64,000 nucleotides of DNA from Baylisascaris procyonis (taxonomy: Eukaryota > Nematoda > Chromadorea > Rhabditida > Ascarididae): positions 868,001-932,000 of the forward strand of contig JAZARR010000172.1 of NCBI GenBank assembly GCA_037389465.1, in the 5' to 3' direction. Shown in pieces: positions 1-64,000 of the stretch. Each line of letters opens with the position of its first letter. The stretch's first letter is position 1. The notes under the pieces are model-generated. The model worked only from the letters and a program-made list of their open reading frames with translations, was not told where the DNA came from and did not search any database. The translations under genes and the position numbers were made by a program.

Positions 1-40
1 CAGGGTAATACTGCTATATTATAAAAGAAAGCGAGTTGTT

Positions 41-112
41 TGCCTCATGCTGGAATCGAACCAGCGGCCTTGTGTTTACTAGACAGACGCTCTGTCCCTG
101 AGCCGATGAGGC
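41..112 (-). tRNA. tRNA-Thr(AGT), copy 1, slightly damaged
   Basis: Cloverleaf read on the minus strand with anticodon loop CTAGTAA. C28 faces C42 in the anticodon stem and the normally invariant U8 is C, so function is doubtful. Confidence 0.65.
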
Positions 113-187
113 GGATGGTTCAACGTCACGTGCATAACGCTCAGAGTCAGGGTAATATCGCTATATTATAAAAGAACGTGAGTTGTT

Positions 188-259
188 TGCCTCATGCTGG
201 AATCGAACCAGCGGCCTTCTGTTTACTAGACAGACGCTCTGCCTCTGAGCCAATGAGGC
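188..259 (-). tRNA. tRNA-Thr(AGT), copy 2, intact
   Basis: Reference copy for the array. Acceptor stem GCCTCAT/ATGAGGC (7 of 7 pairs), D arm GCTC-AGAGGCA-GAGC, anticodon arm TCTGT-CTAGTAA-ACAGA, five-base variable region AGGCC, T arm GCTGG-TTCGATT-CCAGC, discriminator A. The loop gives U33, anticodon AGT (34-36), A37, reading ACU. Pairs G1-C72 and C2-G71 and bases G35-U36 fit known threonyl-tRNA identity elements. No intron, no encoded CCA, as expected for a eukaryotic nuclear tRNA. Confidence 0.93.
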
Positions 260-334
260 GGGTGGTTCAATGTCACGTGCATCACGCTCAGAGTCAGGAT
301 AATGTCACTTTATTATAAAAGAACGTGAGTTCTT

Positions 335-406
335 TGCCGCATGCTGGAATCGAACCAGCGGCCTTCTGTTAATGTGACAGACGCTCTGCCCCTGAGCCAA
401 GGAGGC
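335..406 (-). pseudogene. tRNA-Thr-derived pseudogene, copy 3
   Basis: Acceptor stem has two mismatches (T4-C69, C6-T67). The anticodon loop has changed to CACATTA, so U33 is lost and the nominal anticodon would be CAT. B box is still perfect. Confidence 0.85.
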
Positions 407-481
407 ACACGGTTCAACGTCAGCTGCATCACGCTCAGAGTCAGGGTAATATCGATATATCATAAAAGAAAGTGAGTTGTT

Positions 482-553
482 TGCTTCATGCTGGAATCGA
501 ACCAGCGGCCTTCTGTTTACTAGGCAGACGCTCTGCCCCTGAGCCAATGAGGC
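482..553 (-). tRNA. tRNA-Thr(AGT)-like, copy 4, damaged
   Basis: Loop CTAGTAA kept. C3-A70 in the acceptor stem and C31-A39 at the top of the anticodon stem are mismatched; probably weak or inactive. Confidence 0.6.
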
Positions 554-628
554 GGATGGTTCAACGTCACGTGCATCACGCTCACAGTCAGGGTAATATC
601 ACTGTATTATAAAAGAGCGTGAGTTGTT

Positions 629-700
629 TGCCTCATGCTCGAATCGAACCAGCGGCCTTCTGTTTACTAGACAGACGCTCTGCCTCTGAGCCAATGAGGT
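629..700 (-). tRNA. tRNA-Thr(AGT)-like, copy 5, damaged
   Basis: First base pair is broken (A1-C72) and the T stem has G52-G62. Loss of G1-C72 removes a threonine identity pair. Copy 7 shares both changes. Confidence 0.55.
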
Positions 701-775
701 CCATGGTTCAACGTCGCGTGCATCACGCTCAGAGTCAGGGTAATATCGCTATATTATAAAAGAAAGTGAGTTGTT

Positions 776-847
776 TGCCTCATGCTGGAATCGAACCAGC
801 GGCCTTCTGTTTACTAGGCAGACGCTCTGCCCCTGAGCCAATGAGGC
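776..847 (-). tRNA. tRNA-Thr(AGT), copy 6
   Basis: All stems intact apart from a C31-A39 mismatch next to the anticodon loop CTAGTAA. A and B boxes are good. Confidence 0.75.
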
Positions 848-922
848 GGATGGTTCAACGTCACGTGCATCACGCTCACACTCAGGGTAATATCACTGTA
901 TTATAAAAGAGCATGAGTTGTT

Positions 923-994
923 TGCCTCATGCTCGAATCGAACCAGCGGCCTTCTGTTTACTAGACAGACGCTCTGCCTCTGAGCCAATGAGGT
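923..994 (-). tRNA. tRNA-Thr(AGT)-like, copy 7, damaged
   Basis: Carries the same A1-C72 and G52-G62 mismatches as copy 5, 294 bp away, showing that these two units come from one ancestral unit. Confidence 0.55.
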
Positions 995-1069
995 CCATGT
1001 TTCAACGTCGCGTGCATCACGCTCAGAGTCAGGGTAATATCGCTATATTATAAAAGAAAGTGAGTTGTT

Positions 1070-1141
1070 TGCCTCATGCTGGAATCGGACCGGCGGCCTT
1101 CTGTTTACTAGGCAGACGCTCTGCCCCTGAGCCAATGAGGC
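1070..1141 (-). tRNA. tRNA-Thr(AGT)-like, copy 8, damaged
   Basis: C31-A39 and C51-A63 mismatches, and the T loop reads TCCGATT so base 55 is C and the B box is altered. Probably not transcribed well. Confidence 0.55.
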
Positions 1142-1216
1142 ACATGGTTCAACGTCAGCTGCATCACGCTCAGAGGCAAAGTAATATCGCTGTGTTATAA
1201 AAGAACGTGAGTTGTT

Positions 1217-1288
1217 TGCCTCATGCTGGAATCGAACCAGCGGCCTTCTGTTTACGAGACAGACGCTCTGCCTCTGAGCCAATGAGGC
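1217..1288 (-). tRNA. tRNA-Thr(CGT), copy 9, intact
   Basis: Every stem pairs, and the anticodon loop is CTCGTAA, giving CGT for codon ACG. It differs from copy 2 only at wobble position 34 (A to C). Confidence 0.9.
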
Positions 1289-1363
1289 AGATGGCGCACC
1301 ATCAGGTGGATTACGTTCAAAGTCAGGGAAATATCATTGTGTTGGAAAATGACGTGAGTTGTT

Positions 1364-1435
1364 TGCCTCATGCTGTAATCGAACCAGCTTCCTTCTGTTT
1401 ACGAGACAGACGCTCTGCACCTGAGCCAATGAGGC
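1364..1435 (-). tRNA. tRNA-Thr(CGT)-like, copy 10, damaged
   Basis: Second CGT copy. G53-A61 in the T stem is mismatched, which also breaks the B box (ending TTAC), and the variable region is AGGAA. The spacer to its left is more diverged than average. Confidence 0.6.
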
Positions 1436-1510
1436 ACATGGTTCAACGTCAGCTGCATCACGCTCAGAGGCAGGGTAAGATCGCTGTATTATAAAAGAAC
1501 GTGAGTTCTT

Positions 1511-1582
1511 TGCCTCATGCTGGAATCGAACCAGCGGCCTTCTGTTTACTAGACAGACGCTCTGTCCCTGAGCCGATGAGGC
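1511..1582 (-). tRNA. tRNA-Thr(AGT), copy 11, C8 subtype
   Basis: All stems intact. U8 is C and the D loop is AGGGACA, the signature of a subfamily shared with copies 14, 17 and 23. Confidence 0.75.
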
Positions 1583-1657
1583 GGATGGTTCAACGTCACG
1601 TGCATAACGCTCAGAGTCAGGGTAATATCGCTATATTATAAAAGAACGTGAGTTGTT

Positions 1658-1729
1658 TGCCTCAGGCTGGAATCGGACCAGCGGCCTTCTGTTTACTAGA
1701 CAGACGCTCTGCCTCTGAGCCAATGAGGC
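1658..1729 (-). tRNA. tRNA-Thr(AGT)-like, copy 12, damaged
   Basis: T7-C66 mismatch at the base of the acceptor stem and C at T-loop position 55. Other stems intact. Confidence 0.6.
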
Positions 1730-1802
1730 CAATGGTGCTGCATCAGGTGCATTAGGATCAAAGTCATGGTAACATCGTGCTGGTGGATAGAGTGTAAGCT
1801 GT

Positions 1803-1874
1803 TGGCTCATGCTGGAATCGAACCAGCGGCCTTCTGTTTACAAGACTGACGCTCTGCCCCTGAGCCAATGAGGC
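1803..1874 (-). tRNA. tRNA-Thr(TGT)-like, copy 13, damaged
   Basis: Loop CTTGTAA gives anticodon TGT. C2-C71 destroys an identity pair and A29-A41 is mismatched. It follows a 145-bp step with a distinct spacer (gctgcatcaggtgcat type). Confidence 0.6.
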
Positions 1875-1949
1875 GGATGGTTCAACGTCACGTGCATCAC
1901 GCTCAGAGTCAGGGTAATATCGCTATATTATAAAAGAAAGTGAGTTGTT

Positions 1950-2021
1950 TGCCTCATGCTGGAATCGAACCAGCGGCCTTCTGTTTACTAGACAGACGCT
2001 CTGTCCCTGAGCCGATGAGGC
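1950..2021 (-). tRNA. tRNA-Thr(AGT), copy 14, C8 subtype
   Basis: Stems intact, C8 and D loop AGGGACA as in copy 11. Confidence 0.75.
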
Positions 2022-2096
2022 GGATGGTTCAACGTCACGTGCATAACGCTCAGAGTCAGGGTAATATCGCTATATTATAAAAGAACGTGAGTTGTT

Positions 2097-2168
2097 TGCC
2101 TCATGGTGGAATCGAACCAGCGACCTTCTGTTTACTAGACAGACGCTCTGCCTCTGAGCCAATGAGGC
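2097..2168 (-). tRNA. tRNA-Thr(AGT)-like, copy 15
   Basis: C50-C64 mismatch in the T stem and a changed variable region. First unit of the 880-bp higher-order repeat; repeated as copy 21. Confidence 0.65.
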
Positions 2169-2241
2169 CAATGGTGCTGCATCAGGTGCATCAGGATCAA
2201 AGTCATGGTAACATCGTGATGGTGGATAGAGTGTAAGCTGT

Positions 2242-2313
2242 TGGCTCATGCTGGAATCGAACCAGCGGCCTTCTGTTTACAAGACAGACGCTCTGCCCCT
2301 GAGCCAATGAGGC
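2242..2313 (-). tRNA. tRNA-Thr(TGT)-like, copy 16
   Basis: Anticodon TGT, C2-C71 mismatch, 145-bp step and variant spacer. Repeated as copy 22. Confidence 0.65.
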
Positions 2314-2388
2314 CCATGGTTCAACGTCACGTGCATCACGCTCAGAGTCAGGGTAATATTGCTATATTATAAAAGAAAGCGAGTTGTT

Positions 2389-2460
2389 TGCCTCATGCTG
2401 GAATCGAACCAGCGGCCTTCTGTTTACTAGACAGACGCTCTGTCCCTGAGCCGATGAGGC
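2389..2460 (-). tRNA. tRNA-Thr(AGT), copy 17, C8 subtype
   Basis: Stems intact, C8. Its surroundings match copy 1 (plus-strand ataaaagaaagcgag flank) and copy 23. Confidence 0.75.
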
Positions 2461-2535
2461 GGATGGTTCAACGTCACGTGCATAACGCTCAGAGTCAGGG
2501 TAATATCGCTATATTATAAAAGAACGTGAGTTGTT

Positions 2536-2607
2536 TGCCTCATGCTGGAATCGAACCAGCGGCCTTCTGTTTACTAGACAGACGCTCTGCCTCTGAGCCA
2601 ATGAGGC
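2536..2607 (-). tRNA. tRNA-Thr(AGT), copy 18, intact
   Basis: Identical to reference copy 2 over all 72 bases; repeated as copy 24. Confidence 0.92.
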
Positions 2608-2682
2608 GGGTGGTTCAATGTCACGTGCATCACGCTCAGAGTCAGGATAATGTCACTTTATTATAAAAGAACGTGAGTTCTT

Positions 2683-2754
2683 TGCCGCATGCTGGAATCG
2701 AACCAGCGGCCTTCTGTTTACAAGACAGACGCTCTGTCCCTGAGCCGATGAGGC
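2683..2754 (-). tRNA. tRNA-Thr(TGT)-like, copy 19
   Basis: Anticodon TGT with C8 and a T4-C69 acceptor mismatch; repeated as copy 25. Confidence 0.6.
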
Positions 2755-2829
2755 GGATGGTTCAACGTCACGTGCATAACGCTCAGAGTCAGGGTAATAT
2801 CGCTATATTATAAAAGAACGTGAGTTGTT

Positions 2830-2901
2830 TGCCTCATGCTGGAATCGAACCAGCGGCCTTCTGTTTACAAGACAGACGCTCTGCCCCTGAGCCAATGAGG
2901 C
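2830..2901 (-). tRNA. tRNA-Thr(TGT), copy 20, intact
   Basis: All stems pair; loop CTTGTAA gives TGT for codon ACA. D loop AGGGGCA. Best candidate, with copy 26, for a working TGT isoacceptor. Confidence 0.9.
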
Positions 2902-2976
2902 GGATGGTTCAACGTCACGTGCATCACGCTCAGAGTCAGGGTAATATCGCTATATTATAAAAGAACGTGAGTTGTT

Positions 2977-3048
2977 TGCCTCATGGTGGAATCGAACCAG
3001 CGACCTTCTGTTTACTAGACAGACGCTCTGCCTCTGAGCCAATGAGGC
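2977..3048 (-). tRNA. tRNA-Thr(AGT)-like, copy 21
   Basis: Exact repeat of copy 15, including the C50-C64 mismatch; start of the second 880-bp block. Confidence 0.65.
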
Positions 3049-3121
3049 CAATGGTGCTGCATCAGGTGCATCAGGATCAAAGTCATGGTAACATCGTGAT
3101 GGTGGATAGAGTGTAAGCTGT

Positions 3122-3193
3122 TGGCTCATGCTGGAATCGAACCAGCGGCCTTCTGTTTACAAGACAGACGCTCTGCCCCTGAGCCAATGAGGC
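3122..3193 (-). tRNA. tRNA-Thr(TGT)-like, copy 22
   Basis: Repeat of copy 16: TGT, C2-C71, preceded by the 145-bp step. Confidence 0.65.
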
Positions 3194-3268
3194 CCATGGT
3201 TCAACGTCACGTGCATCACGCTCAGAGTCAGGGTAATATTGCTATATTATAAAAGAAAGCGAGTTGTT

Positions 3269-3340
3269 TGCCTCATGCTGGAATCGAACCAGCGGCCTTC
3301 TGTTTACTAGACAGACGCTCTGTCCCTGAGCCGATGAGGC
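3269..3340 (-). tRNA. tRNA-Thr(AGT), copy 23, C8 subtype
   Basis: Repeat of copy 17; stems intact, C8. Confidence 0.75.
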
Positions 3341-3415
3341 GGATGGTTCAACGTCACGTGCATAACGCTCAGAGTCAGGGTAATATCGCTATATTATAAA
3401 AGAACGTGAGTTGTT

Positions 3416-3487
3416 TGCCTCATGCTGGAATCGAACCAGCGGCCTTCTGTTTACTAGACAGACGCTCTGCCTCTGAGCCAATGAGGC
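3416..3487 (-). tRNA. tRNA-Thr(AGT), copy 24, intact
   Basis: Repeat of copy 18, no deviation from the reference cloverleaf. Confidence 0.92.
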
Positions 3488-3562
3488 GGGTGGTTCAATG
3501 TCACGTGCATCACGCTCAGAGTCAGGATAATGTCACTTTATTATAAAAGAACGTGAGTTCTT

Positions 3563-3634
3563 TGCCGCATGCTGGAATCGAACCAGCGGCCTTCTGTTTA
3601 CAAGACAGACGCTCTGTCCCTGAGCCGATGAGGC
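3563..3634 (-). tRNA. tRNA-Thr(TGT)-like, copy 25
   Basis: Repeat of copy 19: TGT, C8, T4-C69. Confidence 0.6.
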
Positions 3635-3709
3635 GGATGGTTCAACGTCACGTGCATAACGCTCAGAGTCAGGGTAATATCGCTATATTATAAAAGAACG
3701 TGAGTTGTT

Positions 3710-3781
3710 TGCCTCATGCTGGAATCGAACCAGCGGCCTTCTGTTTACAAGACAGACGCTCTGCCCCTGAGCCAATGAGGC
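3710..3781 (-). tRNA. tRNA-Thr(TGT), copy 26, intact
   Basis: Repeat of copy 20, all stems paired. The spacer beyond it differs from the first block by one base (cataacg for catcacg). Confidence 0.9.
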
Positions 3782-3856
3782 GGATGGTTCAACGTCACGT
3801 GCATAACGCTCAGAGTCAGGGTAATATCGCTATATTATAAAAGAACGTGAGTTGTT

Positions 3857-3928
3857 TGCCTCATGCTGGAATCGAACCAGCGGCCTTCTGTTTACTAGAC
3901 AGACGCTCTGCCCCTGAGCCAATGAGGC
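3857..3928 (-). tRNA. tRNA-Thr(AGT), copy 27, intact
   Basis: Full cloverleaf with D loop AGGGGCA instead of AGAGGCA. Confidence 0.92.
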
Positions 3929-4003
3929 GGGTGGTTCAATGTCACGTGCATCACGCTCAGAGTCAGGGTAATATTGCTATATTATAAAAGAAAGCGAGTT
4001 GTT

Positions 4004-4075
4004 TGCCTCATGCTGGAATCGAGCCAGCGGCCTTCTGCTTACTAGACAGACGCTCTGTCCCTGAGCCGATGAGGC
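4004..4075 (-). tRNA. tRNA-Thr(AGT)-like, copy 28
   Basis: C8, T-loop position 54 changed to C, and a U31-G39 wobble pair. Stems otherwise hold. Confidence 0.6.
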
Positions 4076-4150
4076 GGATGGTTCAACGTCACGTGCATAA
4101 CGCTCAGAGTCAGGGTAATATCGCTATATTATAAAAGAACGTGAGTTGTT

Positions 4151-4222
4151 TGCCTCAGGCTGGAATCGGACCGGCGGCCTTCTGTTTACTAGACAGACGC
4201 TCTGCGTCTGAGCCAATGAGGC
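4151..4222 (-). tRNA. tRNA-Thr(AGT)-like, copy 29, damaged
   Basis: T7-C66 and C51-A63 mismatches plus C55; resembles copy 12 with further decay. Confidence 0.55.
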
Positions 4223-4295
4223 CAATGGTGCTGCATCAGGTGCATTAGGATCAAAGTCATGGTAACATCGTGGTGGTGGATAGAGTGTAAGCTGT

Positions 4296-4367
4296 TGGCT
4301 CATGCTGGAATCGAACCAGCCGCCTTCTGTTTACAAGACTGACGCTCTGCCCCTGAGCCAATGAGGC
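4296..4367 (-). tRNA. tRNA-Thr(TGT)-like, copy 30, damaged
   Basis: C2-C71 and A29-A41 mismatches as in copy 13, with the same 145-bp spacer type. Confidence 0.55.
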
Positions 4368-4442
4368 GGATGGTTCAACGTCACGTGCATCACGCTCAGA
4401 GTCAGGGTAATATCGCTATATTATAAAAGAAAGTGAGTTGTT

Positions 4443-4514
4443 TGCCTCATGCTGGAATCGAACCTGCGGCCTTCTGTTTACTAGACAGACGCTCTGCCCC
4501 TGAGCCAATGAGGC
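4443..4514 (-). tRNA. tRNA-Thr(AGT)-like, copy 31
   Basis: A51-A63 mismatch in the T stem; anticodon arm and acceptor stem are good. Confidence 0.65.
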
Positions 4515-4589
4515 GGATTCTTTCAACGTCACGTGCATCACGCTCAGAGTCAGGATAATATCGCTGTATAATAAAAGAACGTCAATTTT

Positions 4590-6259
4590 TCGCCACATGC
4601 TTTAATCGACCCGGCGACCTTTTGTTTGCTAGACTAGTTGCATTTTACACGAAGCTATACATATGAAACTTGTCTACGAATCCTACTCTACCGATTTAAA
4701 GAAAATTGCATCAAAATTGGTCCATTTTTAGCCGAGATATCAGATGGGTCAGTTAAAAAGCGCGTGAGGTGGCGCGCGCGCCTTCACGCAGCCGCCTCGG
4801 CCGCGCCCACGTCATGCGGAGCCAATGACTCAAGACCGTATCCAAATTCGTCCATCCTTAACCGAGATATCCTCTTCGGTAGTTGTTGCTATGCTGCGCG
4901 CACACACTGTGTCTGCGCGCAGCACTGCACGGCTATTTTCACCTTACTCGTATTATGTTGAGTGCAATGTTCAAAACCGCATCCAAATTGGGCCATTTAG
5001 AGTCGAGATACAATCCTATTCAAAGAACGTATCCACAATAGGTGTTGAATCCAATTTCCGCAAGTTTTGTGGACCGAACCCTCCCTCTGATCCCCGTCTG
5101 GTACATCGGGACCCAACTAATCACTGTTTTGAGGAAGAACCCGAAAAAGATTAATTTAAATCGAAAAAGCGTGAGATCGAAGCGAAAAAGTTTTTCTAAA
5201 AATATCGTAAGGGGTCCCTCAGCAGCGGCAAAATGCGATATTGCGGGTTCCACAACTCGGTCAATTCTGAATGAATTTGAAATTTTCAACCTCCATTCAA
5301 GTAAACTCGATGAGTTCTCATCAAGCATCAAGAGTCGGATTGTGGTAACTTGAACCCGTGCTGAGATACGGGGTCGTCGAAAACGGCAAAATCGTGATTT
5401 TGGGAATTCTGGTGGAACGACTCGCGTAGGGGGTGAGCACCATTTTGGGTCGTGTGATATATCTTCGGGTACTACTCGCTATTCCAAGGTCACTGGAGTT
5501 GTTTTCAACCCTCTACGATCAACGAGTGGCGAGAAATCGGCCCCGCAATTTTAGGCCCCATAGTTAAGAGTGATAATTGCATATTGCAAGTACCACAACA
5601 CGGTGAAATTACTTTAATTCAATAAATTGGACTACCCATGTACATAACTTTTGATTGCCTATCGAATGAGCATATGTATGCGAAAATCCGCCGACTCATT
5701 CTCGACCTATAACACCCCCTCAAACCCGCCCCCCCCCCAACTAATAACTTTTCGAAAGTAAATTAAAATTAAATGATAAGGTTAAAATCCACTTTGAACA
5801 CTGAGTCCGCAAAGTTCCTGAAAGCTTGAAAAAAATTGATTCATTCAAACTCGAGTTATTCGAGATTGAAGTTTCAGTTCAGTGGGAATGGTACCTTCAC
5901 GGGGTTTATTTCACTATCCCCCTTCAATTTTACAACTTTTGGCCCACCCCTACAAGAAACAAATGCTAGAAGGAGTAGAATAAAAAAGAATTAGAAAAAA
6001 TGAATAATTCTCAAAAGAGATATAGCATTTCAGTGTTAACTATGAAATTTCAGTATTTTTGAAGTTTAAGGAAATTTAAAATTCGAAACATATCCAAAAA
6101 CTATAGGTGTGTGGAGATCGTGAATACCAAAAGAATAAAAAAAAGAAATTGGAAAATTTTAAATTTTAACGAAAGATATCATCGGAAATGACAAAATAAG
6201 TTAGTGATAACAGATTCTATATATAATAGACAGACGCTCCGCCTCTGAGCCAATGAGGC
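4590..6259 (-). pseudogene. tRNA-Thr copy 32 split by an insertion
   Basis: The 3' half (4590-4634) and the 5' half (6227-6259) of one diverged tRNA are separated by 1,592 bp. Both halves overlap in TAGAC (4630-4634 and 6227-6231), which lies in and beside the anticodon loop. The right half ends at 6259 and the next unit starts at 6335, the same 76-bp step seen throughout the array, so the array was once continuous across this point. Confidence 0.85.
4635..6226. mobile_element. 1.59-kb insertion in the tRNA array, 5-bp target duplication
   Basis: The segment is flanked by direct TAGAC and has nothing in common with the array. I see no terminal inverted repeat, poly-A tail or transposase-like frame, so the class is unknown; it is probably non-autonomous. 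Inside are three diverged copies of a ~35-bp motif around AAATTGGTCCATTTTTAG / CCGAGATATC (4708-4742, 4837-4872, 4979-5013), a GC-rich CG-repeat patch at 4765-4925, and a second duplicated motif (ATATTGC...CCACAAC.CGGT) at 5231-5264 and 5573-5610. Gene-like frames here look like chance. Confidence 0.7.
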
Positions 6260-6334
6260 AGGCGGGGCAAGAAAAGGTTCAGGACGCTAAGGTCAAAGCA
6301 GTATCTATTGTGTTGGAAAAGAACGTGAATTGTT

Positions 6335-6406
6335 TGCTTCATGCTGGAATCGAACCAGCGGCCTTCTGTTTACAAGGCGGACTCCGTGCAAGCGAGCTAA
6401 TGAGGC
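6335..6406 (-). pseudogene. tRNA-Thr(TGT)-derived pseudogene
   Basis: B box and T arm survive; loop gives TGT, but the anticodon stem and D arm no longer pair. Confidence 0.8.
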
Positions 6407-6481
6407 ACCTGGTGCAAGATCGGATGCAGGAAGCTCAAAGTCAGAGTAATATCATTGTGTTGCAAAATAACGTGTGCAGTT

Positions 6482-6553
6482 TGCTTCATGCTGGAATCGA
6501 ACCAGCGGCCTTCAGTTTACGAGAATGACGCTCCGCCCCTGAGCCATTGAGGT
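6482..6553 (-). pseudogene. tRNA-Thr(CGT)-derived pseudogene
   Basis: T arm intact, anticodon loop CTCGTAA, one mismatch in the anticodon stem (T30-C40), acceptor ends degraded (tacctc / gaagc). Confidence 0.75.
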
Positions 6554-6625
6554 ACATGTTGCAACATCAGTTCCATTACGGTCAAAGTCAGAGGAATATC
6601 ATTCTGTTGGAAAAGAATTCAACTG

Positions 6626-6697
6626 TGCCTCATGGTAGCATAGAGCTAGAGACCTCCTGTATGTAAGGCAGAAGCTCTGCCTCCGAGCGAATGACGC
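6626..6697 (-). pseudogene. tRNA-derived pseudogene, heavily decayed
   Basis: Aligns to the array unit at the expected 144-bp step, but T arm, acceptor and anticodon arm are all disrupted (loop CTTACAT). Confidence 0.7.
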
Positions 6698-6773
6698 AAA
6701 TGACAGGAGATCAGGAGCAGGACGCTAAAGGTCAAAGTAATATCTATTGTCTTCGAAAGGAATGTGAACTGTA

Positions 6774-6844
6774 CGCCTCGTGCTGCAATCGAACCAGCGC
6801 CTTCTGTTTACCAGACAGACGCTCTGCCCCCGAGCCAATGAGGC
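6774..6844 (-). pseudogene. tRNA-Thr(GGT)-like copy
   Basis: Last recognisable unit. Anticodon stem TCTGT/ACAGA is intact around loop CTGGTAA, giving GGT, an anticodon eukaryotes normally replace with AGT. One base is missing from the variable region and the T stem has a mismatch, so it is probably not functional. Confidence 0.75.
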
Positions 6845-9337
6845 ACATGATGTTAGGTCAGGGGCACTCGTATTGCATCAAACGCACGTAGATTTATCAC
6901 GCAACAAGTTGCGAAGAAAGAAATTTTCTTTCGGAAACTTTTCTTCATGAACGCAAGAAATTTCTGAAGGTTCGCGCAACAAAGCAATACAAACAATACA
7001 AAAGAAAAAATCACAAAAAAAACGATCTCACTCTATATGAACGCATTTTCGATGGCGACCGTGAAACTTCGCGGCTCTAATGACGTTTTCCTCAGTTTGC
7101 TCGGCAACATATCAAAATGTTTATTGAACGATTCAACATACAGAACCGAGTACTTTATGATTAACTTGTTTTACTGGACGTAAACTGCATATGGTGCATG
7201 ATAAAGTCGTTTCATGAACAGCGTATTATTTGGAACCCTTCTCATATGTAAATAAACTCTGAACGCTTTGCTGATGTAATGTTGAAATAAACAAAGTGTG
7301 GTCAATGAGAAGCTTGCATTCTCTGTTGATCCTGATCGTAAGGGAGCAAAGATTGATAAAAGAATGGGAAAAACCAATCGATTCCTGTCTTCCCTCTATC
7401 CCAGCTTCTAAAATTTTGTCTGCTAACGCTTCGCAACGATCAAGCTCATTCAGCAGTCGCATGGAATAGAAGAAACATTGAAGGTGCTATCAATATTTTC
7501 TTGCTGGCATTTTAACGCTTTTATTCATGTTTTTTTTTCGGATTTTTGATCTCGTTTACGCTATTAAGGAGCAATAAAATTCTATCCTTTTATTTATCTG
7601 CCTATCTAGTTAAAGGCCGTTAACTTAGGTAATCAAAACAAACATTGCATCACGGTAAATAAGCTGAAAATGAGCGTGTCAGCTGAGTCATTAACCGATT
7701 TTGAAGTGTTAGTTTCATAAAAGATATTTTGAAGCAAACATATCAACATGGAATAAAATTTTATTCAAATAATCAAGCTACTGTACATTACGCTCTTCAA
7801 TAAGCTGCTCCACTGATAACACAATTTGAGCATTGGTGTGATGCCGAGATTCATCTGATGAGGGTGCGTGAGATCTGAAAAGTGCGAGATAATGGCAGTT
7901 TTACACGATCTTTTTCTTCAAATTGCATATAAGCATATCACCTTGTTTCAAAAAATGTTTCGCTGCTTCACTTCACACTAACTCATTGGTGGTGTATAAT
8001 GCGCTATTCCACAAATTTTGTTAATTTTGTACCATATGCATCCACAGTCATCCATATCCTGAAATGTTTTCAATGAATTTCCACCTGTTCAACCTCCACA
8101 AGCATTCTGTTAACGCAACGACCAAAAGAATTGTGAAGATTCTGAAAATGCGAAATCCCGCTGGCATAGAATGGCGGTAGAAGTAAAAGAGGGCGATGGA
8201 GCTGAGAAAGCTCTTCAGTAGAACAAATACTCGTTGTGCTTATATATGACAAGAATGGACGGTGAACTTTTATGCATTTTGCGTCATGCCACTGAATGTA
8301 TCACAGCCTTTGTAGTTATTGCAGTCGAAACAGATATCTAGTGCAGAAAACTCAGGCGTCTTATCATTTATTACACTCATCTTCCTATTGACAACTGCAT
8401 TAAATTATTGTCAAAACGGAATATGTAACTAAACCGTTACTGCTTTTCACACAAAAGTTCCTCAATGAATGCGTTCTTAACAACCATGGCGCAATAGCAC
8501 ATCCTGTCAATCTCAGGTGGCACCAATCGCTGCATTTTTTCAAGGCCGTCGCAATCTTTTATTCAATTCAGCGATCACGCCCACTAGAACTGAAAATCTC
8601 CAACTGTCTTTCGAAGAGAACTGGAACAGATATACGTTGCGCTCTTGGACAGATATCCGGAATAATCAAAGTGCTTGTATAATCGCCAGAGGGTGTCCGA
8701 TTCTGCTACGTCTGAGTCTCGCTAAAGCAGAGTCGCAGGCTACTTCTCTATCCGTAGCGCTAAATGCGCATTCAAAAGTTCCTCCATGAGATATTTGCTT
8801 CAAAATATGCATTATGAGTGTGATTTCGGTAGTTAGGCTGTTTGACCAGGTGGCAGTTTGAACACGCTAGCGGCTATAGAAAAAAAATGTGACTTTATGA
8901 ATTTCCAGCATACTTACTTTAAGCCATCGAATAAAGAAAGCATGGAAGCTCACGTGTCAGGAAGTGAATGTGTTCTTCGAAGATAACGACTACTCTGAGG
9001 TTCCTCTTGCCTTATACTCGATACTGCGGGGGTATTATGTTCATATGTTGGAGGTACTCGATCTGAAGCAATATTTCACTTAAAACAAAAAGTCTTATTA
9101 TCACGTACACTTGAGCTTTCCACTTCCCAGCGTTCTCTTCCTCCTCTCATTCGGCAAAGAAAGTCGCGAGCCGACCCGAAAATAGTGTGAAAGAGAAAGA
9201 GATAGAAAATCAAACATGAAAAGAGCAAATAAGAGCAGGAAATTGCAAAAGCAAGAGAAAGCATCATGTCAGTGTAAGGAAAACAGAGCGCTTTCAAAAT
9301 TTTTTCGGAGCGGTTTCTTTCCAACAACAAAACGTTT
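6845..9337. other. Intergenic, no supported gene
   Basis: AT-rich. A minus-strand open stretch at 7380-7490 reads LLNELDRCEALADKILEAG with an acceptor-like TAG before it, but I found no partner exon. Plus frames at 8517-8789 look like chance. Confidence 0.5.
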
Positions 9338-9664
9338 TCAATCCAGGATGTATTGCCTATCACTACTGACTATCTCCCTCCAAACTATGCAGGAGAGTGG
9401 CTTATTGTCCGCAAAGTGCGACAACCATGAGAAGAGAGACTCCAATTCCGTTGAAGTCTTCATGATTGTATAATCATTTTTTCTTCTCAGTGCTAAGAAA
9501 CTTGAAAAGTCTGAAATTGGTGAAGCAATTTCAGATCGTGGACTAGTTTTCCGCCCTAGGTTTGACAGGGTAAACGTGATTTCTTCAACGACACGATTCG
9601 TCACATCGCCACATAGTAGGACTTTGTTTATTCTGTGAGTTTCTGAGCGAACAAATGCATTCAT
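9338..9664 (-). CDS. Possible 108-residue hypothetical protein
   Basis: Open from ATG at 9664 to TGA. Charged and polar residues are evenly spread (for example EEITFTLSNLGRKTSPRSE), which is less typical of random AT-rich frames, but I recognise no domain, and no clear AATAAA follows on the minus strand. A competing plus-strand frame overlaps it. It lies downstream of the PPxY gene on the same strand and could also be unrelated chance sequence. Confidence 0.25.
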   Translation of the reverse strand: MNAFVRSETHRINKVLLCGDVTNRVVEEITFTLSNLGRKTSPRSEIASPISDFSSFLALRRKNDYTIMKTSTELESLFSWLSHFADNKPLSCIVWREIVSSDRQYILD

Positions 9665-11509
9665 CGATAGTAGACTACTGCTCTAAGAGCTTGAATGCTA
9701 CGGCACACCTCGCAATGTTCAAGCTGGAAATCAGACATCGAGATCTCCCTCTCTGAATACGCATCCTTCTTTAACTAGAAGTGTAACTGTTGCTTGGTGT
9801 CTACCTACCACTGCCTCTTGATACTGCTGACGAGGCAAATCATTGCCGTTCGCCTGTCCTCAGGCCACATGAAATAACCCCTAAATAAAATCATTTACTG
9901 ACAGCTATGACAACTACCGTTGACCTTGGCTCGACTAAGAAGAATCTTGTGGACTAATTTAAAATGGAATTTTGCAGCTCTCGCCGTCCGCGAACAGCGC
10001 TCATGGTGCAACTGCGTTGAGAATCACTGAGTGATTTCGCCTAATGAGATGCCGCAGGTTGTCGAGAATGACGTCTTAAAGCTGTAATCAATGAGGCCAA
10101 TCGGTGCATCGTAATTCCCTAAACGCATGAGGGAGAACGGAGGCTAGCATGTGGATTCATTTAAGGCATCGTTGCCGAATGCATGATGAAAGTTACGATC
10201 TGCTAATACTGCAGCAAATTGCGATCTATTAGTACTATTACTACTACTGCAGCATGCCCAAATGCAAAAGCCGAAAGAACAGCATAATGGATTTAAGTTG
10301 AAAATCAATTCATTAAACATAGTAGGCGAGCTGACATGCCGGATGATGCAAGGATATGAATGCCTGTACATGCTGAAAATGAAAGATGAGCTTTACCCTG
10401 AGGCGATTCGTAAAAAAAACTCCATACATTTTTATGAGAATTACCAACATGAGCCTCTTTTGAAAATTTTTCTCTCTTTTCGGTAGATGGCTAGGGATGA
10501 GGAAGGCATGTGTGGAAGCACCGAAAATTAGAGGGAGCTCAACTATGCGATTAAATGAAAAGTAGCATTGCTATTCTTTTTGCTTCTTTCTGTACACAAA
10601 TAGAGAAGCGTCCTATAGAAGCAAGCACAACATGCGCTTTTGCAATTCTGCTCCCCGGACCAGTCACCTTCATGAATTGCCAACAAATAATAAAACGTGA
10701 GCAATAACGCATTCATAGTTTTACTGATCCGACCTCTCGTATAAATCGTCAGATTTATTTTTTTGGCACCAACCGGTGTAAAAAAGACTCACCTACTGCA
10801 AAGTCGTTCAAATTTTAGGCGCTTTAGGAAGTAAAGGCTCTTTTAGAAATTAGTTGATCATCCGGAATGTTGGCATAGGAGACTATATTATGGAATGCAT
10901 CACCCATACCTACACAGATAGACCACTTATACAAACAAAGAAACGACAGGGCCCTAGCACAATTCGTACATTCGAATCTCTCAAACGGTGCTTATGAACT
11001 AGAAGATAAGCTTGCATAAAGGACTTCCAAACAAAATTTCTCCGTCGTTTAAGCTCAGCAATTTGCATTTGATGAGATATCGCAGGCTCATATTCAAAGT
11101 CATTTGAGGAAGGTTATTTGAATTTCCGCAATAGCGTAGTTGAAAATGGTGCAGTTAACAAATGATTGGCTCCTATTAGTCCAGCCTAAAGAATAAAACT
11201 TAGATCTTACTGAATGCTTCGCGATGGTAGACGGAATAAAGCGAGAAGAGAATGTGCAATCACTCAAGTCATTTAACGGTTTAATTGCTAAAGTTCGAGT
11301 GCTGAGATGACGATTTGCTTAATCGGAATGTTAGCACAACAAATAAAACTACAGTATTATTGCTGCCGCTCTATCACAGCGCCATAGCAACACTACTTTA
11401 CCAACACGCCACTCAAATCTATAACACCTACGATGTGAAATACCGGTATTACAAGCTATCAGTGCAACAACAACCTCACTGACTACCGACACATAAATAA
11501 GAGCAACTC
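9665..11509. other. Intergenic, nothing recognised
   Basis: No coding signal, repeat or RNA gene that I can support. Confidence 0.5.
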
Positions 11510-11525
11510 TTTATTGGTGTTACCA

Positions 11526-14363
11526 TTATCGCTCCAGAAATATATTTTCTATGAATAAACAACTGAATTCAATCAACACAGAACAGCGACTACCTTCTTG
11601 GCGTGTTCTTGGAGTATAAGCCGGTGGTGCAGTATCCTTTAACTTTATCGCATCTTCATATTTTGGTGGTTCATCTCCAGTCCGGATAAATATTATTTCT
11701 GGAAATTCACCAGGTTCTGAAAGGAAAAACATTTGGAAAGTACTCTGGAAGTGATATATTGCTGTTGCTGCTGACGAATAGCGACTGCGTGACGATGCAT
11801 GTAAGAAATATTGATGCAGGCATTTCGTTTCCTGATGCAGTCTATAGTCTTCCTAATGCGCAACATCAGGAAGACTGTAGACGACAGCATCAGGAATTGA
11901 ACTGAACTGAATCTTTGTCGTAGGAAATGACCGCGCGGCGACTCCTCTTTTGCATATAGCTCAGTGATACGTGTTTTTCTCTGGTCTATTATACTGCGCA
12001 TTGCGCACATGCTTCTCATGCTGACAAACCCATTTCAAATCGTTTGCGTTGGAGATAGTTTTCAGCGGTTTTGCGCTACATTCGGATCCTTCAGTTCTTC
12101 ATGTTCATTTCCCCAGTAAAATGGCGACGGGTTTCATCGTCCTCGCAGTGCATTACGATAGCAGTTCAACAGTCTTAATTCACATAAATAAGGAACAGAT
12201 TCTCCCTGGTGTTGGCATAAGGCACTGAGGCAAGAGAATAAATCTCTGTTCGTAATTATTCGATAGTCATCAACAACAACGTTAACAAATCATTACTGAT
12301 AAAAGGTATGTGGACCTTATAAGAGAGGAATATCTCTTCATCAATCAGTGTGCAAATATTTTAAAGTCGCTATGAGAAATTTTGTATTCATTCATACTTC
12401 TTCTGTAGCAAGAGCTGGATGCTAAGCTAAGCTTTAAAGCAACAAAATTCAAAGTAGAGCACGAATGAAATATAACGAGGAACCTAAAAGTATCGAGGAA
12501 TTGACCCCGCTGTTTGATCACGAAATTTAATTGAGCAGTCATAAACGATTCCAGTTATGAAAGTTACTAAGTATTACAATTCGTGTCATGAAGAAAAACG
12601 GAAAAGTTCCAGACCAGCATTTTAGCTCAGCGTGATCGCAGAATGTAAGCCTAGAAAAGAGGCTCGTTCCTCGAAATTGGTTGAACTCAGATGCACTTGT
12701 TAAATAGTAAATTAATTATCTATGCAGAAAACTAAAATGTGCGAAAGAACAATTCGGCTTTTCTTCCTTACGAAATAACTCTCCAAACAATGCAATCAAA
12801 TGCTCCTTCAAAATGGTTGAATTTATAGGCTGGTAACTTTGAACAAGCATATATGTTGTACGTTCGGCATTACTTTTGAGATTGGTTCATTTCGACCCTT
12901 TTTTTTGCAAGTAAATAGCGGTGGGAAATATTGCAAATTCAAAAATGGTATATCTTAGCCGTTTTCTTCAAAGGCAAAATATAGGAAGCTTACCGGAGAT
13001 GAGATGAATTGGAGGCAACTGTGCAGTCGGCTGCACGCGCGCATTTGTGGCGATTGAGCGTGAGCGGCGCCGCCTTTGGTTTCTTTCTGAAGCGTTTATA
13101 CATTCATCCATCATGGAAATCTTCAAATATCTAAGCATTGCTTTCAGTAGACGATAGATTACATAATCTGCAAAATTATATCGAACTGCGTCTTTTCAAA
13201 CCTTCGCATATTCCACCAGGGTACTCTGAAGTAAATTAGCATTTACTATGTGAAAAATGCCGTAAAGCTGAAGATATTGAAGCAATTCGTGTATGAGCTG
13301 ATGATTCGAAATTTTAGAAAAGTTTCAACTATATGTTCCTCGATGATGAGAACAGCATCAAAAATTCATTTGAAGTCTATTTCGGGAAATAGCATGAAGG
13401 CCAATTCATATTGACAAGTAACCCCTTCAGAACACAATTTTTACATCTCTCTTTGGCTGATGTAGCTATTAATAATTCTACGACTAGAACAGAATTTAAA
13501 GACGTCTTTTTTATTAGCCAAAGCCGTAATTTGGCTAATAAAGTAAAATAAACAGGTTGGAAAAGATGTGATAAACGTACCACGCTCATCGCCAGCAATT
13601 CTGAAACTTGAAATTCACCACTCTTAACACAAAAGTTTCTATCTCACAACATATGGCTTTTCAATGCGTGAAGGAAGTGAAGGAAATTCGATTCATAGAC
13701 CAACCCACCCTCTTTCTCTCTTGTCAAATTTCAGAGCCTCTAGACCCTCTTTTTCTTCGTCCAGTATCATATAAACAAAGAAAAAAGTGTCAGACTTTAA
13801 ACGATCGCAATTTACAATCTCGACGTAGTATACCAAGAACGCAGCAGTGACGCATTTACCAAGCGAAATGCTATTCTGACGTTTTTCGGCTTTTTCGATT
13901 ACAGGGAAATTTGGTTTTAGATGAATGCCTTCAATAGCTGACCAATCGGAACTTTTTAAATGCGTTCGACTCTAACCGTCTTTCGGTTACGAGCTAATGC
14001 CTTCGGTCGGTTACCAATCGAAACGATTTTTTGAATAGTTGCATGTGTGAAATTCCCTTTTAAGTCTATTTCTTGGCTCCTAACGCCACTATTTGATGCC
14101 CACATCTCCATACAGCAATAAATATGAATGGGAAATAAAAGTCGTTCGTTTCACAATTGAAAATAAACAAGCAAACCTCTTCGTCGCCCATCCCTTTGGG
14201 GTACAATAACTGCCTGCGTGATGAATTCTCCATCAGCATGAGTATGTGTCGAAATACACGGTCGTGCAAGAAAACGACAAAAACAAAAGAAAAATAATGC
14301 AATAAGGCACAGTGGTGAAATATATGTAAAAACATCAGTCATAATAAGTGGTCCATCGGTCAT
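11526..14363 (-). CDS. Single-pass membrane protein with PPxY tail
   Basis: Three exons fit in phase: 14363-14177, 13086-12994, 11716-11526, giving 156 residues. Seen: residues 11-33 form a hydrophobic helix (VFTYISPLCLIALFFFCFC), followed by a basic stretch (RDGRRR, then RRRRSRS) and a cytoplasmic-type tail with two PPxY motifs, PPKY and PPAY. Splice sites are good (ctttcag before exon 3, CG/gtaagc after exon 2), and AATAAA lies 11 nt after the stop (11515-11510). Known: PPxY motifs bind WW domains, for example of Nedd4-type ubiquitin ligases. Layout resembles Shisa/CYYR1-like one-helix proteins, which also have a Cys-rich ectodomain; the same frame stays open upstream to 14492 and contains YYCC and two more Cys, so the true start may be further 5' in another exon. 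Both introns (1.1-1.3 kb) are empty. Function unknown. Confidence 0.55.
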
Positions 14364-16524
14364 TTTCTCAACAGTTTCGGTTGAGAAACAACTTTTACAC
14401 GAATTACTTGCAAAATTTTTGCAGCAATAATACAGTCGACAGACAATTAGTGAATAATAGGAAGAAAATATGAGCAACAATGAGATGTAATCTCAAAATG
14501 CATGAAGAGTGAGAGGACCCATTTTACATTGCAGCTCCACCATCGTTCACTCACTCCTGAAACAATTAATGACTTTTTTAAGCTCAGTGGATAAAATTGT
14601 TGATAGAAGGCCTCAAAAGATGAACACTAACAAAGTACTTGTTTTGTCATTAAGCACATATATGAATCCAACCCTATGAACATATGAGGCATAAAACCAT
14701 ACATAATAATATGCATATGCCATACAAACAACGCACACAATCAATGGGTGGAGATAAACGCCGAACAACTGACATTGTTGCGCTTACAAGTATCAACGAT
14801 GCTGCAAATGTAAGAACATCCTTGACAAGCCATTAAAACGATGCCATGACGCGTCCGAGACTAATGGAACTGATCTTTAGAAAGTAGTTTATATGAAAAG
14901 CTCTTGAAATGTTATAATCATTATGTGACATTTTTGCATGAGAGATTTTCATATGGGATAAGGGATAAAAGCAACTTTCATTGCATATGATATTCAATAC
15001 AATCATCTCTAGTGCTTCCTCAAATATGGTTAATTTTGTCACGCAAACTTACTCGAAAATTAATGCACGCCCAGTATGAAAAAATTTTGTAGCCAACCAT
15101 CTCAACGATTACACTGAATTTGACTGAAATGATTCTAACCTTTCCCAAACGTCACAAAGCAAACTTGTGCTTTGTTCGTGTGCAATGCCCTATACAAGAA
15201 TGCTTCAATTCACTTCATGCTATATTAGAAAAATCATATAATTCACTTCATTTTAGCGGAGAAATGCGCTCATTATAGAAATCTTAAAAGTGGTATATTC
15301 ACTGTTGTAAAAAAACGATGTGTAAAAGCAATCGACATTTTTCAGTTACTAACCATCGAAACAGTCCTTTCAACTACAAAAGTCTTCATTTTCTCTTCAG
15401 GTTTGTTGAATTTGAATCTATTTAACCATACGATAAAGTGGCAATATTTTGTAGGATTGCTTTCATTGAAGAGCGAACGAAATTCCACCTGCAAAGCTTT
15501 AAACGACAACACTGATAAATTTCAAAACTACAATAAGTAATTAGCAGACTACTGTAGGTTTCTATCGAAGATCTAAATCAAATCAATAAACTCATCGCAT
15601 GATCGCAGCCATCTTCGATTTATATTAGTGCAGTCTGAACAGCACATATCGAACCGATATAACACTATCAACAATCTGCGAATATTTCTAAGTTTCAAAT
15701 GCAACCTCATGCCTACTGAAATGACTTGTCCTATCGACTAATAAAATTTCAACGAACCGCCAGATGAAAGTAATTGCTCGTAACATCGACTTAATGCATT
15801 TTGTCACACATGATCATTGCATAAAAATTCAGGTCAATCAGTATTTGTGGCAATATGGGCGACCCATCGAAACTTTTTGAAAAATTATGTCAATACTTCC
15901 TCGGCTTAAATGCTTTTCTACTCCACGCTATTATATTGTCTTGTGTGAGTATAAAGGCCTTATCTTTGGAACAGTGTGACAAAATACAAAAGCAAAGCTT
16001 TTCAAAATACTTAGCGTAGTAGAACAGCTTTGAAGCCACATAGAAAACAATCGACGTTTTTAAAGACATTGATCAAATGAATTTACAATTTCTGACGACT
16101 GCCGATCATCACTTCACCTCTTCCTCCCCTCCACTCCCCCTCCTGCTACTCCTTACTTTTCTTGCCACAGCAAATTCGAGAGATGAACTGCAATCGCCCT
16201 CAAAGCTGAGTAAATGCACTGGCAATGAGACTATATAAAGTGTGGTGAATGAATGAAGAGATATATAAATCGAGGTGCACATTTCAGCGCTGACAACGTA
16301 TCGCAAATTGACATACGTCCTCGTGAGTATGTGCGTAATAGTGAAACAATTTCAGCGCGCAATGTAATGTGACAATTTTGCTAAAACACTTCCGAAATTA
16401 ATAGAATTCACATTCGCCCAAAACCTACTTGGTCATAGGAAGTGTAATGTCATCAATGTGCCAATTTCTTCGCGACGGAGATTTTAGTTAAATATCTGTT
16501 TATATGCCTAACAACTTTACTTCA

Positions 16525-16599
16525 TTAGGCCTCGAGTGGAACTGAACTCGAGAGGTTTTAGATTCCGTTAGGCCTGAGGTGGAACTGGACTCCTGAGGG
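16525..16599. repeat. Two tandem palindromic units (~42 bp)
   Basis: TTAGGCCTCGAGTGGAACTG at 16526 and a diverged copy starting TTAGGCCTGAGGTGGAACTG at 16568. Each unit folds on itself (CCTCGAGT / ACTCGAGAGG). The hairpins resemble a tRNA T arm on the minus strand (GAGTTCAGTTCCACTC), suggesting a tRNA-derived relic. Confidence 0.55.
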
Positions 16600-17014
16600 T
16601 TCACAGCTCTTATCTCATATCGCTTTATACTATGTGCGCCTTACGAAGCGATACAATAATGGCTAGTTTTATTTTTAAAATTGCTTTAAAAATTCAGCCA
16701 CAATCAAGCAATGCATTCGAATTAGAGAATAAAAATTTTTGATAGCGCCAAAAATCACGGGAAAAAAAGGAAGCCAACTGGTGTAAGAGCAGAATATAAA
16801 TCAATTAACTTCATTTGACGAATCGTGCTTTCAATAAGCTTTTCGTGAAATTCTTTAAAAAAAGCATATTATCGCATCCCACATTTTTCGCTATATGCGC
16901 ATATTCATCAATTGCACTATAAAGAAATGGCCTTTCAAAACTCTGTAATTTCAATAACCCAAAATTTTGCGTTCAAAAATCGAGGACCCAAAAATGCGAA
17001 AACAGTAACTAACC

Positions 17015-17118
<104 letters not shown>

Positions 17119-17680
17119 TGAACAAGTAGTATGCAATTTCTAACAACTTCTAAACAACAATAGCTGCTCAGAAAGAAAGTGCATAGGCATAAAACAAAAG
17201 GGCAAGCGAGCAGCATCCAAGCTTCGCAACGCTCACGGACTTCTTGGGATACAAATGATTGGGAGGCTTTGTCACGCTGAATAATTTAACTTGCCATTGC
17301 GAGCGCCTGCCATCGTCTTCCTGTGTAGTGGCATAGATCAGCCACGGCATTGCAACGTTCGGCCCATTGCTCCTGACTTCATGTTAAATGCTTTACTATG
17401 TAATTGATTTCCTGTGAAGTAAATCAGATCACAAGACTTAAGGTGGCAACAGTCGTCTATCAACAACATGAGATTACAGCTCGGTCATGGTCTATGACGT
17501 TCTCGAAGATATTTCTGTTGCTTCAATACAGGATCACATAAATTCGGTACAATCCACCTCTCACCAAAGAATTATTATGACCTATGCCGGAACTAAAGAT
17601 TGCTTATAAATCATAAAGAATCACACCATGAAAATTTACCTCTAAAATGATAACGCCACCACGAACAAAATTGCAGTGAT

Positions 17681-17842
17681 GTTCTGGAATTGTCAGTTAG
17701 CAGCAGAAGAATGAATGAACAACAAAAGTAAAGAATTGTGCGCATTGCAGACGATAAGCAGTTCTTACGAATGCATCCCAAACCAATTGCTTAACAGTTG
17801 TATTCCTCTCACGTAATTTTCCGTTCTGGAATTGTCAGTTAG

Positions 17843-17898
<56 letters not shown>

Positions 17899-17931
17899 GG
17901 AAAACTACGTGAGAGGAATATAACTGTTAAG
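17681..17931. repeat. Inverted repeat around a (TA)n core, with a direct repeat
   Basis: Arms 17790-17824 and 17897-17931 are 33/35 complementary (CTTAACAGTTGTATTCCTCT and its complement). Between them sit GTTCTGGAATTGTCAGTTAG (17823-17842) and (TA)n at 17844-17897. The same 20-mer occurs at 17681-17700. Could be a small foldback element or a replication-slippage product. Confidence 0.85.
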
Positions 17932-18499
17932 ATTGAACATTAAAAAAAAACTTAAATTCAAGTGCTATAATAAAAGGCGTTTTCATTCCTTTTGATACAT
18001 AAAAAGCAATAAATGTCGAAATGATGTTGACGATGAAGGCAAGAGCCATCCACTGATGCCATTTGGCAGTGAATGAAAATGCGGCTTAATCTGAAAAAAG
18101 CACTACTTCCTCCTTTTCCATTACAAGTATGCATTGCGCCATTCTCAAGAATCTTTAGAAGGAAATGAAATGGCGATAAGCTGTCTGTTTTGAATGGATA
18201 CCGATATTACAGATATCTGATACGTGCCCATGTCGTGCTAATATCTATAAATAAGCGATACGGCTCCTCTTCTTCGTCCTCTCATATCAGTATAAAAAGT
18301 TGTAAGCGGAGAGACTAATCACTATCACGCGTAAATGAGTTAATAAGATGCATGTTAAAGGCATTTCTTTTCAACGTCAACTGGCAACTTCATCGCATTC
18401 TTCTGCTGTAGGAACCTAAGTTATAGTTATCGCAATACAAAAAATGGAAAAACACACCAGATGAGTAAGCATGACATGCGCTTTTATAGCTCCACCTAC

Positions 18500-18868
18500 C
18501 AGATAACCAGTATCAAGAATTGTCAAGGACGAGCGCAATAATGCAATATATATCGACCGCTCGTATAAGCCTTGCACAAAGACACGCTCTTGCAGTGCGG
18601 CCAGCTGCGAAGAGAATACTTGCCAGCCAACTGATCCCAACCCGCATTCAGGTTTTCAGGCGGATTTAGAGGTCTGTCCCCTCTTCAGAATTTGACGGAC
18701 CACCTTGTGGCATAGATCGTTTTCAACAAAAATAATTTTTCTAGCTCTAGAGGTTTCTGGGTTGAAACTGCCAGCTGGGTAGAAAGACATACGCATCCAT
18801 ATGCTCGGACACGTCTTTGACATGTCGTGCCTTGGGAATGCAAATTTTCTAGAGCGCATGAAAAACAC
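18500..18868 (-). CDS. Possible two-exon fragment, unknown product
   Basis: A 105-bp exon at 18604-18500 has an acceptor ctcttcgcag and donor G/gtaggt, is phase 0 at both ends and reads LAALQERVFVQGLYERSIYI at its start. Upstream on the same strand, an ATG frame from 18868 has a possible donor after ...DLCHK (CACAAG/gtggtc), leaving an intron of about 100 bp. I recognise no family. Either part could be chance; no 3' exon or start context confirms it. Confidence 0.3.
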
Positions 18869-21800
18869 GAAAAAATTAACGAGCAGACGTTAATGTTTAG
18901 AAGTTTATATTGAAAATTTATAGGCCACCTTTGAAATTTTTCTCGCATAAAAAAGCTTTCTGAGATGGCCGTTAATCGAAGAATAAGCAGGACTTCATTT
19001 ACTATCATGACACTTCATAAACAAAATTTTATTCCTCAATCAAATAAATTTAAAAGCTATTTTACCAATTCTGATAGATAGCGCAGACATTTGCGCCGAT
19101 ATATTGATAGAGTTAAGACTGTTGTAGTTTAATATAATGTTACAGTGTTCACAAAAATGGCTGCGATGCTAATTTTTATAGCCATTAATCATTGCATTCT
19201 TATGTATTAAAAAGCATCAAAATTTAAACTAGTTAATACAATTGCACATATCTATCGCATACACAAATGAATAAGCATTCCGATGAGCTAATCATCAACG
19301 TCTAATTGACTAGTGAAGAAAAAAGCTAACGAAATTTGTTTAATTAAAAAGATCTCAATTGGCAGCAAGCTCACAGCATTTATTAGGTCCTATCACTTTT
19401 GATCATTTTGAGTCTCCACTCCATTTTGAGCAGCTTTGCGGAGCACAAATATGAATAAAGCAGCGAAATAACAAAAGAATATGCCAAAACGGCGAAACGC
19501 TTTTTTATTTTGTATCACGAAGACATACATCTATCTATACAAGCAAAATTACACTAATTTTATGGTGATGAATGGCTAATCCCTATATAGCAATTATAAA
19601 AACGAGTACAATTTTTATACGAATGAGCACTATAGAGTACAACATTCATATCAGAAATCTTCATCGAACAATGCGAACGGATGCACGCCATGCTCAAATC
19701 AACAAATCTATCAGTGGAACGTGAATGGGCAATTCGTTTTCGATTAATATCGTAGATTCGAAGATGAAAGACACCCGTCATTCATATCGACACAACCGCG
19801 CAAGTATATGATTGCATATAACGGGCACATGTTCAAGAGTTCCAGTTTGAATTTGGAAGGGTGGAGCAATGAATTCGAAACCCTTCCCGACACTTCTTGT
19901 TCAAGTGACCTTTTCGAAGGGCACTTCTTATAAATAGAAAACTGACTTCATCTTAACTATAATTAATTCTTAGCTTTATTTTTCCCCATGTAAATCTGAG
20001 TAACCATATACATCTAAGCAGTAATATACCGATCAATACCCTCTCATTAACAAATGCCGTTTCAAAATTAATTTCTACTACTAAGTCGTCGTGATATGTT
20101 ATAAGACTGTGAAGAATAGGATATCTGTCAGTAAGGAGTGCGCAAAGAGAATAAAAGAACACAAAAAAAAAATCACCTCCGATTAGTCTGAAGGCCAGTA
20201 ATCGATCAGTGCCTTTTTATCACTCTTTCGACATTATTAGTATCTAGAAAGAAGCACGATAGTTTTGATGATTCGCAATATATGGTAATTCTTTCGGCAT
20301 TCCCAACTAGAAAGATGAATTGAACTAAGAAATATGAAGTTTTGCACGTTTATTCATAATTTATTGTAATTGGGGAAAATTTTAGGATGCTATCATGTTA
20401 TCTTAAAATCAAATACAACTAGTGACCTAATCTAGTATCTATTCCTAATTTATGACGAGAAATATGCTCAGATGTTAGTACAAAAAAGAGTTGATAAGTG
20501 AACTTCGTTGTGAGATGCTCTTGATGGTTAAAGAATCACGACAGCAATCTGCTGAATAGTGAAGAAAAAGCGAACAAACTTTTATACTTGAGAAAAATAT
20601 TTAATGTCACTTCACTTCACAGGAAATAAATTTTCCATACTATTGATGAATTGTAGGTGAAAAAAAAAGTGAAGAGAGCTGAAAAACAGGCAAACGAATT
20701 GTGCTGCATTTATTATGCTCAAGATATAGGGAACATATTGGCGGTAATTGAACGATGCTGATATACGTTTGATCGCCACAAAGAAAAGGCTTTTCACATT
20801 GGCAAAAGATTTATGGTAGCGTTGAAATTATTACGGATCAAAAATTTGTTTCTTCACATGTGTTTGGAGAGGCACGGCAAAAATTTAATCAACAAATGCG
20901 CATCGAAAAAGTGGTAAAATGCATCAGCCACATACATTTCTTCAATTTCATCGACTTCTCCTACTAATCTATGCATCTTCGCGAATCTCTAAAGTTTTAA
21001 AGGAAGTCCCAGACGCATTTCTTTTGAAAAATTCGAATTAGCCACTTGCCGCAAAGTATGCACGTCTTAAAGTACGCACGTCTTCAATGCAGCATGACTT
21101 GGGCGACGAGGAGGAAAATCTTATATCCAGTGATAGAACTGTTATTGGCGCCTAGGAACTTCCCGAGAAGTTGCGGCCATTATATTTTTTCATAAGATAC
21201 ATACCACAAAGTATATAATTGCTGCGTATATGCGTTAAATAAATAAAGAGACATGCATATCATGTAATGTGTTTATATTCATATATCACAGAATGTTTCT
21301 TTTTTCTTTCATTCGAGACATGTAAGCCGGGAACTTTCGAGATTAGAATCCTCTGCTGTGAGGTCCACCTATTTTGTTAGGCCTTAATCCCTGCTTCAAA
21401 CTCCAGAACTTCAAACACCCCTGAGAATTCGGCAACTCGCGAGCAAAATCGGGTACATAGAGATTCAAAGGGCAGTGTGCTTTAAAATAACGCTTTCTTT
21501 TCACTGGAAATAAAAACTAACAAAGTGCACCAATCAAGGAAGTAGGCGGAATGGATGCGCTTCTTAGCAAGTAAGTAAGTGGAGCAAAATGTTAGCAGCA
21601 GTCTATGCTGCAGAACGAAAAGCGACAGCTATTGTCTTCATAAGTCATCAGACAAAGACACTACCAACATGTATCGACGAAAGCTTCCAATGAATAGTCA
21701 TTATTTAGGCTTCAAATCATTCACCCTTCCGTAAGGTTTAATGCGTTCATCTAATGCAGATGCGTATTTTGTAAGATATAAAAAATCATTAACAAATGCC

Positions 21801-22317
21801 ATTCAATGCAACAGTCTCCAAGGCAATTAGCTCGGAAGTCGAAACAACGAATTCTGTTCTTATGAGAAAAGAAAACTCTAAATAATGGTACTTTGATTTT
21901 AAGACAAGTAAAAAAGATTACCAAAAATGATAAAAAGATATACTTTCACATTTCAAGTGACCAACTGTTGCATAAATATATAAAAAAAGAATAAAATAAA
22001 ATAAATAGCGAACCGTTAACGAAAGCGTGAAACGATGCCTAATAGTACTCGCTCTCCCATGCGAATACTCGTTGCACAAATGCTCATTGAAAATGTTTTT
22101 GCCCAGCAGCTAGTCACAAAAATTACCTATATTTGATATTCCATGCAAATTCCACGGCATTTCAAATGCTCATAATTCATTTTGAAAAAGGATCAATCGT
22201 AACGAAATTAGTGAATTAGAATCGGCTTATGGTGTATATTATACCTATGAAATTTCAACACTGCAACTTCTCTGATTCGTTGATTGGAACCAACTGACCA
22301 AGGAATGCATCAGCAGT

Positions 22318-22358
<41 letters not shown>

Positions 22359-24896
22359 TCTTCAACAAAATTTTGAAAAAGTGAGCTAAAAATCTGGAAA
22401 GTAGAGAATGAAATACACAAAAACATATAAGTAATAGTAGAATAAGCTTATAACAGAACGAAATTGAGCTCAGACTTAGAGTGGAGTCTTAGTATAGGAT
22501 ATAAAGTGGTGTGGTGAAGTGCACCATCAATACATGCAATAAAGAAACAGCTAAAACCACTCGAGAGCAGGGCACACAGCAGTGGATTGCACACACGCGG
22601 CAGCAATTATTCGAGCATATCAATCTGGGCCATGCCGCACCTCTCGCCACTATTTGGTTCGCTGGTCGCAATTTCCGCTGACCACCCCTTACTGTGAAAC
22701 CTCTAGTACAAGCCACCTCTCAATTGCTAGCCTTACCTGTAAAGTTGGTGGTATTTAGAATCATTTATAGCCCTCCCCCCACCTCTCCACAAAATAAATT
22801 TTAGCCTCTGAGCCTATGCTAACAATACAATTATACCTAATACCTAATCGTTTTTCTAAAATAATATCCGTCTACTTTTTCTAAATTCGACAAGCAAAGT
22901 TGAGCCGTACAATTAGTTCGACACTCAAAATGAACAACGATAGTGAAGGCAGTGGTGACAACTGTAACGTTCGCTTTCTTACCATGCACCACTGCGAACT
23001 AATCAGGTCCGTCGGATTATCAATGAATTAGTAAGCACAGAAGATATCGCAGCAAAGGTTGGCTAGGTCACAACACAGTGGCTCAGTGAAGGAATAATGG
23101 TTCGAATTTTGCATACAAGGAGCTTTTCTGTCCACTAGTCCACTCGGTCAAACCATTTGCAGAAAATGAAAACGAAAAAGCGGCCGAATGATGAAATGCA
23201 CAATAAAAGAAGAAATATTCAAAAAATTTTGAAGAGATTTTGCCCGAGAATTTAAGCAGCACCATTCAAATCACTCAACAATTTCTACGAGGAAAACGAA
23301 TGGGATGCAGGCCAAAGAAGGTGCCACGATAAGCGCTTTCACGATTCAGCCTATTGGACCCACCAATTGTAAAAATACTCAAAAAACAGTGATACTATGT
23401 CTATCATATGAGTTTCAGCAATGCAGATACATACACGTATGTACAAACATAGCGATCTGTGGTATATTTTTTCGAAAATTTGGAAGCTGGCATTCAAAAG
23501 GAGCTATAAAAGAGCTTACTTCGTCAACAAAATCGTATGATGTATAGCGCTGAAATCACGAGAAAGCGCTTTCGTATTCAGCAATCGGACACATTTTTTA
23601 ATCCTGCTTTTCCAGAATATATTATCGAGTCAGTGGCTGCGATATTAATCGCCCCTGAACAAAACACCCGATCTATTCGATGCTTCATGGAGCGATCGAT
23701 CCTCGGCATACAATCGTTAATTACTTTTTCTCTCCTTCTCCTTCTCTCACTCTACCTGTTCAGCCAAGGTTCTCTAGTTTGCAAGTTGCACCAATTACGC
23801 TCGTTTTCATGGGTTTATCTAGCGAATCAAACGAATAAACCTATTTAAAGAACTTAAATAGAGGGAAGAAATTAAATATGAATAAATTAAATAGTGAAAT
23901 GAATTAAATAAAACATCGAATTGAATAGGAATAAATTCACAGATCTGAAAGCTTCAATTTTGGCTCCACTTCACGGAGCGAGAGCCTATTTGCGTAATAC
24001 CAATCGATCGAACAAGTGGGCGCTAAGTTGAACGAAAAAGAATTAACATTGAACAAAACCGCTGCCAAGAGCAAAACATCAATAAATCGCTTTTTTCATT
24101 GCTGGAAAATAGCCAAGAATCCGAATCGATGTCACTGAAGGCAAAAAGCAAACCACGTCTGGCATGGTTTTTTTGCGTTGTTGAATTTAAACAAAAAACA
24201 GATAAGTGATGAAACTCTAATCCTAAGTGGAAGTCGAAACCTCAATCCAAGATTTAAAACCTAAGCCAATGAATACGTTGTTTCGGCGACAGATAGCAAG
24301 TGAAGCTTTATCGAACAAAGACGACGGTGCGTAGTAGACAACAACTGAATGAAAGACGATGTGCTCATAAACTATGTAAACATACGAGACAATCGAGAGA
24401 GCATATGCACACATATATATACCTGTTATTTGCGGTCTGCACATTTCAGCTAATGAAATATTTACACAAAAATGCTTTGGGGTAGATTTTAACGTAATGA
24501 ATAAATAAAGGCGATGATAAGGCGTTACGAGATTTCGGTTGATATAAATTTCTCGGAAGGATTTTTTATTGATCAGGCGAACAATAAAACTCAAAGAAAG
24601 CACTGCATTGACTTTTCACGCATTGTTATACCTAGCCGCCTGGATGAAATTTAACGATTGATGATATTTATTCTACTTTGTATTCTGCAACGTTATTTGC
24701 ACTCACTGATAACATGATTTATCGATTATCACTACCGACTTACCAGCTGACTAAGTGCAACAGTAGATCAATTTCAGCGAATCTCATTTATTGCTCATTT
24801 GCGGTCACATAACAAAAAATTGATAAGACGTTACTCAAAGTAGAAAGCTATAAGCTCTTGAATAAAAGCCGATTACTCTTAATTGTTCGCCTTTCG
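18869..24896. other. Long intergenic stretch, no supported gene
   Basis: AT-rich throughout. Holds a (TA)n tract at 22321-22355 and a slightly GC-richer patch at 22550-22720 whose minus frame is Cys/Arg-rich without a recognisable domain. A short duplication (gcacgtctt) lies at 21060-21082. Confidence 0.5.
22321..22355. repeat. (AT)n microsatellite, ~35 bp
   Basis: Uninterrupted AT dinucleotides. Confidence 0.95.
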
Positions 24897-25558
24897 ATGC
24901 TTGCAATGCATTTGAAAACATCGATATCAACTGGTGATGAATATCGCCAAACATCCATACACATCAACATCTATTTAGACGAACAACAACTGCTTACTGA
25001 TGCCTGTATGACACCAGCCATCACCTGCACATTTAATTTCAGGTTTATCACGTTGATAGCTTGCTTATATGCCATGCGAACATTTCTTTCATACATATTT
25101 CGAAGTCAAATTATTTACGATCTTTAGTTTTCTTTTCAATTAGTCGCTCCTTTGTGATAAGCGCGCTGCTGTGCATCACTCTGTAAAATCGATACTGTGA
25201 GCACATATTTCCACGCAAATTGATTTGCATATTTATTTGTAATTCATCTCGCTTGCTGTTCACCTTACTACCAGCCAGAGTAATACAAACACATAACTAT
25301 AGACTCTGTTGACAAATATCGCCATTGAGACTGCTCATTAATGAGATGCTTTCAATGAAGTAGAAACAATGCCAATATCTAAAAATTCTACGAAATTAAG
25401 TCCACTTTCTTTCAACAATTTTCAGTCCACTTCAGAAGAAACTCAAGCTAAAATTGTGGGACCTTGATGGGTACAATGTACATCACAGCAAGGCCTTCTA
25501 TATCCTGGTTCGTACCGAAGCAGCAACTTTGATGAATGTTGAAGTTATTCAACTGTAA
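24897..25558 (+). CDS. Possible two-exon small protein, unknown family
   Basis: Exon 1 24897-25042 and exon 2 25426-25558 join in phase (TTC AG / T CCA) to 92 residues. Exon 2 has a strong acceptor (acaattttcag) and reads like protein (KLKLKLWDLDGYNVHH), ending at TAA with AATAAA about 95 nt on (25654). Exon 1 is less certain: its donor is AG/gtttat and its start ATG is one of two. No signal peptide or known domain is evident; the C-terminal half has the alternating hydrophobic pattern of beta strands. The terminal exon is more believable than the whole model. Confidence 0.35.
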
Positions 25559-27833
25559 AAAATTGCACACATTTTATACTAGTTGGTTCTTTAATTACAT
25601 CAGTCGAGTCATAACATAATGAATTTTTTAACGATTTAAACACGCTGTTGGACTAAATAAAACATGAAATTTTAATTTTGCATATTTATTATTCATTAGT
25701 TAATGAATTGAGCGAAATATCAAGACGCAGCATATCGTGACAACTCGTTTCGTATATGTCGCAACTTGCTTAGCTCATTTCTTTCTCGAACTCAATTCTG
25801 ATGTGTACTCATTGATTATGCCATTTCTAATCAATCAAAAGGCAATTCGACAAATTTATAGCAAACAAAAAAAAATTTAAATCAGTTCATTGAAAAGTGC
25901 AAAAATGCGAACAAATGCTCAACGTTGGCCTAATTTGCTGATCATTTCATCTGGTTGACTTCTCAATATATTTCAACCCATCAAAAGTTAATTGTAATCA
26001 AATATTGAAAGTTTTTGGAAAAGAAAGCATTCTCAAGAATATAAGCACTTGAAAATCTATAACTGAAAGATGACTGATTTTAATATTCATAAGTGACTGT
26101 GGCTCAGAAGTGAGTGGCCGTGAATTCGTGCCATTCTCCATCACTCAAAATTCTCCTTAACCATTATTATCCCTCTATTTCTCAGCCATTTTCCATATCC
26201 ACTATGACCTTCTCATAGAATAGAAATTTCTATTTGATGAAAATAGCACACTTTTTTCGTTCATTTTATTTTGACTACTTAAGAAAGCAATCAAAAAATA
26301 AAATACATCTTATAGATGAAGTAGGTCAACTCAAACAAATGCTGATTGGAATATCCGCACAATTATCCTTTAAAATTGCGCTCAATTTCCACCTGAATTG
26401 TTTTCCCCTTCCCTCCCGTCTCCTTCAACCTCCCTCGACGCGTCGATCATATGAAGAAGGCCAGTAAGCATGTTGGATATGCATAGTTTGCAGTGGGTGT
26501 GAAAGGAAAAGTTAAATCGGATATAACGAAAGCATATGGCAAAGAAAGCACCGTAGAAAGAGAACGATGAATTAAAATTAAATCATTTTAATGGTACCAT
26601 GATCACAATTCAAACTACGAAGATCATGCATGTATATGTATCCTTTTGTCTTCATATATGAGAATGTGTGTTTCTATGTCTTTTTGTCTGTCTGCGTGTA
26701 TATGTATGTGTCATGTGTGTGCGTTTGTGTATTTATGTTGTACTCATTATACTGAGCAATATTCTCTATGAATAAGTGATATGATCGATTTTAGTGTTTT
26801 ACAAACTTATGTGATAAAATTATAAAATATATTTTCGGCGGAGATGTTCTAAACGCAAATATCGTTGATGTAAATATTATCTCACTAGCTCAGACATACA
26901 GAAATCATTTCGCATTGATCTGATCTTACAATACTCATCGAAATTTACAATTTATTTTCATCGAAACTTATTTGCTCTAAAGTTCACACTATTAGAATTC
27001 CAGTTCTATTTAAAGATTAAAATTTTTTGCATAAAAGTTGCATATTATCGGACTAATGACAGGAATCTTTCCAGTGTTTGCAGTAAATTTTACTATTAAA
27101 ACCAATTCATTATTAGTAATGTAGAGATATTGTCACAGTACTGAGAATAATATAATTAATACACAAACATTACACTGACCTGACCATTCGAATAATGAGC
27201 GATGGTATTACTGGCTAGTACACAATTAAAGAGACTGACTAATCTAGCAATCAATACTGGATTGCCAATCCGAAAGGGTAGTATGATGCAAACTGTACCA
27301 TACTTTACTTTACTAACTCTTTAAGTTTACTACGGTACTACATCACGATTGAGTACAGTAAAAGAGAAGTGTAATTCAATTTTATTCCATAGACTGGCCG
27401 CAGTGACCAATATACAACACTTTCTTCCTCTTCATTGACCAATGAGGAATGTGATAGAGGCAGAGAAAGCATTTTGCGCTTCATCACAACGTTCTATTAA
27501 CTAGTTTACTGAGCACAAAAAATCGCAGCCTAGTGCTTCTATTGAAAAGACAGAATGAAATGCTTATTTGTTCGCTATTTTACGAAAATTTGTTTGAAAA
27601 AAAAAAGTCGAAAATTTGCTTATTCGCTATTTTATCGTATAATATAAGCGCCACATGCAAAAGAAAAGAAAACACCCACATTCTTAGAGAGAAAAAAAGA
27701 TGCGTAAGTCTCCTATTTAGCGTCATCGATGAAACAGATATATTATTTTCTATGAACAGTTGAAATAACTTGGATATATCCCATTTTGAAGGAAATAGAG
27801 TTGATGTGGAAGCAACCAACACATTTCGTAAAT
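25559..27833. other. Intergenic, with a TG-rich stretch
   Basis: 26631-26745 is a degenerate TG/TGTA-rich low-complexity run. Nothing else supported. Confidence 0.5.
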
Positions 27834-28130
27834 TTAGATAAGTTCAAATGGGAAACAGATGAAAAGCAATAAGATTTTTTGAAAATTTCTGATACAAGGT
27901 GATCGAAGATAATCATCACGACAAAAGGAAAACCAATTAAATTGTTGAATTAAAAATATGAGACGCCTTCGAAAATCGAAACTAGAAAATAAAAATCCAG
28001 TGTTTTTGCGTTTCATCGAAGCTGTCGAAATATCTTGAAGCACAGCGTGTAAGTTTATGCTGCTTGGCGACACGAAAGGAGGTTCCCAAAGCTGAGGTTT
28101 TCGATAGTCTTCCACTCGAGCTCCCGAAAT
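27834..28130 (-). CDS. Possible terminal exon, minus strand
   Basis: After an acceptor ttcaattcag the frame reads VEDYRKPQLWEPPFVSPSSI and stays open to 27834. The plus strand of the same stretch also has a plausible frame (RKEVPKAEVFDSLPLELPKY), so the coding strand is unresolved. No domain recognised. Confidence 0.25.
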   Translation of the reverse strand: MSGARVEDYRKPQLWEPPFVSPSSINLHAVLQDISTASMKRKNTGFLFSSFDFRRRLIFLIQQFNWFSFCRDDYLRSPCIRNFQKILLLFICFPFELI

Positions 28131-28287
28131 ATGGGCATCTGAATTGAAAGTCCCAGGATGAGTTCCGCACTCAAGCTTTAATTAGGCGAGGGGTAGGAGT
28201 TCCCGAAATAACTGGTTATGATAGGATAATACCGAAATATATTCGCTAATCGAAAAAACACTCATTAAACACGTGATCGCTTTACGA

Positions 28288-28479
28288 AAGTTCACCGATT
28301 AAGAAGCCGCAATGGAGAGAGCCCAGAAAACGAGTGCCTGTTGTGCTCAAAGTCGTTCGAAATTGTGCAGTTGCTTCCAAGTATCGATCGACAAATTCAA
28401 CGACTTAGTGCAGTGCATATTGACGCTGAACTAGAGAGTACAACCAGTACTCGACTATTCAGCTTTTTCAATCTTTAAT
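28288..28479 (+). CDS. Possible terminal exon, plus strand
   Basis: The frame reads ENECLLCSKSFEIVQLLPSI, then a polar tail, and ends at TAA with AATAAA about 17 nt later (near 28496). CLLC resembles a zinc-binding knuckle but no full finger is present. The upstream acceptor is weak and no upstream exon was found. Confidence 0.3.
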
Positions 28480-31400
28480 ACCTGGTACGATGACGATAAT
28501 AAAAATGAATAGGAATGTTGCGCCGATTTATTAAATTTTAATAAGTAGTATCACACATTTTTTCAGAGATGAGCGAGAAGCAGACATTCCAAAAAAAAGT
28601 AGAGAAGCGTCCCAGCTGTGTTGGTACGATATATGCTTCTGTATGTCTAGTATTCTAGCAACAGTTCCATAAATTACCAGAAAATAATGAAGCATATCAA
28701 ATATTCAGTGCAGTGGTTCCCCAGCAGGTTAAAACTTCCAGACGGATGAACAGGCACACAGATGTATTTATAGGCAATCATCCCTTTGACATAATGTACT
28801 ACGAGAATGCGTCTTTATAAAAACGAACATCATTTAAATTATCAAATAAAGTAGATTGAAAGCAAAAACATCTATCTCTCATGTTCAAATGAAATAATCA
28901 TCGATCTTATTTAACGAGAAATTTAAATGAGTGAGAAAAAGAAGAGGAAATGCTTTTACTAAGATCGTTTAATATTGTTTGATTAAGCAAAGAGATTTTA
29001 TTTCTTTGATTTCAAAATCAAACTCGAATTAAATATTCCATCGCAATTTATTCTTTTTAAAGCACTGAAGAGAGTGATTCATTTCATAAAGTAATCAAAT
29101 TGTCCCACAACAACGCCCGTATCCATCTGGTTTATGCCATTTGAGAGAGGGGGGGGGGGGGGTGGGATGACAGGACAAAAAGAAGATGAATGCTAACGAA
29201 AGGTTCTGAAACTGCTAGTCCGATAGGCATTAGTTTGCTTCAAGTTCTTCGATATTATATTGATGGAGACGGAAATTCCAACACCAACGGCTGTCCTCTT
29301 TTCATTTTAATAAAAATGCTACTCTAAAAGACGTAACTAACGATAAATAATTCAGCTCTTTAGAAGCGTAGAAAAATTTTTTCGCTATAATAAAATGAAT
29401 AATAAAAGAATCCTCTAGTAATGCATCGAGGACGACAGCAACGAAATGATAGACGGATCCATCTGGCTGTTTACAAGTGACATTTCCTCTTTTCGGCGTT
29501 ACGTCCGTCTTTTTTTTGCTCGTCTCATTCATGAGAAGATGTCAGCATTTGAGAAATTTCGAGCAGCAATCTATCATTGAAAATTAGGCAGCCGTGCGAA
29601 GATAGCGAGAAAAATTTGTTCAACGAAATGAATGGGAATAATTGAACAAAATTACTCTTATTGCACACTTAACGAGCACAGCGCCAATTAAATGACCTAA
29701 ATATGCAGAAGAAATCTAGAACATCGAATTATTGATTATGTAACTTGTCTGATATATTGAAGTTCTCTGCAAGAATAGTATATTAATTTTGCAAAAATCC
29801 GTGCCAAGTATCTGTGAGAATCTGTAGCAAATATATACCTTCTTTTTAATAACAAAGCGCTGTTTGAATTACGTCTATGGGTCATTATATGTCTATCCAC
29901 TATGCGTTCATTTACATGCTGAATTGTTATTCATTATGTGAGATCGCTCTTTTCGTTGCTACGCCAATTAAATTTGCATGTTTTTTAACATTTGAAGTTA
30001 GCGACCACACCCTGAATTGGCTGACTACCTGCATCAACAAAACTTGCATAATTGAAAAGTTCTCGCTGGTTTTCATTGTTTTGGACGGTCTTTCCACCCT
30101 TTTCCCCTTACCCGCTTTCCCAAATGGGCTTTTTAGTGGCAACCGCAAGATATACTTATATGTGATGATAGCAATAATAAAATTATATGCGTTGCTATAA
30201 ATTGTTGGGGTGCGATGACATAATGCAGTAAATAAAGCAAGTGGTGAATAGGAGTGATGTGGAGGTAATTCCCTCGTTTCACGATCGTTACAGAAAACCG
30301 ATGACTAAGAAGCTAATTTCTATCCATTCGGTTATCTTCTTTCATAAGCTGAACATTAATAATGTTCTGAGCTCAATTTGTTTTCCTGCAAGAAATCAGA
30401 CAGACATCTGTCAAGAACAGGCTTTTTTGTTACTGAAGACAAACGATGCCACAGGTTGCTCTCCGTGTATTCGAGCCTCGTTCGCAGCTTACAGATTACG
30501 TGCAATATGCTTATATATCGAGTCAAATTACAATTAATGCGGATATTCACTGTTCCTCTAGATGCCTGTTTGAAAATGAAGGAACACATTGAGAATGCTA
30601 ACCTAATTAAAGATCCTCTCGTTTGTCACTTGAAATTAAGTCTTGTGGATGCATTGTTACATATGTGTGTGTGGGTGCGTATGTGTCTGTGCGTATGTGC
30701 AAGACTGTTTGTTTGTATATACGTACGCCGGCCATTTGTTAAAGAAGAAAATTGCTCCAAGTCTTGTCAGCATTCAGGGTCTTATAACGAACAAATCGGC
30801 CTAACTTCGTCGACGAACAATTGTACATCGGATGGTCATTAAAAGAGTGCATCCGTACAAAACTAGTATAAAGTGGCGTCTTTTGATCGCTCTCCAAGTG
30901 ACCTGAGCCTGGCTCCGATGCAGTAATAAAGGCAAACTTGATTGCGCGATTGCTAATCCTCACGCTCTATATAATAGCTTTCCGATCCTCAATGCGCTCC
31001 TTCATCTTATTTTTTCCCTTCATATTCGGGTCGTTATCACAACCTTTTCGTCGTCCGTTATTTGTTCCTCTGGTTCTGTTTAAAAGGCGAAAAAAATATG
31101 ATTGCAATCTGTGCTCCGAGTGGAGTCGTTTGAAGTCGAAAAAGGCCCAAAAGTTTTATTGCAATCATCTATTAAAAGCGGTGCTTGAAACACAGCTGAC
31201 TTTTGAGCAACGCGGCGTTTAAAACCGCCAAAGCCTTCCTGCGCGCATTCGGAAATCTGCGTGTAATTCTTACAATACGTTAAATTAATGAAAGCAAATT
31301 GTTGTTAAGGAACTAAAAATAAATTTCCAGTATTGTACCATATTTATCGATACCACAGGTTGGCGTCATCTATTTGCAAAACGAATCGTCTGTCTGTCAG

Positions 31401-31859
31401 TAGTTGCATCACTATTATATGCCCCAAAACACTGCATATATTAAATGTATTACTATAAATGGACCATAAAGGTGAAAACATGACATGAAAAATTTCTTGT
31501 TTATTTAAAAGCATAAACACTGATAACGAATAAGATTTCTGTGCTAATTATGGTAGTAAGCGGACTTCCATCCACATCTCTTCTGACATACCCAATTTGT
31601 CTTGATTTTTTTTAATACCTCTAAGCTAAGCGGTTGCCTATTCACCTTCTTTCAATTTATTGCGTATTTGCAAAAGAAAATTATTGGAGCTATTTATTGA
31701 AAAAAATATATATATTCCGCTTATAAGTGGAACGAGATAATTCAAATGCACATTGTCCAAAGGTCATCTGAACTGCTTTTTTTGCAGGTTTTCATTCATC
31801 ATTAGGCCGTCGTTTTCGAAGGTTACTTTACGTCACTCTACTCATTTGCTTGTGAGTAG
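28480..31859. other. Intergenic, low-complexity patches
   Basis: A run of 14 G lies near 29147-29162 and a TGTG-rich stretch at 30661-30725. A minus frame at 29532-29302 (MNETSKKKTDVTPKRGNVTC) is a weak coding candidate with no splice partners. Confidence 0.45.
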
Positions 31860-34800
31860 ATGCGTAAGGTCGTAGTGTTACAGATGATGTTCATTTGGAT
31901 ACTACTTGTATGTGTTCATCGGGTCTGCGCCCACTACTATGGTGCTCGATGTCTATGTCCTCCCCAAATACAACCTCCGATTCCGCCTCACAGACCTTGC
32001 CCTCCTCCCATTCCGTGTCCACCATTACCACCATCTTGTCCACCGATTCCTGGAGGACCACGTGTCTACCCGAGGTAATTTATTACTTTTTCTTCTCAAA
32101 TTTTCGTGGCAACTTTTTCGCCTTACCAAGATTGTCATTCCTCCCAGCAAGAGAGTCTAATGAAGGCATGACGAATAAATTGAAGAGCACGGTATCCCAA
32201 GACGACAAGGTTAGGACTTAAAAAAAGTTACGGTCATCACACAACCAAATACATACTCTGTGATAAAAACAGGTGACAGATGAATGGGCGATGAAGGTGA
32301 TATGTCTTCTTCTTCTTCTTTGCCGCCCTTTCTAGATCACCTATCCGATGTGTCAAAACCACTGTCCATCCCACCTTCTGTCCACCTATTTCTATTTCAG
32401 CTATTCGACGCCTGTTCTTTCACCATCTTATCCACCGTTACAAGGTAGAAGCTACGGCTATGCTCTTCCACAGCCATATTCATACTACCTGAGAGAAAAC
32501 GAACTATCCAACTTGGAGAAGCAAATCAAAACCATCGAAGTTGCCGATGAAAAAGCTCACACGTCGCCCTTCGACACTGTCGACGTAACACCAGTGAAAT
32601 CAATTGAGGTTTATAGAATGAGCTCATTAGTGAAGTCAAGACGATATCATAAGAAGCTCTTGGGAATTGAATTTTTATATCCTCAATGAATGTCTTCAAA
32701 GAGTATGAAAATATATTGCTACAATCTTTGCAATTCCCCCTTGATGCAGAGCACTTCAATACGCATATATGGAAGATGAAGCTTAAATAAAAGAAATAAA
32801 TTTGTAAAAACTATTGGCTATTATATGCCCACGAAAAATATAGAGGCTTATTTTAGAATGAGAATATTGCTTAACTTATTCCTTTCTCCCTTTTTTTCAC
32901 CTATTAGTGCTCGATTATGAATGTTCCTATTTAATTGCATATATCACGAGACACATTCATTCTGAAAACATGGTAAAGAGAATGCGCTCTGCGCTATTTG
33001 AGCTAAGTAAACCATCGCTGTTCGCGCATCGATTCCCGATGATTTCTAGATAGCCAATAAAGCCAATGTATCATATTCTTTGCTTTGCCTAAAAGATCTT
33101 TCATTATTGAATCAATTATTGAGCTAATCATAGACTACACAAGGAAATGGAAATACTGTTCATGAACTTACAGACTGCACCGCGGACGCGTATTGTCCCT
33201 TCACATGTGCCACATATTTATACACCGCTATCAGAACCTCCAGGTTATCCACTAAATGGCGTGAGACCGATAGGTTTACCACCTTCTCTACCAAGCAGAT
33301 GTATACCGGGATATGTCACAGGTTCACATGTGCAACCGCCTTCTTATCATATTCCGGTACCACAACCAGCAGTACCACTACATCAATTTCCAAGGTGATT
33401 TATTGCATCGTTTTGAAATACTAGCTCATTCGCATTTTTCAACGGAAAATGGCATGACGCGAAGAGAGTTTCTAGAATGGTTGCACGTCTTTTGAGGATA
33501 TCACCAATCGCATGCATCCTCTTTTTAATCTTTCAAAAGCTAGAACTATTGACATCAAATAGATTACGTATATTTTCTGCAATGATGTTTACTTCCGATG
33601 TTATTATTTGGTTCTTTTCTTTATTAAACTAGGCCCGATTCACGTTGGCAATCCCTTTTATTTCTATGTTCCGGTCACCTTAAGAGGTAATTTTATAAAT
33701 GTAGTATAACATCGAATATGGTTGAAATATCAAAATATCAAAGAAAAAGAAGCGTATTGTGTGGGTTTAGACAATTAGAACAGTCGAGTGACAATGATGC
33801 TCAACAATGATTACGATGGAAATTTTCGAAAAAGTAAGTGGGAATTCTTGTTTTTAACGTTTGGCAATATCTCCGATACGGTTAATATGTCACAAATCGA
33901 AAGATGCATAATGCTGATGCACAGTGAGTAGGGTGATCGATCAGCGTTAACACCGTCGATAAGAACTGATTTTCTATATTAGAACAATCACTTACAGAAA
34001 TCATCTAACCGATAGAGAAAGAGATTTAATTGCAGATTTAATTGACAATAATATAGGTTTATTGCACTATACTTAACAATGATTGCAAGTGATAAAAAAA
34101 TGTTGAAAATGATTTGATATAGGTTGATTTGAATAAAAAGGATAAGTGATGGCAAATGAGCTCGAATATATTGCACCTTAAATGGTTGAGTTTATTTATC
34201 ATATTGCAGTCCTATCCATGCACCACTTAACGACTGTTGTATTCGATGCGGAATTCGTTGCAATTATCGTGCGCGACGCAATTTGCGCGATTACGACGAT
34301 ATAATGAAGAATGCAACACATTTCGAAGCAAAATGTACCGATGAGAAATTGCACGATATCATGACAATGGTATATACTACTTTCATTAATAATATCATAG
34401 AAATTTTTTATAATATTTATAAGTACATTTAGGCGACAAAACGAGCGAATATTTTCTTTTGAAGAGCTGTGCACAGTTCATATGTAATCTTTGAAATCAA
34501 AGACTCCATATGGTCAAAAAATTTAGAACATTCACTATTTATCCATCATATAAAGGCCGTCAATTGAGTTTCAGCTAGACTGAAGTTGACTTTATCATAG
34601 AAAGTTTTCTTATTAGTTTTTTCAAAATTTCCTTTGAAGAGTTTCATGAAATAAGGCCACTTTGAATAAATAATCAACCCCTTATAGCAGGACACAGCTG
34701 GAATGATCTTTTTAGCCCTTCAACTTTTAAGAGCAAAAGATTCTGATTGTGTTCTCATATCATTTTTTTGACTTATAAGGACCCGCAAACATGAATTAGT

Positions 34801-35385
34801 ACAAATCGTTAAAAGGCACTGAGAAAAAAGCCAAATAAGTTTTTCGAGTACTAAGGAGAGATTCATTGCCCACTGTTAGCAACAGGAGTCCGCTTTGGAA
34901 GGCGAATCCATGTTGAATTGCTCAGCATCGGCTCTCTTAGCTGCAGCTGCAGCTGTAACTGTGAATCAAGTGCTGCTGAATGCCAATCAATAGCACTATG
35001 ATTCACGGACTGCTGCAGAGGGAATAGTATGGCGTTATTTCAAGCCATGTTACAAAATTTTGACCGATTCTAGGTGAGCACATTGAATACATCGTTCTCA
35101 TAATTTGAGCAAGTTCCTTTCAAATATTGAAGTCATCCTGAGGTTCTTTTTAAAATCGCATCATTTCAGGCAATCAATGAAAATGCGGAATCTTCAAAGC
35201 GCGAAATACAAAAGCTTGCTGAAGAGGCATTCAGCGGCGATTTTCACGTTATTTGTTCCAGTGAAGATTTCAGTTATGTTACACGAAGTAGCCGATTTTG
35301 TCAAGCGAACAACGAAAACCTCTCATGTTATGCGTTTCAAACTGCATCCACTCACAATAGCATCGCAGAAGATAATACTAAATAA
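31860..35385 (+). CDS. Ground-like (hedgehog-related) secreted protein
   Basis: Five exons agree in phase: 31860-32074, 32401-32608, 33174-33394, 34210-34369, 35170-35385, for 339 residues. Seen: signal peptide (residues 1-24), a Cys/Pro-rich segment (CPPPIPCPPLPPSCPPIPGG), a Pro/Tyr-rich linker, then the ground-like domain at about 224-325 with DCCIRCGIRC, KCTDEKLHDIM, REIQKLAEEAF, FHVICSSEDFSY and a final C...C pair. The last two exons alone match the family clearly. Known: ground-like (Grd, Pfam PF04155) proteins are a nematode-specific hedgehog-related group, secreted and mostly epidermal. A trans- or cis-splice acceptor (ttttttgcag) lies 72 nt before the ATG. The exon 2 donor (GAG/gtttat) is the weakest point; if unspliced, exon 2 reads on to TGA at 32689 with AATAAA signals near 32787-32797. 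It is followed on the same strand by the Kunitz gene. Confidence 0.82.
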
Positions 35386-37518
35386 ACGTTTTTTATATAT
35401 CCATGATATGTCTACTTCACAGAATCCTATATCGTGTAGTAAAATGTTTATTAAAACGGCATGTTACAGTAGTGCAGCTTGTGAAGGAAAACATAGAAGT
35501 TCAGTGTTAGTAATAAAAGTACCTCACTGATAATCACCTGTTGCCGCTAGCGTAGTATAATGCATTCTCATCATATCTAAACTGATCTTATCCAATATAA
35601 TAACACCGTTATACCGGCCATCGTCATTCATCGAAGCATTACTGCGCAATTTGCAACGGAAAACATTCATGCAAAACGTTCTGAAAACTTTCGTAAATGG
35701 TTCATGCAAATGAATGGAACATACATGGAGCTACTGTTGGCATCTCCAGTATAAACGAGTTATGAGATCGAAGCAGAAATCCTACACGCAGTGAGCAAAC
35801 GTCCTATCGATGCGTCATGCACCATCTGTATATTTGAATGAGCCGAAATTTCGCTTCTAAACAACCGCTTCAGACTACGAGGTGTTTTTTAAAGTCAGTC
35901 GGTTTAGTGCGAGATGGTGAAATTTTCGATTAGCTATACAATTGCATTTTCGCTTTACTCAATTGCGAACAAAAATTTAGCGTTGAGAAACGCGTTGATT
36001 GAAGGTGAACGTGAAAATGCGAATCCATTCTCAGCGCTTCAAAAAAAATGAAAGAAATTGCATCGCTTGCAGTTTCCCCAAGTGCATTAATGGTATCAGA
36101 GAAGACTCGCAACACCGCTCGTCCAATTCGTCTCTAAAAATAAAACTTTGGGATATTCTAAAACTAAACCGTTAAAATAAAATCTCATTGCTCTAAGCTG
36201 ATCATCAATCCAAAAGCTCGAACTATTATTCCACCCATATTTTGATGCGTTAACATAATTGCAAGATTACGCACTATTTATATGTATCGCATACCGGTAG
36301 TCAACCAATGCACCTAGTTCATCACAAAAATGGTGATATTAACACATCGCTTTGTAATTAGGCGTATCTTAAACAGTTATGTCAGCCTTATTAGTGTACA
36401 ATTTGCATAAAAGTTATACTGAGAGCTAGTGCAAATTCTTTACTTAAATGTTTATAACACACATTTCACGTCCTCAAATTAGCAAAATTCTCTTAAACGT
36501 TCCGTTTTAAAACAACGTTTAACGCTAGAATTTTTTCAAATGCTAGTTGTTTTCTCAGCATTCGATACTCTGCCTGTGCTTTATTAATACGAGAGTATTT
36601 TTTCCTTCGAAAATATTTTATTCTCGAATACTGTGATCTATTAATCACTTCGAAAATATTCCTACGAAGTTACTCCATTTGTAAAACATAAGTATTGGTA
36701 TAGTTGCTCCTCTAAACATTAAAATTTGTGGGTGAATTTAAAACATCGGCGATGAATATTACACGATTTATTGATCTGGAGATATCTTCGATCTATATAT
36801 CAAGACGACGTGCTTAACTTTCTATAGTGACCATTACTACTAACATTTTAGTGCTTTCAAATCTCTCAAAATTATTGCAAATATATAATGCATAAAATAT
36901 GAGCAAAAAATATTCATAAGTGCAACACGCTGTCTATTGCTATTTTCATTTAACTTGCGATTATTGTAAATATAACCAAATATTAGACAAATTTCGACGT
37001 AATTTGTTAGAATTATTTTAAAATAAAAATCAATTGCCTTATGAAGTGGTGTTGATGTTTGCGACAATCGAACAATTCACAATATGTTAGGTACTGTGAA
37101 TAAATATCAACTTCAAAAAGAGCAACTTTAATTCGCAAAGATCAGATCGATGTGTTGCATAATTTGCAATGACGTAAGAACAAGTTATGGTACGATTCAT
37201 AACGTATGCGTGTGGTCGTTGAAGAAAGAAACAAGTTTTTTTACGACATTAGCTCATCCGGCTTGTCTGTATATTTCCTCTTCATTTGCTTTTAATTGTA
37301 TACCATCGACCTCCTCCTTATCCTGCCCATATAAACTTGTTGAAAAAACTCTTAAGGCATTTCCATTTGAAAAAAAAATGTGTTGTGAATTTTGCATCAC
37401 TTGAAATGCATCAAAAATGTGTTGTGAAAACTTAAGGCATTAAAAAAATTTTCATCAAAAGTGAGAACTTATAGCCTTTTTTTGTATATTTTTAGTGAGC
37501 AAAGGAACGTGAATCGAT
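35386..37518. other. Intergenic between two secreted-protein genes
   Basis: AT-rich, no coding signal. A possible trans-splice acceptor (tatatttttag, ending 37495) lies 23 nt before the next ATG. Confidence 0.5.
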
Positions 37519-40064
37519 ATGTTCCTACAAATTGTCGTTTTATTTTACGTCTTCCATTGTGGTTTCGCCATAGGTAAGACTTCTTTGCGATATTTCATCT
37601 GATTGAATGACTGCATTGCGCAATACGTCATTTTTCTATGTTCTATTCTATTCGTTTATTATGTAGGGTATTTGTGCCATTGTCGAGAAATGAAGTAAAT
37701 AGTGCAGTTTTTTATTTTCTATGATATGGAAAGATCGAAATCGGTTGAAATTTACGTTATGTCAGCCAAAGAATTTGCTCACTGCTTTGTCAACTTGAAT
37801 CGGCAACAATGTGCTTCAAAGAGTTTACAATTTTTTGCGAGCGCATTATCGAGGACTGAGGACAGGAAGGATGGGGATTAATTTTTAGAAGAGGAGATAT
37901 TTCTTTAAACCTCAAAAGACTTTCTCGGATATTTCAGCAATTGAAACTTTCAAGGAATATATGTTCTGAGGCTTAATATCTTTCGCTTGATCAATTATCT
38001 AGAGAGAGAGAGAGTTTAAAATGTTTGATGATCCACGTTCACGTCGTATGATCCAACCTAATATGATTTCCCATTCGCTTAGTGAAAGAAATCTTTTATT
38101 TGCAAAACTTTAAGGTTTTTTTCTTTTCTAATTTTCAAATGTTCTTTTAATATGACAGTAAGTAAGTATTCACCTTCAGAGTGCACTCTAACTAAAGATA
38201 GCGGATTCGAGTGTGATCAACAACAACCATCGACAAATTTTTACTTTGATACGAGAACAGGTAAGAGAATTTGCGCTGATACGACGGCAGGTAAGCTTGA
38301 TTTGCAAACTTATTCCACTTTCACAATCACTGTTTATTTAACTATTTAAGTTCTTCAATGAAAGCAAATTCTATAACTTCAAAATTATTTATTTACAGGC
38401 AGCTTTATTTTTAAGCAAAAATATATATTTTAGTTCGTCGAAAAATATGCGACAGCAAGAAACAATTGATCAAAACATCGTTTAAGAAATAAAAAATTCC
38501 TAATTACCGTTGTTCGTTCATATATGCGTTCTTTATAGGAAGCGATAAACATGAGCTACTATACGAATTTATTTGCGTATTTCATTTCAACTCACTCGAC
38601 CGCTGATTACTCTTTTACTAGTCGAAGAGAAAATATGAAAAATACACTTCAAAATAAAGCGTGATTATATTGCCACCCTAATTTGATTGGCCTATAACAG
38701 TTTATAAAATTATTATAATTGAAACAATCTTAGTAGGAAGTAAAACACAAGGATAGTTTTCGTAGGTGTATGTCAACCGTTTCAATATGCTGGTTGTGGC
38801 GGCAATGGCAATCGCTTTGCTACGTCGACGGTATGCCGCAAACAATGCAACGATGAAACAATTCGCCTTCTAAAGGAGTCAAATATAGATGAGAATCGGT
38901 TGCTTATAACCTACGGTAATTTATCACAGTTTTACAGTAGCCAAGAGATAATCTTCTCACCATTATATTCGCAGAACTTGCAAGTTTGTATGAAATTTTA
39001 CACAATGAGTGGGATAAGGAAGTCGTACTCAACAAGACTATCTTATTCTAACACAAATTATTGCAATATAATTCATTTTCTTTATGAATTGTCTTGACCA
39101 AGAGCTAATCCATTCAAGCTTGACAAGAAGATCAGCTGCAACTATTTGAACTCAGCTAGAAACACGACGACTACTTGAATGGGGTTATTTGTTTTTAATT
39201 GAATACGATCACTCAGAGAGGACTTCCACAATGAAATGAATCAAAATGCTTCCGATTTACTATAAAAGCAGAAAAATCTGACATCCATTTGTTCCAGATA
39301 TTTTGAATTTCCTCAAATGTATTGCTCGTATTCATTTTCCCTGTTACAGAATCGATTTGTAATATTTCATTCTCGGCCTACGCGAAACATGAGTCTAAAA
39401 AATGCATGAAGAAATCTTGTCCAGCAGGATATAAGTGCGCCAAGGAATACTGCTGTCCCTCTAAAGGTAACTGAATTGTTGTTTCACTCACTGAAGGTAA
39501 ATAAATCTATTTTTTACCCTCTAGAAGTAACTAAGTTATTATTTTATAGACTAAAAATAATTAGATTATTATTTGACTCTCTAAATCAATTAACATTATT
39601 TCTTTACCCTCTAAAGATAATTGATATCGTTAATCCAATATAAATTGATCGTTTATGAAATAAATAATTCATGCAGACTTTTTGCAATCACCGCCAACGT
39701 TCAGGCCAGTAATCTCTCTCTATTACTTGTCAAATATTTGTATAAAGTATATTTAAAAGAATAAATTTTACACACGTTTTCGCTGAATAAAAAATGATTA
39801 AACAATATTTCCATTTTTTTCATTACTGAAATTTTTCTACCGTTGAAATAACTGTTGGGTGGAAGAAATAGTTATTTAGAGATGATCTGCTCGCAGATCT
39901 ATGACTCAGGACATGAGCTAATTGCAACGGATATGAAACACATTCGCAGATATGCCTACAACAAGGATTTCCGGATTTGTAATCGATTCTCATATTTTGG
40001 TAATGCTGGAAACTTCAATAACTTTCCTGATTGGCATACATGTATGAATTTTTGTGCCGAATGA
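37519..40064 (+). CDS. Secreted Kunitz / lustrin-type / Kunitz-like protein
   Basis: Five exons join in phase: 37519-37573, 38159-38260, 38766-38915, 39350-39466, 39880-40064, giving 202 residues. Exon 1 is a signal peptide (MFLQIVVLFYVFHCGFA). Exons 2-3 form a Kunitz domain with all six Cys in the usual spacing and CGGNGNRF before Cys5. Exon 4 is a lustrin-type Cys-rich module (KSCPAGYKCAKEYCCPS). Exon 5 is a second Kunitz-like domain with only four Cys: Cys2 and Cys4 are both absent (CNRFSYFGNAGNFNNF). Known: Kunitz domains usually inhibit serine proteases; Kunitz-lustrin mosaics are common in nematode secretions and cuticle. A second donor 30 nt downstream in exon 2 (38290) stays in frame. 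The P1 residue and target cannot be inferred safely. Confidence 0.85.
39458..39640 (+). repeat. Diverged minisatellite grown from a splice donor
   Basis: The exon 4 end CCCTCTAAAGGTAACTGAAT is echoed at about 39519 (ccctctagaagtaactaag) and 39609 (ccctctaaagataattg), with partial copies between, all inside the last intron. Confidence 0.6.
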
Positions 40065-41607
40065 TAACAGTGATATCGTATGTGCTAGTTTTACTCTAAA
40101 GCGTTTTAAGGATCAAGCTTTTCATTTCGTAATGTATCCACGCTTACCTATCAGCTAATAAACAATACTTAAGTATTATTTCGATTGCACTATTTTGCTA
40201 TTCTGGGAAGTATAATAAAAACAGCCCCCGAACTACAACGTTTCTAGCCCAATTTTTTTTTTTGATTGATATGCAACTAGAAAATTTTGAATTTCAATTT
40301 TTTCTTGACCTAACGATAGATGTGTTGAGAATGTTTGAATCTGGTTTTTTTTTTTTTTCTAAAATAAATATGCAGGGAATATTTGAGTTTGGATGGGTTG
40401 AGCTATGATGTTCAATACCTTAAGTATTTCAACATTTCTGACTTAGAATGAGGTTATATGAGGTTATCCAGAGGTAAACTCATTGTAAATTGAGCAGCAC
40501 TGTACTCGTTGATAGAACACCTACTTTACTTTACTGCTGACTTTCAAGTTTCCTTCGTAAAGCGATTATGAGCTCTCATATCTGATCCGTACAATTCTTT
40601 TCCCAATATAAAAAACATCGATAAATGTCACATTTATTAACGTTTGCACGATAAACATACTTATTCCAAAACTTGATAAACAATCAAAAATACATTTCAT
40701 CGTATTCCTAAGGCGAAAATTGCAATAAGATGAAATGTGAACAAATATAAATAAATGGAAAAATACATATAAATATTACACTGCTTCCGATTTAATACGG
40801 CGAAGAATAAAAGCACAACGAAGATAAATGAGCGTCGACAATAGAAACATTCATTCGGGAACGTCGCTGCTACAATTTAGAGTCCATATTTGCATTTTTC
40901 TATTCTGTGTTGCATCACAAAATCGAAATCCTTGCTTATGACAATTAATCCAACATGGATCGCTCTCACTTATGCTCACATTCAGCACCTCTGAAAAAAG
41001 AAATTGCTGATAAACATTTGTGCAAATTTAAAATAATATTTCATGCAAATTTTACACAGCTTTATACAAATGTCTATAATATTATTGTATGTGCTTATCA
41101 CCTAGGCTTCAAGCGTGAAGGGGAGGGCTTGAAATAAATCAGTAGAGTAGATGAATAATGGTGCGAAATATGAATGGAGAAAATTGAAATTCGCTATAAC
41201 ATTTGTAGTCTGCGCTAATGGAAACTCTGTTGGATCGACTCGCAGAAGTATATCTGTTTGGTTTCTCGAAAGCAAAGATTTGATGATGCGGTCGTGTTTT
41301 TTTACATGTCTCGGAGCACAACAACGGCTATGTCTAATGTTCCCACATTCATCGATTTAAAGCCGCAAAAAAAAGAGATCAAAAACATATGATAGAGCGC
41401 ATACGATGGAGTACAATATAGCACGTAAATTTTCCTTGAAAAACATTCGTGTTCACATTTCTTCCAATAGATCTTTGCGAATATATACTCATATTTTTAC
41501 TGTTTATTCAAATCATTGCAATATCCGCTGTTTTCGCTGCATTGCACTTCTTGCAGTAATCTTTCTCTTATAATGACGAAAAATAATAATAAATCACTTT
41601 TACTTAC
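40065..41607. other. Intergenic, nothing firm
   Basis: A minus frame at 41330-41120 (CCAPRHVKKHDRIIKSLLSR) is open for about 75 codons and could be a 3' exon of the gene starting at 42330, but the phase does not fit directly. Confidence 0.4.
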
Positions 41608-42330
41608 TTCTTGCAGAATTAGAGATATCGGCGCTTAGAAGAACAAACATCTGAAAAATTGGAAAGTTTAGCACAAATTCTATCAAAAATGCATAAGAAA
41701 TAGCATAATGCCCATAGAAAAAATGAACGAATATAATAGTCAAATTTTCCACGGTTGTTGCAAATTCGAGTCTGATGCAAAAAAATTTTGGAATATTATT
41801 TTTGCATTTCAACTTATCATTGAAAAAAATTTTTGCATTTCAGTTGTTAGCAGCAAAAAAATTGTCTCTCAAAGGGGAAATCCGCTTAATTTCCACTCTT
41901 TCAACGAACACCTAAAAGATGCATAGGTGCAAAGTCATAGATGAGGCAAAAATATAATAAAATGAGAGTTTATATAATAACATATATAATATAGTTTTTA
42001 ATTCTCTATAACAACGAACACCTAAATATAATAAAAATATAAAGTTTTAAAAAATTCTGTCTCTATAAGAAGTGACGAAAGCAATCGCAAAAGAAATACA
42101 TCAAAAGCTACAACATTATAGTATGTAAGGTTAGAAAAGCCATTTCACATCTCAAAAGTGATCATGAAGCTCAAAAGAAAACGCTGATAGTAACCACAAT
42201 AAACATGAATCAATCAATGATCACTTTTGCCAAGAGTATTAAATTCATAGTAATTTATAGTTATTAAACGAATAAAATAAATGGAGAAAATACACAACTA
42301 ACTCACCGCTATGAAAAGAAGCATGTTCAT
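41608..42330 (-). CDS. 5' part of a possible secreted-protein gene
   Basis: Exon 1 (42330-42307) and exon 2 (41650-41608) have strong splice sites (G/gtgagt; aatttttcag; A/gtaagt) and join in phase 0. Together they encode MNMLLFIAMFVLLSADISNS, a typical signal peptide. The rest of the gene was not found, so the product is unknown. The long plus-strand frame across exon 1 is taken to be a shadow. Confidence 0.42.
41903..42060. repeat. Short direct repeat, 110 bp apart
   Basis: CAACGAACACCTAAA occurs at 41903 and 42013, each followed by ATAATAAAA-type sequence. Confidence 0.6.
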
Positions 42331-45099
42331 GATGTTGACGAGCGCTAGTGTGGAGTGTGTCGGCGATACCAGTGTGAAAATCGAAGCACACCAACTCGAC
42401 GAGCATATCGCCGTGCATTTATCGTGTGATGTTTTAGTGCTGCTATTCTCAACAAAACTAATCGTCGATGTTTCTCTTCCGCTCTTAGATCACTTTTTTT
42501 TAACATTTGCACCAAATTCTGCGCAATATCTCTTTCAATTATATTTCAGCTAAAATGTACTGAATTAAATATTAAATAAATACATTTGAAAACATCGAAA
42601 GAATTCCCTTCAATAGTACTTTTGTTGTTCGAAAGTATTAAATAAAGGCTGATCATCTTTTATCGGTATATGGATTCGTCTCAGTAGCGGTGTTTTGAAC
42701 CGTCGATTCAACGATACCTATCGCCCTTCAGGCCCGACATTTTGAAACAGCCTTGACTAATTTTCCGCTCATATAACATTATTAAGATTAAAGAAAAGAT
42801 GATCCATCCACACGCCCAAAGGTGAGTCTTAGATCGAAGTACTGTACGTACTGAATCTCAAAAACGAGAGAATTTTGAAAAAATTCTCAACAAATTGATT
42901 TTTTTTTAATCGATTATGGTGGGGAAAGGAAATAATAAAGTGTTTGCAAAATATAGAATGCTCCATTTTTAGTTAAATTATACTAAGCATAACGATGAAG
43001 ATATTATAAGAATAGGTCAGGTGCTTGAAACCTTTTCATTAATCGTTTCATAGATGCTTTTATATAAAAATTAGCACTTCAACACGTGAAGAATCATTGA
43101 ACAGCAAAAAAAGCAGACCGTCGACAAATTAATGTAAGCTCATTCACTGAGGAAATGCTGCTTTTCATCTTTCGACTATATCTTTTGAACTGTTGATTAA
43201 GCGTATTCACATCAATCATTGACTGAACTCGTCGTTTGCATTATGTGAAGAAAATATGCTTCCAGGTTATTGTTTTCAATGTATTTTTTTTTTTATTAGA
43301 CAGGTTTTCTCTCATCTATCGTTCAATTCTGCGAAGACTTCGAACCATATGCAGATTTTATGTGCTAATAACTTCTTGTGCCAATGATGCAATCAGCCAT
43401 CTAATTAGCCAACAATGCCAATTGGCTATCGAACACCTTTCGACTTTCATCACTAGGTGATTTTGGAAGTAAAAAAGCGCAATCGCATAAGACATCCCGA
43501 AATAAACCGATGCAATTTCTTCTGCTGTTGCATTCTTGATGAATCTATGGATGCTTGGTGGTTCATTTGTGTGCTGCTATCAAAACAGTCTTCCCTTCTC
43601 CCCTCCGCGACAGATTTGACCGCGGTAAAATTTGGCGGTTTGCACTGTTTATTTTCTGGTAATCTTTTTTTGGAGTCCCAGCCTGCCCAAGCCCATTACG
43701 GTCTGGTATTGGGTTATTGGTTTTAAATTGGCATTCTTTGTTTATTCAGGATCATTAACTCATGATCAATTCATAACTTAGTTCTGCTTACGAAGTTCAC
43801 CTCGCCACCTTCGTTATCCCTCTCCTCACCTTCAACTTCAGGGTCGTCGAGTTAGCTGAAACCCAATCATTCGGCTTGGTTAATGGTGATCTCAGACAAC
43901 CATTGTACACGCTTACCTTCGGGAGCTTTTCGGTCACTATCAACTGGACACCTTAACTCTTGTAGGAGCACTATAGATGGGTCGCCCATATGCAATGCCT
44001 TGGGTTATCGCACTGTTATCTGAAGCACATAACCAATCGACTCTCCCATCGTTCTATCATTCAGCCTCCAATTTCCTATTGTTCCATGCAAACTTATACG
44101 TTAACAGCAAAAAAAATCCAAGGGATAGAGACCAATGAGTGTATGTATCGCATTTATATTCTCGGATGTAACAAAGGTGTGCAGCCAAATAATCCTACAG
44201 GCCACTGTAAGAAATAAACAAACTGCTGCAAATGAGCTTGAACAGGTATTAACCAAAAAAAAAAGAAATCGTTGAAATGGGAAAACAGATAAATTGGGAA
44301 CGTCGAAAAGAGAATAAAATATTGTCGACAACCAAACTCAAATTCGACTGAATAAAACGTTGATGATTGTTAACGTCGTCGTGAATGAGGCTTGTCAGAA
44401 AGAACCTATAAGTTATTAATGGAAGTAGGCCGTTGAATGTATAAACAGTCAACTAAATTAGGGAGCACAAATATGACTTAGATAGATAAAGAAAGAGATC
44501 GATAAGAGTGCAATGAAGTGCTGCAGCTGCTGTTAACTACAATTATTGTTATACTGGCTACACTCATATTTCACTACATTTATATAAATTCAGGTGAACT
44601 TCAACTTTCTGCAATATTCTGCATATGGTTTACTAGACAAGGCTTTTGCATAAGACAGCCTCGTCACAAGGAATTTCGAGATGTACCACACTTTGAACCT
44701 GTTACGCTTTGAAGGACTTTATTATAAAAATCGTTAAAAGCCACCTCGAACAAGATTAGGCACAAGATTTTGTGCAGTCAATTCAGGAAACCGAATAAAC
44801 GGCAAAGTAAAAATATGTACAAGGAACTCAACAAATACACTTCAACAACAATGAAATGACAGTTGCACTGAAGCATCTAAATAAAAGGCAATCGAACAAA
44901 CCTTTAGGCCACTAACTGCATCAAAAGAAGAAAGAATTCTTCCGCTTCCCTTCAGACGCCCAGGAAGCAGGGAAATTTAATGTTCAAGACAATCACCTGT
45001 CTTTTATAGGTTTTAACAGGAGGTCTTCTGTTCAAGAGAACTCGTTAAGAAATCGAGTGAAAAAGAAGTCTCGATGATCCTCCCAAGGAAGCCTTCTAT
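42331..45099. other. Intergenic, no supported gene
   Basis: A hydrophobic plus frame at 44520-44590 (LLLTTIIVILATLIFHYIYI) with a following gt donor could be a membrane anchor exon, but it has no ATG in frame. Confidence 0.4.
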
Positions 45100-45282
45100 T
45101 CATGCAAGTATGGTAATTTCCTGAATGATGCCGAAAGTCTTTTCATCAGTACCATAAAACAACGAAAAATGAGACAAAGTGACATGAACAACGACTAAAG
45201 AAAAGAACAAGTGCAGAATCATTATGAGAGTTGGCACGGTGCGCGCTTCCCCGATTTCGCCCATCAAACCAGCAACCTCCAT
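45100..45282 (-). CDS. Possible 60-residue membrane protein
   Basis: From ATG at 45282 the frame reads MEVAGLMGEIGEARTVPTLI followed by a hydrophobic helix (LIMILHLFFSLVVVHVTL) and a short polar end, stop TGA. Codon use at the start is GC-richer than the surroundings. It could be a stand-alone micropeptide or the first exon of a longer gene; no family recognised. Confidence 0.3.
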   Translation of the reverse strand: MEVAGLMGEIGEARTVPTLIMILHLFFSLVVVHVTLSHFSLFYGTDEKTFGIIQEITILA

Positions 45283-48210
45283 GAATATGATTTACCAACA
45301 AATAAGACAAAATGTACTCATTTTTAATGAATCCCATTATCTGCTCAAAATACTCGTTTTTTGACGACCCAATGAATGTAAAACGAAAACCTAAGAAGTC
45401 GCTAAACTTCCTAGCACCTTTAAGTTGCTATATTCCTTTTGAAGTTGATGGATCGATTTGAATGATGGTAGAGATCGCATGCATTCCATTCAGAATGCAG
45501 TTTCAATGGATCCCGAGCTGAAAATATTGGAGTGACAGATAAACAGACACATACATACAAACGCACATAAATACATATGCAATACACGAAATCACCACAG
45601 ACTGCATATGAATTCGTAAAACTATGTAAAAATAAGCAAATGGAATATTGCATCATTGTAATGGTAGAGAATAAATAAATATAGAAATAAATAAAATGAT
45701 ATAAAGATCGAATATTAATGTAGATCATAAGAAAGTGACGAGGAGTGAAGGCGATATCACTTACACAAACAGTAATGCAATGTATAACTGATTCGTATTT
45801 ACTCTCAGATGAAGTAAACTTTCTTGTGAATTTTGGCAAGCATCCAATAAAACTCGAAAATACTCGAAAACGAATCTTTTTCATTACAATCCCACATCAC
45901 TAATAGAATAATTAGGTTCTCCCCACCTATGCTTTAAACCTCAAGGCGGAAAAAAGTTGCGCCTCGAGTGAAATCAAACTCAACATCCTTGATCTTTTAA
46001 GGACACATTTCAACCGATTCAGCAATTTCTTATTCAAGAGGATTTTAATCTGAATTTGTTATCATAGTCTTAGACATATTACACTGTGAAAAAAAACATA
46101 CACAATTAAATAAACAAAAAAAGACAATAGAATGAGGGACTCTTCATGCTGCTCGCCAAAATGAAATACTATCAGCAACTTCATCATCAACAATATTAAG
46201 CAAAAACGAGCAGAAAATCGGTTATTTGGTTTACACTCATAGAGTACCACCGAACTGAATATACCAATTAAATTTGCAAAAAAAAGCAAAGTAATGTGCT
46301 CACTCCGACAAAATTTTGTTCAGAAGAAGAATGTCAATCATCATTGCCCAAAAAAATTGCAAATCACTAATAAAACAGTATTAATCGAAAATACCTGAAA
46401 AAACATTTACGAAGACCTTACAATAAGTTAAAAAGGCGTTCTGAAAACTAAAATAAAAGCTTGTGAAGATTATTTCTCTCCTCATAGATGACCTTAAAAA
46501 GAGCGAAGGTGAAGAAAAGGAAGTAAGGAAATGACTCTTCACCTATCGAACATAGATGCACCTGGTCAGCAAAGTTTTCTTGCCAAGAATGATTGCATCA
46601 ACTTTCAAGCTATCCAATCCAGACATACTCTCACAATTATAAATTAAACACCAGTCAGCAAACTAATATTTAAATTACTTATGTTGTGTCTGTCTCTGTT
46701 GGTCAATTATTTGCATATTGGATGAACAGCCCACTAATCGAGTCGAGGTTCTCAACTGCTTTCAGATATGAATTCGAATAACGATTCATCTGATTGTCGG
46801 TGATCCAATGATTCTCAATCCTATGACCCACCACTTTCGACGAACTCCCATTAGTAGGCAGTATAACATCTCACTCAATGTCTGCTTATAAAATTCTATA
46901 AAAAAACAACTTTCCCCAAGTCATACACAATAAATACACTGAAAGACTATAGAAGCAAAGAAGTGCAATTGAAGAAAAAAGGTGAAATTCAGAGAAAAAA
47001 CATGCAAATTTGTATATTCATATGTGACACTATTTAACAACTGCATTTGCAAGTGCACAATAAATTTGCATAAAAAGTGAAAACAATGTACCCATAAGAC
47101 TCATTACGACGATAAGTAAGAGCCGGTAGCTAATACTAGAGCTATGAACATGTGGACAATAAAGTAAGTAATCCTGATCCATATTAGAAGCTATAAATTC
47201 CTGAAATCTTCAATGGAAAGACATGGAAGGGGAAAAGGACTCTCGACGAGTGATCGAATGAAAATCTTTTATAACGCCTGTAGCACATCAATCTTCATTC
47301 ATTGCATAGAATTTGGGTAAGAATAAACAGTACAAAGAAAGATAGTATGGAAGGCGATTCAGACGACTTTTTCCAAATGAACAGTGTTTGAACAAAACTG
47401 ACAGCATCGTTTTCTCTCTATCATAACATTTTTTCAAACATAGAGACGAGTTGCTAGATATTTATAGAAGTATAAACGACAAGAGAGAACATTTCTGACG
47501 CTATTTTCCATTCTAAACGCTGGCATGACCTGGGTTCCTCAAGACGTAAGAAATATAAAGCACACACATGAAACATACAAGTTACAGAAAACAATTTCAC
47601 TCCTGTTATTACCTAACTTTTATTCGTTTACCATCAACCAATGTACCATAATGTAAATGGGTCGAAGTAAATTCTTCATCAAATAGCACACTTCCTCTCA
47701 TTCCCTCTCCCACCCTTTCCTCATTTCTAATTCCGCTAATAAAATAAAATTTAAAAAAAAATCTACCCACTAGATCCATCATTATAACACTATGACCACC
47801 CTATCAACAGATAAACGGCAAGGTTGCTACGCGTAAAACATATGTGATAATAGCCATTTAGAAAATTATCGTTCAGAATTTCAGAAAAATACTGTAACTT
47901 GAATTAAATTCACACATGTCATGTCTTTCTTGTTCGATACGACTTCGATACGATGTTAGATACATAGGCAAACATGACAATCATAAAACTTGAAATATGA
48001 CTGGTACCGTAGAGAGATGATGTGATTGATCTGCGGAGAAGATAGGTGTATCGAATAATTTTAAGTCATAACACGATACACTGAAACATACAATGCTAAA
48101 AGCTTTGCTGATGGAATTTTGAAAGCAAATAACTTAGCAAACGCATTTCTTGATTTATAAAAGCGAAAAAAAAATGCACTGCAACAGTTATTTTAACAAT
48201 TAACTTTTAG
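45283..48210. other. Intergenic or intronic, unresolved
   Basis: May hold introns of the gene ending at 48479. One exon-like patch at 46488-46524 (acceptor ctcatag, donor gtaagg) reads DLKKSEGEEKE. A CA-rich degenerate run lies near 45540-45580. Confidence 0.4.
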
Positions 48211-48479
48211 AAAGGATTTCAAGTATTGAAGAAGCTCCCTTTGTCACTCTTCTATTTGAGACCGTCAAGTTAGATCGCCTCTTCCATGGATACGCTTCTG
48301 AAGTAAAAATTCTCCCCGCTTCTTTCCCGGAATTGGATCAGCTAAAAGTCTTTCATAGGAAAGGGTTTAAGCTTAAATCCTCCTCCCTTCTAAACCAAGT
48401 ACGTTGTACGCCTGGTTCATCCGATATAAACGTTTCTTTTAAACTGATTAACCGCTGTTCAACACCACAATTTGTCTGA
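48211..48479 (+). CDS. Terminal exon of an unknown gene
   Basis: Starts after a strong acceptor (attaacttttag) with two leading bases of a split codon, stays open for 88 codons without an ATG, ends at TGA, and is followed 24 nt later by two AATAAA signals (48503-48508, 48510-48515). The opposite strand is full of stops. The protein reads like a globular C-terminus (EEAPFVTLLFETVKLDRLFH; later KVFHRKGFKLKSSSLLNQVR). No family recognised; upstream exons not identified. Confidence 0.5.
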
Positions 48480-48680
48480 ACGTGTGATAAATCAACCACA
48501 TGAATAAACAATAAAATTTGTTGTTTTATGGTACATCATATAGCTCAAGAAAACACTTTAAACTACCGCTAAACTCCTAAGGATCAAAAAGCCTAAAATG
48601 AAAGATTTCGATTAGTGAAGTCGCTCAGTAGCCAAGTGCTGACAATGACATTCAAAAAAAGATTCTTCGCATGGAGTGCT

Positions 48681-49008
48681 TTATACTGCATGGACGATAA
48701 GAATGGATGTTTTTACAACAAGAAAATTATTTAAATGAAGGGAGACCCGTATATTATTGAGGTTGTTATTCACTTGTAATGACAAGCAAAAATTAAAATG
48801 TACCCAATACTTATTGAGTAATCGGCAACTACTGAGCATAAATGCGACTGCTATGATCGTAAACAGCAAAAAACATCTAACCCGGTCTGATCTATCCGGT
48901 TTATTAAAACGTTTTGCAGTAGAAGGCGTTGATGCTTCTGATGTCACGAATCCTTCTGAACTTGCAGATGACGATGGTGCTGTGGGTGTGCTGCGACTCC
49001 TAAATTAA
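48681..49008. other. Open on both strands, coding strand unclear
   Basis: Plus: after gtaaacag, KKHLTRSDLSGLLKRFAVEG to a stop at 49008. Minus: a Ser/Thr-rich stretch then RVRCFLLFTIIAVAFML, like a type II membrane anchor, without ATG. Neither is confirmed by a poly-A signal nearby. Confidence 0.3.
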
Positions 49009-50487
49009 CTGTAAACTGAATAGCTATCAAGACTGACTCAGCAGAAAAGATCATATTTGCGGACTCATAATAGGGTAATCTAAAGTTCGTGAAACAGAAC
49101 CCACATTTTAAGATATTCTCTTATATTTCAAACTCTTCAAGATGTGCCACAGAAAAGGGGCAACGAACTTCATTTAGCGCGCAGTGAACTCCTAAACTAT
49201 AGAAAGTTCCGTTTTGTCTCTAATCTGTTCACGATGTCGCTATCCATTTGCTTTGAATATTATGAATTCAGACCAAAATTGCTAATACTGATTATGGAAA
49301 AGCCCTTAAAGTTTTTTAAAATAAGCAGCTGCTCTTGACTTTTCTGAAGTGGGTCACAACATCTTTTATGAACAGGGTATTTAAATAAAAAATTGGAGGT
49401 AGTTGCCTCTCTTTAAATTCAATTCATAGTGATGTCCTACAAGGAAATGCCTCGTGTTCTGTTTTGTTCCTTGTACGCATCAGCGACGTTTCTTATTACA
49501 TTCAGATTTGTATAAACTTTTCGCCGATCACCTCAAAATTTATCGACCATTGTGTTATTCTGCCTAGTGCTTCCATATTCTGTCCCAGGATGTCGAAATA
49601 AAAACTTCAAAATATAAAAGGTAAAGCAGCACAAATGAAAATTGATCAAACAGAAGATCTGGGTATATAATAATAAAATATAGAAGAGTGGATAAGAAGA
49701 CAACTAACATAGTATTTGCTTCTTCCTCTCGTCTTGATTCCTCTTCTTGTAAAGCCAACGCGAGGAGATGGCTGCAAAAAGCAAATCTATTATGTTTCAT
49801 ACAAAAGAAATTTGATAGTCCAGGCTTTGATGAATTAACTAAAAACGAAAATTTCAGATGGGGCAGGAATTAAAGCTCTAATATTCCTTCCTTCGCATTG
49901 GCCAAGTCGCTCCTCGCTCTTTAATTTCAATTTTTGCAAAAATGCAAATAATGCCTACTTGGATATATAAACTTTTTCGGCTGCAATTTCGAAAAAAATA
50001 AATCGTCCGCATTTTGTAGAGATATGCAACACTTTATTTTCTATTTTTTGACCACCGAACAACTACCTAAAAATTGACAGAATCTCACTGCGTTTTGCAA
50101 AAACTGCGTTCTTTTCTGATCAGAATTTTTGTTAATATTAAACATTTTAGTTATTGGATTATATCTGACGAAAAAACTAATCCAAATATTAAAGGAATTT
50201 ACGAACACAAAACTCATCCTTATTTAATTCTCTCCTAAGATGCTATCTGCCATCAGTAAGAAATTTCCTGGGTACGTTATCTTAGTTTAACAAGTTTTCC
50301 GCAACAATTCCCCTCTAGAGACTAATGACTTGATCATCTAGTCATCAGTTCAATCACTGCAGATTTTTTCTTCCCATTTCTCTCCCTCTGCAATTTCCAC
50401 AAATATATGAAAAATTATAGGAAAATTACTCAGTTGACTATAGAATTAGGCTCCCCAATCGGATCACAAAGAAGTCCATGTAAACAC
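49009..50487. other. Intergenic, nothing recognised
   Basis: Probably includes the 3' UTR of the MINDY gene on the minus strand; TTTATT at 50034 is a candidate poly-A signal for it. Confidence 0.4.
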
Positions 50488-55404
<4,917 letters not shown>

Positions 55405-55998
55405 TTTGGTGACTTCCGATAAAAGGATCAGGTACACTATCTCTGCAAAAAATTTTGCTTTGTTCAACAAATTAAAAAACTAACGTGATAAGCATTTGAA
55501 ACGGATTCGCTTCTTTCATTGCTCTCAGTTGTTTCTTCCGTTATTTCAGTTGCCATCAACTACAAAGTACAATACGAACGCTATGCATCCTCTCAAATTT
55601 CCACGATGCGATGATTTAAAAATAATACACAAACAATGATCCTTTTTATAAGAATCTTTTTTTTTTTGCATTCAACATAATACAAAATTCAATTAAAATT
55701 AACTAACGATAAACATAAATATTGTCCGCTTAATATTCAAACAGTAATACATCTCATACAACCTTAACGATATATCCAACTACACTGTAAATATTATGAC
55801 GGATTTTTATGCTAAAGAAAAACATGAAAACAGAAAAAAACACTGCTATAATCCAGTATTGAATGACTGAGCAGGAGCAATCAAAAAACTTTGTTGTATA
55901 TTTAGTTAGAAATGCAATAAAAGACCGCTGAGTAAATACTTTATAAATAAATAAAGAAATTTTAGGATGAGTTCGCATGATATGCGCTTTCCCACTTT

Positions 55999-56072
<74 letters not shown>

Positions 56073-58152
56073 TTCTTCGTAGTTTAATTAACCCAACCTA
56101 GCCGCTGCACAAATTGCAAAGAGATTTTTTCCCACATTTAAATGCTTGATAAATGGTCTTAAAGTTCACTGATCGTCCTGAAATATGGTACTTGAGCTGA
56201 TTCTGTGGTATACTTTATGTAATGCAAATATTACAGCCCAATTTCAGTCCTTTAATTTGGAATTACCACACACATAGGTAGATATAATTAAAAAGACATA
56301 GGCAATGCTGCCTTTATGTACATTTGGGATGAAACTGACTCCAGAACGTCCCGTTACCTATTATTCACATCAAGCAAGCTCGATTTAAAAAAGCTTGAAT
56401 TTGCTTCACTCAGTAAGCCCTTAGGAGTCAAATACGTGAATCCTATCCCATAGCATGTAATAAGCAATCAAAGAATGCATTAGGCAAACCATTTAGCGCA
56501 GCAGTATAGAATTCTATCAAGGCCCATAGACTTTATTGAGGACATTTCTGCCGTTCAAATCATCCAACAGGAACAGCCGAAAGCCTTCAAGTAAAACAGC
56601 GCACACAGTTTCCTGCTACACCTTCCTTTGGTCACAATCATGACCTCAAGAATGCTATGCGAGTGTATCCTTCCCTCAACTTTGAAAGGCTTTCTGGTTG
56701 TTACACCTATAATAGTCGGTGTTACACCTGTTGCAACCTTTATACTTAGAGCAGTTAAGAAGCAATTCGTTTCATTGCAATAATCAAGGTGTAAACACTG
56801 AATAAATGACGGCAAAAGATCCGTAAAACTAGCTTCATCCTCCCACCTTCCTCTTTGTCAACTGCAACAACGGAGCAGCTTCGCCGTTACGCGAATGGAT
56901 GCAGTTAGCACAACATTAGATCACCACTAACATAACTCTGCGATAAAGGAAGAAGGGCCCAATGAGATCGTTTAGGTTAGATCCGGTTCCCCAAATGGGA
57001 TCACCTCGAACCTTAATCCCATATCCAAGTACCAATTATATTAGGTCAAACAGGCGATGCTGAGTGGAATGCAACGACCAGATTGGATACCCGACAACAT
57101 TCGCCTTTCTCAACAGGCCTTGTAACGAAATTGAGCATCACCAAAAACAAATCGAAATAACACCTCCACCCCCACGCCCTTAATCTCGCCCCCCCCCCCC
57201 ATCCGATGGTTGCATCACATAAACACAACGCCATAATAGTTTTTTTCCCGCGCGCTATGCCCCCAGGCAAAGTGCCAAATTCGAAATGGTATTGTCTCAA
57301 ATCATCTTTTCGTTGAGGGACTCAAAAAATGAAGCGAAAAGTTGCGATACAAACTACCAGAAAATGAGGGTATTGCCTGTTCGTTTACTAATAATTACTA
57401 GTATCGCTTCGATCATTCATTAATAATTACTTGTATAACTTGGGCCGATGCCATACTACAGATGTTGTGTACAATCCGTCAGATCAAAAGAAGTGAATAC
57501 TGAAGTTAATAAATAAACGAATAAATTAAACTATATGCATATGATCTACTTGTTGTTTATTAGTGGAAAGATTTCAACGCTTAAAGTAACCACACTAGAA
57601 AATACAGATACGGAGTCGAACCGTGTCGCGATTCGATTCCATATCGGTATTCACAATGGGCAATGCGAACACTGTAGTTCCATTGATGCGAGCATCAAAA
57701 ATCTCCTCACAAAACGCCACCTGACCAACGATATGCTCGACATTACGAGGACGCACTAAATACCAATTCCAACGTTTAATTCCGTAACAATTTTTGCTTC
57801 ACAAGGTGGAATGTCGTTAGTACACTTTAAAGCACCCATTCGCCTCACTACACAAGTCCAATACCGTCTACCTCACTTACTTCTATTCGTTTCCTATTTT
57901 TCGCTTCCTTAAAGGTGCTTTCCCTTGATACGTCCTTGCAAGCACACTCGAAAGCACCACAGTGCAAGACCACCTGCACCGCGACCGATAAAATTGACGC
58001 TCTGAGTTGCGAAAGGTTTGTTATGCGTCACAAATAAAACGTCTGAGTAAGCGTTGATTTATTCTCGATCATCAGATTTGTAAGTAAAGATCAGTGGATG
58101 GATAAACGCGCCGAATGAAGACCGCAATAGACAACGCCTCGGTCGATTTGCC
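55405..58152. other. Intergenic with GC-richer repeat-like blocks
   Basis: 56330-57310 and 57590-57760 are visibly richer in G and C than their surroundings and hold long minus-strand frames (for example RPRNVEHIVGQVAF at 57755-57600) without ATG or recognisable domain; they may be old interspersed repeats. A C13 run lies near 57190. Confidence 0.4.
56003..56071. repeat. (AT)n microsatellite, ~69 bp
   Basis: Uninterrupted AT dinucleotides. Confidence 0.97.
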
Positions 58153-58284
58153 TCATTTTGAAGGCGATTTGCCACCTGCGAGATTGTCTTGCGCTTTTGC
58201 GATTGCTTTGTCCAAATATCCCATTTGATATGCAATTCCAGTGCCAATTATAGCCGCGATAAATAGAATCATTGCTGGACCCAT
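58153..58284 (-). CDS. Micropeptide, 43 residues, one membrane helix
   Basis: Single exon from ATG at 58284 to TGA. Residues 3-20 are hydrophobic (PAMILFIAAIIGTGIAYQ), followed by GYLD and a short amphipathic, Lys/Gln-containing end. It is paralogous to the divergent gene at 58585-58707: 21 of the first 35 residues are identical, including IIGTG-AY-GYLD and AQ--L. A TATAAAAG box lies 97 nt upstream (58388-58381) and AATAAA about 90 nt past the stop (58063-58058). No family recognised; a single-helix regulator or small subunit of a membrane complex is a guess. Overlapping longer frames on both strands are shadows. Confidence 0.8.
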   Translation of the reverse strand: MGPAMILFIAAIIGTGIAYQMGYLDKAIAKAQDNLAGGKSPSK

Positions 58285-58380
58285 TGCGTTCCGATTTCTT
58301 GTACAGTAACGGACGAGAGAGGGATAACTACTTCGTGGACAAAAGTTGGCGAGTGTGATAGGTACCCTGTGAAATTCACG

Positions 58381-58388
58381 CTTTTATA
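58381..58388 (-). promoter_or_regulatory. TATA box of the left micropeptide gene
   Basis: TATAAAAG on the minus strand, placing the start of transcription near 58355 and leaving a ~70-nt leader. Confidence 0.65.
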
Positions 58389-58508
58389 CTCAAATTCTAT
58401 GCAAATTTTGTACAATTAACACTTTTCTGGTAATTCCTTACAAATGTTAATTATAAACTTTGTTAAAGGATTTTTGTAAAAATTTGAAATTTACATGATT
58501 CAGAGCAC

Positions 58509-58516
58509 TATAAAAG
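58509..58516 (+). promoter_or_regulatory. TATA box of the right micropeptide gene
   Basis: TATAAAAG on the plus strand, 69 nt before the ATG. It argues that the in-frame upstream ATG at 58495 is not used, because that codon lies before the box. Confidence 0.65.
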
Positions 58517-58584
58517 AACTGTCGAAAGCGGTCGAATGCAGTGTATATTTATCCCTCCCCAAACGAATTGTCACACCGATCGAG

Positions 58585-58707
58585 ATGGGTGCTGCTCTTC
58601 TTCTAATATTGGCTGTCATCATCGGCACTGGAGTCGCCTATCATCTTGGTTATCTGGATCCATACATCGCACAGGCACAAGAACAACTAAAGGCGAAACA
58701 AGGATAA
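58585..58707 (+). CDS. Micropeptide, 40 residues, one membrane helix
   Basis: Single exon, ATG at 58585, stop TAA, AATAAA at 58814-58819. Hydrophobic residues 3-21 (AALLLILAVIIGTGVAYHL), then GYLDPYIAQAQEQLKAKQG. Start chosen because it aligns with the start of the divergent paralogue and lies downstream of its own TATA box; a 30-residue N-terminal extension is open but does not resemble the partner. The conserved substitutions between the two copies (V/I, L/M, H/Q, E/D) point to selection on the protein. Function unknown. Confidence 0.8.
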   Translation: MGAALLLILAVIIGTGVAYHLGYLDPYIAQAQEQLKAKQG

Positions 58708-60156
58708 ATAATCTCAGCCCGAAGTTCTGACGTCCTTCCATCTACCTCGCTTCTGATGCCGCATTGCGATCTAACGGTCACAATCATATTCCACATGCTA
58801 CTTATCGAAAGCAAATAAATCATTGGAGTGGCTGCAGTAGTTGTCAACACTAATCATTACGACAGAAAGCTTATGCATGTTTCGCATACAGCAGTGATTA
58901 TGAACATTAAGCGATTGGATGACGTGTGGAACAACGTTCTCGTTGAAGTGGTCGTCGAGTTCTGTGTCAGCAAACATGTCCCAATGGCCATTGTTGGTTG
59001 TGTGGTTACGGCCACCGGACTAGGTACAGCGACGGGGGGCAATCTCTTGATTCGCCGAACGGACGTGGAGTCGTACCGCAAATAGGACTAAAACCAAGTC
59101 TAACTCACCACCGCCATTGCTTATGGGTTGGACCCGCCTCAGTGACGATAAGGGCTGAGCTTAATCCCGACCCTAGAAAGCAACGGAACAACCTTGCTGG
59201 CAATCCTGTTCAGGTATGCTCAATAAGATCTCATTTAAATTGTGGCTGTTGTTGTGAGACACAAGTCGGTATACAGCGATGGGTAACTACTTCACACAGT
59301 ATCGTGAACGGTTTCCCTTTGGCCAAGTGCATTCTATCACCAACTATCGTCATTATTTCCGCACAGTCATTACCGAAATATCGCATATTCGAAGATGTTT
59401 AAATGCATTTCTTTGATGAATAATAGGAAAATTTAAAAAAAAAAAAAAACGACGTCCTATAACCTTTTCATCACAAATATAAACGGATGGATGGTAAAGC
59501 GTTAGAATGCCGGACTTCGCTTAATTCTCCATACTTCGATTTTCTTAATCCAATTACAAAAACCAAAAGACCCTCAAAAAAAAAGACGTTGTCGAAAGCT
59601 GCAACTAGCATACCATTGTAAACTCGGTGCATACCTCTTCTATTTTTTGAAAACAATAAACCTAAGCTACGAGGAATTGCAGTTGTCTTTTAAGAAATGA
59701 CCGACCGTCGTCATCGGATGCAATGAAGAATCCTCGAACCATTTGTGTAAAAGAAACAGAAAAAACTTTTTTATTTATCTAAAGTTCTCAACATGAATTT
59801 TGGTATGAACAATTGAAATCGGAAATAGAAAACGTAAGAAAAGAGAATCATCGAGATTCAAAACGTCATTAAATAAACAGTACAAAGCAATCTAGCATAA
59901 AACCAGCATTGAATAAGTTATTCACAATCCATCATGCGACCGTGCACACTACTATCGACAGGTATCGTTGCTGTGAACCGATCGATAACTCCTCTTTTTC
60001 CGTTGAGAACTCGAACAAGCTGGAAGCTGGTTAACGATCAAACACCTACACCTCCCCTCCACTGTGACCACTCTGTACTGTCTAGATAAAACTGTGAATC
60101 ACAATTGCAGCAACAACCAACGACGTCTGTGAAATAAACATGCAGAAGGATAGACT
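58708..60156. other. Intergenic with a GC-richer block
   Basis: 58830-59300 is compositionally different, with long frames on both strands and no recognisable domain; likely an interspersed repeat. The rest is AT-rich, probably including the 3' UTR of the sHSP gene (TTTATT at 59769 is a candidate minus-strand poly-A signal). Confidence 0.4.
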
Positions 60157-63089
60157 CTATTCGTGCTTCACTTTAATTTCGGTCTCCTTGATCGGTTCGG
60201 CCTCGGGTGGTGGATTGTAAGGCGCTTTCACTTCAAGAACTCCATCTGATGTGAAGCGACACGTCAACTCTGTAACAATTTACAAACATTATTGTTCTAC
60301 GTGAAATGTGTATACAGTGATAGAGATTAGTGATAACAGGCTAAATTAGTTTTGAAGATACCATCGAGATACCATTTCCTTTATACCCTCGATGAAACAT
60401 CTGTGGTAATAGTTAATGCGGTTAAAAAATTGGTCACTTCGAGGTTCAAGAGTTTTATGGATTTCATCTTGCCCTAAGGTTCGTAAGATAAATCTTTGCT
60501 CTGGATTTCTGGGACCTTTCAGCAATGTGAACACCTTCTAGGGCTACCATGTCAAGTTGTCAGGTTGCTCAGTAAATATGGAAAAGCGCTGGCCTCGTCC
60601 ATTATGCAAACTGCCAACATACACGCCCCTACATTCCAAATGGTCTATTCAAACTGAGATTGAGAGGACTGTCTAGGAACTAAAGAGAGCTATAGATTAA
60701 TGAAGGTTTTCAATAAGCGCTATGATTTCAAAATATGTTTAAAAGTTCTCTTTCCCCTAAATCCCCATTAACAAACGAGTAATTTACCTTTGGGGACAAC
60801 TCCAGCTGGTAATGTCATCTTGCGAGAGAACTCATATTTCGAGTTCTCATCCTTGTGTTTCGCCTCGATCGTCAAAGTATTGTCCTTAGCGTTCGTTGTT
60901 ACACAAACCTAAAAGACTCATCGATATAATTTTGCAACGAATAAAAGCACCACCATTATTATAGAATATCATCAACACAATTTCGGCATCAGATGACCGC
61001 TTCACAGAATTATTCAACTCATATAATTTTATTCGTGAAAGATTTTCACTCTTTGCGTCAATAAATATATTTGTGCTATCAGACAGTTGAAGGAACTTCA
61101 AAATTCACTACATTCTTTTTTAATTTTTGGAAATATCAAAGCATATAATACTTTTGCTTCAGCCTCATGCAATTCTAAAAAACCTCTCACTTTCCAGCAA
61201 ATCATCAGGTACATGTTCAGTCAATAAATCAAGAGAAATGATTATTACTACAGAGCTACTCCCATGAGTGCAGGATATGCAAGCATGACGCTGAATCGTG
61301 GACTACCAACAGTGCTCAGATTTTCAGAGGGAATTCAAAACTTTCCCGTGTTTCTACCTTTTTTTGTTGAAAAAGCAAATAAAACAATGGACAGAGATGA
61401 TAAAGGAGCGCGCCTACCGATGGATACGAGGAATTCACACGTCTAATACCTCCATCCCATCCCCATTACAGCCGAAGGAAAATCAGAAAGAACAAACTCG
61501 TAAGCGCTCAAATGAAATTTTGAAACTTTGAAAAAAAACTTCGATGGAACTTCGCGTTCTAATCAACACTTAATTTCGATCTTAAATCTTCGCAACTAAT
61601 TCCATATTCAATTCGATATCTTTGCAGGCATTCAGACAGAAATCGCTGCGAAATGTATCGTTGTAGAAAGGAGCAATTATGCCTAAAAGATTAGGCTGCA
61701 GAAGTTCGTCACCAAAATTTAAACAAATAAAAAAAAGAAAAGAACGCTATTAGGAAATCTAATTTCAGATGCTGACTCACCTCCTCGGGCTTGAATCGGC
61801 GAACATCGAACTCAAGCATGAACTTCTTGACTCCATCTTCTTCAATGATCGGGTTTTTGAGACGATAAAGCTCGGCAAGTGTTGGATGCTCGCGTTCTCT
61901 TATCGGAAAGAAATCCGTGGCCCAACCGCGAGAAGCTATAATTGGCTAGATATTTAACGCAATAATCAGACATAAGACTGCTATTCGATAATGAGTGCTC
62001 AACGAATAAATTTGAAAAGTCACTCGTTATATGAAACTTGGGGAAAACATTCTTTCAATTCAGATATAAATAAGAAATGTTAATAAACTTCATTTCTCTT
62101 TCAGACTTGCAAAAACACAAATCTTAAGCTCAGCTTCGATATATAACGGCAGTAATAAGGGAAGAGAAACGTGAGAATAATAGATATTGGTGGAGTGAGA
62201 AGAAGAAATCGCACATAGCAATGAAACAAGATAACCGACAAAAAGTATTATCGACCAGAAAATCGGATAAAAGGATTTTGATGCTTCAACTTTAATTCGG
62301 TCACTAAAACCGATATAATCGACACAGATGAACACATTTTCGGGTAGGTCTTTCAAAAGAGAATTATCTCGTAGAAGGGGAAGGGGAAGGGAGAACCCAA
62401 ACTAGCAACTCTGACAAATGCGCCATTTGTCAAAAGCAATTGCAACGATTCTTTTAAAGCTAAACTGAAGCGGAAGAGCAGGAAGTGGATTTTTCAACAT
62501 TGAGCAGGTGGGTCACATGATTTTTAAAAAATTTGAAAACAAGGAACAGAAAAAAGCGGTTGGGAATATATCGTTTGAGTTTTTATTATAGGCATAATGG
62601 CTATGAATACGTATCGGTAAATGCGAATTGTTAACTGCAGTTTATTGCATTGTGTGCTTCATATGACTAAAAATTTCATGGGCGAACATTTGAATATTGG
62701 TACTATCATTACATAAATGGCGAAAATGTCGTATTCTTGCGATACTTTAGCACAAATGCGGAGATATTTACGTAATGTAGCCAATAATCAAGAACGATTC
62801 GATCGAGTAACCATTCTTCATTGTTATAGGGAACAAGGTGATAAAAGTTAATCAACTTTGAGTACGTACAGAACGCACGATCGAAATATTCCTCCATTTC
62901 TCGGATCTGACGTTCGAGACTTCTGAAAGGATTTGAGGAGAATGGTGACCAAGGTATGATCGAATAGCCACGTTGTGCCATCGAGAAGGGTACCTTCGTC
63001 GCCATCAGACGGCCGCATTGAGTGCCTCGTAGAAGTGCTTGCCGCAACATCGTTACGTTTAGATTCCTAGAACCGCTAGGTAAGGCCAT
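60157..63089 (-). CDS. Small heat shock protein, likely mitochondrial
   Basis: Four exons in phase: 63089-62870, 61935-61781, 60908-60788, 60269-60157; 202 residues. Seen: alpha-crystallin domain from about 108 to 190 (KKFMLEFDVRRFKPEEVCV, LTIEAKHKDENSKYEFSRKM, LPAGVVPKELTCRFTSDGVL, EVKAP) and an I-x-V motif near the C-terminus (EIKVKHE). The first ~65 residues are rich in Arg, Ser and hydrophobics and almost free of acidic residues (MLRQALLRGTQCGRLMATKV), as in mitochondrial targeting sequences. Known: sHSPs hold unfolding proteins in a refoldable state. Start: ATG at 63089 directly follows an acceptor-like tttttgtaag; ATG at 63050 is an alternative. The frame is open further 5' but that part does not look coding. 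Splice sites include gtacgt, gtgagt and gtaaat donors. Intron 1 is about 0.93 kb. Confidence 0.9.
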
Positions 63090-63510
63090 CTTACAAAAAC
63101 ATCGCCAGTCAACTAGGGAATATCGACGCATCGTGCAGACAGCAGATTCGAAGAAAATGTGAAGTCGACAACAACAAATCATAGCTTCTATATGAGGGAA
63201 ATCATGCAAAAATTTGCATTTCTTTTTTAAATCGTTGTTCACAATATTTTCATGATCTATCCTTGAAATGATGATAGCCTCGTTCTAATGGTTTTACTCA
63301 GAATAGAATAACTAAACAATAAATATCAATAATTTAAAAAAAAAATATGCGACTGTAACTCTTATTTCTAAAGAAAATATTTCTGCAGTTTCCTTTTTTA
63401 GAGTACATTAAATAAAGAAATAAAGAGTAAAACCCTCATTTGCACTATTAAAAAGGACTATTTCACAACTCCGCAGAGCAGAATCAGTCTACCGGCAAGG
63501 GAATATTAAA
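63090..63510. other. Upstream region of the sHSP gene
   Basis: AT-rich. I did not find a convincing heat-shock element (repeated nGAAn) or TATA box. Confidence 0.4.
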
Positions 63511-63708
63511 ATGCCCTATTCGCTCACTTCGTCATTAAATATTTCTCATTCATCCCCTTATCGCAACTCCATTTACAAAAATGTGAATAAAAAACTGAGC
63601 TTAACAAACGGAAGTTCAAGCAGAACAAACAATGAAGACTTTAACTGCAATCAATTAGTGAGAATTTTCGAACAGCTGAGTGGAGTGATGCATCGCAGCG
63701 AACGATGA
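63511..63708 (+). CDS. Possible 65-residue protein, divergent to sHSP
   Basis: ATG in a good context (ttaaaATGC), polar Ser/Asn-rich start, then FNCNQLVRIFEQLSGVMHRS and stop TGA. Could be a small protein or a first exon; no domain or signal peptide. The frame length is within what chance gives in this window. Confidence 0.3.
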   Translation: MPYSLTSSLNISHSSPYRNSIYKNVNKKLSLTNGSSSRTNNEDFNCNQLVRIFEQLSGVMHRSER

Positions 63709-64000
63709 CCGGCAAAATGCAAAAGACTGGGCGAGAAATATCGCAACTCCACACCGCAGACACTGCTAATGCAAAAGAAAAGAAAAAAGGATAGGCATTG
63801 ACAAAAGATCACAAATTTTTAGAACACACTACCAGGTGCACAGCACTTCCAGAATATTCTCGAAATACCACATACGAAACGTAAATACTAACCGGATTGC
63901 ATTCTTTCCGGTTTCTTAAAAGTAGAGAGGATAAATTTTTCTACGATTTCAAATACTTGAAAGAAAATCATTTTCATTCAACTATGAAATCAGATTTTCT
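63709..64000. other. Right edge, nothing recognised
   Basis: AT-rich sequence without a coding or RNA signal. Confidence 0.4.

Follow-up and report, generated by a model that had tools for sequence, protein, structure and literature searches.

Two open reading frames of 43 and 40 codons lie head to head in the 64-kb stretch of DNA analysed here (64,000 nucleotides; hereafter the window), and raise the question of whether so short a pair represents genes, what these would encode and where they would be transcribed. Genes of this size tend to escape annotation.

The head-to-head pair and its paralogues

The minus-strand gene of the pair, W- (58153..58284), is one open frame of 43 codons (58284..58156) followed by a stop (58155..58153), and its plus-strand neighbour, W+ (58585..58707), one of 40 codons (58585..58704) and a stop (58705..58707). 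A sequence-only reading of the locus had described the two frames as paralogues matching at 21 of 35 aligned residues, separated by 300 bp and each equipped with a TATA box before the ATG and an AATAAA within about 110 nt of the stop, and all of these observations are reproduced: recounting of the first 35 residues again gives 21 identities; the ATG codons are 300 nt apart; the TATA box TATAAAAG starts 104 nt upstream of the W- ATG (58381..58388, minus strand; 96-nt gap) and 76 nt upstream of the W+ ATG (58509..58516, plus strand; 68-nt gap); and the poly(A) signal AATAAA is found 89 nt past the stop of W- (58058..58063, minus strand) and 106 nt past that of W+ (58814..58819, plus strand). A longer version of W+ starting from an ATG at 58495 (70 aa) was rejected in favour of the 40-aa reading, since the extension covers the TATA box and is absent from the paralogues.

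Protein queries against the whole 272.8-Mb genome reveal three further paralogues, each again a single open frame. These are a 38-aa member on contig C151 (from 2361646 on; hereafter C151) and two members on contig C152, of which C152a (40 aa) maps to the minus strand near 2586078 and C152b (43 aa) to 2577134-2577262. Searches with three different members each returned the same five loci, distributed over three contigs and encoding 38-43 aa; this number is a lower bound, because only the best candidates are scored and single-protein queries favour close relatives. The best paralogue match of W+ has an E-value of 4.4e-13, and nine of the 43 alignment columns are invariant across the family (M1, I13, G16, A18, Y19, G22, Y23, L24 and I28). 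Five other loci that passed the tblastn filter (one viral and four bacterial) were discarded: four of them lie within stop-to-stop frames of 882-884 residues and one within a frame of 127 residues, so that they do not look like micropeptide genes.

The pattern of substitution is that of protein-coding sequence. Over 38 codons, the ten family pairs have pN/pS ratios of 0.17-0.65, with pS near saturation (0.59-0.87) and pN constrained (0.11-0.45). Fisher tests on rounded counts, carried out for three of the ten pairs, indicate a synonymous excess in each (p = 1.4e-7 for W+/C151, 5e-8 for C152a/C152b and 6e-4 for W+/W-), and the differences between W+ and C151 fall on first, second and third codon positions 6, 4 and 18 times, respectively. 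Moreover, when 30 kb around W+ (contig C170) and 30 kb around C151 are compared by blastn (E up to 0.001), the single match is a segment of 113 bases that starts at the ATG and is confined to the coding frame, and in the 60 nt upstream of the ATG only 8-21 positions agree between members in ungapped comparison. In all five, the distance from TATAAA to the ATG is 76-104 nt and that from the stop to AATAAA 89-109 nt. Based on the five paralogues, their pN/pS ratios and the confinement of similarity to the frame, the family consists of real protein-coding micropeptide genes.

No shared neighbourhood accompanies the family members. A six-frame comparison of about 30 kb at the three sites gave, beyond the family itself, only short matches with E-values of 3e-4 to 0.01, and blastn of the same regions added one 42-base match within an AT repeat of the window. 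Trans-splicing was rejected, as TTTCAG is not found between TATA box and ATG in any of the five members. As for the spliced leader itself, SL1 followed by GTAA has 666 exact copies in the genome; among the first hundred or so of these places, tandem arrays were seen on contig C89 from 531940 to 609830 and from 2618513 to at least 2654435, with spacings of about 1.1 kb and 0.87 kb.

Elsewhere in the window, positions 1-4634 and 6233-6849 are occupied by a tandem array with a 147-bp unit (31.6 copies) and about one tRNA gene per unit; ARAGORN detects 31 minus-strand tRNAs in the array (30 tRNA-Thr and one tRNA-Met), to which the second block adds two tRNA-Thr. An exon-sized open frame at 38744-39094 encodes a partial Kunitz/BPTI domain (E 4.9e-8).

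The suggestion that the pair arose by one recent divergent duplication is not supported by the relationships within the family. Over 38 residues, W+ is identical to C151, on another contig, at 31 positions and to its neighbour W- at only 21, which makes the head-to-head pair an old one; W- is the most divergent of the five members, and the lowest pairwise identity in the family is 11/38. Judging from these alignments, W- and W+ are not recent duplicates of each other. Nor is the divergent layout general to the family, for the other clustered pair, C152a and C152b (28/38 identical), is arranged in tandem with a distance of about 9 kb.

Predicted architecture of the micropeptides

In all five members, residues 1-19 are devoid of K, R, D and E and the 19-residue stretch of highest hydropathy (1.86-2.58) begins at residue 1; the polar tail that follows has a net charge of 0 to +2. 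An AlphaFold2 model of W+, built from the sequences of the two window proteins, consists of one helix (residues 4-39) predicted with moderate confidence (mean pLDDT 77.6, pTM 0.32), and a single helix as such says little on function. The predicted properties, 38-43 aa and one hydrophobic helix, are those of single-pass membrane micropeptides, in line with the one-helix membrane-type protein proposed for the pair, and we infer that the family members insert into a membrane. Small residues form a strip along the predicted helix at positions 14 (G/A), 18 (A) and 22 (G), which suggests tight helix packing.

The earlier description of the family as unrecognized also stands, for neither Pfam nor the sequences of the PDB provide a convincing match. 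Pfam searches gave 16.1 and 12.5 bits, below the cut-offs of 27; the best E-value for any member is 0.0099, to the Apicomplexa microprotein family PF23532, and concerns one member of five. Among PDB sequences, the best E-values are 7.4 with W+ and 0.54 with a family profile, neither of which is significant. No papers on the family were found among the literature matches listed, judged by title or abstract opening, and six family-type peptide words retrieved no paper from full-text literature; the family may already be annotated elsewhere.

An octamer-TATA layout common to the micropeptide and MFP2 genes

The TATA box reads TATAAAAG in four members and TATAAAAA in C152a, and is preceded at a nearly fixed distance by an octamer-like box. 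Scored as the match to ATTTGCAT that starts 14-25 bp before the TATA box, the octamer is exact in W- (58399..58406, minus strand; 18 bp upstream), matches at seven of eight positions in W+ (variant ATTTACAT at 58489..58496, plus strand; 20 bp upstream), C151 (19 bp) and C152b (18 bp), and at six of eight in C152a (19 bp). At a threshold of at least 7/8, the box is thus found in four of the five members, which as paralogues are not independent observations, compared to none of 200 other TATAWAR sites taken, irrespective of expression, from about 130 kb of the window and neighbouring loci after removal of the five family sites; 15 of these 200 reach 6/8, and 1.6% of random window positions reach 7/8. 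Alignment on the TATA box places ATTTGC at about -18/-19 in four of the five promoters, and a 6-mer common to four of five promoters within 2 bp was never reached in 2000 simulated first-order Markov sets. C152b additionally carries five exact octamers ATGCAAAT within the 500 bp upstream of its TATA box, which corresponds to 10 per kb compared to 0.25 per kb in the window (16 exact octamers in 64 kb); C151 and C152a have none within 500 bp of the TATA box. GATA sites were rejected as a common element, since WGATAR is scattered among the promoters and not found within 500 bp in C152b.

Genome-wide, the loose pattern ATTTGCN{11,15}TATAAAAG shows no excess, with 110 sites and 110 in a reversed control, so that an ATTTGC-TATA arrangement does not define a broad promoter class; behind the first 30 of these 110 sites, no relative was found. 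The full-octamer pattern ATTTGCATN{9,13}TATAAAAG, by contrast with its reversed control (8 sites), occurs 18 times, and three of the 18 sites belong to W-, to MFP2B and to a second MFP2 gene. Fourteen of the remaining 15 were examined and have no recognizable sperm gene behind them; the fifteenth has the same matched word as another site. At four of the 14 (L071, L072, L073 and L078), an ATG frame of at least 31 codons begins 62-83 nt after the start of the TATA box, and Pfam gave no match above the cut-off for any of them (first 90 of 181 residues in the case of L073). These four frames range from 31 to 181 codons; two are small and basic and one is Asn-rich. The sequence TATAAAAGGAGTG is common to MFP2B, L072 and C152b.

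MFP2B was thus found through the motif, with the TATA box of its exact octamer-TATA site 56 nt before the ATG. Its first exon is identical at 77 of 79 aligned residues to PDB 2bjr, MFP2B from Ascaris suum sperm, and matches the Pfam family PF12150 (MFP2b, 'cytosolic motility protein'). The SL1 copies identify the genome as that of a nematode, and MFP2B points to Ascaris or a close relative. A protein search of the genome with MFP2 yields 14 matches, which include six further loci with a strong N-terminal match; the other seven are weaker, lie nearby and were taken as the second domain. An octamer of at least 7/8 at -18/-19 precedes five of the seven loci (MFP2B, L079, L080, L081 and L084), or four of six when the motif-found MFP2B is left aside. 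The box is absent upstream of L082 and L083; the match at L083 begins after an intron-like acceptor, so that the DNA before it may not be a promoter. L084, with the box ATTTTCAT, has an in-frame TAG. The octamer-TATA layout of the micropeptide genes therefore matches that of MFP2 sperm genes, this one family being the basis of the promoter link to sperm.

The idea that the genome is devoid of sperm genes was rejected in view of its MFP2 genes. A C. elegans MSP query gave six matches, corresponding to one locus in two pieces and four weaker ones, one of which contains a stop. The best locus (L027/L025, C152:3594547-3595127) is split into two exon-sized pieces and carries an in-frame TAG; like the MSP-like loci L028 and L030, it looks degenerate. 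A degenerate word representing DPPCGVLDP, a conserved MSP peptide, matched nothing in the assembly.

A proposed role in spermatogenesis and its alternatives

The main reason for placing the micropeptides in spermatogenesis is that two unrelated gene families have one unusual promoter layout. Our preferred reading, to which we assign a probability of roughly 0.6, is that the genes encode one-helix membrane micropeptides which are transcribed during spermatogenesis from an octamer-TATA promoter and pack with themselves or with a larger protein. In the proposed mechanism, a compact core promoter with an octamer-like ATTTGCAT box 18-20 bp upstream of the TATA box would drive transcription in spermatogenesis, as the promoter DNA leads us to infer. 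The product of 38-43 residues would consist of an uncharged hydrophobic N-terminal helix (approximately residues 3-22) with the small-residue strip G/A14, A18 and G22, an invariant Tyr-Leu after the helix and a polar, likely helical tail. The helix would insert into a sperm membrane, either that of the membranous organelle or the plasma membrane, and pack against itself or a larger membrane protein, while the tail would run along the membrane surface. A role as oligomer or accessory subunit, as well as the organelle of residence, is conjecture, and a POU protein as the factor binding the octamer is a guess from the DNA word. According to the cited accounts, new genes of nematodes are enriched in sperm-related regions (PMC8480184) and, in Ascaris suum sperm, phosphorylation of MFP2 focuses the assembly of MSP filaments (PMC8999757).

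The same membrane micropeptides could instead be expressed in somatic epithelium, either in hypodermis or intestine or, under a CEH-6-like POU factor, in the excretory canal cell, perhaps as small partners of a transporter. CEH-6 is described as acting through ATTTGCAT in the excretory cell of C. elegans, where the ATTTACAT variant is functional too and left expression unchanged in a reporter test (PMC2841177), and TATA boxes of that species belong mostly to hypodermal and intestinal promoters in a study that set aside 151 sperm-specific genes (PMC7706728); the octamer cluster before C152b points in the same direction. However, the C. elegans octamer acts, according to the cited work, at varied distances rather than at a fixed 18-20 bp from a TATA box (PMC2841177), the fixed layout is that of the MFP2 sperm genes, and neither C151 nor C152a has an exact octamer within 500 bp, all of which makes a somatic site of expression unlikely, albeit the most credible of the alternatives. 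Less probable still is that residues 1-18 serve as a signal peptide and are removed by cleavage after the invariant Ala18, which would release a peptide of about 20-25 residues starting with Tyr-x-x-Gly-Tyr-Leu. The short hydrophobic N-terminal run and the invariant small residues at -3 and -1 (Gly16 and Ala18) would suit such processing, but no member has a basic residue before the hydrophobic run, the would-be peptides contain no cysteine and a dibasic pair is found in only one of the five (C152a, near the C-terminus). Signal peptides, moreover, usually vary in sequence, whereas here six of the nine invariant positions (I13, G16, A18, Y19, G22 and Y23) are spread over both sides of the supposed cut; because conservation runs through this site, a cleaved signal peptide, though conceivable, fits less well.

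Many one-helix micropeptides are known from mitochondria and the endoplasmic reticulum, and other animal genes with strong expression can also have an octamer close to the TATA box, so that the family could serve general metabolism in either compartment and resemble MFP2 genes in high expression only. Five diverged paralogues with a special promoter would, however, be unusual for housekeeping subunits, and the lack of a box of at least 7/8 at the 200 other TATA-like sites, which were not chosen for high expression, also speaks against this improbable reading. That the frames are due to chance and have no protein product might be entertained given how common short frames are in the window (27 ATG frames of at least 25 aa in 3 kb); yet five conserved copies, in which synonymous sites are near saturation, other sites are constrained and similarity stops at the frame, together with comparable promoter and poly(A) spacing in all five, refute it in practice.

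Several known systems help to place the spermatogenesis reading. One-helix regulatory micropeptides such as sarcolipin/phospholamban, sarcolamban and mitoregulin are alike in size and in their single hydrophobic helix; the membrane helix of the SERCA regulators among them (sarcolipin, phospholamban and sarcolamban) is C-terminal, unlike that of the present family, whose most hydrophobic stretch begins at residue 1 throughout. MFP2 (MSP fibre protein 2; PDB 2bjr/2bjq, PF12150) is, like the micropeptides, a multigene family of this genome, and in five of seven loci an octamer-like box precedes the TATA box by 18-19 bp, but the protein is larger (345 and 368 residues in the PDB chains), is described as cytosolic and has its matches split over exon-sized frames, so that the promoter alone is common to both. 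SPE-29 is small, at 66 aa. Together with SPE-12 and SPE-19 (PMC4105102) and SPE-56 (PMC13070043), it is described as a sperm membrane protein without known domain that acts in C. elegans spermatid activation and has a mutant phenotype; this is a comparison of how such proteins may work only, and the transmembrane segment of SPE-56 is placed at residues 218-233 (PMC13070043), unlike the N-terminal helix of the present family. The NSPD and NSPF peptides of Caenorhabditis sperm likewise constitute multi-copy nematode families without known molecular function, and their setting, sperm and its membranous organelle, is the one proposed here (PMC6081950). In one C. elegans sperm sample, NSPD is reported to have supplied about half of the protein abundance, and it is credited with 10% of the membranous-organelle proteome (PMC6081950). 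Its described features, 73% disorder, an Asn/Gly repeat and paralogue identities of 81.3-95.3% (PMC6081950), set it apart from a hydrophobic one-helix protein whose members are identical at as few as 11 of 38 residues. C. elegans octamer/POU genes such as aqp-8 use the same DNA word and likewise tolerate the ATTTACAT variant (PMC2841177), unlike the present family in that here the word lies 18-20 bp from the TATA box and is shared with sperm genes.

To the earlier picture of the locus, the analysis adds that the family has five or more members and that its promoters carry, at a near-fixed distance from the TATA box, an octamer-like box also found at MFP2 sperm genes. A wider proposal, to which we give not quite even odds, is that ascaridids have a code for spermatogenesis genes in which a POU-type site is locked 18-20 bp upstream of the TATA box and which would also drive undescribed micropeptides of the sperm membrane; if true, some of the other small frames that follow the 18 exact sites would also belong to the sperm programme. 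To our knowledge, no sperm promoter element has been described in Ascaris; of the literature matches listed on the subject, one dealt with the C. elegans germline and the rest made no mention of Ascaris. In summary, the family provides five selection-backed cases of very short genes. Its promoters point to a concrete rule at the sequence level, open to test, for the sperm genes of a parasitic nematode whose sperm are amoeboid and MSP-based; if the octamer-TATA rule holds, searching the genome with it could uncover more sperm peptides and membrane components that annotation has missed.
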